Shown: piece by piece, positions 1 through 64,000 of the stretch
How the letters are laid out: each line of letters opens with the position of its first letter
Numbering within the stretch: the stretch's first letter is position 1
Source: Bacteroidota bacterium
GTDB lineage: Bacteria > Bacteroidota > Bacteroidia > Palsa-948
Assembly: GCA_016213405.1 (NCBI GenBank)
Contig: JACRAM010000068.1
Span: 1-64,000, forward strand
Direction of reading: 5' to 3'
DNA length: 64,000 nt
Notes under the pieces: generated by a model
The model's input: only the letters and a program-made list of their open reading frames with translations
Told to the model about the DNA's origin: nothing
The model's database searches: none
Translations under genes and position numbers: made by a program

Positions 1-83
1 CTCCGATACATTGTGATGCCAGTACCATATCTCCTCGCTCGTGTCTACCATGAAGTAAACATACTCTTTTGCGCTTCGCGCAA

Positions 84-126
84 CGGCATTTCATCCCTGT
101 GGCAAGACCACAGGGAGTTCATGCCG
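84..126. repeat. palindromic repeat element upstream of the aro genes
   Basis: Two nested inverted repeats are visible: CGGCAT (84-89) with ATGCCG (121-126), and inside them CCCTGTGG (95-102) with CCACAGGG (108-115). A further small palindrome TGCG/CGCA lies at 70-82. It resembles the short extragenic palindromes elsewhere in the window. No gene can be assigned with confidence to bases 1-160. Confidence 0.7.
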
Positions 127-143
127 GGGTCATTAAAATAGAA

Positions 144-159
144 ATTGTAATTTTACAAT
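144..159. promoter_or_regulatory. short inverted repeat just upstream of the DAHP synthase start
   Basis: ATTGTAA (144-150) and TTACAAT (153-159) form a perfect inverted repeat with a 2-base centre, ending one base before the ATG at 161. It could be an operator or simply another heptamer-type repeat; nothing in the sequence decides. Confidence 0.25.
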
Positions 160-160
160 C

Positions 161-1267
161 ATGGAAGCAACAACTAAAATCAGAAATATCCTCGGACTCA
201 CGCTCTCAAGCCCGCTCATCATCGCAGGACCCTGCAGTGCGGAAACTGAAGAACAAGTGCTGACTACTGCAAGAGAAATCGCTTCACTGAAAAGAGCGAG
301 TATTTTCCGTGCGGGGATTTGGAAACCGAGAACACGCCCGGGACAATTTGAAGGAATCGGAAGCATCGGTCTTGAATGGCTGAAAAAAGTAAAAGCGGAA
401 ACAGGTCTGCCTACTGCTGTTGAAGTAGCGAATGTGAAACACGTATACGAAGCGCTGAGAATGGGAATTGATTTTCTCTGGATTGGCGCGCGCACTACGG
501 TGAATCCATTCAGCGTGCAGGAAATTGCTGACGCATTAAAAGGCGTGAACATTCCGGTGCTGATAAAGAATCCCGTGAATGCGGATTTGGATTTATGGAT
601 GGGGGCGATTGAACGCATTCAAAAAGCAGGCATCACAAAAATCGGAGCGATACACAGAGGATTTTCATCAGCGGATAAATCTCAATACAGAAACAAACCC
701 ATGTGGGAGCTTCCGATTGAACTCAAGCGAAGAATGCCCGACATTCCGATGATTTGCGATCCAAGCCATATCTGCGGAAACAGAGAATTGTTGTTTACTG
801 TTTCTCAAACTGCGATTGATCTTGATTATGAAGGACTGATGATTGAAACGCATTGCAATCCTGCTTCTGCACTCAGTGATGCGAAACAACAAGTTACACC
901 AGCGGAACTTGATAAAATTATAAAAGATATTGTCTTGCGGCTTTCTACAGTGGAGGACAGAAAGTTTCTCAGTTCGCTGGAAGATTGCCGAGATAGAATT
1001 GACGAACTTGATAACAAACTAATTAATCTTCTCGCAAACAGGATGGAAATTGCCCGTTCTATCGGTGAATTCAAAAAACAAACCGGAGTCACTATTTTAC
1101 AGAACGCACGCTGGAACGAAATCGTGAAAAACAGAACCAAGCAAGGAATGGAGAAACATCTCACTGCGGATTTCGTAATGAAAATCTTTGAAAGCATTCA
1201 TCAGGAATCCATTCATCACCAGAAGCAGACGATGAGAAACGAAATTGCAGTTGCGAAAGAAAAGTAA
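161..1267 (+). CDS. bifunctional DAHP synthase / chorismate mutase (type II)
   Basis: A 368-residue cytoplasmic enzyme for two steps of aromatic amino-acid synthesis. Residues about 15-265 are a class I DAHP synthase of the AroF/KdsA-like type (IAGPCSAE near the start, then FRAGIWKPRTRPG, ICDPSHICG and IETHCNPASALSD), condensing phosphoenolpyruvate with erythrose 4-phosphate. Residues about 270-360 are an AroQ-type helical chorismate mutase (RDRIDELDNKLINLLANRMEIARSIGEFK, here split in text, spans 276-304). The C-terminal mutase is the usual architecture in Bacteroidota and may serve allosteric control by prephenate. The ATG at 161 is the natural start. It leads a rightward run with aroB and aroA. 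Confidence 0.95.
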   Translation: MEATTKIRNILGLTLSSPLIIAGPCSAETEEQVLTTAREIASLKRASIFRAGIWKPRTRPGQFEGIGSIGLEWLKKVKAETGLPTAVEVANVKHVYEALRMGIDFLWIGARTTVNPFSVQEIADALKGVNIPVLIKNPVNADLDLWMGAIERIQKAGITKIGAIHRGFSSADKSQYRNKPMWELPIELKRRMPDIPMICDPSHICGNRELLFTVSQTAIDLDYEGLMIETHCNPASALSDAKQQVTPAELDKIIKDIVLRLSTVEDRKFLSSLEDCRDRIDELDNKLINLLANRMEIARSIGEFKKQTGVTILQNARWNEIVKNRTKQGMEKHLTADFVMKIFESIHQESIHHQKQTMRNEIAVAKEK

Positions 1268-1277
1268 TTTTGTTCTT

Positions 1278-2342
1278 GTGAATATAATTAAAACAACTCA
1301 ATGCAACATATATATCGGAAACGATTCTCTTTCCGAATTGAATAATTTCATTTCAGAGAAAAAATATTCTTCTGTTTTTGTTTTAGTGGATGAGAATACG
1401 AAGAGGCATTGTCTTAAAAAATTATCATTAGACAACTGCCAATTATCAATTATTAAAATTAAAAGCGGAGAGAAAAACAAAACCACCTACACCTGCGAAA
1501 AAATATGGAAGGAACTTTCCAAACAAAACGCTGACAGGAAATCTTTGCTGATAAATCTTGGTGGCGGAATGATTACGGACATAGGAGGATTTTCCGCTTC
1601 AACCTATAAACGCGGAATTGATTTCATCAACATACCCACTACCCTCCTCGCGCAGGTGGACGCATCGGTTGGCGGAAAAACAGGAATAGATTTCTCTAAT
1701 TTCAAAAATCAAATCGGAACATTTGCTTTTCCGAAAGCGGTTTTTATCGATCCGGATTTTTTAAAAACACTTGCCAAACGTGAACTTGTTTCAGGATTTG
1801 CCGAAGTAATAAAACACGGATTGATTGCGGATAGAGATTACTGGAAACAAATACATGCCTCGTCCCCTACCCTTCTCCTCAAGGAGAAGGGAGTTAACAT
1901 CATTTTTCATTCAATAGAAATCAAAAACAAAATAGTTTCTGCCGACCCTTATGAAAACGGATTAAGAAAAACGCTCAACTTCGGACACACCATCGGACAT
2001 GCGATTGAATCTGCTTCGCTTAAAACAAAAAAATCATTACTTCACGGAGAAGCCATTGCCATAGGAATGATTTGCGAAGCATATCTTTCAAGAAAGATTC
2101 TTGGATTGAAGAGCGAAGAACTGGATGAAATTATTTCTTTCATAATTTCTGTTTTTAAACCTAACCAGATAAAGTTTTCTATAAAAAATCTTATCGGGTT
2201 AATGAAACAAGATAAAAAGAACAAAGATTCAGAAATAAATTTCACGCTTCTAAGTTCTATCGGAAAAGCAGAAATAAATAATTCTTGTCCAGAAAATTTA
2301 ATTGAAGAATCCATAATTCTTTTTAATGACTTATTCGTATAG
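1278..2342 (+). CDS. aroB: 3-dehydroquinate synthase
   Basis: Converts DAHP to 3-dehydroquinate, using NAD and a divalent metal. Family motifs are clear: GGGMITDIGGF, the INIPTTLLAQVDASVGGKTG nucleotide/substrate loop, FAEVIKHG, and the metal-binding NFGHTIGHAIE. The frame is open back to a TTG at 1245 inside the preceding gene; I choose the GTG at 1278, giving 354 residues, because it directly precedes the conserved first strand (IKTTQCNIYIG). A palindromic repeat at 1864-1893 is translated in frame as SSPTLLLKEKG between the FAEVIKHG region and the metal-binding His motif, in a surface-variable loop. Likely cotranscribed with the upstream DAHP synthase gene. Confidence 0.94.
   Translation: MNIIKTTQCNIYIGNDSLSELNNFISEKKYSSVFVLVDENTKRHCLKKLSLDNCQLSIIKIKSGEKNKTTYTCEKIWKELSKQNADRKSLLINLGGGMITDIGGFSASTYKRGIDFINIPTTLLAQVDASVGGKTGIDFSNFKNQIGTFAFPKAVFIDPDFLKTLAKRELVSGFAEVIKHGLIADRDYWKQIHASSPTLLLKEKGVNIIFHSIEIKNKIVSADPYENGLRKTLNFGHTIGHAIESASLKTKKSLLHGEAIAIGMICEAYLSRKILGLKSEELDEIISFIISVFKPNQIKFSIKNLIGLMKQDKKNKDSEINFTLLSSIGKAEINNSCPENLIEESIILFNDLFV
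1433..1455. repeat. degenerate 7-bp tandem repeat inside aroB
   Basis: Three consecutive heptamers, CAACTGC CAATTAT CAATTAT, are translated within the N-terminal domain of AroB. Weak alone; listed because the same period recurs across the window. Confidence 0.4.
1864..1893. repeat. palindromic half-element inserted in frame in aroB
   Basis: CCCTTCTCCT (1870-1879) and AGGAGAAGGG (1882-1891) form a 10-bp perfect hairpin with a two-base loop, preceded by CCCCTA. It is the C/T-rich half-element seen also at 24317, 48559, 52797 and 56601, and it is read through in the aroB frame. Confidence 0.75.
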
Positions 2343-2414
2343 ATTGCCTTTTACATCTTTCCCCAAAACAAAAAAGTTAGTAGTTTCGCAATCAGATTTC
2401 AGACATCATACGCG

Positions 2415-3710
2415 GTGGTATACAAAATCTCAAAGTCAGATAATACTCTCAAAGGGACCATTTACCTCACCGCATCTAAAAGCGAGAGTAACCGAGTGCT
2501 TCTCGTTCAGGCATTAAGCACTCAGCGCTTCCGCACAACCAATCTGGCAGACTCGCAGGACACACAAATACTTGCCGAGGTTTTAAAAAACGAAACAGCA
2601 GGAGATCATAGCCAAACTCTGAAAAGACTTAATGTAGAAGTTAGTTATTATACCGGACCTGGCGGAACCACTATTCGTTTTCTAACAGCTTTTTTTGCAT
2701 CGCGTGAAGGAACCCGCATTCTTTCCGGCACGGAAAGAATGAACCAGCGTCCGATAAAAACATTGGTGGATGCACTCAATTCTCTTGGAGCAAAAATCAC
2801 TTACCTTGGAACGGAAGGCTGTCCGCCTATTAAGATTGAAGGTGCAAAACTTAAAGGCGGAGATATTGAAATGGATGCAGGCGTGAGCAGCCAGTTTATC
2901 ACTGCGCTTCTCCTCATTGCTCCTACGCTTGAAAACGGATTGAACATTCACCTGAAAGGAAGAATTGTTTCCCGCTCCTACATTATGATGACGTTGAAGG
3001 TGCTGGAACATTTCGGAGTAAAATTTAAATGGGATAATAATATCATTTCCATTCCGCGGCAAGATTATCAGGGATGGGATTATCATATTGAATCGGATTG
3101 GAGCGCAGCATCCTACTGGTATGAAATGGTTTCACTCGCGCAGGAAGCAGAACTGAAAATAAAAGGACTCAGAAGAAAATCTATTCAGGGAGATGCGGTG
3201 ATTGCCGACTTATTCAGATTTTTTGGAGTTAGTACAGAATATATTGAGGATGGTATTCAACTTACAAAAACAGATTATCGTCCTGAGATATTAGGATTTG
3301 ACTTTTCAGATTATCCTGACATTGTTCAAACAACAGCGGTAGTAGCAGCAGTCAAGAAATTGCCGACACAATTAAACGGCTTATATACTTTGCGACAGAA
3401 GGAAACTGACCGCATTCAGGCATTGAAAGCAGAGCTGAAAAAAATTGGTGTTGTTGCTCAGGAAACAGGAGATGCTTCGTTGGAGATAAACACTCAGGAG
3501 AATGATTCAAAATCCGGAAAAGAAAAGACTTTTGAACCGGATTTAGAATTTGAAACCTATCATGATCACCGTATGGCAATGGCGTTTGCTCCTCTTGCAC
3601 TAATTTATCCTGAAATAAAAATCAAGAATCCTCTTGTTGTAAAAAAATCTTATCCCGATTACTGGAACGATATGAAAGCAATAGGATTTGAGATAAAAGA
3701 AGATAGTTAG
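2415..3710 (+). CDS. aroA: 3-phosphoshikimate 1-carboxyvinyltransferase (EPSP synthase)
   Basis: Transfers the enolpyruvyl group of phosphoenolpyruvate to shikimate 3-phosphate. Motifs in order: SKSESNR near residue 20 (substrate binding), [55 protein letters not shown] and the C-terminal [15 protein letters not shown]. Its 431 residues are normal for the family. The start is the GTG at 2415; the coding potential begins there (VYKISKSD). A 72-base gap separates it from aroB. The gene ends convergently with sppA, overlapping its stop by 4 bases. Confidence 0.94.
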
Positions 3711-5508
3711 TAAATCACCACATCATAGGGCAAACGCATCTGCACTCCTTTATACTTCATCACGTTTTTCAACTGCTTGTAATTATCGTAAGTAGTGCCG
3801 AGTTCCTGTCTGAGTTTTTTCTCCACCATTTCATCTTTATCTAAAATCTCATTCAAGAATTCTTCAAAAGGCTCTTTCTGTTTTGGCAGTTCAAGAAGTT
3901 TATATTCTTTAAGGTCAGCCTTTTTAGCGGCAAGAGCGATGGCATCTTTTATTCCCCCAAACTCATCCACTAAGCCAATGCGTTTTCCATCCACACCGCT
4001 CCATACTCTTCCCTGTCCGATGCTGTCAACCTGATCTGGAGTCATATTTCTTCCTTTACCACTTTACTGATAAAATCAGTGTAAACATCTTCAATCCATT
4101 TTTGAATCACATCTGTTTCTTCTTTCGCTACAGCGCGGAAAGGATTTCCAAAATCAGAATGTTTATTGGTTTTCACAGTATCTACATTGATTCCCAACTT
4201 GTTCCCAAAAAGTTTTTCCATATTCGGAAAAACTCCAAACACACCGATTGAACCTGTGATGGTATTTTGATGCGCAACAATGGCATCTGCCGCGCATGAA
4301 ATATAATATCCGCCCGAAGCGGCAACATCTCCCATAGAAACAACAACTGGTTTTGCCTGTTTCACTAAAATCATTTCACGCCATATTACATCCGATGCGA
4401 GCGAACTTCCGCCCGGGGAATTTACACGCAGTACGATTGCTTTTACATTGCTGTCCAGTCTTGCTTGGCGTATTGCTTTTGAAATCCGTTCAGAGCCGAT
4501 TGTTTCATCATCGCCTTCTCCACCTTCAATACTGCCGGAAGCATACACCACCGCGATTTTATTTTTTGTGTAAACATCTGCATGTTTTTCAGGAGCCCGT
4601 GTGTATTTATGCATCGAAACGTAATTGATTTTCTCTGCTGACTTTACACCTACCAATCCGGAAAGTATATCAAGCATTTCATCTTTGTAAACTAGCTGGT
4701 CAACCAGTTTATATTTAAGCGCGCTTTCTCCATCTGTAACAAGCATGTTATCAGCATACCTGTTCAATTCATCAACGGAAATATTTCTTTGCTTTGAAAT
4801 TCCTTCCAATAAATAATCCCAGATGGAATTTATATACGTCATCGTTTGCTCGCGGTTGGCAGGGCTCATTTTCTCCAGAAAGAATGGCTCCGTAGCGCTC
4901 TTGAATTTTCCATGGCGGAAAATCTGCATATTCACTTCAAGTTTCTCCAGAAGATTTTTGTAAAACATAATTTGTCGGCTCAATCCTTTGAAATCAACCA
5001 TCCCCTCCGGATTCAGATAAATTTTATCTGCTGCAGTGGCAAGGTAGTAAGCTCCCTGCGCGTAACCTTCGCTGTAAGCCACAATAAATTTTTTTGAGGA
5101 TTTAAAATCAAGAAGCGCGTTTCGGATTTCTTCGAGCGTGGCTATGCCTGCAGGAATGGAAGTAATGTCAAGATAAATTCCTTTTATATTATCATCTTCT
5201 TTTGCTTTTTCAAGATTGGAAAGAATATCATTCAAACCAAGAGGCATGTTCTCAGGATTGGAAAAATTAAAATTCTGAAAAGGATTTTTTGAGCCGCGTT
5301 CAACAATCTGCCCTTCAAACGTAATGTAAAGAACGGAATTAGATTTTACAGTGATTGGCTTCTTATCTCTTTCGGAAAAGTTTGAAAGATTGCCAATCAT
5401 GGAACCGATGACCATGAAGAAAATAAACAATCCGATTATTGCCCAGACTATATTAGCGACAATGAAACCAACGATTGAACCCCAAAATGAACTCCAGAAA
5501 TTACTCAT
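3707..5508 (-). pseudogene. sppA: signal peptide peptidase SppA (67K type), single frameshift
   Basis: Membrane-anchored serine protease thought to degrade cleaved signal peptides. From the ATG at 5508 (MSNFWSSFWGS) there is one N-terminal membrane segment, then two protease-fold repeats. The catalytic lysine is visible in KFKSATEPF (about residue 203) and the nucleophile in SPGGS (about residue 368). The first frame stops at 4042 after VVKEEI, and homology resumes at once in another frame ([17 protein letters not shown]) to 3707. Homologues read ...EGR.MTP here; ours would read VVKEGRNMTP if 4 bases (GGAA in a GAAGGAAGAA context) were restored. The lesion is near 4042-4050. A sequencing or assembly error is as likely as a real mutation, since both protease lobes upstream are intact. 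Confidence 0.88.
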
Positions 5509-5597
5509 GTGATTTGTTTTTAGTGTGTGCAAACATAAGTAAAATGAATAACGGGAGGGAATCATTCTTTTTAATAAATGTTAAGTAATTTCGCTGG

Positions 5598-6086
5598 GTG
5601 AAAAAAAACATCACCTATCTCTTGATTGGAAGTAATATGGGAAAAAGAGAAAAATTTCTGCCATGTGCCATTGGTCACATTGAAAAGAAAATCGGGAAAG
5701 TGATTTTAAAATCCTCTTTATATAATACAAAGGCCTGGGGTATTCAAAACCAAAATGATTTTCTGAATCAGGCAATCTGCGTTGAAACCATCCTATCAGC
5801 GGAAAAGCTGCTTGAAGAAATTCTTTTGATAGAAAAACAACTCGGCAGAGAACGGGCAAACAAATGGGAAGCAAGAAAGATAGACATTGATATTCTTTTC
5901 TTCAATAAGCTAATCCTCCAATCTGCTCATCTTCAAATTCCTCATCCGCACCTTCATGAAAGAAAATTTACTCTTGTTCCTCTTAATGAAATAGCCAGCG
6001 GATTGATTCACCCGGTTCTTGGTAAATCAATTAAAATACTTCTGCAAGATTGCACTGATAAACTTGAAGTCAGTTTAGTCATGTAA
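5598..6086 (+). CDS. folK: 2-amino-4-hydroxy-6-hydroxymethyldihydropteridine diphosphokinase (HPPK)
   Basis: Pyrophosphorylates 6-hydroxymethyl-dihydropterin in folate synthesis. The 162-residue length is typical. Motifs: GSNMGKRE near the N-terminus, ALYNTKAWG-like segment, the catalytic LGRERANKWEARKIDIDIL, and PHPHLHERKFTLVPLNEIA. The start is the GTG at 5598, which begins directly at the first conserved strand. It is divergent from sppA; the 89 bases between hold both promoters but no exact TAnnTTTG match. Confidence 0.93.
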   Translation: MKKNITYLLIGSNMGKREKFLPCAIGHIEKKIGKVILKSSLYNTKAWGIQNQNDFLNQAICVETILSAEKLLEEILLIEKQLGRERANKWEARKIDIDILFFNKLILQSAHLQIPHPHLHERKFTLVPLNEIASGLIHPVLGKSIKILLQDCTDKLEVSLVM

Positions 6087-6148
6087 TAGATACCTGATTT
6101 TCTTCAATTTTGCATTATTTTCGTTGTTAACACCATTTAATAAAAAAA

Positions 6149-6178
6149 TTTGGACTTTTAGAAAATTAATTACTTTTG
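6149..6178 (+). promoter_or_regulatory. Bacteroidota-type promoter (-33 TTTG, -7 TACTTTTG)
   Basis: TTTG at 6149-6152 and TACTTTTG at 6171-6178, an exact TAnnTTTG match, are 18 bases apart. It lies 56 bases before the ATG of the lipoprotein gene at 6234, leaving a leader of about 50 bases. Confidence 0.7.
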
Positions 6179-6233
6179 CTGAATTCTTAACATTCAATCC
6201 CCTGAAACCAAACCCATTAATTCATTAATTAAT

Positions 6234-7979
6234 ATGAAAAACCAAATCCAAAATGTTGCTTTATCAATCCTCGCTGTTGCAGGACTTGCGTCTTGCGCTG
6301 GCTTAGGTTCAATGATGAAGAAATATGACAAGATGGTAAAGTATGAAGTTAAACCCAATCCGCTTGAAATGCATGGCGATACTGTGGTTGTAACTGTGAG
6401 CGGAAAATATGACCCAAAGTATTTTGCCAAGAAAGTTGAACTCACCATCACTCCTATCCTCAAATACAATGGCGGAGAAAAAGCGCTTAAACCTGTATCT
6501 GTAAAAGGAGAAAAAGTAACAGAAGGAAGCGGAACCACTGTTGCCTTTAAAGAAGGCGGAAGTTTTTCATACACTGATAAAACTGTTTACATTCCTGAAA
6601 TGAAAAACTGCGACCTTGAAGTGCGAATCAAAGGAAAGCAAAAGAAAAAGGAAAAAGATTTTCCTGCTAAAAAAATCGGTGACGGAACCATCATCACTCC
6701 TCTTCTCGTTAAGAATGATGAGAAGCCACTCCTTGGAAAAGATAATTTTCAGAAATCCTATCCCGTAACGCAAACCACTGAGATTTTCTTCCTTGTGAAT
6801 CAATCTGACCTTCGCTCGTCAGAACAAAAAGGCGAAAGCATGACTGCGACACAAAAATTCATTGTAGAAAAACGAGTTGCAAAAAGGTTTGTCTTCAAAG
6901 GCGCAAGCATTTCTGCTTACGCATCGCCTGACGGAGAATTAACCATCAACGAAAACCTTGCTGACAACCGCGCCAAAGTGACTTCAAAATACTATGGCAA
7001 TCTCGCTAAAGGAAAAGCAAAGGACAAAATGCAAATGATTCCCGGAGGAGAAGTTGAAGCATTCTGGACTACAAAAACCACTGCCGAAGACTGGGATGGT
7101 TTCAAAATGCTCATGCAGCAATCAAGCCTGAAGGATAAAGAACTTATCCTCCGCGTTCTTGAAATGTATCCTGATGGCGACAAACGCGAATCAGAAATTA
7201 AAAATCTTTCTGCTACTTATAAAGAAGTGGCTGAAACAATTCTTCCAAAACTCCGCAGAAGCGTTACCACATGGAACTGCGAGCAGATGAGCCGCCCCGA
7301 TGACGAAATCTCAAAACTTGCCGCTTCTTATCCTGATAGTCTGGCGAATGATGAAATCCTTTACGCTGCTACTCTCACCAGCGACATCAACATAAAACTT
7401 GGCATCTATAAAAATGCTGACCGTTTGTTTGGCAATGACTGGAGATGTTCCAACAACGTTGGGTATTGCAACATTTTGTTAAACAAACCAACTGACGCTC
7501 AAACTGCCATGGATAAGGCAAAAGGGCTTAATTCTTCTGCCGAACAGGTAAACAACAATCTGGGAATTCTTATGCGCTGGAGCGGAGACAGAAAATCTGC
7601 CATGGATTCCTACAACAAAGCCGGTTCATCCATGGAAGTCAACCACAACAAAGGAATTGTAAATATCCGCGATGGAAAATACGGAGACGCAACTGCCAAC
7701 TTCGGAAGCGAAAATTCTTTCAACTCTGCCCTTGCAAAAGTGCTGAGCGGAAATGGTGATGGCGCTCTCACAACACTTGACGCAAGCCCTGAAAAAGAAG
7801 ATGCCCTTTCCTATTATCTGAAAGCAATTGTTGGCGCAAGAAAAGGCACTACTGACCTTCTTATCAATAATCTTAAAATTGCTATTAACAAAGATGCATC
7901 CTTCAAGAGCAAAGCGAAAGAAGACCTTGAGTTCTTTAAGTTCCGTGACAATGCTGATTTTAAAGCGCTCGTAGGATAA
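6234..7979 (+). CDS. lipoprotein with OmpA-like and tetratricopeptide-like regions
   Basis: A 581-residue exported lipoprotein: the signal peptide ends in LASC, making Cys21 the lipidated residue. The N-terminal third is beta-rich (MVKYEVKPNPLEMHGDTVVV). Around residues 195-260 there is an OmpA-like segment (SAYASPDGELTINENLADNRA), which in that family contacts peptidoglycan. Residues about 360-570 look like degenerate TPR helices (LLNKPTDAQTAMDKAKGLN, LGILMRWSGDRKSAMDSYNKA). The gross architecture recalls the PorE/PorW-type TPR-OmpA proteins associated with gliding or T9SS, but I cannot assign it to one. It has its own promoter at 6149 and a strong terminator at 8001. Confidence 0.8.
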   Translation: MKNQIQNVALSILAVAGLASCAGLGSMMKKYDKMVKYEVKPNPLEMHGDTVVVTVSGKYDPKYFAKKVELTITPILKYNGGEKALKPVSVKGEKVTEGSGTTVAFKEGGSFSYTDKTVYIPEMKNCDLEVRIKGKQKKKEKDFPAKKIGDGTIITPLLVKNDEKPLLGKDNFQKSYPVTQTTEIFFLVNQSDLRSSEQKGESMTATQKFIVEKRVAKRFVFKGASISAYASPDGELTINENLADNRAKVTSKYYGNLAKGKAKDKMQMIPGGEVEAFWTTKTTAEDWDGFKMLMQQSSLKDKELILRVLEMYPDGDKRESEIKNLSATYKEVAETILPKLRRSVTTWNCEQMSRPDDEISKLAASYPDSLANDEILYAATLTSDINIKLGIYKNADRLFGNDWRCSNNVGYCNILLNKPTDAQTAMDKAKGLNSSAEQVNNNLGILMRWSGDRKSAMDSYNKAGSSMEVNHNKGIVNIRDGKYGDATANFGSENSFNSALAKVLSGNGDGALTTLDASPEKEDALSYYLKAIVGARKGTTDLLINNLKIAINKDASFKSKAKEDLEFFKFRDNADFKALVG

Positions 7980-8000
7980 AAATAATATTCAATCTTTTTA

Positions 8001-8030
8001 AAACCCAGACATTTTTGTCTGGGTTTTTTT
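8001..8030 (+). terminator. rho-independent terminator
   Basis: AAACCCAGACA (8001-8011) and TGTCTGGGTTT (8016-8026) form an 11-bp perfect stem with a 4-base loop, followed by further T residues. It lies 22 bases after the stop of the lipoprotein gene. Confidence 0.92.
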
Positions 8031-8087
8031 ATTTGCATCAATTAAGCAAAGTAGTATTTTTACGCTTTACCCCCATCCGTTTTGAAA

Positions 8088-8993
8088 ATGTATGAAAGGT
8101 TTTTAATTCTACTGATCACTTGTTTGATTTCCGGCAGAGGAGTTTCTTTTGCTTACGCATCTTCTTTCCAGGATGATTCAACCAAGCAAAAACACTTTCT
8201 CGATATGAAGGGACAAATATCCTATGGTAAGAAAAAACTTGATAAAGTATTTGTAAAAATTTATTCCGATACTTCCTCTATCGTTGTTCAGAAAATGGAA
8301 TCGGACATTGGAGGATGGGTTGCCTTCCAACTTCCGATACAAAAGACCTACACGATAAAAATATCCAAGGCAGGGCATGTTACCAAGATAATCTCGGTGG
8401 ACGCGATCATGCCGAAGTTAAATGAAGGAGATTACTATTTTGAGTTCAGCGTTGACCTTTTCGAAAATGTTGAAGGATTAGACGTTTCAGTGCTTAAAAA
8501 TCCTATTGCGAAAATTTTTTTCAATTCATTCACTAAAAAATTTGATTATGATTACAACTATACCGTACAAATAAACAATGATGTAAAAAAACTATATAGG
8601 AATTATGATCTCCTGAAAAAACAAGGCAATTTGCAGTCAGTTACACACAAGGAAACAGAAACAGAAATGTCAGCTGACACCTCAAAAAAAACTATAATTG
8701 CTTCTCCCCTTACTGTAATAAAAAGTGAAGCTAAAATTATTTTTTCTGTCGGCATTGTCACCTCCAGTGAGCAGGTGCCCAGAATATCACCAAGATTCAA
8801 GGGCATTCTGAATGTAAAGGAATACCAGGAAGGAGATACGTATAAATATTATGTAGGAGAATATCCCTCCCAAGCAGAAGCAGAAAAAATGAAAGACAGG
8901 ATTTCAGGATACTTCCCTGATGCCAGTATCGCTGCATTTAAAGATGGCAAAAAAATTACCCTTGAAGAAGCCATGAATGTTAGTGAGAAATAA
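8088..8993 (+). CDS. exported protein with C-terminal SPOR-like domain
   Basis: A 301-residue protein with an N-terminal signal sequence (FLILLITCLISG...FAYA). Residues about 40-125 resemble a carboxypeptidase-regulatory-like beta sandwich (DKVFVKIYSDTSSIV, TYTIKISKAGHVTKII). The last 70 residues (FKGILNVKEYQEGDTYKYYV, then GEYPSQAEAEKMKDRI) look like a SPOR fold, which binds denuded peptidoglycan at division sites. The frame opens at a TTG at 8082; the ATG two codons later is preferred. It ends immediately beside the convergent trmH-like gene. Confidence 0.78.
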   Translation: MYERFLILLITCLISGRGVSFAYASSFQDDSTKQKHFLDMKGQISYGKKKLDKVFVKIYSDTSSIVVQKMESDIGGWVAFQLPIQKTYTIKISKAGHVTKIISVDAIMPKLNEGDYYFEFSVDLFENVEGLDVSVLKNPIAKIFFNSFTKKFDYDYNYTVQINNDVKKLYRNYDLLKKQGNLQSVTHKETETEMSADTSKKTIIASPLTVIKSEAKIIFSVGIVTSSEQVPRISPRFKGILNVKEYQEGDTYKYYVGEYPSQAEAEKMKDRISGYFPDASIAAFKDGKKITLEEAMNVSEK

Positions 8994-9524
8994 TTATTTC
9001 TCTTTTCTAAAAAATTCCCAGAGCACCACGCCAGCACTCACCGCAATATTGAGAGAATGTTTTGTTCCCCCCTGCGGGATTTCAATGCATCCATCGCAGG
9101 CATTCACAACATCCTGTTGAACACCGTCCACTTCGTGACCGAAAACTAAGGCGAGTTTGATGTTCGGAGTTCGGAGTTCAGAGTTATCAAGCAGTATACT
9201 TCCTTCTGCCTGCTCCACCGCGTAAATTTTATATCCAGCATTCTTCAATTCGTGAATTGATTCAAGCATTGACTTAAAATATTTCCATGAAACAGTATCC
9301 TCAGCGCCAAGAGCCGTTTTCCGGATTTCCTTGTGAGGCGGATAACAGGTTATTCCGCAGAGATAAATGGCTTCCACAGGAAATGCATCAGCCGTTCGGA
9401 AAACAGAACCCACATTGTATGCGCTTCGTACATTATCCAAAACAATCACAATAGGAAGTTTCTCCGATGAACGGAATTCCTTTAATGATTTTCTTTCGAG
9501 TTCAGAGTTCTTTAATTTTCTCAT
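8994..9524 (-). CDS. TrmH-family (SpoU) RNA 2'-O-methyltransferase
   Basis: A 176-residue SPOUT methyltransferase that transfers methyl from S-adenosylmethionine to a ribose in tRNA or rRNA; the exact target cannot be read from sequence. Motifs: LDNVRSAYNVGSVFRTADAF (motif 1), LALVFGHEVDGVQQDV (motif 2) and IEIPQGGTKHSLNIAVSAGV (motif 3, the trefoil knot). The frame extends to an ATG at 9542, but I prefer the ATG at 9524 (MRKLKNSELERKS), where family similarity begins; the upstream codons are a 7-bp repeat. A second 7-bp array at 9162-9189 is translated inside the enzyme as SELRTPN. Confidence 0.88.
   Translation of the reverse strand: MRKLKNSELERKSLKEFRSSEKLPIVIVLDNVRSAYNVGSVFRTADAFPVEAIYLCGITCYPPHKEIRKTALGAEDTVSWKYFKSMLESIHELKNAGYKIYAVEQAEGSILLDNSELRTPNIKLALVFGHEVDGVQQDVVNACDGCIEIPQGGTKHSLNIAVSAGVVLWEFFRKEK
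9162..9189. repeat. 7-bp tandem repeat inside trmH-like gene
   Basis: Four units GTTCGGA GTTCGGA GTTCAGA GTTATCA on the plus strand, translated on the minus strand between motif 1 and motif 2 of the methyltransferase. Confidence 0.7.
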
Positions 9525-9529
9525 CAAAT

Positions 9530-9564
9530 GTTCAAAGTTCAATGTTAAGGGTTCAAAGTTATTC
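9530..9564. repeat. 7-bp tandem repeat between trmH-like gene and mutS
   Basis: Five units: GTTCAAA GTTCAAT GTTAAGG GTTCAAA GTTATTC. They fill half of the divergent promoter region and include the alternative ATG at 9542 of the methyltransferase frame. Confidence 0.7.
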
Positions 9565-9597
9565 GATAAATTCGTAAATCATACATCGTAAATTGTA

Positions 9598-12381
9598 ATG
9601 TCGTCCATCTATAAATACCGCACTGCCAAGAAAGGAAGCGAGAATGATTCTGAAACTCCGCTGATGCAGCAATATTCCAGCATCAAATCAAAATATCCTG
9701 ACGCTATTTTACTTTTCCGAATAGGAGATTTTTACGAAACCTTCGGTGAGGATGCAATTAAAACTGCCGCCACGCTGGGAATCACGCTCACGAAAAGAAG
9801 GAACGGTGCCGCTTCTGAAGTGGACCTGGCAGGATTTCCCTATCATGCGCTGGATACCTATCTGCCAAAATTGGTCCGTGGCGGGCACCGCGTTGCCATT
9901 TGCGACCAGCTGGAAGATCCGAAGTTTGCCAAGAAACTGGTGAAGCGCGGAATCACAGAGCTGGTGACACCGGGCGTTTCGTACAACGATAAGATCCTCG
10001 ACCATAAAACAAATAATTTTCTGGCTGCCATTCACTTTGATGACAAGAACGCAGGCGTTTCTTTCCTGGATGTTTCCACAGGAGAGTTTTTTGTGGCGCA
10101 GGGAACCATTGATTACGCGGAAAAACTTTTGCAGAACTTCAAGCCGAGCGAAATACTCTTTCAGAAAAATAAAAAGAAAAAGTTCTCGGAATTCTTCGGA
10201 GAGAAATTTTATACTTACGGGTTGGACGAATGGGTTTTCAGCGAGGACTTCTCCCATGAAACGTTGCTTAAACATTTCGGCACGGCATCGCTGAAAGGTT
10301 TCGGGATAGAGAATCAGAATTTCGGGATTGTTGCCGCTGGCGCTGCGCTTCATTACCTTGCCGCCACCCAGCACGACCGCATTCAGCACATTCAGTCCAT
10401 CTCCCGCATTGAAGAGGAGCATTACGTATGGCTGGATAAATTCACCGTCCGCAACCTCGAACTTTTCTGGAGCCCCAACGAAAAAGCAAAAACACTGATC
10501 GATATTCTTGACAACACTATTTCTCCTATGGGTTCGCGCATGATGAAGCGCTGGCTCTCCATGCCCCTGAAAGAAAAACAGCCAATCGAAGAACGCCTGA
10601 ACATGGTGGAGATATTTCTGAAGCATCCGGAACTTCAGGAAAAAATCTCCCATCAGATTCGCCTCATCGGAGACCTGGAAAGACTGATCTCTAAAGTTGC
10701 CACCGGAAGAATTTCGCCCAGAGAAGTGGCGCATCTAAAACGAGCGCTCCATGCGGTGGAAGAAATAAAAAACCAAGCCCATCCCAACCCCGATTCCCCG
10801 ATTATCCCACTCTCCGATTCAGAAACACAACCGCAGGTTGCGACCGCAGGTCAATGGAGAAACGGAGATAGGAAGGATTTAGGATGGGCTGTAATTGCAG
10901 ACCAATTGAATCCTTGTCTGCTCATCAGAGAACGGATAGAAAAAGAAATTGTTCCCGACCCGCCACCGATGCTCAACAAAGGAAAAGTGATTGCGGATGG
11001 AGTGAATGCCGAACTGGATGAACTGCGGAAAATAATGTCGTCAGGAAAAAATTATGTGCTGGAAATTCAACAGCGCGAAAGCGAGCGCACCCACATCGGT
11101 TCGCTGAAAGTGGGGTTCAATAATATCTTTGGCTACTACCTGGAAGTGACCAACACGCACAAGAGCAAAGTGCCCGCTGAGTGGATCCGCAAGCAAACAT
11201 TAAGCAATTGCGAAAGATACATCACCGAAGAGCTGAAACAATACGAAGAAAAGATTCTGGGCGCGGAAGAAAAAATTCTTGCCCTCGAAGCGCGTTTGTT
11301 CAACGACCTTATTCTCTCGCTGGCAGATTACATCCCTCCTATTCAGCTCAACGCTTCTCTCATAGCACGGCTTGATTGCCTGCTTTCGTTCGCAGGCACC
11401 GCGCAGAAAAATAATTACACGCGTCCGCATATCAACGATTCAATAATAATTGACATCAAGGCGGGCAGGCATCCGGTGATTGAAGCGCAGCTGCCCATCG
11501 GCAATGAATATGTTGCCAACGATATTTATCTCGACAACGAGCATCAGCAGATCATCATCATCACCGGACCCAACATGTCGGGCAAATCTGCCTTGCTGAG
11601 GCAGACAGCGCTCATCGTTATCATGGCGCAGATGGGAAGTTTTGTTCCCGCACAGCACGCTGACATCGGCAGGGTGGATAAAATTTTTACCCGCGTGGGC
11701 GCATCGGATAATCTTTCGCTCGGAGAATCCACATTCATGGTGGAGATGAATGAAACCGCCAGCATCCTGAATAATCTTTCTGAGAGAAGTTTGATATTGC
11801 TGGATGAGATCGGAAGAGGCACCAGCACCTACGATGGCATTTCCATTGCCTGGGCGATTGCGGAATTTCTGCATCATCATCCCACCAAACCAAAAACACT
11901 TTTCGCCACGCATTACCACGAGCTGAATGAAATGGAAAAGACAGTGAAAAGTACGAGGGACGAGGGACAAGGGACGAGGGAAGGAAGAATTAAAAACTTC
12001 AATGTATCAGTAAAGGAAGTTGGCAACAAAATTATTTTCACCAGAAAACTTGTTCCGGGCGGAAGCGAGCACAGCTTTGGAATTCATGTGGCGAAAATGG
12101 CTGGAGTGCCTAAAAAAGTGGTGGACAGGGCGAATGAGATACTGCAGAAACTGGAAGACAGAAGAAGCCCATCCCCATCCCTTCCCCAAGGGAAGGGAGT
12201 TTCTCCCCTTGGGGGAGACGGAAGAGGGGCTGGCGATTATCAGCTTTCTTTCTTTCAGTTGAACGACCCGGTGCTGGAACAGATACGCGATGAAGTTTTA
12301 AAAACCGACATCAATACGCTTACGCCTGTGGAAGCACTGATGAAGTTGAATGAAATCAAGAAAATGATTGGCGGGAAATGA
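9598..12381 (+). CDS. mutS: DNA mismatch repair protein MutS
   Basis: Recognises mismatches and starts repair with MutL. At 927 residues it is longer than the usual 850-880. The mismatch-wedge FYE motif is at residues 45-47 ([10 protein letters not shown]), the connector and lever domains follow, the Walker A motif GPNMSGKS is at 657-664, Walker B is [16 protein letters not shown], and the dimer-interface helix-turn-helix is near [12 protein letters not shown]. Excess length comes from repeats translated in frame: a composite palindrome at 10785-10891 (in the lever region before [14 protein letters not shown]), a 7-bp array at 11953-11987 (after [11 protein letters not shown]) and a second palindrome at 12165-12233 near the C-terminus. 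All known catalytic motifs remain intact. msrB overlaps its stop. Confidence 0.97.
10785..10891. repeat. composite palindromic element inside mutS (AAGCCCATCC ends)
   Basis: Left end AAGCCCATCC at 10785-10794 and right end GGATGGGCT(G) at 10882-10891 are inverted copies. Inside are ACTCTCCG with CGGAGA and two ACCGCAGGT-like direct repeats. The 107-bp unit is translated as a low-similarity stretch between EEIKNQ and the conserved DQLNPC of MutS, where relatives have a short linker. Confidence 0.78.
11953..11987. repeat. 7-bp tandem repeat inside mutS
   Basis: Units ACGAGGG ACGAGGG ACAAGGG ACGAGGG AAGGAAG, translated as [13 protein letters not shown] between the conserved THYHELNEM and [10 protein letters not shown] of the ATPase domain. 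Confidence 0.85.
12165..12233. repeat. composite palindromic element near the 3' end of mutS
   Basis: Starts with AAGCCCATCC (12165-12174), then a hairpin CCCTTCCC/GGGAAGGG, then a second hairpin CTCCCC/GGGGAG, ending in GAGGGGCTGG. It is translated as [11 protein letters not shown] and following residues in the variable C-terminal tail of MutS. Confidence 0.8.
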
Positions 12382-12953
12382 AAGCAATAAAACAATTTGA
12401 CAAACTAACAATTGCTTTATGGTTTTATTGTTCTATTGTTGTTTTATTAAACCTCAGATGTTCCGCAGGAAGTTCTACTGACCAAAACAATTCAATTACA
12501 ACTATGAACAACGAAACCCAGCATACAAACAATCCATATTATTCACGCACTGATACAACCACTTTAAATGTTTCTGATGCGGAGTGGAAAAAAGTTTTAT
12601 CTGACAGTGTTTATCAGGTTGCCCGCAACAAAGCCACCGAATACGCTTTCTCAGGCAAATACTGGAACTTTGAAGGAACCGGAACTTACTACTGTGCTGC
12701 CTGCGGAAACGCGCTCTTCCGTTCAGATTCAAAGTTTGCAAACGGCTGCGGATGGCCCAGCTTTTTTGAATCCATCCGGAAGAACAGCACCACTTATGTT
12801 ACAGATAATTCTATCGGAATGGCCCGCACAGAAGTTTTATGCACAAGATGCGGCAGCCACCTCGGGCATATTTTTGATGATGGTCCTCCGCCCACCGGAA
12901 AACGCTATTGCATGAATTCGATTGTGCTGGACTTTGAGCCGGATAAGAAATAA
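12378..12953 (+). CDS. msrB: peptide-methionine (R)-S-oxide reductase, exported lipoprotein form
   Basis: Reduces the R epimer of methionine sulfoxide in proteins. The first 28 residues form a signal peptide ending in a lipobox-like LRCS, so the enzyme is probably a periplasm-facing lipoprotein, unlike cytoplasmic MsrB. The MsrB fold follows: zinc ligands CAAC and [32 protein letters not shown] with the catalytic Cys in RYCMNS. The ATG overlaps the mutS stop (ATGA), so the two are translationally coupled, although their functions are unrelated. Confidence 0.92.
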
Positions 12954-12963
12954 GAATAGGACG

Positions 12964-13051
12964 TACGCAAACTCAGTGTCTTGTCAGTTGCCACGACCTT
13001 AAGGTCGTGGCAAATAATGCAACACAATACGGACTTTAGTCCAAACTGCGT
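12964..13051. repeat. three-hairpin repeat element between msrB and the repeat-protein gene
   Basis: Outer arms TACGCA (12964-12969) and TGCGTA (13046-13051); a perfect 26-bp palindrome TTGCCACGACCTT plus its reverse complement at 12988-13013; and GGACT/AGTCC at 13031-13042. The linker CAAATAATGCAACACAATAC matches, on the opposite strand, the linker of the element at 29029-29114. It may also terminate msrB transcription. Confidence 0.8.
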
Positions 13052-13107
13052 AAGTTCTATATATGCTGTTCATTAACTACCCTGCGCGGAAAACAAAAGA
13101 GAAACTG

Positions 13108-13115
13108 TATATTTG
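13108..13115 (+). promoter_or_regulatory. candidate -7 element TATATTTG
   Basis: Exact TAnnTTTG match 43 bases before the ATG at 13158. No convincing TTTG lies at the expected upstream spacing, so confidence is moderate. Confidence 0.4.
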
Positions 13116-13157
13116 TTGTGCGAGAACGAATTAGCAAAAACACCCAAACAAAAAACA

Positions 13158-14399
13158 ATGAGACAACTTATACTTACTTTGATAGTTTCTCAATGCTTAA
13201 TAGTTTTTCATAATCAGATAAATGCACAAGGGACTTGGACACAGAAAGCTGATGTAGGAACTTTTGGCAGATTAAATGCTGTAGGTTTCTCAATAGGGAC
13301 AAAAGGTTATATCGGAACCGGGAGATATCATCCATTTGCTTATCCATATCCGGATTCTTTACTCAGAGATTTTTGGGAATGGGATCAGACAACTAATGCG
13401 TGGACTCAAAAGGCTGATTTTGCTGGAACAGCAAGATTATATTCAATTGGCTTTTCGATAGGCACAAAAGGCTATATAGGATTAGGTGCTGATACTACGG
13501 GGTGGGCTAAAGACATGTGGGAGTGGGACCAAGCAACTAATATTTGGACTCAAAAAGCAAATTTTGGTGGGACAGGAAGATATTTCCCAGTTAGTTTTTC
13601 AATTGGCTCTAAAGGTTATTTTGGAACAGGCTCTCTAACACTAACGCAAGGATTAGATGATTTTTGGGAATTTGATCCTGCTACGAATATATGGTCTCAA
13701 AAAGCAAATTTTGCCGGAGGAATAAGACAAGAGGCAATAGGATTTTCAATTGGATCAAAAGGATATATCGGAGTTGGGCGAGATTATCAAGGTGGAAATA
13801 CTTACAATGATTTATGGGAATGGGATCAGACAACAAATACCTGGTCTCAAAAATCAAACTATGGTGGAATACCAAAATATAATTCAGCAGCTTTTTCAAT
13901 TAACACAAAAGGATACATCGCAACCGGTCTAAGTGATACAACATATTACTTAAATGATTTCTGGGAGTGGGATAAATCAACAAACATCTGGGGTCAAAAG
14001 GCTACCTTTAGTGGAGTAGGAAGATGTGAAGCTGTAGGATTTTCTATTGGCAATAAAGGATATGTTGGAACAGGAAGCAATGAATTCTGGATAGGCTATA
14101 AAGATTTTTGGGAATACGATCCTAACGGAAATGGAATTAATGAATATAAAAATCCAATTTCTATTTCAATCTTTCCTAACCCATTTTACGCGCAGACAAC
14201 AATGCAGACAAACAATCTTTTACTCAACGCAACTCTCACTGTTTACAATTTATACGGGCAGGCAGTAAAAGAAATAAAAAACATCAGCGGGCATACAGTT
14301 ACTCTGTTCCGTGACAATCTCCCAAGCGGGCTGTACTTTGTTCGCTTAACAGAAGAGGGTAAAACTTTAGCAACAGACAAATTAGTAATTACGGACTGA
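13158..14399 (+). CDS. kelch-like repeat protein with T9SS C-terminal sorting domain
   Basis: A 413-residue secreted protein. After a signal peptide ending in INAQ come about six degenerate repeats of roughly 50 residues with the core WEWDQ..TN.WTQKA.F.GT.R and GFSIG.KGYIGTG, which should fold as a kelch-type beta-propeller. The last 80 residues (ISIFPNPF... LTVYNLYGQAV... LPSGLYFVRL... LVITD) are a type A T9SS sorting signal, directing export through the outer membrane. The frame opens at 13113; the ATG at 13158 gives the signal peptide. It is a paralogue of the gene at 44495. A ligand or enzyme activity cannot be inferred. Confidence 0.88.
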   Translation: MRQLILTLIVSQCLIVFHNQINAQGTWTQKADVGTFGRLNAVGFSIGTKGYIGTGRYHPFAYPYPDSLLRDFWEWDQTTNAWTQKADFAGTARLYSIGFSIGTKGYIGLGADTTGWAKDMWEWDQATNIWTQKANFGGTGRYFPVSFSIGSKGYFGTGSLTLTQGLDDFWEFDPATNIWSQKANFAGGIRQEAIGFSIGSKGYIGVGRDYQGGNTYNDLWEWDQTTNTWSQKSNYGGIPKYNSAAFSINTKGYIATGLSDTTYYLNDFWEWDKSTNIWGQKATFSGVGRCEAVGFSIGNKGYVGTGSNEFWIGYKDFWEYDPNGNGINEYKNPISISIFPNPFYAQTTMQTNNLLLNATLTVYNLYGQAVKEIKNISGHTVTLFRDNLPSGLYFVRLTEEGKTLATDKLVITD

Positions 14400-14405
14400 C
14401 GGGAA

Positions 14406-15128
14406 TTACCTCAACTCAAAATTCTTTCCGAGATAAACCCTGCGCACCTGTTCGTCATCGGCAAGTTCCTGGGCGGTGCCTGCTTTAATGATGCTTCCTT
14501 CAAAGAGCAGATACGTGCGGTCGGTGATGCTTAGGGTTTCGTGCACGTTGTGGTCGGTGATGAGGATGCCGATGTTTTTTTCTTTCAGCTTGCGCACAAT
14601 GTTCTGAATGTCTTCTACCGCTATGGGATCAATACCCGCAAAAGGTTCATCGAGCAGAATAAAATTGGGATTGGTGGCAAGGCATCGGGCAATTTCTGTT
14701 CTTCTTCTTTCTCCGCCCGAAAGCAAATCGCCATTGCTTTTTCTGATTTTGCTTAATCCGAATTCATCAATGAGGCTTTCTAATTTATTTTTCTGTTCTG
14801 ATTTAGTAAGTTTGGTCATCTCCAGCACGGCACGGATATTATCTTCCACACTTAACTTGCGAAACACGGATGCCTCCTGCGGCAGATATCCGATCCCCAG
14901 TTGCGCGCGCTTGTACATGGGTTCGTTGGTAATTTCCTTATCATCAAGAAATATTTTTCCTTCATTGGGCTTTATCAATCCAACTATCATGTAGAAGGTG
15001 GTGGTCTTTCCGGCTCCGTTCGGACCCAGCAACCCAACAATCTCGCCCGGTTTCACTTCCACAGAAACATCATTGACTACCACCCGGCTTTGGTAGCGTT
15101 TAACAAGATTTTCTGTTCTGAGAATCAT
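14406..15128 (-). CDS. lptB: lipopolysaccharide export ABC transporter ATP-binding protein
   Basis: The ATPase that powers LptFGC extraction of lipopolysaccharide from the inner membrane. 240 residues with Walker [12 protein letters not shown]-loop [19 protein letters not shown], signature [16 protein letters not shown], Walker [17 protein letters not shown] and the switch His in [15 protein letters not shown]. The EASVFRKL segment and [11 protein letters not shown] are characteristic of LptB over other ABC ATPases. It is the last gene of the leftward envelope cluster, 9 bases after the DUF5686 gene. Confidence 0.94.
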
Positions 15129-15137
15129 GCTGCAAAG

Positions 15138-17687
<2,550 letters not shown>

Positions 17688-17713
17688 ACTATATTGTTCT
17701 TATCAACAATCGT

Positions 17714-18520
17714 TCAAGTAGAAGATTTTTTTTCTGCATATTTCGAAACAAATATACTTGCTTCGTACAATACATATAATGGCGCAGACACTATAACAAG
17801 AGTAGGAATATCTGAAGTAGGCGTAATAATAGCTGCAACAATAAGAATGACAATCACAGCGTGCTTGCGGTATTTGCGCATGAATGAAGGACCGATCAGA
17901 CCAATCTTAGTCAGGAAAAAAATGATGATGGGCAGTTCAAATACCAACCCCATGATTAAGGTAAGAATCGTTACTGTGCCGATGTACGAATCCATCGAGA
18001 TTTTATTCTGAACCAATGTGCTTACCTGGTAATTGCCAAGAAAATTTATTGTCATAGGTACAATAATATAATAGCTGAAAAGAATTCCTGTGATAAAAAG
18101 TAATGAAGCATACAGCACAACACCCGTAGTATATTTTTTTTCCTTTTCCTGAAGGGCAGGACGGATGAACCTCCAAAGTTCCCATAAAACATAGGGAGAG
18201 CCAAGGATCAATCCTCCAATTACAGAGGTCCAGATATGTGTGGTAAATTGTCCGGACAAATCAATATTGATCAGTTCGAACGAAATGCTTTGCATGCAAA
18301 GTGAATCTCCTAAACCAACTAAATAAGAAACTTTACAAAGGGCGCGGTAGGTAAGAAAGTCAGAATGCATGGGACCGAAAATGACGGTGGTGAAAACAAA
18401 ATCTTTATAGGAAAATAATACGCAAGCAAGCGCCATTACCGCTATAGCGGAGCGCACCAAATGCCAGCGCAGCGCTTCGAGATGCTGCAAGAAAGACATT
18501 TCTTTTTTTTCTTCTGGCAT
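17714..18520 (-). CDS. tatC: Sec-independent protein translocase TatC
   Basis: The multispanning receptor of the twin-arginine translocation system. Family signs are MSFLQHLEALRWHLVRS at the N-terminus, LWRFIRPALQEKEKK in the first cytoplasmic loop, and six hydrophobic segments. I choose the ATG at 18520 (MPEEKKEMSF), giving 268 residues; the frame extends upstream to 18586 but that stretch looks noncoding. No tatA is visible nearby. It lies 26 bases before the DUF5686 gene in the same direction. Confidence 0.93.
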   Translation of the reverse strand: MPEEKKEMSFLQHLEALRWHLVRSAIAVMALACVLFSYKDFVFTTVIFGPMHSDFLTYRALCKVSYLVGLGDSLCMQSISFELINIDLSGQFTTHIWTSVIGGLILGSPYVLWELWRFIRPALQEKEKKYTTGVVLYASLLFITGILFSYYIIVPMTINFLGNYQVSTLVQNKISMDSYIGTVTILTLIMGLVFELPIIIFFLTKIGLIGPSFMRKYRKHAVIVILIVAAIITPTSDIPTLVIVSAPLYVLYEASIFVSKYAEKKSST

Positions 18521-18593
18521 AGGGTTGCAAAGATAATGGAAGAAATAGGATAGGGGGAATAGTAATAACCCAAAATCCAAACACACCTATAAA

Positions 18594-19481
18594 CTAATGA
18601 GGAATATCGCACTCGCCTTCGTTGCCCTTCATTCTGAAAGTGATAATTACACCTGCAAAAGAGTACCAATCTTTTGTAAAAGAATTGCCTCTTTGCCTGC
18701 CGGTATTGCTGCCACCTTCTTTAACAATACTTTTGTCAGAAAGCGCTGCGGCAGCAGGACCTTTTTCGGAAGCCAGAAGAACAGGGTCAACATATTTTCC
18801 GCTAACATCATCAAGATAATCGGTGAATGTTTTTCTCAAGCCCCACTCGAAGTTGATGCCAATGCGCTTTGCGGTATTCACTTTCATTCCAACACCAAAT
18901 GGAATTGAAAACTGCGTGAGTGAATAGGATTTTTCGCCTGAGAAGGTAGTACCTTGCCCTTCAGTACCCAGCGGTTGAAGATTATACCACCTTCCCTGCA
19001 ATAATCCCTGAGGACTAAAGTGATATACTGCAACTCCGGCAAAAACATAAGGAGTGGTGATAGCAGATTTTTTATTTCCTGTAGTGTAAGGAAGAAAATT
19101 AAATTCACCCTCCACTGCAAATTCCATAATCTTTGATTTAAAGTTCAGATTCCTGTTGTGATGAGCATCGTTCAGCGAATAGGCATCATCGGCTTCAAGA
19201 ATGCCAAGCGAACCAATTGCTTTTGCTGAAAAGCGGGAATTAAAATTCAAACGGTAAAGAAATCCGCCTGCGGGCCGGGTGAAACGATTAAAATGCCCGG
19301 ACGGATTCAGATCGCCAGTATAATAACTTCCGCCAAGAAAAATTCCAAGTTCAGCGGAGGCAGGATTGATTTTGAGCGGACGGGGGACATACATATCACC
19401 ATCCTGAGCGGACAAATACAACGTGAGAAGTGAGAAGTGAGAAGTGAGAAATAATACAAAATATTTTTTAATTCTTTTCAT
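18594..19481 (-). CDS. PorG-like DUF6089 family outer-membrane protein
   Basis: A 295-residue protein with a signal peptide ending LYLSAQ, then LGIFLGGSYYTGDLNPSGHF, a hallmark of the DUF6089 family that includes the T9SS component PorG. Alternating beta strands (GGFLYRLNFNSRFSAKAIGS, then YVFAGVAVYHFSPQG) suggest a small outer-membrane barrel, and it ends in a long hydrophilic loop before the last strand SFAGVIITFRM. A T9SS role fits the two T9SS-sorted proteins in this window, but DUF6089 proteins are a large family and the assignment to PorG itself is inferred. Part of its signal peptide is encoded by a 7-bp array. Confidence 0.8.
   Translation of the reverse strand: MKRIKKYFVLFLTSHFSLLTLYLSAQDGDMYVPRPLKINPASAELGIFLGGSYYTGDLNPSGHFNRFTRPAGGFLYRLNFNSRFSAKAIGSLGILEADDAYSLNDAHHNRNLNFKSKIMEFAVEGEFNFLPYTTGNKKSAITTPYVFAGVAVYHFSPQGLLQGRWYNLQPLGTEGQGTTFSGEKSYSLTQFSIPFGVGMKVNTAKRIGINFEWGLRKTFTDYLDDVSGKYVDPVLLASEKGPAAAALSDKSIVKEGGSNTGRQRGNSFTKDWYSFAGVIITFRMKGNEGECDIPH
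19423..19450. repeat. 7-bp tandem repeat in a signal-peptide region
   Basis: Four perfect copies of GTGAGAA, read on the coding strand as TTCTCAC; they encode FLTSHFSLLTLYL of the DUF6089 protein signal peptide. Confidence 0.92.
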
Positions 19482-19488
19482 AATTGCC

Positions 19489-19555
19489 TTAACCCCGTTG
19501 GATATTTTTAGTTTAGCTCACCCTATTGTTCAACGGGATTATCCTACGGGGTTAA
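19489..19555. repeat. palindromic repeat element between nadK and the PorG-like gene
   Basis: TTAACCCCG (19489-19497) and CGGGGTTAA (19547-19555) are perfect inverted arms; inside, CGTTGGAT and CAACGGGATTATCC give a second partial pairing. The TAACCCCG arm is shared with the palindrome at 29060. Confidence 0.75.
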
Positions 19556-19580
19556 CGAAGATAATGAATAAATATTTTAA

Positions 19581-20459
19581 TCAATTTCTCCTATCTGCTC
19601 CCCACATCAGTTTATTCCGGAGGGTAGAAAGGAAATCATGATTATCAAGTTTAACTATTGAAAAATAGAAATCTGCTTTTTTGATTTTAAGTTTTCCGAA
19701 TGATTGAATGTTTTCTGAGCGGGAATCAAGGGATAATAAAAAATTCGGTATTCTTCCCTCCACTTCCAGCTCAATAACATCATTTGAAGAAATAATCACA
19801 GGGCGCACATTCAGATTATGCGGAGCAACAGGCGTGATGATAAAATTATCTGAATCGGGCATGATGATGGGACCGCCACAACTGAGAGAATAGGCGGTTG
19901 AACCCGTGGGTGTTGCGACAATCAATCCATCCGCCCAGTACGAGTTCAAAAACTTTCCATTCAGAGAAGCATGAATGGTGACCATGGAAGAAGAATCCGT
20001 TTTCTGTACAGAAATTTCATTCAATGCGAATTTGCAGTCGCCAAAAAGTTTTCCTTTCACATCCAATTCAAGCAACGTTCTTTTGTCTACAGAATATTTT
20101 CCTTTCAGCACTGCATCCAAGGCTATTTCTATTTCATCGGCAGAAATGCTCGAAAGAAACCCCAAACGCCCTGTATTGATTCCCATTACCGGAATTTCCG
20201 AATCGCGGACGAGCGTTAAGGTTTCAAGAAGAGTGCCGTCACCTCCAATACTGAAAAGAAATTTTACTTTACCTTTTATATCCTTATGCTTTGTAAATGT
20301 ATTTTTTGTTTTCAGTTTTATTTTCTTTCCGGCTTCTTTAATAAAAGGTTCGTAAATAATAACTTCGATTCCGTTTTTTTTCAATTGACGGTAAAGCGTC
20401 TGAAGCGCTTCTGCAGAAGCATTTGTAGAATGCGGTCGTGCGTAGATAGCAACGGTCAT
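19581..20459 (-). CDS. nadK: NAD kinase
   Basis: Phosphorylates NAD to NADP. 292 residues with the diagnostic SIGGDGTLLETL (catalytic Asp in GGDGT), GINTGRLGFLSSI, NEISVQKTDSSSMVTI, SYWADGLIVATPTGSTAYSLSCGGPI and VAPHNLNVRPVI. The ATG at 20459 is natural. It is 40 bases after the BamA-like gene in the same direction. Confidence 0.96.
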   Translation of the reverse strand: MTVAIYARPHSTNASAEALQTLYRQLKKNGIEVIIYEPFIKEAGKKIKLKTKNTFTKHKDIKGKVKFLFSIGGDGTLLETLTLVRDSEIPVMGINTGRLGFLSSISADEIEIALDAVLKGKYSVDKRTLLELDVKGKLFGDCKFALNEISVQKTDSSSMVTIHASLNGKFLNSYWADGLIVATPTGSTAYSLSCGGPIIMPDSDNFIITPVAPHNLNVRPVIISSNDVIELEVEGRIPNFLLSLDSRSENIQSFGKLKIKKADFYFSIVKLDNHDFLSTLRNKLMWGADRRN

Positions 20460-20498
20460 GATTTACGAATATACAAAAATGGAATGTGAGAGGAAGAA

Positions 20499-21920
20499 TT
20501 AAATTCCTGCATTGAAATGTGCAAAAAATCCAATCTCTTTCATTTTATTTACTGAACATTCAAGGCGGATGATGATGTCATAATAAGTCACATAATCTAA
20601 ACCAAAACCATATCCATAAAGGAAAGAATTGGCAAGCGGATTTGCCCCAGAATACTGATGATCGTCAACATAACCTGCATCTCCATAAATACTTGCATAA
20701 AGCGCGTAATGAAACGTATTGAATTTATTGAGCGGAAGCGGAATCGATTTCACATGCGGTTTAATGATTTCATATTTTAATCCGAGTTTCGCTGTTCCGT
20801 ATCGTTGCCCGTCAATCACATAATACTCATAACCGCGAACATAATCTTTCCACCCAAGCCCTCTCTGAACGTAATAGGGTTGATTGATATTAGCAGATAG
20901 TTTTGTGTGTATTCCGCCAGAAAAATAAAATCTGTTTGATAGTTTCTGATAATTCCTGAAAGTGAAATAGAAATTTGTGATATCTAATTTTTCATCAGGA
21001 AGAAGTCCTAAACCAAGTTTGATTGCTTCAACTTCAAAAAAATAGCCTTTCAAAGGGTATTGTTTTGAATCGCGGTAATCACTAGTATAAGAATAATCCA
21101 ATGCAAGATATTTCATCTCCGTCTGGTTGTTCACAAAATAATCTATCGTGAGTGAGCGGATAGTATCGTGAACAAATGCATCAACAAATTTTGCTTCGCC
21201 ATAATGAGAGTTATGAATTCCCTTTCGGTAATAATATTTCAGCTTCCCTGAAAATTCTTTTCGAACATACTCATCAGGATTTTTGAAATAGAGCTGGTGG
21301 TTATCGAGCGTCATATAAGGTATCTCATGATTGCGTGAGAAAGAAAAAGAAAAACCAGCACCGCTGGTTCGCTTGTGGTTGAGATATGGAATATCATACG
21401 CAATCCCATACTTCTTTGTATATCCAAACTGTGCGTAAATACTCAACTCCTCTTTTCTCCCCCTGAAATTTTCACGGTTGAGAAAAAATCCATAGTTGGC
21501 ACGGTCAAAATTCTTGGTCTTCCACCATTCATTGAAATTCCGCTCCTGCACCTCAAAAATCGGAACAGGCCATGTGTACCATCGTTCGGCAACGGTTATA
21601 AGTATATTTACCTGATTGATTCCAGAAGGAATCGTATCTACAGTCACAAAATTAAAAAGCGAAGTGTTCAGCAGATTTTCTTTCACAGATTTTAATTTTC
21701 CAGCAATTTCGGATTTTTCGATTGTATCTCCGGCATAAAAAGGAATTTCCCGAAGAATGATGTGGCGCTTGGTTACTTTATTTCCGATGATGTTGATTTC
21801 ATTAATCACCACATAGTCATTCGGCTTCGCATGAAATGAAACTGAATCAGTTTGAGAAAAAATAAATGAAGAAGAAAGAAAAAGAAAAATCAGCAGAAAT
21901 GTTTTTTTGTAACAAAGCAT
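20499..21920 (-). CDS. BamA/TamA-like outer-membrane protein with one POTRA domain
   Basis: 473 residues: signal peptide (cleavage near FIFSQ), one POTRA-like domain at about 35-110 (VINEINIIGNKVTKRHIILREI is its first strand and helix), then a 16-strand-type Omp85 barrel ending FFAHFNAGI. Canonical BamA carries five POTRA domains and about 750-900 residues, so this is a smaller Omp85 member, possibly a second, specialised assembly factor. The gene follows the CBS gene by 8 bases. Its substrate is unknown. Confidence 0.82.
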   Translation of the reverse strand: MLCYKKTFLLIFLFLSSSFIFSQTDSVSFHAKPNDYVVINEINIIGNKVTKRHIILREIPFYAGDTIEKSEIAGKLKSVKENLLNTSLFNFVTVDTIPSGINQVNILITVAERWYTWPVPIFEVQERNFNEWWKTKNFDRANYGFFLNRENFRGRKEELSIYAQFGYTKKYGIAYDIPYLNHKRTSGAGFSFSFSRNHEIPYMTLDNHQLYFKNPDEYVRKEFSGKLKYYYRKGIHNSHYGEAKFVDAFVHDTIRSLTIDYFVNNQTEMKYLALDYSYTSDYRDSKQYPLKGYFFEVEAIKLGLGLLPDEKLDITNFYFTFRNYQKLSNRFYFSGGIHTKLSANINQPYYVQRGLGWKDYVRGYEYYVIDGQRYGTAKLGLKYEIIKPHVKSIPLPLNKFNTFHYALYASIYGDAGYVDDHQYSGANPLANSFLYGYGFGLDYVTYYDIIIRLECSVNKMKEIGFFAHFNAGI

Positions 21921-21928
21921 TGCATCGG

Positions 21929-22591
21929 TCAGATATTTAAGAAATGAATAAACTCATCGTACCGCTTCTTGAGGTCATCGTTAAAATTATTTTGATGGAA
22001 TGTGGCTTTCACGGTGTAGTTGTAGCGGTTGAATGTTTGCAGAATAGGGGATAAATCTTCTTTGTTAATCTTCAGCGTGACTTCGATTTTTGTAGAATCG
22101 TGATGTGCGTTGATGTGCATATTCAGAATCTTTGCATCGTTGCCTTCCACAAGTTGCGCGATCTGTGAAAGAGAATAATCTTTAGTGTTCAACTCCAAAA
22201 TAACAATACTACCCGGTTCGTGCACAAAAGGCATGTTCGCAATTTTCTGGATGATGGAATCTGCAGTGATAACGCCCATATAATTATTGTCCGCGTCAAG
22301 CACCGCCACTGCACTTACGTTGTAATTTGAAATTACTTTGAGCACATCAAAAATATGATAGTCCTCGCGCACAAATGCTTTTATCATTGATACACGCAGG
22401 TGGTCAATTGTTTTTTTTGTGTTATTCAAATCAAGAAGATCAGTGTAAGAAACCAGTCCGAGAAATTCTCTTTTGTTTACAACGGGGAGATGAGATATGC
22501 GGAAGTCCTCCATCCAGTCAAGAACTTTCTTACCAGTGTCGGTGGGTTTGAGTGAAGGAACTTCTTCTGTAATCAATTCGTAGGCGAGCAT
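21929..22591 (-). CDS. protein with two CBS domains (AcuB-like)
   Basis: 220 residues. Two CBS motifs bind adenine nucleotides in tandem: residues about 5-55 (DWMEDFRISHLPVVNKREFLG) and 70-125 (KVISNYNVSAVAVLDADNN). The remaining C-terminal part, about 130-215 (GSIVILELNTKDYSLSQIAQ), looks like an ACT-type regulatory fold. This arrangement next to nadK and divergent from pdxJ recurs in Bacteroidota genomes, suggesting a sensor of cofactor or energy state, but the role is inferred. Starts at ATG 22591. Confidence 0.85.
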   Translation of the reverse strand: MLAYELITEEVPSLKPTDTGKKVLDWMEDFRISHLPVVNKREFLGLVSYTDLLDLNNTKKTIDHLRVSMIKAFVREDYHIFDVLKVISNYNVSAVAVLDADNNYMGVITADSIIQKIANMPFVHEPGSIVILELNTKDYSLSQIAQLVEGNDAKILNMHINAHHDSTKIEVTLKINKEDLSPILQTFNRYNYTVKATFHQNNFNDDLKKRYDEFIHFLNI

Positions 22592-22660
22592 TTTGTTTCG
22601 CTTTTCAAAATTAAACGTGCGATGTGCTGATATGTTTCGTCAATAAAAGATTTATAAACA

Positions 22661-22668
22661 TACCTTTG
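22661..22668 (+). promoter_or_regulatory. candidate -7 element TACCTTTG for pdxJ
   Basis: Exact TAnnTTTG match 35 bases before the pdxJ ATG at 22704, in the 112-base divergent region; a TTTCG about 20 bases upstream is a weak -33 box. Confidence 0.5.
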
Positions 22669-22703
22669 TTACAAATGTACATTTTTTACTTTTAGAGCTG
22701 AAT

Positions 22704-23417
22704 ATGACAAAACTCTCTGTCAACATAAATAAGATTGCAACGCTCCGCAATGCTAGGGGAGGAAATTTACCTGATGTTCTGAAATGTGCAGTTGACATTC
22801 AGCGGTTTGGAGCGCAGGGAATTACTGTTCATCCACGACCTGATGAACGGCACATCCGATACGATGATGCGGTGAAACTAAAACCGTTCATCACAACAGA
22901 ATTTAATATTGAAGGTTATCCTTCAAAGGACTGGATGGATTTGGTTTTGAAAGTAAAGCCAGAGCAGGCAACGCTTGTCCCCGATCCGCCTGGAGTTTTA
23001 ACTTCCAACGCAGGATGGGATACTGTCAAAAATGAAAGTTTCCTGAAAGAAATTATTTCAGAACTGAAGAAAAATAAAATCCGAACTTCTATTTTTATTG
23101 AAACGAATCTGAAACACATTCGGAACACAGTGAAAACAGGAGCGGACAGAATTGAACTCTACACAGAATCCTATGCAAAGAATTTTTCAAAGACTAAGGA
23201 AGAAGCCATCAAACCGTTTATTGAATCTGCAAAACTGGCAAACAAACTTGGTATCGGAATAAATGCAGGGCACGATTTGAGTTTGGAAAATCTCAATTAC
23301 TTTTATAAAAATATTCCTAACTTGCTCGAAGTTTCAATCGGACATGCTTTAATTTCAGACACATTATACTACGGACTTGAAAATACTGTTCAACTTTACC
23401 TCAGACAATTAAAATGA
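22704..23417 (+). CDS. pdxJ: pyridoxine 5'-phosphate synthase
   Basis: Condenses 3-amino-2-oxopropyl phosphate and deoxyxylulose 5-phosphate into pyridoxine 5'-phosphate. 237 residues in a TIM barrel. Motifs: LSVNINKIATLRNARGGN at the start, GITVHPRPDERHI, FNIEGYPS, LVPDPPGVLTSNAGWD, TGADRIELYTESYA and GINAGHDLSLENL, ending in EVSIGHALISD. Divergent from the CBS gene; the downstream gene overlaps its stop by 4 bases. Confidence 0.96.
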   Translation: MTKLSVNINKIATLRNARGGNLPDVLKCAVDIQRFGAQGITVHPRPDERHIRYDDAVKLKPFITTEFNIEGYPSKDWMDLVLKVKPEQATLVPDPPGVLTSNAGWDTVKNESFLKEIISELKKNKIRTSIFIETNLKHIRNTVKTGADRIELYTESYAKNFSKTKEEAIKPFIESAKLANKLGIGINAGHDLSLENLNYFYKNIPNLLEVSIGHALISDTLYYGLENTVQLYLRQLK

Positions 23418-24235
23418 AAACTACCTTACTAACTTCCTTTTGGCTACTGGCTACTGGCTACTGGCTACTGGCTACTGAAAATCAGCCATTAGGTTCTCGC
23501 TCATCTGGATTAGGCAACGCTTCCGTTTCTCTTGCAGATGTCTGGGCAGTTCAAAACAACCAGGCGGGATTAGGATTTCAAAAAACATTTATCGGAGGAG
23601 TTGTTTACCAGAATCCTTTTATGATGAAGGAACTCAGCACAAAAGCGCTGGCGCTTGCTTTGCCTGTGAAAGGAGGAACTTTCGGAATTCTTGTTTCTAC
23701 TTTCGGCTACCCGGTTTACAACGAAACCAAAGCAGGACTTTCCTTCGGAAAATCTTTCGGAGAAAAAATATCAGCAGGGATTTCTTTGGATTATTTCGGA
23801 ACAAACATTTCTGAATACGGAAAGAAAAATTCATTCGTTGCTGAAGCAGGAATTCAGGCAAAGCCTTTAAAAAATTTTACAATTGGAGCACACATCTTCA
23901 ATCTTGCAAAAGCAAAACTTGTTTCTTACAATGATGAACGCATTCCAACCATCATGCGATTAGGTTTTGATTACAAATTTTCTGAAAAAGTTTTCATAGC
24001 CGTTGAAACAGAAAAAGACATTGAGAAAAAGGCAATGATAAAAGCAGGATTAGAATACAAACTGATTAAAGAATTATTTCTGCGCGCGGGTGTTTCTTCA
24101 AACCCTTCGCTGAGTTGTTTTGGAATTGGAGTAAACCTGAAACAATTCAGGTTAGATATTTCTTCCACTTATCATTCCACGCTTGGATTCAGTCCGCAGG
24201 TGGGATTGATTTATCAATTTGAAAAGGAAAAATGA
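23414..24235 (+). CDS. PorV/PorQ-like outer-membrane protein
   Basis: 273 residues. After the signal peptide, SSGLGNASVSLADVWAVQNN is the conserved entry of FadL-like Bacteroidota barrels such as PorV and PorQ (T9SS) and related families. Repeated amphipathic strands end in VGLIYQFEKEK. The signal core is WLLATGY repeated, encoded by five exact 7-bp units. The ATG overlaps the pdxJ stop. A T9SS link is plausible from the fold but unproven. Confidence 0.75.
   Translation: MKTTLLTSFWLLATGYWLLATENQPLGSRSSGLGNASVSLADVWAVQNNQAGLGFQKTFIGGVVYQNPFMMKELSTKALALALPVKGGTFGILVSTFGYPVYNETKAGLSFGKSFGEKISAGISLDYFGTNISEYGKKNSFVAEAGIQAKPLKNFTIGAHIFNLAKAKLVSYNDERIPTIMRLGFDYKFSEKVFIAVETEKDIEKKAMIKAGLEYKLIKELFLRAGVSSNPSLSCFGIGVNLKQFRLDISSTYHSTLGFSPQVGLIYQFEKEK
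23441..23475. repeat. 7-bp tandem repeat in a signal-peptide region
   Basis: Five perfect copies of TGGCTAC, translated as WLLATGY repeated, which forms the hydrophobic signal core of the PorV/PorQ-like protein. Confidence 0.95.
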
Positions 24236-26430
24236 AAACCAAAAGCCCCTCCCAACCTCCCCGAAGGGGAGGAGAAGTGATGAGGAAAATAATTTTTCTT
24301 CTTCTTATATTTTTCTCCCCTCTCCTTCGGAGAGGGGCTGGGGGTGAGGCAATTGCTCAGGACACAATCGAAACCTCCATCGAACAAAAATTAGAAAACC
24401 TTGCTGAACAATCGCAGAACGAAGAAACCGATTATACCATTCTTCTTGAAGCGCTGACCGTTTATAATAAGCGCCCCATTAACTTAAACAATACGAATAC
24501 AAATGAACTTACAGAACTCGGTTTGCTGGATGAACTTCAAATTGAAAATCTGCTCGCCCACATAGAGAAAAATGGAAAACTTATTTCTTTGTACGAACTT
24601 CAGAGCATTGACGGCTTTGATGTGCGAACAATACAAAAAATTCTTCCTTATATAAAAGTGCTTGACATCAGCGAAGATCCGCACGTTACGCTGAAAGAAA
24701 TTCTTCAGCAGGGAAATCATACTTTCATTCTGCGCGGACAACAAATTCTAGAAGACCAAACAGGATTTTCTCCTATTGATTCTGCTGGAATTAATGGCAG
24801 CCCGAACTCCCGTTATATCGGAAGTCCTCAGCATATTTATTCACGCTACCGTTTTACTTATGGAAGCAATGTGAGCGCAGGAATTACCGCAGACAAAGAC
24901 CCGGGAGAATTATTCTTCAAGCAAAATCAAAACTTTAAATATCCTTATTATGATTCTTTACTGAAAGGAAAACCAAAAGACGGATTTGATTTTTATTCCG
25001 CGCATTTATTCATCAAAAACATTCGCTTTATCAAAGCGCTGGCGATTGGAGATTATCAGGTTGGTTTTGGACAGGGTTTGACTACATGGAGCGGACTTGC
25101 GTATGGAAAATCCTCTGACGCGATGGGAATCAAGAAAAACGCAGGAGGCGTTCGACCTTATACATCCGCAGATGAAAATCTTTTCATGCGTGGTTTGGCG
25201 TTCACGGGTGGAAGCAAAATATTTCAGGCAACAGGATTCTTCTCACAGAAAAAAATTGATGCCAACATCACGCTCTCCGACAGTTTAAACGTAGAAGAAG
25301 TTTCTTCCCTTCAAACCACAGGTCTTCACACCACACCATCTGAAATTGCCGACAAGCACGCCATCACCCAAACTATTTTTGGCGGAAATGTTTCTTATCA
25401 CAAAAGAAAATATTCCATAGGCGTTACAGGCATTCAATCTGTGTTTGGCGCAGAACTCAACCGTTCGCTTTCCACTTACAATCAGTTTGAGTTCACGGGA
25501 AAACAACTCACGAATGTTGGCGCGGATTATTCACTCCTCATTCGCAATTTTAATTTCTTCGGTGAAGTTGCCATGAGCAGCAGTGTTAGACAGGTTAGTA
25601 ACCTGTCCTACTTGAATGGCTGTATCATCGCCCTCGACCCGAAACTTTCTCTTTCTGTTCTCCATAGGAACTTCCCAAAAAATTATCAAAGTTTATTTGC
25701 AAATGCTTTTGCTGAAAGTTCTACACCAGCAAACGAACAGGGATTATATTTCGGTATAACGGCAAAACCATCAAGAACAATTTCTCTCAATGCCTACTAC
25801 GACCATTTTGTTTTCCCATGGCTGAAATATCAAGTCAATGCGCCATCCAGCGGAAATGATTTTCTTGTTCAGTTGAACTATACACCGAACAAGAAATTTG
25901 ACACATACATTCGCTATAAACAAAAAGATAAATTTGTGAATGATAATTCGCTGGATGAAATTGATTTCATCACACCGTTTAAGCAGACAAATTACCGATG
26001 GCATATCGCTTACCAGATTTCTCCATCGCTGAAACTCCGTAACCGCGTGGAATATATTGTGCTCGATGATAAATCAAAACCCGAAAAAGAAAACGGCTAC
26101 CTCATTTATCAGGATCTGATTTGGAAAAAAATGGGAAGCAAAATTTCTCTTGCGCTCCGCTACGCGCTCTTCGACACAAAAAGTTACGACACGCGCATTT
26201 ACGCTTTTGAAACCGACATCCCCGGTGCCTACTCCATTCCCTCCTACTATTATAAAGGAAGCCGTGCATACGTGATGATAAACTACGACATCACGCGCCA
26301 CATAGAATTTTGGGTGCGCTGGTCGCAAACGTATTATGCCAACCAAAACGTAATCAGCGCGGGCTCACTCACCGAAATTCAAGGACACACAAAGAGCGAG
26401 GTGAAAGTGCAACTCAAATTAAAATTCTAA
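24232..26430 (+). CDS. helix-hairpin-helix outer-membrane protein
   Basis: 732 residues. Residues about 75-145 contain two ComEA-like helix-hairpin-helix units (NLNNTNTNELTELGLL, YELQSIDGFDVRTIQKILPY), followed by a long aromatic-rich beta-barrel region ending in VKVQLKLKF, so an exported protein in the outer membrane. Either the ATG at 24232 (overlapping the previous stop) or the ATG at 24280 may be used; the second gives a conventional signal peptide MRKIIFLLLIFFS. Two oppositely oriented palindromic half-elements flank that signal core. HHH units often bind DNA, so a DNA-uptake role is possible but speculative. Confidence 0.78.
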   Translation: MKTKSPSQPPRRGGEVMRKIIFLLLIFFSPLLRRGAGGEAIAQDTIETSIEQKLENLAEQSQNEETDYTILLEALTVYNKRPINLNNTNTNELTELGLLDELQIENLLAHIEKNGKLISLYELQSIDGFDVRTIQKILPYIKVLDISEDPHVTLKEILQQGNHTFILRGQQILEDQTGFSPIDSAGINGSPNSRYIGSPQHIYSRYRFTYGSNVSAGITADKDPGELFFKQNQNFKYPYYDSLLKGKPKDGFDFYSAHLFIKNIRFIKALAIGDYQVGFGQGLTTWSGLAYGKSSDAMGIKKNAGGVRPYTSADENLFMRGLAFTGGSKIFQATGFFSQKKIDANITLSDSLNVEEVSSLQTTGLHTTPSEIADKHAITQTIFGGNVSYHKRKYSIGVTGIQSVFGAELNRSLSTYNQFEFTGKQLTNVGADYSLLIRNFNFFGEVAMSSSVRQVSNLSYLNGCIIALDPKLSLSVLHRNFPKNYQSLFANAFAESSTPANEQGLYFGITAKPSRTISLNAYYDHFVFPWLKYQVNAPSSGNDFLVQLNYTPNKKFDTYIRYKQKDKFVNDNSLDEIDFITPFKQTNYRWHIAYQISPSLKLRNRVEYIVLDDKSKPEKENGYLIYQDLIWKKMGSKISLALRYALFDTKSYDTRIYAFETDIPGAYSIPSYYYKGSRAYVMINYDITRHIEFWVRWSQTYYANQNVISAGSLTEIQGHTKSEVKVQLKLKF
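24243..24350. repeat. pair of inverted palindromic half-elements around a signal peptide
   Basis: First half at 24243-24274 (AAGCCCCTCC, then CCTCCCC/GGGGAGG hairpin); second at 24314-24350 (CCCCTCTCC at 24317-24325 with GGAGAGGGG at 24329-24337, then TGGGGGTGAGGC). Both are translated; the hydrophobic core lies between them. Confidence 0.82.
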
Positions 26431-27236
26431 AACTCTACACGAATAACATACCCGCTATGCTTTCGGATGTTCAGCACGGAGTTGTCTTCCATAATAAGGT
26501 ATTGCCCTTTAATGCCCATTAGTTTTCCTGAAACTAAATTCTGTTTTTCAAAATCAATGCTCTTCACTTTTTCAGGATACTTTATCACAGGATAAGTGAT
26601 AACTGTAATTAAATCATCATCCGAATAATATTGTTTGAACTCTTCCGGAAGAAGTTCCTTTGCTTTTCTTTTCTCTGCCACTAAATCCTTTTCATCCCTT
26701 CTCCCTTGTTCCTCGCTCCCTTTGAGCATTTTCTGCCAGTTTGTTTTATCCGTAAAATGTTTTTTCATTTCCACTTCAATCACTCCCGCCAGATAACGGT
26801 ACGGAACTTTCGCCAAACGAATCACCGAAGAAGCGCCTTGATCTATCCAGCGCGTTGGCACTTGTGTGGAGCGGGTAACTCCCACTTTTATTTCGCTGGA
26901 TAGCGCGAGGTAAACAAAATGTTCCTGTAAGTGATGTTCTTTTTCCCATTCTATATCTCTCCCTTTTCCCACATGCGCCAGACAAAGTTCCGGACGGATT
27001 ATACATTCAGCAGCTTCAGGAGAAGAAATCAAGCAGTTATAGCAAAATCCCTGCGCGAATGATTTGTACGTCTTCTTCCCGCAGCTGATGCAGTAAATCT
27101 CATTTTCATATTTCAAAGAAATGTTTTTGCCAACCAGTTCATTCATCGGAATTAATTTGTCTTCCAATGGCAAATGGTAAATAACTTTATCAGCGAGTTG
27201 CGATTTCATTTTCATTATTCTTCCTGTCAGTTTCAT
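26427..27236 (-). CDS. DUF2797 domain protein
   Basis: 269 residues from the ATG at 27236 (MKLTGRIMK). A four-cysteine, zinc-ribbon-like segment CISCGKKTYKSFAQGFCYNC lies near residue 47, followed by CIIRPELCLAHVGKGRDIEW and the family signature EIKVGVTRSTQVPTRWIDQG. DUF2797 proteins are widespread and uncharacterised; the zinc ribbon and GIY-YIG-like VGVTR segment hint at a nucleic-acid role. Its stop overlaps the convergent neighbour by 4 bases. Confidence 0.85.
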   Translation of the reverse strand: MKLTGRIMKMKSQLADKVIYHLPLEDKLIPMNELVGKNISLKYENEIYCISCGKKTYKSFAQGFCYNCLISSPEAAECIIRPELCLAHVGKGRDIEWEKEHHLQEHFVYLALSSEIKVGVTRSTQVPTRWIDQGASSVIRLAKVPYRYLAGVIEVEMKKHFTDKTNWQKMLKGSEEQGRRDEKDLVAEKRKAKELLPEEFKQYYSDDDLITVITYPVIKYPEKVKSIDFEKQNLVSGKLMGIKGQYLIMEDNSVLNIRKHSGYVIRVEF

Positions 27237-27390
27237 ATTGCTAAAATACAAGAATGATTCAAACGGATTAGAACGGATTCAGTCCCGATAAATCGGAATT
27301 GCATATGTATTAAATCTGTCTGTATCCATTATCAAATTATTATCTTCGTCTACTAAACTTCGAATCTCACACTCGCGATACTAAAGAAAG

Positions 27391-28896
27391 ATGGCATTAT
27401 TAAATTCCTTCGCATCCTGGCTCATGACCAAACGCATGCACCAGATTGAGTTGTTTATGAAATACCCGCATGAAGTTCAGAACGAGTGGTTCAGAAAACT
27501 GATTGATTCAGCAAAGGATACAGAATGGGGAAAAAAATTCAGATATGATTCTGTTTCCTCACCCACTCAGTTCTCAGAACAAGTTCCGCTTCAGGATTAC
27601 GACTCCATGAAACCTTACATTGAGCGCATCCGCAGAGGTGAACAGAATATTTTATGGAGCACAGAAATAAAATGGTTCGCGAAATCATCAGGCACTACAA
27701 ATGATAAAAGCAAATTCATTCCCCTGAGTGAAGAATCGCTGGAAGAGTGCCACTACAAATGCGGAAAAGATATGCTGGCAATCTATTGCAACAACTATCC
27801 GGAAACGGAACTCTTCACAGGAAAAAGTTTGGCGCTTGGTGGTAGCCATTACACCGACAGTTTCGGCAATCATGAATCGTATCACGGAGATGTTTCCGCT
27901 ATTCTCATGCAACACCTTCCTCTGTGGGCAGAATTTTTCCGCGCACCCGATTTGTCCATCGCACTTATGAGCAACTTTGAAGAGAAACTTGATAAGATGG
28001 CGAACGCAACCATGACTGAAAATGTAACGAGCATTGCTGGTGTTCCTTCCTGGATGAATGTTTTGCTGAAACGCATTTTGGAAATTTCTGGAAAGAAAAC
28101 CATAAAAGAAGTGTGGCCCAACCTTGAAGTTTATTTTCATGGAGGAGTAAATTTTTCTCCTTATAAGGAAAACTTCAAACAACTTTTCGGAAAAGGAAAC
28201 GTACATCACTTTGAACTTTACAACGCATCAGAGGGGTTCTTCGGCTTGCAGGACCAGAAAAAATCAAGTGAACTTCTACTCATGCTTGACTACGGAATCT
28301 ACTATGAGTTTTTTCCGACAGATAATGGCCAGAACGTTAAAACAATTCCCCTTCACGAAGTAAAAACAGGGCAAAACTATGCAATGGTAATTTCTACTAA
28401 CGGAGGATTGTGGCGCTATCAACTGGGAGATACAATAAAATTTACATCCACAAATCCCTATCGTTTCAGAATCACAGGAAGAACAAAACATTTTTTGAAT
28501 GCGTTTGGCGAAGAAGTAATTATTGATAATACGGAAAAAGCAATTAAGATTGCCTGCGAAAAATCAAATTCGCTGGTGAAAGAATATACAGTTGCGCCCG
28601 TTTACATGGAGGGAAAATCAAGTGGTGCTCACGAATGGCTGATAGAATTTGAAAAGTTTCCTGAAGATATAAATTATTTCACTGAGGTTTTGGATAACGC
28701 ATTGAAATCATTGAACTCTGACTACGAAGCAAAGCGTTTTAATAACTTTGTTTTACGTTTGCCTATCGTCCGTCAGATGAAAGAAGGAACCTTTTACAAC
28801 TGGCTGAAAGAAAAAAATAAACTGGGAGGACAAAACAAAATTCCTCGTCTCTCCAATGAAAGAAAATATGTTGATGAAATTATTTCTATGCAATGA
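27391..28896 (+). CDS. GH3 family acyl-adenylating enzyme
   Basis: 501 residues. Homologous to plant GH3 acyl-acid amido synthetases, which adenylate a carboxylate and couple it to an amino acid. The adenylation motifs are visible: SSGTTNDKSKFIPLS (phosphate loop), YNASEGFFGLQD and YRFRITGRTKHFLNAFGEE. Bacterial GH3 substrates are unknown. It stands alone upstream of tRNA-Thr. Confidence 0.9.
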   Translation: MALLNSFASWLMTKRMHQIELFMKYPHEVQNEWFRKLIDSAKDTEWGKKFRYDSVSSPTQFSEQVPLQDYDSMKPYIERIRRGEQNILWSTEIKWFAKSSGTTNDKSKFIPLSEESLEECHYKCGKDMLAIYCNNYPETELFTGKSLALGGSHYTDSFGNHESYHGDVSAILMQHLPLWAEFFRAPDLSIALMSNFEEKLDKMANATMTENVTSIAGVPSWMNVLLKRILEISGKKTIKEVWPNLEVYFHGGVNFSPYKENFKQLFGKGNVHHFELYNASEGFFGLQDQKKSSELLLMLDYGIYYEFFPTDNGQNVKTIPLHEVKTGQNYAMVISTNGGLWRYQLGDTIKFTSTNPYRFRITGRTKHFLNAFGEEVIIDNTEKAIKIACEKSNSLVKEYTVAPVYMEGKSSGAHEWLIEFEKFPEDINYFTEVLDNALKSLNSDYEAKRFNNFVLRLPIVRQMKEGTFYNWLKEKNKLGGQNKIPRLSNERKYVDEIISMQ

Positions 28897-28913
28897 AACT
28901 TGGAACTATTTTT

Positions 28914-28985
28914 GCCGAGATAGCTCAGGGGTAGAGTAGCTGATTCGTAATCAGCGGGTCGTGGGTTCAAATCCCATTCTCGGCT
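28914..28985 (+). tRNA. tRNA-Thr (anticodon CGT)
   Basis: A 72-base cloverleaf. The acceptor stem pairs GCCGAGA (28914-28920) with TCTCGGC (28978-28984), discriminator T. The anticodon stem GCTGA/TCAGC encloses loop TTCGTAA, and the T arm is GTGGGTTCAAATCCCAT. CCA is not encoded. It lies 17 bases after the GH3 stop and 7 bases before the next ATG. Confidence 0.95.
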
Positions 28986-28992
28986 CACACAA

Positions 28993-29868
28993 ATGAAAAA
29001 AATATTTTTGCACGTCAAAAAAAAATCAGGGCTGAAGCCCTTATTTGCATTTGTATTATTAACCCCGACATTAATGTCGGGGTTACAGCAAAGCCCGGAA
29101 CAAACATGGGCTTTAGACAAAGATGAAAAATTCAAATTACTAAAATCCATTCCTGCAAGTTTCTCTTCTATCACAACCGACAATCTTGGTAACTCTTATT
29201 TATTTAATGGAACCCTTGTTGAAAAATATGATGGCGATGGAAATCTTCTTAAAAATTTCAGCAACAAAAATCTTGGCAACATCACTTCTGTTGACGCAAG
29301 CAATTCACTAAAGGTTTTATTGTTCTATAAATCTTTTCAGCAGATTCTTCTTTTAGATAATATGTTTGCTCCTTCGGGAAATTCTATTTCGCTTGATGCA
29401 CTGGGTTATAATCAAACTTCTCTCGTCTGCTCTTCTCATGATAACGGTTTCTGGATTTTCAGCAAGCAGAATTCTGAACTTATCCGCTTTGATCAAAATC
29501 TTCAGAAGACACAACAGACGGGAAATATTTCCCAGCTAACAGGAATGGAAACAAATCCTGACTTCGTCACAGAACAATACAACAAAGTTTTTATGAACGA
29601 TTCTCTAAAGGGAATTCTTGTCTTTGATATATACGGAACTTACAACAAAATCATACCCATCAAAGGACTTCATCACTTTCAAATTTCAAATGACGATATA
29701 ATTTATTTCAAGGAGGGAAAACTCAAAAGCTACAACATGAAAACGCTTGAAGATGCAGAAATTTCCCTCCCCGAAATCAATATTATTGATGCCCGCACAG
29801 AAAAAGAAAAACTATATTTGCTGAAACAAAAAAGCCTAGATATTTACCATGTCAAAAACCAAAAATAG
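28993..29868 (+). CDS. exported beta-propeller-like protein of unknown function
   Basis: 291 residues. The middle has repeated short strands with NLGNSYLFNGTLVEKYDGDG, LDNMFAPSGNSISLDALGYN and ILVFDIYGTYNKIIPIKG, suggesting an NHL- or six-bladed propeller-like fold. The N-terminus, including what serves as the signal peptide, is largely encoded by a three-hairpin repeat at 29029-29114 that is translated in frame. Its 3' end overlaps the start of the deoxynucleoside kinase gene. I do not recognise a function. Confidence 0.65.
   Translation: MKKIFLHVKKKSGLKPLFAFVLLTPTLMSGLQQSPEQTWALDKDEKFKLLKSIPASFSSITTDNLGNSYLFNGTLVEKYDGDGNLLKNFSNKNLGNITSVDASNSLKVLLFYKSFQQILLLDNMFAPSGNSISLDALGYNQTSLVCSSHDNGFWIFSKQNSELIRFDQNLQKTQQTGNISQLTGMETNPDFVTEQYNKVFMNDSLKGILVFDIYGTYNKIIPIKGLHHFQISNDDIIYFKEGKLKSYNMKTLEDAEISLPEINIIDARTEKEKLYLLKQKSLDIYHVKNQK
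29029..29114. repeat. three-hairpin repeat element translated inside a gene
   Basis: GGGCTGAAGCCC (29029-29040); a perfect 26-bp palindrome TAACCCCGACATT plus its reverse complement (29060-29085); AAAGCCC (29090-29096) with GGGCTTT (29108-29114). The linker TTATTTGCATTTGTATT matches the linker of the element at 12964-13051. Confidence 0.85.
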
Positions 29869-30514
29869 CCCCGCATCCACCATGCATGTAGCCGTTTCGG
29901 GCAACATCGGGTCGGGAAAAACCACACTCACCACGCTTCTTGCGAAACATTATAAATGGACGGCTCATTACGAGGACGCAGACAACAATCCGTACTTGAA
30001 TGATTTTTACGAAGACATGCAGCGCTGGTCATTCAACCTGCAGGTTTTCTTTTTGAACAGCCGTTTTGAACAGGTGATTGAAATCCGCAAGAGCAAAAAA
30101 AATATAATTCAGGACAGAACCATTTATGAAGACGCAAATATTTTCGCGCCCAATCTTCATTCCATGGGATTGATGACAACGCGTGATTTTGAAAACTACT
30201 TAGGTCTTTTCAACCTCATGCAATCGTTTGTTCAGCCACCTGATTTATTGATTTATCTCCGCGCTTCCATACCAACTCTTGTTGAACAAATTCAGAAACG
30301 AGGGCGCGAATATGAAAAAGCAATCCGCCTTGATTATCTCCAGCGCCTGAATGAACGCTACGAAGCATGGGTTACAAAATACGAGCAGGAGCATAAAACC
30401 AGCCGTCTTCTCATTATTGACATTGACGACAATAAATTTTCTGAGAAGAAAGAAGATCTGGGAAAAATCATCCGCAAGATTGATGGAGAACTGCACGGAT
30501 TATTCAAGAAATAG
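29849..30514 (+). CDS. deoxynucleoside kinase
   Basis: 221 residues, phosphorylating deoxynucleosides in the salvage pathway. P-loop GNIGSGKTTL, DRTIYEDANIF (the DR[ST] motif) and the LID RGREYE are all present; WSFNLQVFFLNSRFEQ is typical. Which base it prefers cannot be read. The ATG at 29849 overlaps the previous gene by 20 bases; the ATG at 29882 (MHVAVSGNIGSG) matches the usual family start and is an equally good choice. Confidence 0.92.
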   Translation: MSKTKNSPASTMHVAVSGNIGSGKTTLTTLLAKHYKWTAHYEDADNNPYLNDFYEDMQRWSFNLQVFFLNSRFEQVIEIRKSKKNIIQDRTIYEDANIFAPNLHSMGLMTTRDFENYLGLFNLMQSFVQPPDLLIYLRASIPTLVEQIQKRGREYEKAIRLDYLQRLNERYEAWVTKYEQEHKTSRLLIIDIDDNKFSEKKEDLGKIIRKIDGELHGLFKK

Positions 30515-30580
30515 TTCTGCTCCTCTTTTTCATTCTTGTCACCGTGAAATTTCTTATCTTTAGGTTTCATTTAAGAAAGC

Positions 30581-31711
30581 ATGGCAATTTTTTATATCAT
30601 CTTTTTTCTATGTGCATTTGGATTTTCGTTCCTTATTAATGCGCTCTTTCTTCGCTTTGCCCATACGCTCGGTATCCGCGATAAAAAAGAAACCATCATC
30701 CGATGGGCAAGCACCTCAAAACCAGCTTTTGGGGGAATATCTTTTTATATTGTTTTCCTTATTTCGCTCACCTGTTACTCCATGTTTTTTCAGGCACAGG
30801 AAGTTTTGTGGAATAAAAAAGTGGTAGGATTGCTGGGCACAGCCACACTTGCATTCATGATGGGACTTGCCGATGATGCCTACAACACAAAACCTCTTTT
30901 GAAACTTTTTGTTCAGATTTTATGCGGAGCAATACTTTGCTACTCAGGAATTCATATCGGAATTTTCGAAGATATGTTTTTGAATTACCTTATCACCATT
31001 CTCTGGGTGGTTGGCATCATGAATTCCGTAAACATGCTCGACAACATGGATGCCATCGCATCAGTTGTTTCAATTTTTATTTTTTCAACTGCCGGGATGC
31101 TGATTTATTCTTCAGGCGCGCATAACAATATTCATTTCCTGATTCTTATCGGACTCGTTGGTTCGATTAGCGGATTTCTTATTTTCAATTGGCATCCTTC
31201 AAAACTTTATATGGGCGATACAGGCAGCCAGATCATCGGGCTGATGCTCGCATCCATAGGAATAATTTATTTCTGGAATGATTCCACTTCACTCAGCAAC
31301 ATAATTCAACCTTCAAAACAAATCATGGTTGTTGCAACAGCGTTTATTCTGCCGATTGCCGACACGACCATTGTCGTATTAAACAGAATGCTTAAAGGTC
31401 ACTCTCCATTCGTAGGCGGAAGAGATCATACTACGCATAATTTATTTTTCATAGGTATTACCGAAAAAAGAATTGCTGTACTGTTTGGAGGAATCGGGTT
31501 TGTTTCACTGGTGATTGTTTACATTATTGAAACCAAAGTCACTTCATGGGGAATTGAAGAATTTTCTCTGTTCTCCATTTTTCCTATCACCGTTTTCTTT
31601 TTCCTTTTCGCTATCACAAAAGTCAAAAAGAAAATTGTTAAACGTTCACCTGACCCTGTTGATATTTCCACAAAAGACCTTGTCAAGAATGCTGAAAAAC
31701 ATCTTTCATAA
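30581..31711 (+). CDS. WecA/MraY-family polyprenyl-phosphate sugar-1-phosphate transferase
   Basis: 376 residues with about ten membrane helices. Moves a sugar-1-phosphate from a UDP-sugar onto undecaprenyl phosphate, the first step of a surface glycan. Catalytic motifs are clear: GLADDAYNTKPL (Asp pair), NSVNMLDNMDA, HPSKLYMGDTGSQ and HSPFVGGRDHTTHN. The HIGH-like RDHTTH and lack of the MraY start place it with WecA/TagO rather than MraY. First gene of an overlapping run through uvrA. Confidence 0.9.
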   Translation: MAIFYIIFFLCAFGFSFLINALFLRFAHTLGIRDKKETIIRWASTSKPAFGGISFYIVFLISLTCYSMFFQAQEVLWNKKVVGLLGTATLAFMMGLADDAYNTKPLLKLFVQILCGAILCYSGIHIGIFEDMFLNYLITILWVVGIMNSVNMLDNMDAIASVVSIFIFSTAGMLIYSSGAHNNIHFLILIGLVGSISGFLIFNWHPSKLYMGDTGSQIIGLMLASIGIIYFWNDSTSLSNIIQPSKQIMVVATAFILPIADTTIVVLNRMLKGHSPFVGGRDHTTHNLFFIGITEKRIAVLFGGIGFVSLVIVYIIETKVTSWGIEEFSLFSIFPITVFFFLFAITKVKKKIVKRSPDPVDISTKDLVKNAEKHLS

Positions 31712-32759
31712 AATTAATATCCTTTTTTCCGAAAGAAAAAAATTCTGGGGAATCACCGTAATGATTCTTCTCCTGCTGATTCCTTTGGAGTTTTTTATTT
31801 TCTCAGCTAAGATGACTGATGAAGATGATTTATACTGGAAATCATTTCTGGCGAATAATAAAATTTACGGTGTGATGATTCCGAAAGACCTGCAGTTCGC
31901 CAATGAAAAAGTTCCTGTCTTTGATTTCACTGTAATTGAAAGCATGGAACGCGAACTGCTTGTAAATACTTATTTTCATTCACAAACTATCTTAATGCAC
32001 AAGCGCGCCAATCGGTGGCTTCCTCTTATTGCTGACATTCTGAAAAAGAACGGAGTGCCCGATGATTTCAAATATATCGCGCTAATCGAAAGCAATCTCA
32101 CCAACAGCGTATCACCAAAAGGGGCAACGGGTTACTGGCAGTTTTTGGATGGATCAGCAAAACAATATGGACTTGAGGTAAATGAGGAAGTGGATGAGCG
32201 CTATAATGTGGAAAAATCTACAGAAGCAGCTTGCAGATATTTTAAAGATGCTTACAAAACTTTCGGCAACTGGACTCTTGCTGCTGCTTCTTATAACGTT
32301 GGTATTGACGGATTGAAAAAACAAATTGACAGGCAAAAGGCAAGTTCCTACTACGATTTAGCATTGAACGAAGAAACCGCACGTTACATTTTCAGAATTC
32401 TCGCAGTCAAGGAAGTGATTTCCAATCCGAAAAAATACGGATATCAGTTAAGAAAAAAAGATTTGTATCCTTCTATTCCAACTCAGGAAATAAAAATTGA
32501 CAGTTCTATTACCGATCTGGCTGACTTCGCGCAAACAAATAACCTGAGTTATAAAATCCTGAAATACTTCAACCCATGGCTCAGAAAAAATTATCTCACC
32601 AACAAGGATAAAAAAACTTATATCATAGAGATTCCTAAGCCCGGTTACAACGAAGAATACATTGCCCGCCTTTCTTCTTCTGATAGTTTGGGCATGCGCA
32701 CTGAAACCTACCAGCCCGAAGTTCCAATCACCCCGCACGATTCCCTGAGACAGCAATGA
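31689..32759 (+). CDS. membrane-anchored lytic transglycosylase (SLT family)
   Basis: 356 residues from the ATG at 31689, which overlaps the upstream gene by 23 bases; the frame opens further upstream but that part is antisense-like. One N-terminal membrane anchor (FWGITVMILLLLIPLEFFIF), then the lysozyme-like domain with catalytic Glu in YIALIESNLTNSVSPKGATG, YWQFLDGSAKQYGL and AAASYNVGIDG. The C-terminal region ends with a LysM-like segment (DFAQTNNLSYKILKYFNPWL). It cleaves peptidoglycan glycan strands in the periplasm. Confidence 0.88.
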   Translation: MLKNIFHKINILFSERKKFWGITVMILLLLIPLEFFIFSAKMTDEDDLYWKSFLANNKIYGVMIPKDLQFANEKVPVFDFTVIESMERELLVNTYFHSQTILMHKRANRWLPLIADILKKNGVPDDFKYIALIESNLTNSVSPKGATGYWQFLDGSAKQYGLEVNEEVDERYNVEKSTEAACRYFKDAYKTFGNWTLAAASYNVGIDGLKKQIDRQKASSYYDLALNEETARYIFRILAVKEVISNPKKYGYQLRKKDLYPSIPTQEIKIDSSITDLADFAQTNNLSYKILKYFNPWLRKNYLTNKDKKTYIIEIPKPGYNEEYIARLSSSDSLGMRTETYQPEVPITPHDSLRQQ

Positions 32760-35686
32760 ACGAAGCAGATGAAATTGTTTCAGATGTAATATCAGAAACA
32801 GAATTCCTTGAAGTAATCGGAGCACGGGTTCACAACCTTAAAAACATTGATGTTTCAATTCCGAGAAATAAGCTGGTCGTCATCACAGGTTTGAGCGGAA
32901 GCGGAAAATCGTCTCTTGCCTTTGATACTATTTACGCTGAAGGGCAAAGGCGGTATGTGGAAACATTTTCAGCCTATGCCCGCCAGTTTCTGGGAAATAT
33001 GGAGCGCCCGGATGTTGACAAGATCACAGGGCTTTCTCCTGTAATTTCGATAGAGCAGAAAACGGTTAGCAGAAATCCGCGCTCAACTGTGGGAACCATC
33101 ACGGAGATTTATGACTTCATGCGTTTACTTTTTGCACGTGTGTCGGATGCCTATTCATATGTATCGGGAGAAAAAATGGTGCGCTACACTTCAGACCAGA
33201 TTCTTGATATAATCCGGAAAAAATATAAGGGAGAAAAAATAATGGTTCTCGCTCCTGTTGTGCGTGCGAGGAAAGGACATTACCGAGAACAATTCGAGCA
33301 GTTCAGAAAAAATGGTTTTACAAAAGTGCGCCTTGATGGAGAAGTTTCTCCGCTGAAACACGGCATGCATGCAGACAGATACAAAGTACACGACATTGAA
33401 TTGGTAATTGACACCCCTGAAGTAAGATTTGAAAATGAAAAACGCCTTGCAGATTCTATTGCACTGGCTATGAAGTATGGAAAAGGAACAATCATGATTG
33501 AGGATTCAGGATTTAGGAATAAGGATTTTCAAAAATCCCAAATCCTTAATCCTAATTCCCAAATAAGTTTTTTTTCAAAAAACTTAATGTGCCCCACTTC
33601 AGGAATTTCGTACGATGAACCCCAGCCAAATACTTTTTCGTTTAATTCACCTTATGGTGCCTGCCAGAAATGCAACGGACTGGGTCATATCAGCGAAATT
33701 GATGTGCATAAAATAATTCCTGATTTCGGCAAGAGTATTTACAAAGGAGGCATCATTCCCATAGGAGAACACAAATCCAACTGGATATTCAGTCAGATGG
33801 AAGCCATCGCGCATAAATATCATTTTTCTTTGCGTGACCCGATTAAAAAAATTCCAGAACATGCGTTGAATATCATCCTTTACGGTTCGGATGAAATGTT
33901 CAAAGTAAAAAGCGATCCGCACAGCAGCGCATATAACTATTCTCTTTCGTTTGAGGGGATTGTGAATTTTCTTATACGGCAGAATGACGAATCCGTTTCT
34001 CCTTCGATGAGCAAATGGATTGATGATTTCATGAACGAAAAAATCTGTCCCGAGTGCAACGGCTCGCGATTGAAAAAAGAATCTCAGTATTTCAAGATAG
34101 GAAACAAAAGTATTTCTGATTTATCAGGAATGGATATTACAGAACTGAAAAAATGGTTTGACGAAGCCGAGAAACATCTGGATGAAAAAAGAAATATCAT
34201 CGCGAAAGAGATTTTGAAAGAAATCAGGAAGCGGATTCAGTTTTTAGCGGATGTTGGTCTGGATTATATCACCCTCGACCGGAGCGCACAAACACTTTCA
34301 GGAGGAGAAGCACAACGCATTCGCCTTGCCACGCAGATTGGCTCACAACTTGTGAATGTGCTTTACATATTAGATGAACCAAGCATAGGATTGCATCAAC
34401 GCGATAATTCAAAACTCATACAGGCGCTGCAATCACTTCGCGATTTAGGCAACTCTGTAATTGTGGTAGAGCATGATAAAGAAATGATTCTCTCTGCCGA
34501 TCATGTGATTGACATTGGTCCTGGCGCTGGAAATAACGGAGGCAGAATTATCGGAGTGATGGCAGATGGCAGGTGGCAGATGGCAGATGGAGAAAAAAAA
34601 TCATTAACAGCAGATTACTTGTCAGGAAAGAAAAGCATTGCTGTTCCGATTGTCAGACGAAAAGGAACCGGCAACTGTTTCAACATCAGGGGTGCAAAAG
34701 GAAATAACTTGAAAAATGTAAATGTGGATTTTCCTCTTGGGAAATTTATTTGCGTAACGGGAGTTTCGGGAAGCGGAAAATCAACGCTCATTAATGAAAC
34801 CCTCTACCCTGTTCTCAGCAGATATTTCTATCGTTCACATCATAAGCCGATGCCACATGAATCGGTTGAAGGGCTTGGGCTTTTGGACAAAGTAATTGAT
34901 GTGGACCAGTCGCCCATCGGAAGAACTCCCCGATCGAATCCTGCCACTTATACGGGAGTTTTTTCCGAGATACGGAATTTATTCGCGATGCTTCCAGAAG
35001 CAAAGATCCGCGGATACAAGCCAGGAAGATTTTCTTTCAATGTGAAAGCCGGGCGGTGTGAAACCTGCCAGGGCGCTGGGGTGCGCACCATCGAAATGAA
35101 TTTTCTTCCTGATGTATATGTGCAATGTGAAACCTGCGGAGGAAAAAGATATAACCGCGAAACACTGGAAATCCGCTATAAAGGAAAATCTATCAGCGAT
35201 GTGCTGAACATGAGCATTGATGAGGCGGTGGATTTTTTTTCAAGTATTCCGAACATCATTCAGAAGATACGTTCGCTGAAAAACGTGGGGCTTGGATATA
35301 TTACGCTGGGGCAATCGTCAGTCACTCTTTCGGGGGGGGAAGCGCAGCGTGTGAAACTTGCCGGGGAACTTGCCAAGCGCGATACGGGAAAAACGCTTTA
35401 CATTCTTGATGAGCCGACCACAGGACTTCACTTTGAAGATATACGGATGCTGCTGGATGTGCTGAATAAATTAGTTGACAGCGGCAATACGGTGATTGTG
35501 ATTGAGCATAACATGGATGTGATAAAAGTGGCAGACCATATTATTGACCTGGGACCTGAAGGCGGGGAAAAAGGCGGGGCGATTGTTTGCGAGGGGACAC
35601 CGGAGGAAATCATCAAAAATAAAAACTCCTATACGGCAAAATATCTGAAGAAGGAATTAGTTAGTGATTCAATTGCTCAGAATTAA
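32756..35686 (+). CDS. uvrA: UvrABC excinuclease subunit A
   Basis: 976 residues; scans DNA for bulky lesions with UvrB. Two ABC ATPase modules: Walker [14 protein letters not shown] near residue 44 and [13 protein letters not shown] near 667; signatures [16 protein letters not shown] and [16 protein letters not shown]. Zinc modules CPECNGSR and CETCQGAG...CETCGG are present. It starts with an ATG overlapping the transglycosylase stop (ATGA). Two 7-bp repeat insertions are translated in it: 33501-33563, before [13 protein letters not shown], and 34561-34588, after GGRIIG. Both fall in variable loops and leave the motifs intact. Confidence 0.97.
33501..33563. repeat. inverted 7-bp repeat array inside uvrA
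   Basis: Heptamers AGGATTC AGGATTT AGGAATA AGGATTT on one arm and TCCCAAA TCCTTAA TCCTAAT TCCCAAA on the other, separated by TCAAAAA. The same unit and inverted layout occurs at 44346-44408. Translated as a poorly conserved stretch of about 20 residues. Confidence 0.88.
34561..34588. repeat. 7-bp tandem repeat inside uvrA
   Basis: GGCAGAT GGCAGGT GGCAGAT GGCAGAT, translated as [11 protein letters not shown] in the loop that in relatives reads close to GTPEEI. Confidence 0.9.
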
Positions 35687-35714
35687 AATCTTATTTTTAC
35701 TGAAAATATTTTCA

Positions 35715-36425
35715 ATGGAAAACAATCATGAAGAGCGCATAAGAAAAGCGCTGGCAACGAAAGACTGGAACGACATTAAAGCAACCGACTCATGGCAGAT
35801 TTTCAAAATCATGTCGGAGTTTGTGGAAGGTTTTGAAAAGATGGCGCGTATAGGTCCCTGCGTTTCTGTTTTTGGTTCTGCCCGCACAAAACCCGGCACT
35901 AAATATTACAAGCTTGCCGAAGAAATTTCTTTCAAACTCACGCGTGCCGGCTATGGCGTAATTTCAGGAGGAGGACCCGGCATTATGGAAGCTGCCAACA
36001 AAGGCGCGCGCGCTGGCGGAGGGAAATCCGTGGGGCTTAACATTGAACTTCCGTTTGAACAATGTCCGAATGCATTCATTGATGCCGATAAACTGGTGAG
36101 CTTCAAATATTTTTTCGTACGCAAAGTAATGTTTTTGAAATACTCGCAGGGATTTGTTGCCATGCCGGGCGGATTCGGAACGATGGATGAACTCAGTGAA
36201 TCGCTCACACTTATTCAGACAAATAAAATTGCCCAGTATCCCATCATTCTCGTGGGAAAAGAATATTGGCAGGGTTTGCTTGATTGGTGGAAAAATAAAG
36301 TTCTGGGTGAAGGATACATCAGCCCTGATGATCTTGACCTTTATAAGGTGGTGGATACTTCGGATGAGGTGGTAAAAATAATTGATGAATTTTATACGAA
36401 GTATTCTCTGAAGCCAAACTTTTGA
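35715..36425 (+). CDS. LOG family (TIGR00730-like) protein
   Basis: 236 residues from the ATG at 35715. A Rossmann-like fold with the family motifs GGGPGIMEAANKGA and MPGGFGTMDEL (the PGGxGTxxE motif). LOG-family enzymes are phosphoribohydrolases that release bases, including cytokinins, from nucleoside 5'-monophosphates. The frame extends upstream into uvrA, but the conserved part starts after MENNHEERIRK. Confidence 0.92.
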   Translation: MENNHEERIRKALATKDWNDIKATDSWQIFKIMSEFVEGFEKMARIGPCVSVFGSARTKPGTKYYKLAEEISFKLTRAGYGVISGGGPGIMEAANKGARAGGGKSVGLNIELPFEQCPNAFIDADKLVSFKYFFVRKVMFLKYSQGFVAMPGGFGTMDELSESLTLIQTNKIAQYPIILVGKEYWQGLLDWWKNKVLGEGYISPDDLDLYKVVDTSDEVVKIIDEFYTKYSLKPNF

Positions 36426-36428
36426 TTT

Positions 36429-37178
36429 GTGATTACACCGATAAAAAATAGATTACACCGATTATTGCACCGAAGTACGAATTGGTTACGAACTTACGAA
36501 CTACGAAAAATATTTTTTTGCCTTTTTTTATTGCCTATTGTTTACTGTTTACTGGCATTTTTTTCTCCTCCTACTTATCAAATAGCAAGATTGAAATACA
36601 ATGGCGGTGGCGATTGGTATGTGAGCCCGACTTCTCTTCCGAATTTAATCCGCTTCTGCAATAAAAATATCGGAACAAATATTAATGAAGAAGAAAATGT
36701 AGTTGAAGCAGGAAGCAAGGACATTTTTAATTTCCCTTTTATTCATATGACAGGACACGGCAACGTAATATTCAGTTCTTCAGAAGCAGAAAATCTCCGC
36801 AACTATTTAATTGCTGGCGGGTTTCTGAACATCAACGATAGTTACGGCATGAATATTTTCATCCGAAGAGAAATGAAAAAGGTTTTTCCCGAACTGGATT
36901 TTGTGGAACTGCCTTTCAATCATCCCATCTATCATCAGAAATATGATTTTCCGAACGGCTTGCCAAAAATTCATGAGCATGACGGAAAACCACCGCAAGG
37001 CTTCGGTTTGATTTATAATGGACGTGTTGTTTGTTTTTTCAATTTTGAATGCGACATAGGTGACGGGTGGGAAGATCCTGAAGTTCATCACGACCCTGAA
37101 GAAAAACGCCAGCAGGCATTGAAGATGGGAGCCAACCTGATTCAGTACGCATTCCTGGGAGAGAATTTGAAAAAATGA
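36429..37178 (+). CDS. DUF4159 domain protein, exported
   Basis: About 249 residues. The DUF4159 body spans residues about 50-245 (IARLKYNGGGDWYVSP, FIHMTGHGNVIFS, GGFLNINDSYG), a Rossmann-like domain of unknown function. The N-terminus is uncertain: the frame opens with a GTG at 36429 that lies in a GATTACACCGAT repeat, and there is no ATG before the hydrophobic segment FFCLFLLPIVYCLLAFF. A TTG may be the true start. Both the segment and the region before it are made of repeats. Confidence 0.8.
   Translation: MITPIKNRLHRLLHRSTNWLRTYELRKIFFCLFLLPIVYCLLAFFSPPTYQIARLKYNGGGDWYVSPTSLPNLIRFCNKNIGTNINEEENVVEAGSKDIFNFPFIHMTGHGNVIFSSSEAENLRNYLIAGGFLNINDSYGMNIFIRREMKKVFPELDFVELPFNHPIYHQKYDFPNGLPKIHEHDGKPPQGFGLIYNGRVVCFFNFECDIGDGWEDPEVHHDPEEKRQQALKMGANLIQYAFLGENLKK
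36431..36507. repeat. GATTACACCGAT repeats and TACGAA heptamers at the DUF4159 start
   Basis: GATTACACCGAT at 36431-36442 and 36451-36462, followed by TACGAAC TTACGAA CTACGAA at 36487-36507. The paired right-hand arms seen at 50082 and 63469 are missing here; the gene starts in their place. Confidence 0.75.
36529..36556. repeat. 7-bp tandem repeat in a signal-peptide region
   Basis: TATTGCC TATTGTT TACTGTT TACTGGC, translated as LLPIVYCLLA in the hydrophobic segment of the DUF4159 protein. Confidence 0.78.
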
Positions 37179-37270
37179 CAAATGCTATTAAATTTTAAAT
37201 TCGCCATTCGAATAATTCATAATTTGAAATGGCATAGTTGTTGAATTGCTAAATACATTAATAAATATAT

Positions 37271-38419
37271 ATGAAAAAACTTTTCTCAATCTCCATCATT
37301 GCATTAATATTTGCAAGCTGCACATCTACTATTAGCCTGCCTGTTCTGAAACCAGCGGATGTTACACTCCCTCAAGACATTCAAAAGTTCACATTGGTGA
37401 ACCGCACAAAACCTGATAAGAAAAATCAGCTATGGAATATTGTAGAAGGCGCTCTCACAGGCGAAGGAATTTTAGCCGACCGCGAAGGCGCTGACCAATG
37501 TCTTTCCGGTGTAATGTCTATCATGCAGCAGACTCCACGCTATACCATCACACAGGCATCTATCGAATACAAAGGAACAGGAACCGAAATGTTCGCCAAC
37601 CCCCTCCCTTGGGAAGAAGTTGATTTGCTATGCAAGCAATATAATTCTGAAGCGCTGATAGTGCTTGAATCATTTGATTCTGATTCGCGAATGACGTATG
37701 ATTCAAAACCTGTTCAGGTTCAAAATCCGTCCTACAATTGCTGGGATAAAAATAAAAACAGAAACAATGACCCTGCTGAAGACATTAATAAAGACGGAAA
37801 ATGGAATTCACTTGATTGCCCTGAAGGAAGTGCTTCCATACCGGGAGAAACAGTTACCACCACTGAATTTTACACGCATGCTCAGATGGAAGTGAAATCA
37901 GGATGGAGAATTTATTTTCCGAAAGAAAAAAGAATTGTAGATGAAAATAGATTTTCTGATTATCTCAGCTTTGACGGAAAAGGAGCTACTCCGGAACAGG
38001 CAACACAGCAATTGCCTAATAAACGCGATTGTATAAAAAAGACAGGATACCATGCCGGCACTGTTTACGGCTTCAGAATTTCTCCGCAGTGGATTAACGT
38101 CAGCAGATATTTTTATACCAAGGGAAATGACAACATGAAGCTAGCCGGAAAAAAAGCCCGGGCGATCAACGACTGGAAAGGCGCCATGGAACTCTGGAAA
38201 AAAGAAGCGCTGAACAGCGATAAAAAAATTGCCTGGCATGCCAATTATAACATGGCGGTGGCTTGTGAACGAGAAGGCAATCTTGATCTGGCATTAGAGT
38301 GGGCAAAAAAATCTTACGACAGGGGCAATAAATCAGCCGCTGCTCAATACGTAAACACTATCAATTACAGAATTGCCGAGAAAAAAAGAGCCGATGAGCA
38401 GATGAAGGGAAAGCAGTAG
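37271..38419 (+). CDS. DUF6340 family lipoprotein
   Basis: 382 residues. Signal peptide ending in FASC gives a lipidated Cys. Family features follow: ISLPVLKPADVTLPQDIQKF, then DREGADQCLSGVMSIMQQTPR and a C-terminal alpha-helical tail of TPR type (DWKGAMELWKKEALNSDKKI, NMAVACEREGNLDLALEWAK). Function unknown. Ends convergently with hutH; a hairpin lies between them. Confidence 0.84.
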   Translation: MKKLFSISIIALIFASCTSTISLPVLKPADVTLPQDIQKFTLVNRTKPDKKNQLWNIVEGALTGEGILADREGADQCLSGVMSIMQQTPRYTITQASIEYKGTGTEMFANPLPWEEVDLLCKQYNSEALIVLESFDSDSRMTYDSKPVQVQNPSYNCWDKNKNRNNDPAEDINKDGKWNSLDCPEGSASIPGETVTTTEFYTHAQMEVKSGWRIYFPKEKRIVDENRFSDYLSFDGKGATPEQATQQLPNKRDCIKKTGYHAGTVYGFRISPQWINVSRYFYTKGNDNMKLAGKKARAINDWKGAMELWKKEALNSDKKIAWHANYNMAVACEREGNLDLALEWAKKSYDRGNKSAAAQYVNTINYRIAEKKRADEQMKGKQ

Positions 38420-38423
38420 AATG

Positions 38424-38459
38424 CCCTGTCCCTCCGAAGGAGTCCTTCGGACTACAGGG
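38424..38459. terminator. hairpin between convergent genes
   Basis: CCCTGT (38424-38429) with ACAGGG (38454-38459), enclosing the perfect stem TCCGAAGGA / TCCTTCGGA (38433-38441, 38443-38451). It overlaps the end of hutH and may terminate both genes; there is no strong T tract. Confidence 0.6.
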
Positions 38460-39942
38460 AGAAAGAAGTTTTTTCTAAAAAGGAAATAGTTTTTTGAATC
38501 TCTTCAAACATCACTTTATCTTCTCTAATAAACTTCACTTCCTTTCGGTAATCAGAAATTATTTTTTCGAGTGCGGGGGAAGATTTTAATGGTCTGCGGA
38601 ATTCCAATGCCTGTCCAGAAGTGAAAAGTTCTATAGCCAGAATCTTTTCAAGATTATTTGCTACCTGAAAACATTTAGTTGCAGCATTCGCTCCCATGCT
38701 CACATGGTCTTCCTGCCCGTTGGAAGAAACGATGGAATCAACTGAAGCAGGAGTGCAAAGCTGTTTGTTCTGCGAAACAATACTTGCCGCTGTGTACTGC
38801 GGAATCATCAACCCTGAATTCAAACCGGAATTCGCAATAAGGAAAGGAGGCAGTCCCCTTTGTCCAGAAATTAACTGATACGTTCTTCTTTCAGAAATAC
38901 TTCCGAGTTCAGATAAAGCTATGGCAAGTAAATCAAACGCGATTGCCAATGGCTGTCCGTGAAAATTTCCTCCGGAAATTATTTCATCTTCATCGGGGAA
39001 GATGGTAGGATTATCGGTAACAGAATTTATTTCTGTCAGGAAAATTTTTTCTGCATATTCAATTGCATCGCGCGAAGCTCCATGTACCTGCGGAATGCAA
39101 CGGAAGGAATACGGGTCTTGCACATGTTCCTTTTTTCTTTTAATGAGTTGGCTTCCGTCTAAAAGCTTTTTGATTTTCTTCGCAACAGTCATTTGTCCGG
39201 CATGCGCACGGACTTTATGAATTATTTCTTTGAACGGTTCGTGGCGACAATCAAAAGCGTCCAACGAAATCGCTCCGACTACATCAGCGCAATCGGCAAG
39301 ATGTTTTGCTTTGATCAAAATCCAAACTCCGTAAGCGCTCATGAATTGCGTTCCGTTGAGCAAGGCAAGCGCTTCCTTGGATTTGAATTTTAATGGAGCA
39401 AGTTTCAATTTTTTCAGAACGGATTCTGCACTTTGTTTCTTTCCTTCAAAATAAACTTCTCCCTTCCCGATGAGCGGAAGCGAGAGGTGTGCAAGAGGAG
39501 AAAGATCACCAGAAGCACCTAATGAACCTTGTGTATATATGACAGGTATAACTTCCTGATTATAAAACTCTAACAATCGTTCGACAAGTTCAACAGAAAC
39601 GCCCGAATAACCGTAAGAAAGTCCCTGAATTTTCAACAGCATCATGAGTTTTACAATCTCTTGAGGAATCTCATCGCCAAGTCCACAGGCGTGAGACATG
39701 ACAAGATTTTCCTGCAACTTTTCTAAATCTTTTTCAGGAATGGTTTTGTTGTACAGCGCTCCAAAACCAGTGTTGATTCCGTAAATGGATTCTTTGCTGG
39801 ATTTTATTTTCTTGTCGAGATACTCACGGCATTTTATAATCTTCTTCTTTGATTCGTCAGACAAAGCAAGCGTTTTCTTTTCAGCAATTATTTTCTGAAT
39901 GGTTTTAAAATCTATCTTGGAATTTATTTTATATACGCTCAT
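38452..39942 (-). CDS. hutH: histidine ammonia-lyase
   Basis: 496 residues; deaminates histidine to urocanate. The self-cyclising Ala-Ser-Gly that makes the MIO prosthetic group is at residues 143-145 (GSLGASGDLSPLAHL), with the catalytic Tyr in YGINTGFGALYN near residue 54. Ends with a normal C-terminus. Its start overlaps the hisS stop by 4 bases (ATGA), so the two are cotranslated. The rest of the hut pathway is not in the window. Confidence 0.95.
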   Translation of the reverse strand: MSVYKINSKIDFKTIQKIIAEKKTLALSDESKKKIIKCREYLDKKIKSSKESIYGINTGFGALYNKTIPEKDLEKLQENLVMSHACGLGDEIPQEIVKLMMLLKIQGLSYGYSGVSVELVERLLEFYNQEVIPVIYTQGSLGASGDLSPLAHLSLPLIGKGEVYFEGKKQSAESVLKKLKLAPLKFKSKEALALLNGTQFMSAYGVWILIKAKHLADCADVVGAISLDAFDCRHEPFKEIIHKVRAHAGQMTVAKKIKKLLDGSQLIKRKKEHVQDPYSFRCIPQVHGASRDAIEYAEKIFLTEINSVTDNPTIFPDEDEIISGGNFHGQPLAIAFDLLAIALSELGSISERRTYQLISGQRGLPPFLIANSGLNSGLMIPQYTAASIVSQNKQLCTPASVDSIVSSNGQEDHVSMGANAATKCFQVANNLEKILAIELFTSGQALEFRRPLKSSPALEKIISDYRKEVKFIREDKVMFEEIQKTISFLEKTSFSL

Positions 39943-41732
39943 TTCAGTTTTGAAATAATTGTATCGATTTTTAATTTCTCCTGCTCTCCACTCGACATGT
40001 TCTTCAAAGCAAGGTCTCCCGATTCCACTTCATCGCCACCAACTACAATCACAAACGGAATTTGTTTTTTATTTGCATAATCAAACTGCTTGGCAATCTT
40101 CTTGGTGACATCAGGGTAAATCTCTGTATTGATTCCTGCAAAGCGAAGCTGTGAAGCAACGCCAATACAATATTTTCTTTCCTCTTCTCCGAAGTGGGCG
40201 AGCAAAACTTTTGTGGTGGAAGCAGTCAGACCAATGCTGTCAAACAGATTCAGTTCGTTCATTACATCAAATATTCTATCGATACCGAATGAAATTCCAA
40301 CACCTGAAACGTTGGGCAAGCCGAAAATTCCTGTAAGGTCATCGTAGCGACCGCCACCGCAGATGCTTCCTATCTGAACATCGTTTGCTTTTACTTCGAA
40401 GATAGTTCCAGTATAATAATTTAAACCACGAGCTAAAAGAAGACTATGATTGATATTATTGAGTATAGCTACATCATATCCTTGCAATGCAACAGCCATC
40501 ATCTCACTCATCTGCTTAACTTCTTCGAAACCTTTCAAGGCGGTTTCATTGCCACTAAAAAATTCTTGAAACACAACATACCTATCGCCTTTATCTTTTA
40601 ATGACGCCTGTGTAATAAAACTTTTTACCTTCTCAATTATGGCTAAACTAAATTTCTTTTCTTTTAGCTCATCATAAATTTTATCTCCTATTTTTTCGTA
40701 CTTATCAATGGCTATTATTAAATCCATGAACTTATCCTTCACAGCAAAAACTTCCGCCATACCTGTTAAGATTTTTCTATTGTTAAATTTTATTTCAAAT
40801 GGCACTTTCAATTTCAAAAAAACATCAACCATTATCTGCACTATCTCCACTTCATTCATCAAAGAATCACTTCCAATTACATCGGCATCGCACTGATAAA
40901 ATTCACGGTAGCGTCCTTTCTGAGGTTTGTCAGCACGCCAAACAGGCTGTATCTGGTAGCGTTTGAAAGGAAAAGTAATTTCATTCTGATGCTGAACAAC
41001 GTACCGAGCAAAGGGAACTGTTAAATCATAACGAAGGGCTTTTTTTGAAATTAACTGAGAAAGACTTGTTGGATTAATATTTTTACGAAGGATAGTCTCG
41101 TACCTAATTATTTCTTTAATTTTTTTACTTCCAATCGCACATACTTTAAGATCGTCCTTAATCTGATTTTCCCTGTCAATACGATTCTTTATTTGTCTAT
41201 AATACTTAATTCTTCTAATATCATGTTCTGTAGTTTCAGAGGGTCTCGTTTTAAAATAACTTGTCCTTGCAAATATATACCCAACAAAAGCATTTTTAAT
41301 ACCATACCAATAAATGGGATCCATATTCAAGTCTAAAAAGAACTTATCTATAGATAAATGAGTTAGAAGATACTCCTTAGACAGCTTTTCTTTCTGATCT
41401 AATATATTCGTAATCTGCCTCGCAACACTTTCAGATAATTTAATAATGATATTTTTCTGTTCTTCCTCAACAATTATATCTTGAAATCGTTTCCAAAGGT
41501 TTTCATTTAACTCAGAAGTGAATTCACCGGATTCAATAATCTTAAATATCAACTTATCCCCCTCGTCTCCATACTTTCCCATCAATGTCTCTGTATTCTC
41601 CATTGCAGGAGTTTCAATGGGCTGGTAGCCGTACTTCTCAAAAACTTCGCGGATGGTTTTGAAAATGAAATTGCGCTTCACCATTTCGATGGGAGAAAAA
41701 TCGCGTGTGCCTTTGGGGACGGAAACCTTCAT
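39939..41732 (-). CDS. hisS: histidyl-tRNA synthetase with an internal insertion
   Basis: Charges tRNA-His with histidine. Class II core motifs are present: GTRDFSPIEM at the start, motif 1 region ETPAMENTETLMGKYG, motif 2 region KALRYDLTVPFARYV and KRYQIQPVWRADKPQKGRYREFYQCDAD, the histidine-specific LARGLNYYTGTIFEVK, and motif 3 GGGRYDDLTGIFG with GVGISFGIDR; an anticodon-binding domain follows. At 597 residues it is much longer than the usual 450-460. The excess, residues about 72-215 (41090-41519), lies between SGEF and KALRYDL and is Lys/Ile rich. I cannot identify that segment. hutH overlaps its stop. Confidence 0.93.
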   Translation of the reverse strand: MKVSVPKGTRDFSPIEMVKRNFIFKTIREVFEKYGYQPIETPAMENTETLMGKYGDEGDKLIFKIIESGEFTSELNENLWKRFQDIIVEEEQKNIIIKLSESVARQITNILDQKEKLSKEYLLTHLSIDKFFLDLNMDPIYWYGIKNAFVGYIFARTSYFKTRPSETTEHDIRRIKYYRQIKNRIDRENQIKDDLKVCAIGSKKIKEIIRYETILRKNINPTSLSQLISKKALRYDLTVPFARYVVQHQNEITFPFKRYQIQPVWRADKPQKGRYREFYQCDADVIGSDSLMNEVEIVQIMVDVFLKLKVPFEIKFNNRKILTGMAEVFAVKDKFMDLIIAIDKYEKIGDKIYDELKEKKFSLAIIEKVKSFITQASLKDKGDRYVVFQEFFSGNETALKGFEEVKQMSEMMAVALQGYDVAILNNINHSLLLARGLNYYTGTIFEVKANDVQIGSICGGGRYDDLTGIFGLPNVSGVGISFGIDRIFDVMNELNLFDSIGLTASTTKVLLAHFGEEERKYCIGVASQLRFAGINTEIYPDVTKKIAKQFDYANKKQIPFVIVVGGDEVESGDLALKNMSSGEQEKLKIDTIISKLK

Positions 41733-41740
41733 TTTCGAAT

Positions 41741-41815
41741 ACGAATTTTTGCGAATGTACGAATCAAAATCAAATCATTTATTGTCGTTATTCGCAAATT
41801 CGTACTGATTAGCAT
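41741..41815. repeat. inverted TACGAAT-type repeats between hisS and the next gene
   Basis: The left arm carries CGAATACGAATTTTTGCGAA and the right arm TTCGCAAATTCGTAC, an imperfect inverted pair, with 7-base spacing of the CGAAT words. The promoter region of hisS is therefore mostly repeat. Confidence 0.55.
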
Positions 41816-41824
41816 TCGCTGATG

Positions 41825-42181
41825 TCACAGGTAATCCTCAAGTTTTGCAGAACGCTTTAACAATAATCTCCTCAAATAAAAAATCCCAACGCTTACAAAC
41901 CCAAGTGCAAAAGGAAATCCCGCGTAGAATTTATATTCCTCATGATAAAAAAACTCGCAACACATCCAGAAAGCATTGGCGGTAATCCAGAAACATATAG
42001 CGAGGTTAATCCAAAACGCTTCGTCTTTTTGACGCAGGTTCATTATAGCAATCGCAATGGCAACACCAAGTGTGGGAACGATCATAGTTACGCCTAGTAA
42101 TTTCCATTGAAGAAGCCAGCAAGTATCCTTCATTAACCATAGCGGGATGTGAATGTTTTCGAAGTGGCGGATTTGTTTCAT
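41825..42181 (-). CDS. small membrane protein of unknown function
   Basis: 118 residues with about four predicted membrane helices (GVTMIVPTLGVAIAIAIMNL, AFWINLAICFWITANAFWM, FYAGFPFALGFVSVGIFYL). The start MKQIRHFENIHIPLWLMKDT resembles small hypothetical membrane proteins common in Bacteroidota; I do not know their role. Starts one base from the inverted repeat at 42179, so the 18-bp arm overlaps its first codons. Confidence 0.7.
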   Translation of the reverse strand: MKQIRHFENIHIPLWLMKDTCWLLQWKLLGVTMIVPTLGVAIAIAIMNLRQKDEAFWINLAICFWITANAFWMCCEFFYHEEYKFYAGFPFALGFVSVGIFYLRRLLLKRSAKLEDYL

Positions 42182-42196
42182 CTGCGAATACGAATC
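42179..42196. repeat. left arm of 18-bp inverted repeat flanking the GxxExxY gene
   Basis: CATCTGCGAATACGAATC; its exact reverse complement is at 42625-42642. The arms bracket 464 bp containing a single gene. The CGAAT words inside follow the 7-bp rhythm seen elsewhere. Confidence 0.9.
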
Positions 42197-42214
42197 AATG
42201 CGAATCTACGAATG

Positions 42215-42607
42215 TTACTCATTTATAATTCTCTTATAAAGTACTTCAGTGCGTGTAAAGTTTATTAGGATGGCCAGTTTCAACCCGGAAACTTTCAAAT
42301 ATCCTTTTACTTGGTCAATGTGCTGTTTTGAAAAGCGATTGTCTTTTTTTAACTCTACAATTACTTTTTCATCAACTAGAAAATCAAAATAAAATTTACC
42401 GATGACTTTATCTTTAAACTTTAATGGAAAGTAAACCTGTTCGGTAAATTTCAGTTCCTTCAACTTTAACGCTTCTGCATAGGCACGCTGATAATATTTC
42501 TCATGGTGTCCAAATCCCAATTCATTATATACTTCAAAAGCGCAACCTACAATCTGATAACTCAATTCAGGAAAAAGTAAATCGGAGCGTTTTACTGTGG
42601 CTGGCAT
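42215..42607 (-). CDS. GxxExxY protein (PD-(D/E)XK nuclease-like, PDDEXK_3)
   Basis: 130 residues. The name-giving motif is visible as GHHEKYY, and the core reads SYQIVGCAFEVYNELGFG, then the catalytic-site-like DFLVDEKVIVELK (D...ExK). Members of this family are scattered singly through bacterial genomes and are grouped with PD-(D/E)XK nucleases, but no biochemical role is established to my knowledge. The gene lies alone between two perfect 18-bp inverted repeats, which suggests it may travel as a unit. Confidence 0.88.
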   Translation of the reverse strand: MPATVKRSDLLFPELSYQIVGCAFEVYNELGFGHHEKYYQRAYAEALKLKELKFTEQVYFPLKFKDKVIGKFYFDFLVDEKVIVELKKDNRFSKQHIDQVKGYLKVSGLKLAILINFTRTEVLYKRIINE

Positions 42608-42624
42608 TTGATTCGCAAATTCGG

Positions 42625-42642
42625 AAGATTCGTATTCGCAGA
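42625..42642. repeat. right arm of 18-bp inverted repeat flanking the GxxExxY gene
   Basis: GATTCGTATTCGCAGATG, the reverse complement of 42179-42196. It lies 10 bases before the ettA stop region and upstream of the GxxExxY start. Confidence 0.9.
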
Positions 42643-42651
42643 TGACGTGTT

Positions 42652-44337
42652 CTACACCACCAGTTTTTTATACCTCACCCTATGCGGTGTAACATCTCCG
42701 AGACGCATTTTTTTATTCTCTTCGTATTCAGAATAACTTCCTTCGTACCAATATACTTTTGAATCGCCTTCGAAAGAAAGTATGTGTGTGCAGACTCTGT
42801 CGAGAAACCATCTATCGTGAGAAATAATTACCGCACAGCCGGCAAAGTTTTCCAATCCTTCTTCGAGTGCGCGGAGCGTGTTCACGTCTAAATCATTTGT
42901 CGGCTCATCGAGGAGAAGAACGTTTGCTTCTGATTTCAGTGTGAGAGCAAGATGCAAACGATTGCGTTCTCCGCCCGAAAGCACTCCGCATTTTTTCCCC
43001 TGATCGGTTCCGCCAAAGTTGAAACGTGAAATATAAGCGCGCGAGTTCATCGGCTTTCCCCCAAGCAAAATATTATCAAGCCCACCGCTGATTACATCAT
43101 ACACCGTTTTCTTCGGATCAATATCGGTATGTGCCTGATCAACGTAACCGATCTTCACGGTGGGACCAATTTTAAATTGTCCTTTGTCGGCTTTCTCCTG
43201 CCCCATTATCATCCGGAAGATGGTGGTCTTTCCCGAACCGTTCGGACCAATGATGCCCACAATTCCCGCAGGAGGAAGTTTGAAATTCAAATCTTCGTAG
43301 AGTAATTTATCTCCGAATGCTTTTGAAACTTTTTTCGCTTCTATCACTTCGTTGCCGAGGCGCGGACCGTTGGGAATAAAAATTTCCAATGTGTCTTCTT
43401 TTGATTTCACATCTTCGCCCATCTTCTTTTCATAATCCTGCAAGCGGGCTTTTTGTTTTGCCTGCCTGCCCTTCGCACCTTTCTGTACCCATTCCAACTC
43501 GCGCTTCAGATATTTCTGGCGCTTGCTTTCCGTTTTTTCTTCCTGTTGCAAACGTTTTGCTTTCTGGTCGAGCCAGTTTGAATAATTTCCTTTCCACGGA
43601 ATTCCTTCTCCTCTGTCCAGTTCGAGAATCCACCCTGCCACATTGTCGAGAAAATATCTGTCGTGCGTAACTGCAATGACAGTTCCTTTATAATTTTTCA
43701 AATACAGTTCGAGCCATTCAACTGATTCGGCATCCAGATGGTTGGTGGGTTCATCGAGCAAAAGAATTTCGGGTTCCTGAATTAATAATCTGCAAAGTGC
43801 CACCCTTCTTCTTTCTCCGCCTGAAAGATTTTTCACAGGCGTATCGCTTTCCGGACATCGCAACGCATCCATAGCCTGTTCCAAACGGTTATCAAGATTC
43901 CATAAATCATGCTTATCAATCAAATCATTCAACCGCGCCTGCCTGTCAATGAGCTTTTGCATGGCTTCGGGTGCAGAATACTTAGGATCTGAAAACAGAT
44001 TGTTCACTTCTTCATATTCTTTCAGAATGGCAACATGCTCCTGCGCTCCTTCACGCACAATTTCGAGAACGGTTTTTTTGTTGTCAAGTTCGGGCTCCTG
44101 ATCGAGCATTCCTATATTATATCCCGGAGATTTATGAATCTCTCCCTGATAACTTGTTTCTTTACCGGCAATGATTTTGAGCAGCGTGGATTTACCCGAG
44201 CCGTTCAAACCCAGCACGCCAATCTTTGCCCCGTAATAAAACGAGAGATAAATATCTTTGAGTATCGCTTTTTGGTTGGTGGGAATCGTTTTGCTGACGT
44301 TCACCATCGAGAAAATGACCTGACGACCTTCTGACAT
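42652..44337 (-). CDS. ettA: energy-dependent translational throttle protein EttA (ABC-F)
   Basis: 561 residues, the length of EttA. A soluble ABC-F ATPase that binds the ribosomal E site and gates the first peptide bond in response to energy charge. Two ABC domains: GLNGSGKSTLLK with [15 protein letters not shown], and GPNGSGKTTIFR with LSGGERNRLHLALTL, joined by a charged linker (KRLQQEEKTESKRQKYLKRE). MVNVSKTIPTNQKAILKDIY at the start is EttA-like. No membrane segments. Confidence 0.94.
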   Translation of the reverse strand: MSEGRQVIFSMVNVSKTIPTNQKAILKDIYLSFYYGAKIGVLGLNGSGKSTLLKIIAGKETSYQGEIHKSPGYNIGMLDQEPELDNKKTVLEIVREGAQEHVAILKEYEEVNNLFSDPKYSAPEAMQKLIDRQARLNDLIDKHDLWNLDNRLEQAMDALRCPESDTPVKNLSGGERRRVALCRLLIQEPEILLLDEPTNHLDAESVEWLELYLKNYKGTVIAVTHDRYFLDNVAGWILELDRGEGIPWKGNYSNWLDQKAKRLQQEEKTESKRQKYLKRELEWVQKGAKGRQAKQKARLQDYEKKMGEDVKSKEDTLEIFIPNGPRLGNEVIEAKKVSKAFGDKLLYEDLNFKLPPAGIVGIIGPNGSGKTTIFRMIMGQEKADKGQFKIGPTVKIGYVDQAHTDIDPKKTVYDVISGGLDNILLGGKPMNSRAYISRFNFGGTDQGKKCGVLSGGERNRLHLALTLKSEANVLLLDEPTNDLDVNTLRALEEGLENFAGCAVIISHDRWFLDRVCTHILSFEGDSKVYWYEGSYSEYEENKKMRLGDVTPHRVRYKKLVV

Positions 44338-44345
44338 AATGAAAG

Positions 44346-44408
44346 ATTAAGGATTAAGGATTTATGATTAAGGATTTAAAATCCCAAATCCCTATTCCTT
44401 AATCCTAA
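44346..44408. repeat. inverted 7-bp repeat array between ettA and the T9SS repeat gene
   Basis: ATTAAGG ATTAAGG ATTTATG ATTAAGG ATTTAAA then ATCCCAA ATCCCTA TTCCTTA ATCCTAA: nine heptamers forming an imperfect palindrome. Same family as the array inside uvrA at 33501-33563. Confidence 0.9.
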
Positions 44409-44459
44409 ATTGATTTTAGTTTGCGAATATACAAATTGCACTTTTCTCCGCAGGGGTTT

Positions 44460-44490
44460 TTTGAGAACCGATTTATTTTCTATACATTTG
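44460..44490 (+). promoter_or_regulatory. Bacteroidota-type promoter, near-leaderless
   Basis: TTTG at 44460-44463 and TACATTTG at 44483-44490, exact matches 19 bases apart. The ATG at 44495 is 4 bases after the -7 box, so the transcript is probably leaderless or nearly so. Confidence 0.78.
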
Positions 44491-44494
44491 CTCA

Positions 44495-45700
44495 ATGAGA
44501 AAACCTTTGCCTTTTCTTTTCGTCTATTGCCTATTGCCAACTGCCTACTCTTTCTCACAGGGAACCTGGACTCAGAAGGCGGATTTTGGAGGAACAGCAA
44601 GGAAAGAAGCCGTTGGTTTTTCTATTGGCACGAAAGGATATATCGGAACAGGATCAGATGCAAGTGGCTTGATTAAAGATTTTTGGGAATGGGATCAAAT
44701 CACAAATACATGGACACAAAAAATAAGTTTTAGCGGAACACCAAGAACTGGTGCAATAGGTTTTTCCATCGGCACGAAGGGATATATCGGAACAGGCGAA
44801 GATGCGACCGGAACAACATATGTTTTGTGGGAATGGAATCAGATAACAAATATCTGGACACAGAAAACAAGTTTTGGAGGAACCGCAAGAAAATCTGCTG
44901 CTGCATTTGTTATTAACACCAAAGCATACATTGCAACAGGGAATGCAACTCTTCCATTACAGGATTTATGGGAATGGGATCAGGCAACCAATACATGGAC
45001 TCAACAACCAAGTTTAACGGGAACGGCAAGGTATGGATCAGTTGGTTTTTCAATTGGAAACAAAGGATATATAGCAGCAGGGAAAACTGATGTTTCCACT
45101 TTTAACGATTTCTGGGAATGGAATCCCTCTACGTATGTATGGACACAAAAAGCAAACTTGCCTTCCGGTAGAGGATACGCAACAGGATTTGTCATTGGTG
45201 GTAAAGGATATGTTGGCACTGGGAATAATTCATCAGGTGTTGAGCAACAAAATTTATGGGAGTGGGACCAGTTTACAAATACATGGACAGCAAAAACAAA
45301 TTTTGGAGGAACAGCAAGAAGCAGTGCCATAGGTTTTTCTATTAATAACTATGGATACATTGGCACAGGAAATGCAAGTGGGTATAAAAATGACTTCTGG
45401 GAATACGACCCGAACGGAAACGGAATAACTGAAACCGAAATAGAAAATTTAATTTCTGTTTATCCGAATCCAACGAGGGGAAAGGCAAATGTGCTGATTA
45501 GACAATTTGAAAATTTGAAAATGAAAGGCATGGAGATTTATAACACAGAAGGAGACAAAGTTTTTTCGGCTGATAATTTTCAAATTAGTAAATCTTCAAA
45601 TTCTCAAATTGATTTATCTTCTCAGCCGAGCGGAATTTATTTCATTCATCTCAACACCGGGAAAGGAAGTGTGACAAAGCGGATTATTCTATCCCATTGA
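44495..45700 (+). CDS. kelch-like repeat protein with T9SS C-terminal sorting domain
   Basis: 401 residues, paralogue of the protein at 13158. The signal peptide FLFVYCLLPTAYSFSQ is encoded partly by 7-bp repeats. Six to seven repeats carry WTQK..FGGTAR..A.GFSI, GTKGYIGTG and LWEWDQ.TN.W, suggesting a propeller. The C-terminus (LISVYPNPTRGKANVLI, GMEIYNTEGDKVF, PSGIYFIHL) is a type A T9SS signal. Cell-surface or secreted; ligand unknown. Confidence 0.88.
   Translation: MRKPLPFLFVYCLLPTAYSFSQGTWTQKADFGGTARKEAVGFSIGTKGYIGTGSDASGLIKDFWEWDQITNTWTQKISFSGTPRTGAIGFSIGTKGYIGTGEDATGTTYVLWEWNQITNIWTQKTSFGGTARKSAAAFVINTKAYIATGNATLPLQDLWEWDQATNTWTQQPSLTGTARYGSVGFSIGNKGYIAAGKTDVSTFNDFWEWNPSTYVWTQKANLPSGRGYATGFVIGGKGYVGTGNNSSGVEQQNLWEWDQFTNTWTAKTNFGGTARSSAIGFSINNYGYIGTGNASGYKNDFWEYDPNGNGITETEIENLISVYPNPTRGKANVLIRQFENLKMKGMEIYNTEGDKVFSADNFQISKSSNSQIDLSSQPSGIYFIHLNTGKGSVTKRIILSH
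44524..44551. repeat. degenerate 7-bp tandem repeat in a signal-peptide region
   Basis: CTATTGC CTATTGC CAACTGC CTACTCT, translated as VYCLLPTAY in the signal peptide of the T9SS-sorted protein. Confidence 0.75.
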
Positions 45701-45800
45701 TTTTTTATTCTGCGGCACACAAGTTCATGTTTATAACTTCCGGCTTATATACGTTTTGATTTTTCACTGAGCTTTAACTTTACGTCAAAATTTATTTTAA

Positions 45801-46679
45801 TTGAAGTTTGCTGCAATAGACATCGGCTCAAACGCATTGCGTTTACTTATCACCGAAGTGATTGAAAATGGTTCCGGGGTTAAATACAAACAGCGTGTTT
45901 TCATTCGTGTGCCTGTCCGCCTTGGAGAAGATGTTTTTCTTCAGCAAAAGATTTCAACAGAGAAAACCGAAAAACTTATCAAAGCGCTTGCTTCGTTCAA
46001 ATCCTTAATAGAACTTTTCGAAGTAAAGACATACATGGCTTGCGCTACTTCCGCTTTTAGGGAAGCAGAGAACGGAAAAAAGATTATTGATAAAATAAAA
46101 GATGAAGTAAAATTAAAAGCAGAAATAATTGACGGCAAACGTGAAGCAGAAATGATTTACTCCTGCCATGTAGCCGAAAAACTTAATCACAACAAATCTT
46201 ATTTATATGTTGATGTAGGAGGAGGCAGCACAGAACTTACCTTGTTTTCAAAAGAAAAATTAATTTTCTCAAATTCTTTTCCTGTCGGTACCGTGCGGCT
46301 GCTTTACGATAAGGTTTCGATAAACGAGTGGGAGAAGATGAAAGAAGCCGTGAAAGAAATAAGCAAAGACATTTCTCCCCTGATTGCAATCGGAACAGGA
46401 GGTAACATCAACAAACTTTACAAACTTCTGGACCCGGGGGATAAATATATAGGATATAAAAAAATGAAAGAACTTTACGAAGAGCTTTCGGATATGAGCA
46501 TTGAACAGCGCATTAAAAAATTCGGCTTTAATGAAGACCGTGCTGATGTAATTGTTCCTGCTGCTAAAATATATTTGTCAGTAATGAAATGGGCTGACAT
46601 AAATGACATTTACGTTCCGAAACTTGGATTAGCAGATGGCATTATAAATTTACTGTACGAAAAACAGCAAAGTTCGTAG
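45801..46679 (+). CDS. Ppx/GppA family phosphatase
   Basis: 292 residues, an exopolyphosphatase/guanosine pentaphosphatase-type enzyme of the actin-like ATPase fold. DIGSNALRLLITEV at the start, FREAENGKKII, VDVGGGSTELTLF and IGTGGNINKLYKL are the phosphate-binding motifs. The only start in place is a TTG at 45801. It lacks the C-terminal HD extension of E. coli Ppx, as do many short members. Confidence 0.9.
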   Translation: MKFAAIDIGSNALRLLITEVIENGSGVKYKQRVFIRVPVRLGEDVFLQQKISTEKTEKLIKALASFKSLIELFEVKTYMACATSAFREAENGKKIIDKIKDEVKLKAEIIDGKREAEMIYSCHVAEKLNHNKSYLYVDVGGGSTELTLFSKEKLIFSNSFPVGTVRLLYDKVSINEWEKMKEAVKEISKDISPLIAIGTGGNINKLYKLLDPGDKYIGYKKMKELYEELSDMSIEQRIKKFGFNEDRADVIVPAAKIYLSVMKWADINDIYVPKLGLADGIINLLYEKQQSS

Positions 46680-46691
46680 TTCGTAACTAAA

Positions 46692-46718
46692 ACACAAAAG
46701 TTCACAAAAGTTTTGTGT
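46692..46718 (+). terminator. possible terminator after the Ppx/GppA gene
   Basis: ACACAAAA (46692-46699) with TTTTGTGT (46711-46718), then GCATTTTTTAG. The stem is AT-rich, so it is only a moderate candidate. The rest of the 139-base gap to 46819 shows no gene; two GTTCGTA heptamers lie at 46672-46685. Confidence 0.4.
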
Positions 46719-46818
46719 GCATTTTTTAGTGTCTTTGTGCTTTAGTGGCATTGCTTTTTGTTTTTGCGTATGTCCTGAGTATATTAGTATTTTAATCAAT
46801 GGTATATTGGCATTATAA

Positions 46819-47493
46819 CTACTCAGGAAAATAAACCGGGTGCTTCTCGTTGAACTTGCGCAGGTAAAGAAAAATGCTGTTTCGCTTTTGTTTTTTCTTC
46901 AGCGCGCTGAATTCTTTGTAAAGCGCATCATCTTTCTGCAAAAACATTTCCATGTTATCCACATCAAACTCAAGAACTTTTCCTGAATCAAAATCAATAA
47001 CGTATTGGTTTGAAACGTATGTGAATTGCTGCGGATTATAAAAAGGGTCATTATTATAAAACGGGTCGCTCATTCCCACTCTCACCGGCACGGTGGCAAC
47101 AAAATGGCAAATGCTACCGATGATATTCACGCGGTTAAAATCGGTTCCGTGATTGATGTACACATTTCCGTTGGATGAATAACCCCAGGCGTTATCGGTT
47201 TTCACTTCCTGTTCCTTTCCAAGCGAATCAATATAGGTGAACGTGGTTTTGTCAAGCACATACTTCAGAAAATCCTTATCGTTTTTATTTGAACTGAAAA
47301 TTATTTTGGAAGAAGGAACCGGAGAGTTGTTTTTGAAATTAAAAAACGAAAGATAGATGCCCTCTTTGAAGACAAAATCCTTGTCGTATTGAACGGCTTT
47401 TTGCTGGGCGAAAAGAAGCCCATCCCCTTCCCTTCCCCAAGGGAAAGGAGAAACAAAAATGAGTAAGAGAATTATTTTTTTCAGGACATTCAT
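46819..47493 (-). CDS. exported protein of unknown function
   Basis: 224 residues with a signal peptide. The hydrophobic core LKKIILLLIFVS is followed by PFPWGREGDGLLFAQQ, which is the translation of a palindromic half-element; cleavage is likely after LLFAQ. The mature protein is beta-rich with YNNDPFYNPQQFTYVSNQYV and FDSGKVLEFDVDNMEMFLQ. No family recognised. Confidence 0.7.
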   Translation of the reverse strand: MNVLKKIILLLIFVSPFPWGREGDGLLFAQQKAVQYDKDFVFKEGIYLSFFNFKNNSPVPSSKIIFSSNKNDKDFLKYVLDKTTFTYIDSLGKEQEVKTDNAWGYSSNGNVYINHGTDFNRVNIIGSICHFVATVPVRVGMSDPFYNNDPFYNPQQFTYVSNQYVIDFDSGKVLEFDVDNMEMFLQKDDALYKEFSALKKKQKRNSIFLYLRKFNEKHPVYFPE

Positions 47494-47539
47494 TTAGTTT
47501 TAAAAGTCCTTCCTAATGGGAAGGATTTAGGATGGGCTT
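47416..47539. repeat. composite palindromic element with 10-bp inverted ends
   Basis: AAGCCCATCC (47416-47425) and GGATGGGCTT (47530-47539) are perfect inverted ends of a 124-bp unit. Inside are two hairpin halves: CTTCCCTTCCCCAAGGGAAA near 47430 and GTCCTTCC/GGGAAGGA at 47506-47525. The unit supplies the signal-peptide region of one gene and the last codons and stop of the next (47527). Confidence 0.88.
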
Positions 47540-48327
47540 TGGCTGCTACTCCTCTGCCTCACCACTTCATAAACAATCACCGCGCAACTGGCAGATACAT
47601 TCAGCGAATCTATTTTACCAAGCATCGGAATTTTAATCTGTTCAGCAAATGAAAGCCATGTTTGTGAAAGCCCAACGGCTTCGGTTCCGAAAACAATGGC
47701 GCAGGGTTTTGTGAAATCTGCTTTTGTGTAAACCTGCTTTGCCGTTAGCGCTGCTGAAAATGATTTTATCTTTTTCTCCCGCAGAAATTTTATCACTGCA
47801 TCGGAATCTGCTGCAATCACCTGCCTGGAGAAAACACAACCTATGCTGGAGCGAATTACGTTTGGATTATAAATATCTGTTTTCGCATCGCACACAATCA
47901 CCGCATCCGCATTTGCCGCATCCACCGTGCGGAGAATCGCTCCAAGGTTTCCGGGCTTCTCCACCGATTCAAGAATTACAAGGAGTGGATTTGCTGAAAG
48001 CTTTAAATCAGAAAGCCGAAGATGGTTGGGTTTGACAAGCGCAAGCAGCCCGTCTGAGTTTTCACGATACGATATTTTTTCAAAAACCTCTTTGCTTACC
48101 CACACGAGATGTGGAATGTTTGAAAGTATCTCTTTGTTTCTTTTTTGATGGATAGTGTCGCAGACAAAAAGAGTTTTTATTTCATAGCGATTTTCCTTTG
48201 CCATCTTTATTTCTCTCAGCCCTTCCACCACCATCAAATCCTGTGCTTTCCGCTCTGAAGATTTTTCTTTCAGCTTCAGAACATTTTTTATTCTCGGATT
48301 GGATGTGCTTACGATAATCTCTTCCAT
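47527..48327 (-). CDS. SpoU/TrmH-family RNA 2'-O-methyltransferase, RlmB-like
   Basis: 266 residues with an N-terminal substrate-binding domain (VSTSNPRIKNVLKLKEKSSE) and a SPOUT domain: LVILESVEKPGNLGAILRTV (motif 1), CAIVFGTEAVGLSQTW (motif 2) and IPMLGKIDSLNVSASCAVIV (motif 3). Probably methylates a ribose in 23S rRNA; the position is unknown. The final residues and stop fall in the repeat ending at 47539. Confidence 0.9.
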   Translation of the reverse strand: MEEIIVSTSNPRIKNVLKLKEKSSERKAQDLMVVEGLREIKMAKENRYEIKTLFVCDTIHQKRNKEILSNIPHLVWVSKEVFEKISYRENSDGLLALVKPNHLRLSDLKLSANPLLVILESVEKPGNLGAILRTVDAANADAVIVCDAKTDIYNPNVIRSSIGCVFSRQVIAADSDAVIKFLREKKIKSFSAALTAKQVYTKADFTKPCAIVFGTEAVGLSQTWLSFAEQIKIPMLGKIDSLNVSASCAVIVYEVVRQRSSSQSPS

Positions 48328-48332
48328 ATTCG

Positions 48333-48450
48333 ATGCTAATATACAAATTGATACTAATGAAACTAATAATACAAATCATACTAATCAGGAAATGTACATT
48401 TGTATATTCGTAAAAATTTGTATCATTCGTACGCATTAGTATATTAGCAT
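48333..48450. repeat. inverted repeat filling a divergent promoter region
   Basis: ATGCTAATATAC (48333-48344) and GTATATTAGCAT (48439-48450) are a perfect 12-bp inverted pair; between them ATACTAAT-type words recur. The element occupies nearly all the space between the methyltransferase start (48327) and ubiA-like start (48462). Confidence 0.75.
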
Positions 48451-48461
48451 TGCGCTCACAT

Positions 48462-49334
48462 ATGATTAAAAATTATCTTTCGCTTGTAAAGTTCAGCCAC
48501 ACTATTTTCGCAATGCCTTTTGCAGTGATTGGATTTTTTCTTGGGCTGGCTGATTCTTCCCCTCTCCTTGAGGAGAGGGGACTGAGGGGTGAGGCGAAAC
48601 TATTTTTCCTCGTAATCCTCTGCATGGTCTTTGCGCGCAGTTCCGCCATGGCATTCAACCGCTGGGCGGATAATAAATATGACAAAGAAAACATGCGGAC
48701 AAAAATCCGTGAGATACCAAGCGGGATTATTTCTTCAGGCAATGCGTTAGCGTTTGTAATCACAAACTGCATTCTTTTCATTGTTACTGCTTTCTTCATC
48801 AACCGGATTTGTTTTTTTCTTTCACCGGTTGCTCTTGCAGTAATTCTTGGCTACAGCTATACAAAACGATTCACTCCGCTTTGTCATTTAATATTAGGAT
48901 TGGGATTATCGCTTGCTCCTCTCGGAGCTTTTCTTGCTGTGACAGGAGAATTCAGATTGCTTCCTCTACTCTACTCTTTTGTGGTTTTATTCTGGGTAAG
49001 CGGATTTGATATTATCTATGCTTTGCAGGACGAAGAGTTTGACCGCTCGCAAAATCTGAAATCAATTCCTGTTTTGCTGGGAAAGAAAAATGCGCTGATG
49101 CTTTCAAGAATCCTTCACCTGGTTTCTGCTTCAATTGTATTGTTCGCAGGATACTTTGCGGGATTTCATCTTTGGTATTGGATTGGTTCTGTCCTCTTTA
49201 TTTCACTTCTCATCTATCAGCATACTCTTGTTAAACCAAATGATCTGCGAAAAGTAAATCTGGCGTTCTTCACCACGAACGGAATCGCAAGTGTGGTGTT
49301 TGCGGTTTTCTTTCTTCTAGAACTTTACTTGTGA
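48462..49334 (+). CDS. UbiA-family prenyltransferase
   Basis: 290 residues from the ATG at 48462 (MIKNYLSLVKFSHTIFAMPF). About eight or nine membrane helices; the two Asp-rich motifs are NRWADNKYDKENMRT and DIIYALQDEEFDRSQNLKS. It transfers a polyprenyl chain onto an aromatic ring. In a menaquinone-using phylum the futalosine-pathway MqnP role is likely, though a 4-hydroxybenzoate role cannot be excluded. A palindromic half-element at 48559-48595 is translated as SSPLLEERGLRGEAK in the loop after helix 1. Confidence 0.88.
   Translation: MIKNYLSLVKFSHTIFAMPFAVIGFFLGLADSSPLLEERGLRGEAKLFFLVILCMVFARSSAMAFNRWADNKYDKENMRTKIREIPSGIISSGNALAFVITNCILFIVTAFFINRICFFLSPVALAVILGYSYTKRFTPLCHLILGLGLSLAPLGAFLAVTGEFRLLPLLYSFVVLFWVSGFDIIYALQDEEFDRSQNLKSIPVLLGKKNALMLSRILHLVSASIVLFAGYFAGFHLWYWIGSVLFISLLIYQHTLVKPNDLRKVNLAFFTTNGIASVVFAVFFLLELYL
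48559..48595. repeat. palindromic half-element inside the UbiA gene
   Basis: CCCCTCTCCT (48559-48568) and AGGAGAGGGG (48571-48580) form a perfect 10-bp hairpin, followed by ACTGAGGGGTGAGGC. Near-identical to the copies at 24314 and 56601. Confidence 0.88.
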
Positions 49335-50071
49335 GTGTCTCGCTTTGCTCTCTTGCTTCTAACTCTCATATTTAATCCTTCCACCAGCAGAGAGAACAAC
49401 ATGGATACATATATATACTGCTTTGGCACATGGTAATGGAAAGAATCAAGAATCAATACCATGCCTATCATAAGCAGGAACGCAAGCGCAAGCATTTTGA
49501 TGGTTGGATGTTTATTGATAAAGTCGCTTACTATTTCAGAAAACCAAAGCATGATGATCATGGCAATAATTACTGCACCAATCATTATAAGAACATTGCT
49601 CACTAATCCCACTGCTGTTAAAATCGAATCAAATGAAAAAATAATATCTATGAAAACTATCTGCATGATGATAGCATTCAACGCAATTTTCTTAATGTTC
49701 ATTCCTTCTTCATCGCGCCCTTCCATCTTATTGTGAATTTCAATGGTGGTTTTAATAAGAAGAAAAACTCCACCAGAAAATAAAATCAGGTCACGTCCTG
49801 TTGCGCCAAAATCACTGATATAAAACAATGGGTCTTTCAAACCTATCACCCAGGTGATGCTGAACAAAAGCGCAATCCTCATTAAAAGGGCAAGCGATAA
49901 CCCTGCTCCTCTCGCTTTTCGCTGATCTTTTCTGTCTGGAAGTTTTCCTGCTACAATCGCGATGAAAATAATATTATCTATCCCAAGTACTATCTCAAGC
50001 ACGGTAAGCGTGAGCATGCTGATGACTGCATGCACCGAAAAAAGTTCCTGAAAGTTCTGCGCTAAGTCCAT
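49325..50071 (-). CDS. TerC family integral membrane protein
   Basis: 248 residues with about seven membrane helices and the family motif LEIVLGIDNIIFIAIVAGKL plus IVFIDIIFSFDSILTAVGLV. TerC/Alx relatives export metal ions such as manganese. The stop overlaps the convergent ubiA-like gene by 10 bases. Confidence 0.92.
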   Translation of the reverse strand: MDLAQNFQELFSVHAVISMLTLTVLEIVLGIDNIIFIAIVAGKLPDRKDQRKARGAGLSLALLMRIALLFSITWVIGLKDPLFYISDFGATGRDLILFSGGVFLLIKTTIEIHNKMEGRDEEGMNIKKIALNAIIMQIVFIDIIFSFDSILTAVGLVSNVLIMIGAVIIAMIIMLWFSEIVSDFINKHPTIKMLALAFLLMIGMVLILDSFHYHVPKQYIYVSMLFSLLVEGLNMRVRSKRAKRDTHK

Positions 50072-50081
50072 TGTTGAAAAT

Positions 50082-50155
50082 GATTACACAGATTTAAAGA
50101 GAGATTACACTGATGGAATTAATCGGTGTAATCAGATATTTTTATCTGTGTAATC
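50082..50155. repeat. nested GATTACAC inverted repeats
   Basis: GATTACACAGAT (50082-50093) pairs perfectly with ATCTGTGTAATC (50144-50155); inside, GATTACACTGAT (50103-50114) pairs with ATCGGTGTAATC at 50123-50134 with one mismatch. Left copies are 21 bases (three heptads) apart. Confidence 0.85.
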
Positions 50156-50261
50156 GGTGTTTAATACAAAAGTACACAGAAAAGTTTCGTTTCAACTGAA
50201 ATTATTCTTTCTCATTTTCAACAAGTTATGCAAAGTACAGGCTTAAACATGGTATTATGTG

Positions 50262-50291
50262 TTGCATGGTACTGTTTTATGTATACCTTTG
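50262..50291 (+). promoter_or_regulatory. Bacteroidota-type promoter for the PadR-PspC unit
   Basis: TTG at 50262-50264 and TACCTTTG at 50284-50291, 19 bases apart. It lies inside the long upstream extension of the PadR frame, so it supports the ATG at 50330 as the true start. Confidence 0.7.
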
Positions 50292-50329
50292 TTTCGTCAA
50301 TCAGTAAAAACATAACTCAAAATAAAAAC

Positions 50330-50653
50330 ATGGACATTGAAAACACACAGGCGCAGATGAGGAAAGGAGTCCTGGAGTTTTGCATTCTTGCCACACTCAC
50401 GAACGGGGACGCATACCCGACCGAGATCATTGAAAAGATGAAAGATGCAAAACTCGTAGTGGTGGAAGGAACTCTCTATCCCCTGCTCACACGCCTTAAA
50501 AACATGGGGCTGCTCAGCTATCGCTGGGAAGAATCCACATCCGGACCACCGCGCAAATACTACAAACTAACTCCTGTTGGAAAACAATTCCTGAAAGAAT
50601 TGGAAACGAACTGGGAAGACCTTGTAAAATCAGTAAACAAAATCACAAAATAA
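50330..50653 (+). CDS. PadR-family transcriptional regulator
   Basis: 107 residues. A winged helix: LEFCILATLTNGDAYPTEII, then VVEGTLYPLLTRLKNMGLLS and GPPRKYYKLTPVGKQFLKEL. PadR proteins dimerise through a C-terminal helix and repress neighbouring genes. Position and direction, 53 bases before a PspC gene, indicate it controls that unit. The frame opens upstream at 50228, but the promoter at 50262 argues for 50330. Confidence 0.92.
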   Translation: MDIENTQAQMRKGVLEFCILATLTNGDAYPTEIIEKMKDAKLVVVEGTLYPLLTRLKNMGLLSYRWEESTSGPPRKYYKLTPVGKQFLKELETNWEDLVKSVNKITK

Positions 50654-50706
50654 AATTTTCGAAAAACGAAACTGTACGAAAGTACGAAACAATAAAACCA
50701 ACTACA

Positions 50707-52419
50707 ATGAACAAGACAGTAATCATCAACTTAAGCGGAATCATCTTTCATATAGACGAAGACGCTTACCTGAAATTGTCAAGTTACCTGACAACCATAA
50801 AAGGATACTTCTCCGAATCAGAAGGCAGAGATGAAATCATGGCGGACATCGAAAACCGAATTGCCGAAATGCTTTCTGAAAAAGTTTCTGACAGAAAGCA
50901 AGTTGTGCTCATGACAGATGTAGATTATGTAATCGGTGTGATGGGTAAACCCGAAGATTTCGCTGGAGATAAAGCTCACAGTGAAGAAACTAAAAAAGAA
51001 CAACCCACCTATTCTTCATCAGGAAAACGCAAAAGAGTGTTCCGCGATACAGACAATAAAATTCTTGGAGGCGTTTGTTCAGGGATTGGAAATTATTTCA
51101 ACATAGATCCGCTCTGGCTGAGACTTGCATTAGTAGTTTGCTTCTTTTCATTCGGAATCGGCTTCCTTCTATATATAGTATTGTGGATTGTAATTCCCGA
51201 AGCGAAAACCTCCGCAGAGAAACTGGAAATGCACGGAGAAGACATCAACGTTTCCAACATCGGAAAAAAAGTAGAGGAAGAAATGAAACATTTCGGAAAG
51301 AAAGTGGGAAGTTGGGGAGAAGAAGTAAAGAAGACAGCCACTTCATCCAAAGGCAGAGATTTTGTTGACCGGTTGGTTGATTTTCTCACCTCAGTGTTTG
51401 GCGCCTTCTTCAAAGTGTTCGCGAAACTGCTCGGAGTATTTTTCGTCATCTTCGGTTTGATTTTACTCGTAGCAATCATCAGTTCCCTTTTTGGCGGAAC
51501 AGGAATGATTCACATAGATAATCATTCCTTTTCCTTTCACGATTTCTTCTACACATTTTATGAAAGCGGAGACCAGATGACACTCGCCTCCATCGCTATT
51601 GTGCTTTTCCTTGGCGTTCCGCTCATCATGCTCGTATACGGAGGAGTGAAAATGCTTCTTGGAATAAGAGCGAGAAACAGAATTGTAAATCTCTCGGCAG
51701 GAATTCTCTGGGTGATTGGAATCGCTCTGATGATTACAATGGGAATTCAAGTGGCTCAGCAGTTTTCAGAAGAAGCAGAAAGCAAACAAGAATTTACAAT
51801 GACAAAAACAAAATGCGATACGCTTTTTCTTCGCGTGAGAGAAGTCAAGGATTGGAATGATAACGCGAGGGATTATTCTCACAAAAAACATTTTCACGTG
51901 TCATTCCGAAAGCACAGACTGTTTTCATCCGACAGTTCAAATATTTATTTCGGATATCCAACGCTCGACATAGTGAAAAGCGAATCCGACAGCATGGAGA
52001 TTGTTGTTTACAATAATGCAATGGGCAAAGACAAAAAAGAAGCGCTTCATTTTGCGTGCAATGTCAATTACGAAATCTTTCAAAAAGATTCTTTGATTGA
52101 ACTCATGCCCTATTTCTCCATTCCCAGGGAAGAAAAATGGAGAAACCAGCAAGTGCATATTGAAGTGCGCATTCCTAAAGGGAAAACCGTTTACCTCGCA
52201 AAAAACATGAGCGATATTCTTGACGATGTGCATAACGAAACCGACACGTATGATGGCGACATGGTCGGACGCAGATGGATGATGGGTTCGGAAGAATTAA
52301 AATGTTTAGACTGCAATGGACTTGAAACAGTTCACAAGAAAAAATGGAAAAATAAAATAGAAAAAGAAATTTCTGATTCAATTGAAGAAGAAATTTCTAA
52401 TTCAATAGATAAAAAATAA
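50707..52419 (+). CDS. PspC domain protein
   Basis: 570 residues. The N-terminal 90 residues (MNKTVIINLSGIIFHIDEDA, GRDEIMADIENRIAEMLSE) are a helical domain common in this family; then the PspC domain VFRDTDNKILGGVCSGIGNY ... LYIVLWIVIPEAKT, further membrane segments, and a C-terminal extracytoplasmic beta-rich part. PspC-type proteins sense envelope stress. Regulated by the adjacent PadR gene, by context. Confidence 0.9.
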   Translation: MNKTVIINLSGIIFHIDEDAYLKLSSYLTTIKGYFSESEGRDEIMADIENRIAEMLSEKVSDRKQVVLMTDVDYVIGVMGKPEDFAGDKAHSEETKKEQPTYSSSGKRKRVFRDTDNKILGGVCSGIGNYFNIDPLWLRLALVVCFFSFGIGFLLYIVLWIVIPEAKTSAEKLEMHGEDINVSNIGKKVEEEMKHFGKKVGSWGEEVKKTATSSKGRDFVDRLVDFLTSVFGAFFKVFAKLLGVFFVIFGLILLVAIISSLFGGTGMIHIDNHSFSFHDFFYTFYESGDQMTLASIAIVLFLGVPLIMLVYGGVKMLLGIRARNRIVNLSAGILWVIGIALMITMGIQVAQQFSEEAESKQEFTMTKTKCDTLFLRVREVKDWNDNARDYSHKKHFHVSFRKHRLFSSDSSNIYFGYPTLDIVKSESDSMEIVVYNNAMGKDKKEALHFACNVNYEIFQKDSLIELMPYFSIPREEKWRNQQVHIEVRIPKGKTVYLAKNMSDILDDVHNETDTYDGDMVGRRWMMGSEELKCLDCNGLETVHKKKWKNKIEKEISDSIEEEISNSIDKK

Positions 52420-52441
52420 TCATAATATAAAATCAACTAAA

Positions 52442-52645
52442 ATGGAAACACAAATTCAAGACATCGAAAAACAAAAAAAGAAAGACGCTCAGAAAACTGG
52501 CGGTCTTCTTTTCACAGGTTGCATGTTCATCGGAATGGCAATGGGATGGTTCTTCGGTCATTTTAATGTATGCATGTTCGCTGGAATGGGAGTCGGTTTC
52601 ATCATGATGGCGGTGGTGATTGCTTCCAATGCGAACAAGAAATAG
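52442..52645 (+). CDS. small two-helix membrane protein
   Basis: 67 residues: a charged N-terminus (QDIEKQKKKDAQKTGG) and two glycine/methionine-rich membrane helices (LLFTGCMFIGMAMGWFFG, FAGMGVGFIMMAVVI). Starts 22 bases after the PspC stop, so likely part of the same unit. Unknown function. Confidence 0.72.
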   Translation: METQIQDIEKQKKKDAQKTGGLLFTGCMFIGMAMGWFFGHFNVCMFAGMGVGFIMMAVVIASNANKK

Positions 52646-52718
52646 TTCATAGTTAAAATTTGTTAAACCTTTGTGCAATCCATCTGTCAAAAACAATAAA
52701 GCAGTATCATTGCATCCT

Positions 52719-55418
52719 ATGAAAAAATATTTTCTGAAGCCCATCCTAAGTCCTTCCCGAAAGGAAGGACTTTTGGTTGCTTTACTTTTTTTTATGCTCC
52801 CTTCCCTTTGGGAAGGGACGGGGATGGGCCTCTTTGCCCAATGGGGCGGTGGCGGTGGCAACTGGAAAGAGATGTCTGAAAAAATGAAGGTTGGACATTT
52901 TTACGGAAAGATTGTTGACAGCACAAATAATAAAGGAGTTGAATTCGCATCTGTTCAACTTATCGGAAATGTCTTTGATACAACAACAAAGACAATGAAA
53001 AAAGATGTCGTGGTAGCGGGGCAATTAACTGAAGCAAACGGTGATTTCAGTTTGGAAAAAATTAATGTGATGGGAAAATTCAAATTGAAAATCATCGCGA
53101 TGGGATACGCGCTGAAAGAAATTGCCATCTCGTTTGATGTGGATATGGAAAAAATTAAAAACGGAGGCATGAGCATGTTGAGCGCGATGGATAAAGATTT
53201 AGGAAACATAAAAATAAGACCGCAGGCAAAACAACTTAAAGAAGTAGAAATTGTTTCAACAGCTTCCGTGATGGAGCTAAAGCTTGATAAAAAAGTTTTT
53301 AATGTGGAGAAGAATATGATTTCGACAGGAGGAACTGCCGAAGATGTGATGAAACAGGTTCCTTCAGTGAGTGTCGATGCAGATGGAAACGTAACGATGA
53401 GAAATGCTTCTCCACAGATTTTTGTGGATGGCAAACCCACCACGCTAACGCTTGACCAGATTCCCGCTGACGCCATTCAAAGCGTGGAAATAATTTCAAA
53501 TCCATCCGCGAAGTATGACGCTTCTGGCGGAGAAGGAGGAATTCTGAACATCGTTCTGAAAAAAGAGAAGCGCATGGGCTACAACGGAAACATCCGCGCG
53601 GGGATTGACCAGCATTTGAGATTCAATGGAGGAGCCGACATGAATGCAAGAGACGGAAAAATAAATGCTTTCATCAGCGGAAACTTCAATCAGCGTTATT
53701 CTTTAACAACAGGAAAAACGAACAGAGAAAATCTTATCGGATATCCGCTTACAACTATTTCTCAAACTCAAAATTCAATCACCAATGGATATTTCGGAAT
53801 GGGGCGGGCTGGCGTTGATTATTTCATGAACAACCGTAATACTTTTACGCTTTCCGGAAATTATATGACAGGAAGGTTTAAACCTGAAGACAGCTTACAC
53901 ACACAAACCGACACGGTCTATCCCGTTTATACAAATTTTTCTTCCTATAATAGAATTTCAAATACTAAAAGAAGATTTGGCAACACAGGCGCTTCGTTCC
54001 AATACAAACATATTTTCCCGCGCGAAGGAGAAGAGTGGACGGCTGATTTGAATTACAACCAAAGTCAGTTTGTCTGGCTGGGAGATTACACTTCAAAATA
54101 TTATGACGCCAGCGGAAATTCCACCGGGCTGAACATTTTTCAGAACATGAGCGGGAACGGCTATAACAAAATTTTCACCGGGCAAACTGATTTGGTTCTT
54201 CCGCTGAATTCAAAAGATACATCCGGAAAAGCAAAAATAGAAACAGGAATCCGCGGTTCGTACAGAGATTTTCTGAGCAAGACAGATAATTTTCTGAAAG
54301 ACGACAGCACGGGAGATTTCAATCTCATAAAAAACCAAAGCACCCACTATAAATTCATTGACCAAGTATATGCGGGTTATGTAACCTACGGAATGCATAA
54401 AAATAAATTCAGCTGGCAGATTGGTTTAAGAGGTGAAAGCTCATCTTACATAGGAGAATTGATTGACTCCAACAAGACCTTCAAAAATATTTTTCCCATC
54501 AGCCTGTTCCCTAGTTGCTCTTCTACATACGATTTGAATGGCAAGGATAATTTTCAGTTTTCTTATTCAAGAAGAATCAACCGCCCTTCCTTCTTTCAGA
54601 TAATTCCGTTTACCGATTATTCCGATTCACTCAATCTCAAAAGAGGAAATCCCGCTTTGAAACCGGAGTTCACCCATTCGCTTGAACTTTCTTATCTCAA
54701 AACAATTAACTCCTCAAATAATATTCTTGCCACTGTTTATTTCAAAAACACAGATGGGCTCATTACAGGTTACCAAACGCGAGAATACGATTCAACGCTT
54801 CAGCGTATGGCAATCGTCAATACTTATGAAAATGCAGATCAAACCTATGTGTATGGTGCAGAACTCACCAGCAAGCACGGAATAAAAAAATGGCTGGATT
54901 TCACGTTCAACTTCAATGTATATTATTCCTTAATGGATGCAAAAAATGTTGAGGCAAACCTTACCAACGAACAGTTCAGTTGGTTCACAAAAGAAAATTT
55001 TACGTTCAAGCTTCCGAAAAATTTCAGCATACAACTCAATCCTGAATACCGTTCGCAAGCCAGCGTTCCTGTTTCACGCGGAGATACTAAATACGGAGGC
55101 ATGAGTGGTTTTCAATCGTCTCCAACTTCCACTGCGCAGGGTTACATCAAGGCACGCTATTCAGTGGATGCCGCAATAAAGTATGAGTTCATGAAAAACA
55201 AAGCCGCAAGCCTAAGTGTGAACATTCGCGATATCTTCGGAACCGATATTAATGAAACTGTTACCAACTCCGCCTACTTCAATCAAACCACCTCTCGTTT
55301 GCGTGACCCTCGTTTAGTACGCGTGAATTTTTCTTACCGCTTTGGAAAATTTGACACCTCCATCTTCAAGCGCAAAAACATGAAAGTGAATACGGACGGA
55401 ATGGAGATAGGGATGTAA
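52719..55418 (+). CDS. outer-membrane beta-barrel receptor of the TonB-dependent type (OMP_b-brl_3)
   Basis: 899 residues from the ATG at 52719. A CarboxypepD_reg-like domain (residues about 55-130, FYGKIVDSTNNKGVEFASVQ), a plug-like region (VMELKLDKKVFNVEKN, VDGKPTTLTLDQIPADAIQS, YDASGGEGGILNIVLKK), and a long barrel ending in RVNFSYRFGKFDTSIF with a short tail. Several barrels of this type need no TonB box. Ligand unknown. Its signal core (LLVALLFFMLP) lies between two inverted half-elements at 52737-52831. Confidence 0.9.
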   Translation: MKKYFLKPILSPSRKEGLLVALLFFMLPSLWEGTGMGLFAQWGGGGGNWKEMSEKMKVGHFYGKIVDSTNNKGVEFASVQLIGNVFDTTTKTMKKDVVVAGQLTEANGDFSLEKINVMGKFKLKIIAMGYALKEIAISFDVDMEKIKNGGMSMLSAMDKDLGNIKIRPQAKQLKEVEIVSTASVMELKLDKKVFNVEKNMISTGGTAEDVMKQVPSVSVDADGNVTMRNASPQIFVDGKPTTLTLDQIPADAIQSVEIISNPSAKYDASGGEGGILNIVLKKEKRMGYNGNIRAGIDQHLRFNGGADMNARDGKINAFISGNFNQRYSLTTGKTNRENLIGYPLTTISQTQNSITNGYFGMGRAGVDYFMNNRNTFTLSGNYMTGRFKPEDSLHTQTDTVYPVYTNFSSYNRISNTKRRFGNTGASFQYKHIFPREGEEWTADLNYNQSQFVWLGDYTSKYYDASGNSTGLNIFQNMSGNGYNKIFTGQTDLVLPLNSKDTSGKAKIETGIRGSYRDFLSKTDNFLKDDSTGDFNLIKNQSTHYKFIDQVYAGYVTYGMHKNKFSWQIGLRGESSSYIGELIDSNKTFKNIFPISLFPSCSSTYDLNGKDNFQFSYSRRINRPSFFQIIPFTDYSDSLNLKRGNPALKPEFTHSLELSYLKTINSSNNILATVYFKNTDGLITGYQTREYDSTLQRMAIVNTYENADQTYVYGAELTSKHGIKKWLDFTFNFNVYYSLMDAKNVEANLTNEQFSWFTKENFTFKLPKNFSIQLNPEYRSQASVPVSRGDTKYGGMSGFQSSPTSTAQGYIKARYSVDAAIKYEFMKNKAASLSVNIRDIFGTDINETVTNSAYFNQTTSRLRDPRLVRVNFSYRFGKFDTSIFKRKNMKVNTDGMEIGM
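52737..52831. repeat. composite palindromic element in a signal-peptide region
   Basis: AAGCCCATCC (52737-52746) and GGATGGGCCT (52822-52831) bound a 95-bp unit; inside are GTCCTTCC/GGAAGGAC (52750-52770) and CCCTTCCC/GGGAAGGG (52800-52818). Fully translated. Confidence 0.88.
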
Positions 55419-55495
55419 CTTCAGCAAACAGCAAGTCTTTATAAAATCTTTATGTACCATTAAGTATTTTTATGCTTTCTTAATAAGTAGCGCAA

Positions 55496-55503
55496 TACAT
55501 TTG
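55496..55503 (+). promoter_or_regulatory. candidate -7 element TACATTTG before the histidine kinase
   Basis: Exact TAnnTTTG match ending 8 bases before the ATG at 55512; no clear TTTG at -33. If used, the transcript is almost leaderless. Confidence 0.45.
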
Positions 55504-55511
55504 TGCCATAG

Positions 55512-56594
55512 ATGAACAAGCACCTGTTATATAAAGGAAACAAAACAAGACAGTTTATTATAAGTATATTACTTGTTTCTGCTGTATCTGCTTTGTGTTA
55601 TGTGTTTTCTCCTTACATGGGCTATAGAGTTGTAGCGCTCATTTTACTTGTTACCGTTTCATTCATAGCGATGTTTTTTGACATATTTCCTGTTCTTCTG
55701 GGAGCATTGTTAAGCGCATTGATCTGGAATTTCTTTTTTATTCCTCCAAAATTCACTTTTCATATCGGAGATACAGAGGATGTTTTAATGTTCTTAATGT
55801 ATTTTCTCATTGCCACAGTAAACGCGGTGCTGACTTATAAAATAAGGCAGATAGAAAAAGAAACGATGAAGGAAGAAGAAAAAGAACGCACACTAAAGCT
55901 TTATAACACACTTCTTAATTCGCTTTCTCATGAACTAAAAACTCCCATTGCAACGATCATGGGAGCAACTGATAATTTAGAAAGCAATGCTGGTAAGCTT
56001 TCCGAGCAGAATAAAGATGAATTGCTTTCAGAAATTTCGTCTGCCACTTCCCGCCTCAATCAGCAGGTAGAAAATCTCCTGAACATGTCAAGGCTGGAAT
56101 CGGGATTCATTCAGCCGAAAAAAGATTGGATGGACATTACAGAATTAATTTACAATGTGGCTAAACGAGTGGAAGAAAATAAAATCACACAGAAAATAAA
56201 TATCAATATCAATCCGGAAATTCCCATGTTTAAACTGGACAAAGGAATGATCGAACAGGTTATTTATAATTTATTATCCAATGCGGTTCTGTACACTCCG
56301 GAGCAAAGCGCTATTGGAATAACAGCTGTCTGCCATGTGGATATATTGCAAATTATAGTAGAGGATAACGGCAATGGATTTCCTGCTGATGAAATAGCAA
56401 AAGTGTTTGATAAGTTTTACCGTCTGAAAAACTCTAAAGCGGGAGGAACGGGGCTTGGACTCTCCATCGTTAAAGGATTTGTAGAAGCGCTGAGCGGTAA
56501 AATAAAATTGGAAAATATCTCAACGGGTGGAGCACGATTTACCATTGATATTCCTGCTGAAACATCTTATCTGAAAAATCTAAAACACGAATAA
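55512..56594 (+). CDS. KdpD-like sensor histidine kinase lacking the KdpD/Usp sensor part
   Basis: 360 residues. Four membrane helices form a DUF4118 segment (residues about 12-115) as in the middle of KdpD, followed by HisKA (SLSHELKTPIATIMGATDNL, His140) and HATPase (YNLLSNAVLYTP, VEDNGNGFP, GTGLGLSIVKGF). Compared with canonical KdpD it lacks the N-terminal cytosolic KdpD and Usp domains of about 400 residues. The response regulator and Kup lie downstream. Confidence 0.9.
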   Translation: MNKHLLYKGNKTRQFIISILLVSAVSALCYVFSPYMGYRVVALILLVTVSFIAMFFDIFPVLLGALLSALIWNFFFIPPKFTFHIGDTEDVLMFLMYFLIATVNAVLTYKIRQIEKETMKEEEKERTLKLYNTLLNSLSHELKTPIATIMGATDNLESNAGKLSEQNKDELLSEISSATSRLNQQVENLLNMSRLESGFIQPKKDWMDITELIYNVAKRVEENKITQKINININPEIPMFKLDKGMIEQVIYNLLSNAVLYTPEQSAIGITAVCHVDILQIIVEDNGNGFPADEIAKVFDKFYRLKNSKAGGTGLGLSIVKGFVEALSGKIKLENISTGGARFTIDIPAETSYLKNLKHE

Positions 56595-56600
56595 ATCCTT

Positions 56601-56637
56601 AGTCCCTCTCCATGAAGAGAGGGGTTGGGGTGAGGCA
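56601..56637. repeat. palindromic half-element between the kinase and regulator genes
   Basis: CCTCTC / GAGAGG stem then GGTTGGGGTGAGGC, ending 2 bases before the ATG at 56640. It replaces the expected leader of the response regulator. Confidence 0.85.
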
Positions 56638-56639
56638 AC

Positions 56640-57326
56640 ATGAATAGCGCAGAGATATTAATTATTGATGACGAAGCGCAGATTCGCAAACTGCTTGAAA
56701 TAACCTTGCAATCGAATGACTATAAAGTGAACCAGGCCGTAAATGCAAAAGAGGGATTGGCTCTATCAGCAAGCCATCCTCCTGATTTAATTTTGCTCGA
56801 CATTGGTTTGCCCGATGAATCAGGACATTCCGTTTTAAAAAAACTCAGGGAATGGTATACGAAGCCTATAATTATTGTTTCGGTGCAGAACAATGAAGAC
56901 GATATTGTAAAAGCATTAGATAACGGAGCAAATGATTATTTAATAAAGCCGTTCCGAACGCGCGAATTACTGGCGCGCATTCGTTCTTCCCTGCGAAGCC
57001 AATCGTCAGAAGAAACAAAACAAGTGATTGACTGCAATAATTTTCAAATGGATTTATCTGTTCGGGTGGTGAAGAAAAACAACGAAATCATAAAACTTAC
57101 CGCAACCGAATATAAATTGCTTGCTTTATTTGCCAAGAATGAAGGAAAGGTTTTAACTCATCATTATTTGCTTAAAGAGGTTTGGGGACCAGGTTATATC
57201 AACCAATCACAATACTTGCGTGTATTCATTGCTCAATTAAGAAAGAAAATAGAAAATGACCCAAACCGTCCCGCACATATTATTACTGAAAGCGGAGTTG
57301 GCTATCGTTTTACGGCAAAAGATTAA
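56640..57326 (+). CDS. KdpE-like OmpR-family response regulator
   Basis: 228 residues. Receiver domain with acidic pair D10/D11, phosphoacceptor Asp54 (LILLDIGLPDESG) and Lys103 (LIKPFRTRELLARI); C-terminal winged helix with TATEYKLLALFAKNEGKVLTH and the recognition region YINQSQYLRVFIAQLRKKIE, closely KdpE-like. Most likely phosphorylated by the kinase 45 bases upstream and controlling kup downstream. Confidence 0.93.
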   Translation: MNSAEILIIDDEAQIRKLLEITLQSNDYKVNQAVNAKEGLALSASHPPDLILLDIGLPDESGHSVLKKLREWYTKPIIIVSVQNNEDDIVKALDNGANDYLIKPFRTRELLARIRSSLRSQSSEETKQVIDCNNFQMDLSVRVVKKNNEIIKLTATEYKLLALFAKNEGKVLTHHYLLKEVWGPGYINQSQYLRVFIAQLRKKIENDPNRPAHIITESGVGYRFTAKD

Positions 57327-57415
57327 TCTTTATAAAATCTTTATGCTTCTCGCTCATAGTTTAATATGATATTTATGAAATCTGCGGTTGCTTTGTATAG
57401 AGAAAAACCTGCTCT

Positions 57416-59353
57416 ATGTCTGAGGCAACCATACATTCCAAAAAAGTAACACTCGGAACACTTTTAGTCGCGCTCGGAATCATTTATGGCGACATTGGAA
57501 CAAGTCCACTCTATGTTCTGAAAGCAATCGTTGGCGAAAAACCAATTGATGAAATATTGGTTTTTGGTGGAGTCTCACTTATTTTCTGGACACTTGTATT
57601 TCAAACTACCATCAAATATATTTGGCTTACGCTAAAAGCCGACAACCACGGAGAAGGCGGAATTTTTTCTTTGTATGCCCTTGTTCACCGCTACGGCAAA
57701 TATTTAGTGATTCCAACCATACTGGGCGCAACAACTTTACTTGCAGATGGAGTTATTACTCCTCCAATTTCTGTTTCATCTGCCATAGAAGGATTAGATA
57801 TAATTATTCCCGGCATTCCCACTGTGCCGATTGTCATTGTCATTCTTTCACTTTTATTTTTCTTTCAGCGTTTCGGCACACATAAAGTGGGAAGCATTTT
57901 TGGACCCATAATGGTTGTTTGGTTTAGCATGCTGTTTATTATGGGCGCAAGCCAGATTATTCATTTTCCATCCGTGTTAAAAGCCCTAAATCCATATTAT
58001 GGATATGAACTATTAGTAAAATATCCAAAGGGATTTTGGGTGCTTGGGGCTGTATTCCTTGCCACAACAGGAGCCGAGGCATTGTATTCCGATCTGGGAC
58101 ATTGCGGAAGAAAAAATATTCGTATCAGTTGGGTATTTGTAAAAATCTGCCTGATGGCAAATTATATCGGGCAGGCATCATGGCTTATGCATCAATCTGA
58201 GACGACACTTAACGGAAGAAATCCTTTTTATGAAATGATGCCACATTGGTTTCTTATTCCGGGAATTATTATTGCAACATCCGCCACCATTATTGCCTCG
58301 CAGGCATTGATCACAGGTTCATTTACATTAATCAGCGAAGCCATGAGTTTAAATTTCTGGCCGAGAGTATCCGTGCGCCAACCCACGGAATTAAAAGGAC
58401 AGATCTATATTCCCAGCGTTAACATGCTGCTTTGGGGAGGATGTATTTTCGTTGTGGTATATTTTCAATCTTCCACACACATGGAAGCAGTGTATGGTTT
58501 TTTCATCACTATTGCTATGATGATGACCACTTTCCTTTTGAGTCATTTCTTGATTTATAACAGGAAATGGAAAATCATTTTTGTAATAGCAATTCTTCTC
58601 GTTTTCGGAAGCATTGAAATCTCATTTTTCATTGCGAATCTTGCGAAAATAAAAGAGGGATGGGTATTCCTTTTCTTCGGAGTGATGAACTTTTCCGTGA
58701 TGTATGTTTGGTTCTACGCGAGAAAGATCAATAACAGCTTTGTAAAATTTGTTGAACTGGGAAAATATACTTCATTGATAAAAGAATTAAGCGAAGACGA
58801 TAACATTCCAAAATTCGCAACCCACCTCATTTATCTTACAAAAGCAAATTACAGGGAACAGATAGAAGAAAAAATCATTAAATCTATTTTTTCCAAAAAA
58901 CCCAAACGGGCGGATGTCTATTGGTTCGTTCACATTCACCGCACCGATGCTCCGCACACGCTTGAATACGAAGTTTCCGAATTAGTGGATGATAAAATCA
59001 TAAAAATAAATATCAATGTTGGCTTTCGCATTCAACCACGCACCGAATTATATTTTAAAAAGATAATCCGCGAATTGGTTGCCAATAAAGAACTGAACCT
59101 TCACATCCGTCCTGACGGCTCCACGAAATATAATCCTGAACCCGATTTGAAGTTTGTAGTAATAGAAAAGTTTCTATCAGTAGAAAATGAATTTACACTC
59201 AAAGACGGGCTGCTCCTCAATGGATATTTTCTGTTAAAGCAATTTGGCCAAAGTGATGAAAAAGCATTCGGTCTCGATAAAAGCGATGTAGCTGTCGAAC
59301 AAATACCATTGGTATATCAACCAGTACAAAAAATTGCTTTGACAAGAAAATAG
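57416..59353 (+). CDS. kup: Kup family potassium uptake protein
   Basis: 645 residues, about twelve membrane helices. ALGIIYGDIGTSPLYVLKAI at the N-terminus is the Kup/HAK signature, DNHGEGGIFSLYALV and PPISVSSAIEGL follow, and there is a C-terminal cytosolic domain of about 200 residues. A proton-coupled potassium importer of low energy cost. 89 bases after the KdpE-like gene in the same direction. Confidence 0.95.
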   Translation: MSEATIHSKKVTLGTLLVALGIIYGDIGTSPLYVLKAIVGEKPIDEILVFGGVSLIFWTLVFQTTIKYIWLTLKADNHGEGGIFSLYALVHRYGKYLVIPTILGATTLLADGVITPPISVSSAIEGLDIIIPGIPTVPIVIVILSLLFFFQRFGTHKVGSIFGPIMVVWFSMLFIMGASQIIHFPSVLKALNPYYGYELLVKYPKGFWVLGAVFLATTGAEALYSDLGHCGRKNIRISWVFVKICLMANYIGQASWLMHQSETTLNGRNPFYEMMPHWFLIPGIIIATSATIIASQALITGSFTLISEAMSLNFWPRVSVRQPTELKGQIYIPSVNMLLWGGCIFVVVYFQSSTHMEAVYGFFITIAMMMTTFLLSHFLIYNRKWKIIFVIAILLVFGSIEISFFIANLAKIKEGWVFLFFGVMNFSVMYVWFYARKINNSFVKFVELGKYTSLIKELSEDDNIPKFATHLIYLTKANYREQIEEKIIKSIFSKKPKRADVYWFVHIHRTDAPHTLEYEVSELVDDKIIKININVGFRIQPRTELYFKKIIRELVANKELNLHIRPDGSTKYNPEPDLKFVVIEKFLSVENEFTLKDGLLLNGYFLLKQFGQSDEKAFGLDKSDVAVEQIPLVYQPVQKIALTRK

Positions 59354-59491
59354 AATGGGTAAAAGGCATCATTCTTCCTAGCCGCATACACTGTTAGCAG
59401 GAAAACAACTTGTTAATTGTCCGTGATTATTAATGGTCTGTTATAAATATTTTTTATTTTTTTTACTATCTGCTCTGCGGCAGCGTAGTTC

Positions 59492-59514
59492 AAGCCTTCT
59501 TTTAGGAAGGACTT
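59492..59514. repeat. short palindromic half-element at a gene end
   Basis: AAGCCTTCT and AGGAAGGACTT form an imperfect hairpin overlapping the stop region of the methyltransferase gene at 59514. Between kup and here (59354-59491) I see no gene. Confidence 0.6.
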
Positions 59515-60434
59515 TACATCACACTCACCAACGAACTGTGACTCACCGCATTTTCCTTCGCTGAATACGTGAGAAATTTTTCATCCACTTTTACTTTGTT
59601 GTAATCCGCCAGATTAAATTCGCGGTTGATTTCTTCTGTGATAGGAATGGAATGTTTCTTGTATAAATTTCTGTATTCATAAATCCTCATCCGATTCATC
59701 GGCTGAACGCTGTTGTCAATCCACTTCCAGGCGCTGTCAGAAAATTTAAGAAAGTTGTAAAGAGTGATGGTATCATCCATATGAGCGAAGTGGTCGCTGA
59801 GGTCAATGGCATGGCTCATTACTCCGCCTTTTTTGCAAAGGAGTTTCATTTTTTCAAGAATACCTTCAAGTATGCCGGGATAAATATGTTCAAACGTGTT
59901 ATTGGAAGTAACCAAATCAATGCTTGCGTCAGCAAGGTGAAGTTTCCGCGCGTCCATCACCATATAAACAATGTTATGTTTTTCCAGCAAATCAAAAAAA
60001 TCTTTGGAAGGATTTGCTGCTTCTGACAAAACAATCTTCAACCGATCATGCGAAATATCAGGGAGAAATTTTTCAAGCTTACCGTTGTTCTGATATTCAG
60101 AAAATTTTCGAAGTGTGGCAAGGGTGAATGCAGGATTACTGAGGCGTGTTAAATCCACGGTTGTAATGCTCGATGCACCGTACAAAAACATTCCTGCGGG
60201 AACCACAGGATACCATCCTGTGCCGATTTCAAGATGAGAAAAATCTTTTGTGGAGTTATATTTTCTGAAGTTTTTATAATGTTCACGGCAGTGATTCAAT
60301 CTGTCTTCAAAATATTCATCCGACAAATAAACACCGCGCGTAACGTATTTCTGAAAAAGGAAATTAATGTTATGGCTATAAGGAAGAAATGAAATCCCCT
60401 TTTGCACAATTGCTTTCAATATCCATTTTCCCAT
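59514..60434 (-). CDS. class I SAM-dependent methyltransferase
   Basis: 306 residues. Motif I is HLEIGTGWYPVVPAGMFLYG, followed by TTVDLTRL (motif II acid), IVYMVMDARKLHLADASIDL and TSNNTFEHI. The substrate is unknown; the MLMGKWILKAIVQKGI-type N-terminus without a signal suggests a cytoplasmic enzyme, perhaps acting on a surface glycan. It is divergent from the E1 gene. Confidence 0.85.
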   Translation of the reverse strand: MGKWILKAIVQKGISFLPYSHNINFLFQKYVTRGVYLSDEYFEDRLNHCREHYKNFRKYNSTKDFSHLEIGTGWYPVVPAGMFLYGASSITTVDLTRLSNPAFTLATLRKFSEYQNNGKLEKFLPDISHDRLKIVLSEAANPSKDFFDLLEKHNIVYMVMDARKLHLADASIDLVTSNNTFEHIYPGILEGILEKMKLLCKKGGVMSHAIDLSDHFAHMDDTITLYNFLKFSDSAWKWIDNSVQPMNRMRIYEYRNLYKKHSIPITEEINREFNLADYNKVKVDEKFLTYSAKENAVSHSSLVSVM

Positions 60435-60460
60435 AAGTGCGCGAAGATAATAACCTACTT

Positions 60461-60562
60461 GGTACAGATAACAGATGAATACTGATTTACGAAACTACGA
60501 ATGATTTCAAATTTGTATCTATTCGTAATTCTGGAAATCTGCAACGATTCGTTATCTGTACC
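60461..60562. repeat. inverted repeat filling a divergent promoter region
   Basis: GGTACAGATAAC (60461-60472) and GTTATCTGTACC (60551-60562), perfect 12-bp arms, with ACGAAACTACGAATGATTT heptamers inside. It occupies most of the space between the methyltransferase and E1 genes. Confidence 0.8.
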
Positions 60563-60573
60563 ACAAACACTTT

Positions 60574-60581
60574 TATATTTG
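60574..60581 (+). promoter_or_regulatory. candidate -7 element TATATTTG before the E1 gene
   Basis: Exact TAnnTTTG match ending 6 bases before the ATG at 60588; the -33 region is inside the inverted repeat and is not recognisable. Confidence 0.45.
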
Positions 60582-60587
60582 TAACAT

Positions 60588-62993
60588 ATGTCAAAAAACG
60601 AATCTACGACCAATACAGAAAAGAAAATATCTTTCGAGGATTTTAAAAAAACAATCCTGAACGATTACCGCATTTGCTGCGAAAGCCGTGAAACGAGTTT
60701 ACTTGGCAGAAAAGAAGTGCTCACAGGCAAAGCCAAGTTTGGAATTTTTGGCGATGGAAAAGAGGTGGCGCAGATCGCCATGGCGAAAGTTTTTCGCGAA
60801 GGAGATTTCCGTTCGGGCTATTACCGCGACCAGACCTTCATGCTCGCGACCAACAACATTACGCTTGAACAATGGTTTGCGGGTTTGTATGCGCATGCCG
60901 ATGTAGAAGCTGATCCTATGAGCGCGGGAAGACAGATGGGGGGGCATTACGCTACACGTTCGCTGAATCCTGACGGCACATGGAAAGATTTGATGAAGAT
61001 TAAAAATTCTTCTTCTGATGTTTCTCCTACGGGAAGTCAGATGCCGAGGTTGCTGGGACTGGCGCTTGCTTCTAAATTTTATCGCAACAATCCCAATCTT
61101 CAGGGCGAAGAGTTCAAACTGTTTTCTGATAACGGAAATGAAGTTGCCTTTGGAACCATTGGCGATGCAAGCACATCCGAAGGAATGTTCTGGGAAACAA
61201 TTAATGCCGGTGGGGTTTTACAAGTACCAATGATTGTTTCGGTGTGGGATGACGGACACGGAATTTCTGTTCCGAAAAAATATCAGACCACCAAAGAAGA
61301 TATTTCAGAAGTATTGAAAGGATTTCAGCGCGATGAAAAAAATTTAGGATACGAAATTATGAAAACGAGAGGATGGGATTTTCCTCACCTCTGCGAAACG
61401 TATGAGAAAGCCGTTAAGGTAGCACGCGAAGAACATGTTTCTGTTCTCGTTCACGTAGATGAAATGACTCAGCCGCAGGGACATTCCTCTTCCGGCTCCC
61501 ACGAACGTTATAAATCCAAAGAACGTCTGCAATGGGAAATTGATTTTGATCCGATAAAAAAAATGCGCGAGTGGATTCTGAACTCTGCCATTGCTTCGGC
61601 TGAAGAACTCGACAAAATTGAATCTGATGCAAAACTCCGCGCGCGCGAAGCAAAGAGCAACGCATGGAAAGCATTTAATATTCCTATCAGGGATGAAATG
61701 AATGTTGTTCTTTCATTCTTGGATGAATTACATGGTGTGGATGAACTAAAGAAAGAACTCAAATCAACTATTGACCCTACACGGAGAGAAGTAATCTCCA
61801 CCGCAAGAAAAGCGCTGTGGCTTACAGCAGGAGAGAATAGCGATGAGAGAAAGAAAATTTCCGCATGGATGAAAGAGCAGATACCGCTGAACCTTGAAAG
61901 ATATTCTTCTTCTCTTTACAGCGAATCAAAATTTTCTGCGTTGAAAGTTTTGCCTGTTGCTGTTGAATATTCTTCTGATACAAAACTCATTGACGGTAAG
62001 GAAATACTTCGCGATAACTTTGACGCGATACTTGTAAAATATCCTGCGGTGCATATTTTTGGCGAGGACTCAGGAAAAATAGGAGGTGTCAACCAGGGAC
62101 TTGAAGGGCTTCAGAAAAAATTTGGCGAGCACAGAGTATTTGACACGGGAATCCGCGAGTGTACTATTGTCGGGCAAGCAATCGGAATGGCGTTGCGGGG
62201 GCTTCGTCCCATAGCGGATATTCAATACCTTGATTATTTTATTTACGCGCTGCAAATTTTAAGCGATGACCTTGCCACTTTACAATACAGAACCAAAGGC
62301 GGACAAAAAGCTCCGGTCATCATCCGCACGCGAGGGCATCGGCTGGAAGGAATATGGCACAGCGGTTCACCGATGGGAATGGTCATAAATGCGCTGCGCG
62401 GAATTTATATCTGTGTTCCGAGGAACATGACCACGGCAGCAGGATTTTTTAATACGCTTCTGGCTTCGGATGAACCGGGGTTTATTATTGAGCCATTGAA
62501 TTCTTACAGGTTGAAAGAAAAAGTTCCGACAAACTTTGGAGAGTTTAAAATTCCTCTCGGAGTTCCGGAAATTATGAAAGAAGGAACCGATGTAACGCTC
62601 GTTACGTACGGACCCAATTGCCGTATCGCAATGGAAGCAATTTCTCATCTTGATAAAAAAGGTATTTCTGTTGAACTGATTGATGTGCGAACGCTGATTC
62701 CTTTTGACATTCGCCACTCGCTTGTTGCTTCGTTGAAAAAAACAAACCGGATTGTTTTCATGGATGAAGATGTGCCCGGTGGTTCCACTGCCTACATGAT
62801 GCAGAAAGTTCTGGAAGAGCAAGGCGGATATAATTTTCTGGATTCAGAACCAAAAACTATTTCGGCAAAAGAACATCGCCCTGCTTACGGCTCGGATGGG
62901 GATTATTTTTCAAAGCCGAATGCGGAAGATGTTTTTGAAACCATCTATGATCTGATGCACGAAAGTAATCCCGAGAAGTTTCCGAAGATTTAG
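60588..62993 (+). CDS. 2-oxoacid dehydrogenase E1, fused alpha and beta subunits
   Basis: 801 residues. Thiamine-dependent decarboxylation of a 2-oxoacid for an E2 lipoyl transferase. Residues about 20-370 are an alpha-type subunit with the TPP motif GDASTSEGMFWETINAGG; residues about 470-800 are a beta-type transketolase domain (VHIFGEDSGKIGGVNQGLEG, DTGIRECTIVGQAIGMALRG, RGHRLEGIWHSGSPMG). The single-chain fusion is common in Bacteroidota. No E2 or E3 gene is in the window, so the substrate (pyruvate, branched-chain or 2-oxoglutarate type) is undetermined. Confidence 0.93.
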   Translation: MSKNESTTNTEKKISFEDFKKTILNDYRICCESRETSLLGRKEVLTGKAKFGIFGDGKEVAQIAMAKVFREGDFRSGYYRDQTFMLATNNITLEQWFAGLYAHADVEADPMSAGRQMGGHYATRSLNPDGTWKDLMKIKNSSSDVSPTGSQMPRLLGLALASKFYRNNPNLQGEEFKLFSDNGNEVAFGTIGDASTSEGMFWETINAGGVLQVPMIVSVWDDGHGISVPKKYQTTKEDISEVLKGFQRDEKNLGYEIMKTRGWDFPHLCETYEKAVKVAREEHVSVLVHVDEMTQPQGHSSSGSHERYKSKERLQWEIDFDPIKKMREWILNSAIASAEELDKIESDAKLRAREAKSNAWKAFNIPIRDEMNVVLSFLDELHGVDELKKELKSTIDPTRREVISTARKALWLTAGENSDERKKISAWMKEQIPLNLERYSSSLYSESKFSALKVLPVAVEYSSDTKLIDGKEILRDNFDAILVKYPAVHIFGEDSGKIGGVNQGLEGLQKKFGEHRVFDTGIRECTIVGQAIGMALRGLRPIADIQYLDYFIYALQILSDDLATLQYRTKGGQKAPVIIRTRGHRLEGIWHSGSPMGMVINALRGIYICVPRNMTTAAGFFNTLLASDEPGFIIEPLNSYRLKEKVPTNFGEFKIPLGVPEIMKEGTDVTLVTYGPNCRIAMEAISHLDKKGISVELIDVRTLIPFDIRHSLVASLKKTNRIVFMDEDVPGGSTAYMMQKVLEEQGGYNFLDSEPKTISAKEHRPAYGSDGDYFSKPNAEDVFETIYDLMHESNPEKFPKI

Positions 62994-63027
62994 AAGCCCA
63001 TCGACCCATCTTCCCCCTTGACTGTTT

Positions 63028-63111
63028 GCGTTAGGGATAGTAGCTAAAATCCTCTGACGCTTTGGTCAGAGATTGAAGCGGATAGCCCGACCTCCGCTTC
63101 GGAGGGAACGC
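63028..63111 (+). ncRNA. structured RNA candidate, three-way junction
   Basis: Closing stem GCGTT (63028-63032) with AACGC (63107-63111). Hairpin 1: CTCTGAC (63052-63058) with GTCAGAG (63065-63071). Hairpin 2: CCTCCG (63091-63096) with CGGAGG (63100-63105). Single-stranded parts contain the words TTAGGGATAGTAGC and GAAGCGGATAGCCCGA. I recall very similar sequences recurring between genes in other Bacteroidota, and it may correspond to a catalogued motif, but I cannot confirm which. A partial AAGCCCATC repeat end lies just upstream (62994-63003). The 225-base gap holds no gene. Confidence 0.6.
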
Positions 63112-63218
63112 CCAAAAAAATTTAATAGTAATGGTGTTCGGGTGAAGATTTGATTTTATGATTCTCGTCATAAATTATATATTATTTTATATGTCTTTTT
63201 ACACCAAGAAAAAATTAT

Positions 63219-63470
63219 ATGGCAAAAGTAAAAGGCAAAATTGTGGTGGACACCGAACGATGCAAGGGATGTGAGTTATGTCTTCCTGCCTGCAAGGAAG
63301 ATGTGATTGCGATGTCAAAAGTTTTAAACGGGAAAGGATATCACTTTGCAACGAGTAACAATGATGATTGCACGGGCTGTATTAATTGCGCGTTGGTTTG
63401 CCCCGATGGAGCCATTACGGTTTTCAGAGTAAAGATAAATGATTCACCAAAAGAACTTATGCAAAAATGA
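63219..63470 (+). CDS. 4Fe-4S ferredoxin-type delta subunit of 2-oxoacid:ferredoxin oxidoreductase
   Basis: 83 residues with two 4Fe-4S motifs, CKGCELCLPAC and CTGCINCALVC. Size and the gene for the alpha subunit 100 bases downstream identify it as the delta (VorD/KorD-like) subunit that passes electrons to ferredoxin. Its stop codon lies in a GATTACACCGAT repeat. Confidence 0.88.
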   Translation: MAKVKGKIVVDTERCKGCELCLPACKEDVIAMSKVLNGKGYHFATSNNDDCTGCINCALVCPDGAITVFRVKINDSPKELMQK

Positions 63471-63557
63471 TTACACCGATTTTAATAACGATTACACCGA
63501 TGAAACAAAAAAATAACAATCGGTGTAATCTTGTCTTTTTTCTAAATCTGTGTAATC
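63469..63557. repeat. nested GATTACACCGAT inverted repeats between delta and alpha genes
   Basis: GATTACACCGAT at 63469-63480 and 63490-63501 (21 bases apart), with reverse copies ATCGGTGTAATC at 63519-63530 (perfect) and ATCTGTGTAATC at 63546-63557 (one mismatch). Same family as at 36431 and 50082. Confidence 0.9.
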
Positions 63558-63570
63558 TTAATAAAGTAGT

Positions 63571-64000
63571 ATGAAAGATATCAGATTGATGAAAGGCAAC
63601 GAAGCGTTTGCCGAAGGTTTAATACGAGCAGGGTGTGATGGTTATTTTGGTTATCCGATTACTCCACAATCGGAAGTGCTGGAATATTTATCGGCACAAA
63701 AAACAAAAGAAAGAACGGGCATGATTGTGTTGCAAGCCGAAAGTGAGATTGCTTCCATCCACATGGTGTATGGTGGCGCTGCCTGCGGAAAAAGAGTTAC
63801 GACTACTTCTTCAAGTCCCGGAATAAGCTTAATGCAGGAAGGAATTTCTTTCATGGCAGGAACAGAACTTCCGTGCTTACTCATGAATGTGGTTCGCGGA
63901 GGACCTGGATTGGGAACCATTCAACCTTCGCAGTCAGATTATTTTCAGGCGGTGAAAGGTGGAGGTCATGGAGATTATAAAATGATTGTGCTGGCGCCCG
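63571..64000 (+). CDS. 2-oxoacid:ferredoxin oxidoreductase alpha subunit (VorB/KorA-like), cut by window end
   Basis: At least 143 residues, open to the right edge. [74 protein letters not shown] and [17 protein letters not shown] are typical of the subunit that binds the 2-oxoacid and TPP partner in branched-chain or 2-oxoglutarate oxidoreductases. It follows the delta subunit; the beta and gamma genes would lie beyond the window. Confidence 0.9.

Follow-up and report, generated by a model that had tools for sequence, protein, structure and literature searches.

Homing endonucleases with the PD-(D/E)XK fold exist, I-Ssp6803I being one of them. For genes of the GxxExxY and S23-like families, to our knowledge, there is no accepted role outside the IVS of rRNA. 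One such IVS, from Coxiella burnetii, has been described as an S23p element 428 nt in length, with inverted ends of 28 bp that are cut by RNase III (PMC4990558). Among intergenic repeats more generally, tandem heptamers were the most abundant in prokaryotes in the SPADE survey, which found 'no clear clue' to their function (PMC6344855), and TAACTGA repeats have been reported ahead of start codons (PMC4679880). In the open literature (subscription papers fall outside this search), which amounted to 5.4 million papers, GxxExxY is mentioned only twice, both times incidentally, and PF13366 a single time, the arm words that were tried had no relevant use, and no report was found that ties S23-type genes to tandem arrays.

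The locus described here lies in the window, that is, the whole stretch of 64,000 nucleotides that was analysed. For its source genome (G000; 3.65 Mb in 127 contigs), kinship to the comparison genomes was judged by taxonomic rank alone, and gene calling followed a simple ORF rule. Between ettA (42652..44337, minus strand; TIGR03719, 905 bits), which is the upstream neighbour, and a small membrane-protein gene (41825..42181, minus strand) lies an element of 468 bp (42178..42645, minus strand), made of inverted word-array arms and a single GxxExxY / PDDEXK_3 gene of 130 aa (42215..42607, minus strand). The inverted repeat is perfect over 19 bp (100%), with TCATCTGCGAATACGAATC at 42178-42196 matched by its exact reverse complement at 42627-42645. 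Each arm extends inward from its outer end over about 35 bp and holds four CGAAT words (CGAAT at 42185, 42191, 42201 and 42209; ATTCG at 42611, 42619, 42628 and 42634). The arm 3' of the gene (42178..42213) reads ATTCGTAGATTCGCATTGATTCGTATTCGCAGATGA on the minus strand, and the arm 5' of it (42611..42645), which begins 6 nt past the ettA stop, reads TCATCTGCGAATACGAATCTTCCGAATTTGCGAAT. The start codon of the membrane-protein gene (42179-42181) falls within the outer end of the downstream arm, so that its ATG is supplied by the element itself. The words are far from random, with 11 occurrences of the pair ATTCGNA..ATTCG in the window against 1.4 expected, and 169 genome-wide against 7 for a reversed control pattern; for the window element, and for most GxxExxY genes, the best flanking inverted-repeat score exceeds that of all shuffles.

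GxxExxY arms in general consist of three or four short words about 9-10 bp apart, and their autocorrelation peaks at 9-10; a heptamer period was rejected, as there is no peak at 7. The preliminary description, which had placed an 18-bp repeat at 42179-42196 and 42625-42642, was right about the repeat, now one base longer, and wrong by 2 in the coordinates of the right arm. Its 'CGAAT heptamer words' do recur in other palindromes (41733-41818 in the window, L235 and L249), but with their period of 9-10 bp the GxxExxY arms are not strict heptamer arrays.

The arrangement extends well beyond this locus. The source genome has 11 GxxExxY genes, and all 11 lie between inverted repeats placed just beyond the coding region, built from words such as CGAAT, ACGAA, CGCAAAG, CGCAGAG, CACAGAG, CACAGAT, TGATT and GATTACA; the weakest arms, those of L010 and L006, score at or barely over their shuffles, with the words still visible. 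A set of 80 loci from relatives was drawn from Bacteroidota, Patescibacteria, Planctomycetota, Verrucomicrobia, Desulfobacterota, Chloroflexi, an archaeon and others, with a sampling bias towards proteins that have a GLLINF-like motif. Among these, a flanking inverted-repeat score of at least 13 was reached at 58 of the 71 testable loci as opposed to 6 of 99 ORFs taken from these loci as controls, and a score of at least 20 at 35 of 71 as opposed to 2 of 99. An independent phylum sample, composed of the best-scoring genes from 148 genomes and with a small control set (12 ORFs), had inverted word arrays at 21 of its 29 GxxExxY genes. The genes themselves are patchily distributed, being present in 74 of the 148 sampled genomes of the phylum. 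Where copies occur in different phyla (L066 and L077), the sequence that they share is mainly that of the element. At two further loci, L057 and L047, either arm is itself a word palindrome, so that a complete gene-less unit stands on each side of the gene, as in a composite element.

Evidence for a discrete element comes from sites that lack it. The neighbours of ten elements of the source genome were searched in six congeners and the junctions compared, and the window element was examined in the same way. For 9 of these 11 elements, the window's included, an empty site was found in at least one congener, and at the resolved empty sites the arms and the gene are missing together. In G003 the empty site corresponding to the window element reads ettA..GTTGTGTGAAGCAAATC, and the membrane-protein gene abuts ettA directly; more specifically, at the junction AAACTTGTTGTGTGAAGCAAATC the start of the membrane-protein gene is overlapped by the ettA stop. 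In G006 the site is filled by an orthologue that is 86% identical. The site of L005 is empty in five congeners and that of L007 in three. Insertion can also alter the neighbouring genes, since with L004 the upstream protein ends in ..MSGL in place of ..KY and the arm contains the start of the gene that follows. L010 (contig C88, about 57266-57631) is inserted at the end of a PaaI-type thioesterase gene, which runs on into the GxxExxY frame as an in-frame fusion of 294 aa; this site is empty in G001 and G003.

The comparison thus shows, at the level of sequence, en-bloc insertion of arms and gene. With congeners 70-88% identical, the relatives are too distant for the exact ends of the elements to be fixed, and at this distance no target-site duplication or shared target motif was evident outside the best-preserved arms or at the compared empty sites. 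The preliminary description had seen in the locus a minimal cassette, with an empty site to be looked for between ettA and the membrane-protein gene; the exact empty site in G003 and the repeats around other GxxExxY genes both agree with it and run counter to the two findings that it had named as grounds for rejection, and the joint gain of arms and gene strongly supports the cassette reading. Its further suggestion of homing into existing heptamer palindromes is not supported in that form, because neither arm is present at the resolved empty sites and the readable gene-less copies are internal deletions.

The same junctions are used repeatedly. At the position of L010, G004 and G006 carry a different GxxExxY element; at that of L006, G006 has another GxxExxY element with CGCGGAT/CGCAGAT words; the L002 junction is occupied in G006 by a four-helix-bundle element; and gene-less palindromes of CACAGAG, CGAAT and AAATACC words are found at the L008 junction in G002, G003 and G006. 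Because the 11 GxxExxY copies of the genome are divergent, recent intragenomic movement of this family is not evident. The element gene is co-directional with its neighbours in 176 of 204 cases, compared with 131 of 181 pairs in the background (p 0.0009), which implies that most elements could be read from the host operon.

Many palindromes of the same kind have no gene. The window holds 11 short-range palindromes against 1 in its shuffled copy. One of them (41733..41818; CGAATACGAAT..TGCGAAT.TACGAAT) belongs to the subfamily of the window element, has a 37-nt arm 84% identical to that of the element, and abuts the start codon of hisS. Like L235 and L249 it has the arm order and spacing of the window element and lies a few bases from the flanking genes. 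The hisS gene (39939-41732, minus strand) has a peculiarity of its own, its 597-aa product carrying an insertion of about 130-150 aa at about residues 68-225, which separates the N-terminal part from the remainder and most of which is absent from the orthologue of about 461 aa in G003; no convincing domain (RimP_N, E 0.0014, is below the cut-off) and no flanking repeats were found for this insertion. A palindrome of GGATTAA heptamers (44338..44411), with words as in the elements L147 and L148, abuts the ettA start codon; another (60460..60563) has the outer arm GGTACAGATAACAGAT that is also found in the GxxExxY element L010; and a further one (48333..48450) fills the gap between a pair of genes, with 5 bp separating it from one ORF and 0 bp from the other. 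A GGATTA-type palindrome (33504-33564) is located inside an ORF (32756-35686, plus strand), and some word palindromes may therefore sit within coding sequence.

Where the origin of the gene-less copies can be read, it is internal deletion from a parent that carried the gene between the same ends, as in MITE-type derivatives: L185 retains two arms and the first codons, L191 the gene start and one arm, and L125, a related element in front of hisS in G004, a gutted GxxExxY gene with both ends kept. Judging by their sequences, derivation by internal deletion explains many of the gene-less palindromes. These outnumber the gene-bearing ones, as estimated from pattern counts and sampled regions. In the seven genomes for which the number of clade genes was set beside that of CGAAT palindromes, G006 is high in both, while G001 has 48 palindrome hits and zero genes of that clade, so that the palindromes either outlive the gene or need none. 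At the L011 junction in G003 (L201, C38:9550-10150) there is a chimeric palindrome with one arm of CACTAATT words and one of ACGAAA words, which suggests successive insertions or recombination between elements.

A second, unrelated protein family shares the layout. The source genome has 23 four-helix-bundle genes (TIGR02436, 23S IVP/S23; L132-L154), nearly all with word-array arms that score above their shuffles. In this family the period of the arms is exactly 7 bp, with autocorrelations of 0.50, 0.45 and 0.39 at lags 7, 14 and 21 against about 0.31. In the phylum sample (L255-L284) arms were found at 23 of 30 such genes, again with the 7-bp period, and S23-like four-helix-bundle genes occur in 114 of the 148 genomes (77%). 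Two copies on separate contigs, L147 and L148, have 81.5% identity along 454 bp, a stretch that starts and stops at the arms; by their sequence they represent dispersal within the genome and are the clearest recent intragenomic pair. One further copy, L152, has a four-helix-bundle gene with several stops. As the layout is equal with a protein that is no nuclease, the unit may be moved by something other than nuclease activity, and this is the main ground for caution. Either both families provide equivalent functions in the handling of DNA, or both exploit a host process for their movement.

It could then be argued that the proteins are passengers, and that other machinery, be it recombination, slippage during replication or an unknown transposase, spreads the palindromes with GxxExxY or four-helix-bundle genes as tolerated cargo. 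A layout common to two unrelated families would fit this, as would gene-less palindromes that are in the majority and persist without a clade gene in G001, and the chimeric arms of L201. Against it, the words match the protein clade across phyla, the period differs by family (9-10 against 7 bp), and the readable gene-less copies derive by deletion from gene-bearing ones, so that we regard this explanation as very unlikely.

The arms themselves carry further information. Similarity of arm 5-mers climbs with protein identity (Mantel rho 0.346, p 0.0005; none of 2000 permutations as high), although such covariation may in part be due to co-inheritance of arms and gene. Close relatives preserve both the words and their spacing, since ACATGGAT-3-CAGGAT-3-CAGGAT is kept in loci from Nitrospirae, Desulfuromonadales, Planctomycetota and Bacteroidetes. 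Within an element, the words of one arm are 92% identical to those of the other, a figure favoured by locating the words with a template, and the spacers 46%, with spacers between elements at 32%. Words that are conserved amid drifting spacers argue for recognition, and clade-specific word conservation, itself a property of the sequences, leads us to infer that the GxxExxY protein acts on its own words.

An alternative is that the conserved arms work as RNA. They would pair in the operon mRNA, RNase III would excise a gene-bearing hairpin, and the element would spread or persist because it is removed from the message, as in an IVS. The S23 family, which encodes the rRNA IVS protein, has the same layout in this genome, the Coxiella IVS is comparable with its RNase III-cut inverted ends (PMC4990558), and the orientation bias given above would place most elements in the sense of their host transcripts. 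However, selection on an RNA stem, sought as an excess of G.U over A.C mismatches in the arms of all families, was not found (95 G.U and 103 A.C in transcript sense), and the lack of this bias suggests that conservation acts on DNA words. Words that stay while spacers drift likewise suit DNA words better than a selected stem, and a hairpin has no need of clade-specific words at fixed spacing. This explanation is therefore considered unlikely, and recognition of the arrays as DNA by the encoded protein is preferred.

The protein of the window element matches PF13366 (E 3.3e-32, 111.7 bits, cut-off 22) and TIGR04256 GxxExxY (E 3.1e-32, 111.4 bits, cut-off 35), and has the core residues of PD-(D/E)XK nucleases at E36, Y39, D75, E85xK87 and Q99. 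In an alignment of 65 proteins E36, Y39, D75, K87 and Q99 are invariant and E85 is at least 90% conserved. The AlphaFold (AF2) model (pLDDT 95.4, pTM 0.87) finds its best PDB folds in Cas4 SSO0001 (E 6.7e-5), lambda exonuclease and LHK-Exo (4ic1, 3slp, 3syy), and its matches among viral structure models include, with a TM of 0.80, a PD-(D/E)XK protein from an archaeal virus. The D, ExK and Q residues on an alpha/beta core place the protein in the PD-(D/E)XK superfamily. By sequence and predicted structure it amounts to a minimal nuclease core whose active site is intact. No relative was found by sequence search of the PDB and no match in PHROGs, and PADLOC returned only a weak match to Cas4b (E 0.0018). 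A CRISPR role, considered on the basis of the likeness to Cas4, was dropped, as the flanking genes are ettA, the membrane-protein gene and hisS. With Cas4, lambda exonuclease and LHK-Exo the protein has the core fold and the D..ExK and QxxxY residues in common; however, it belongs to a family of 110-130 aa minimal cores, whereas Cas4 with its Fe-S cluster and the longer exonucleases are bigger, at an identity of 12-16%.

A nuclease with conserved words nearby could also serve the host or act as an addiction gene. It would bind the arrays as operators for itself or its neighbours and spread through horizontal transfer and homologous recombination, not through a mobility enzyme. Arms at the start side of genes, words conserved by clade, and genes distributed patchily over many phyla (half of the sampled genomes of the phylum) are all in keeping with this. 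Yet it is a dispersing element, not an operator, that would be expected to occupy many unrelated junctions and to leave precise empty sites and numerous copies without a gene, and autoregulation does not need inverted arrays at both ends, downstream of the gene included; an operator role thus appears distinctly unlikely.

Our preferred explanation, held with moderate confidence, is that of a one-gene element whose GxxExxY nuclease recognizes its own end arrays and inserts at gene junctions. The layout, the en-bloc gain, the reuse of junctions, the deletion derivatives, the clade-specific words and the intact catalytic residues are established by the comparisons above; recognition of the words, cleavage and nuclease-driven movement are the interpretive part. 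Acting probably as a dimer or a larger oligomer, the nuclease would recognize the words of its own clade at both ends, cut at the word arrays, and help the entire unit to move, or to be copied, into stop/start junctions of co-directional genes, where the inserted unit would be transcribed with the host operon. Little harm would follow, because the element ends give the upstream gene a stop and the downstream gene an ATG. Loss of the gene would leave non-autonomous palindromes, similar to MITEs or REPINs.

Relative to the open literature searched, the data point to a class of one-gene, mobile-like elements not previously recognized. We consider it slightly better than an even chance that GxxExxY and S23-type proteins are the coding parts of a single such class of minimal bacterial and archaeal elements, defined by protein-specific inverted word arrays with a period of 9-10 or 7 bp, and that its decayed copies make up a large share of intergenic tandem and palindromic repeats, heptamers included. 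As both families are linked to word arrays, empty sites and deletion derivatives, they are a candidate source for intergenic repeats, and the link to word arrays makes the roles of both protein families testable. GxxExxY proteins would moreover constitute a collection of small nucleases for which the presumed DNA words are apparent directly from the sequence beside the gene.

Among known systems, the 23S rRNA IVS (PMC4990558) are alike in size (about 430-470 bp), in their one small gene and inverted-repeat ends, and in being regarded as selfish, but they lie within rRNA, and it is at the RNA level that RNase III removes them. The GxxExxY elements lie between protein genes, encode an unrelated nuclease and have arms that are arrays of DNA words; the window element, between ettA and the membrane-protein gene, is outside any 23S rRNA gene and is not counted as an IVS. 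Intergenic tandem heptamers (PMC6344855, PMC4679880) are likewise short tandem words between genes, often just before start codons, but those repeats are direct and come without a linked gene or an explanation, whereas here inverted 7-bp arrays bracket four-helix-bundle genes.

Insertion sequences and MITEs share with the present elements terminal inverted repeats, non-autonomous derivatives by internal deletion, and empty sites. They differ in that the GxxExxY element matches no transposase family, has word-array ends and is inserted mainly at gene junctions; membership among insertion sequences was rejected, as a known transposase is absent and only PF13366 and TIGR04256 are matched. The PD-(D/E)XK homing endonucleases, such as I-Ssp6803I, resemble it in having a small nuclease gene as the only cargo and precise-site insertion, but the GxxExxY element is outside introns and inteins, has end repeats of its own, and uses many unrelated targets with no conserved target gene. 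A homing endonuclease with a pre-existing palindrome as its target was set aside, given empty sites that lack arms and gene alike. A parallel in layout is offered by RAYT (TnpA-REP) genes and REPINs, in which one gene is flanked by short palindromic repeats and gene-less palindromes are dispersed elsewhere; dispersed palindromes with the ends of the gene-bearing unit are indeed present here (L235, L249 and 41733-41818). The element is nevertheless no RAYT, as it has no HUH/Y1 transposase gene: RAYTs are HUH tyrosine nucleases that act on REP hairpins with GTAG/CGTC tags, whereas GxxExxY proteins are of the PD-(D/E)XK type and are bracketed by multi-word inverted arrays that vary from clade to clade.
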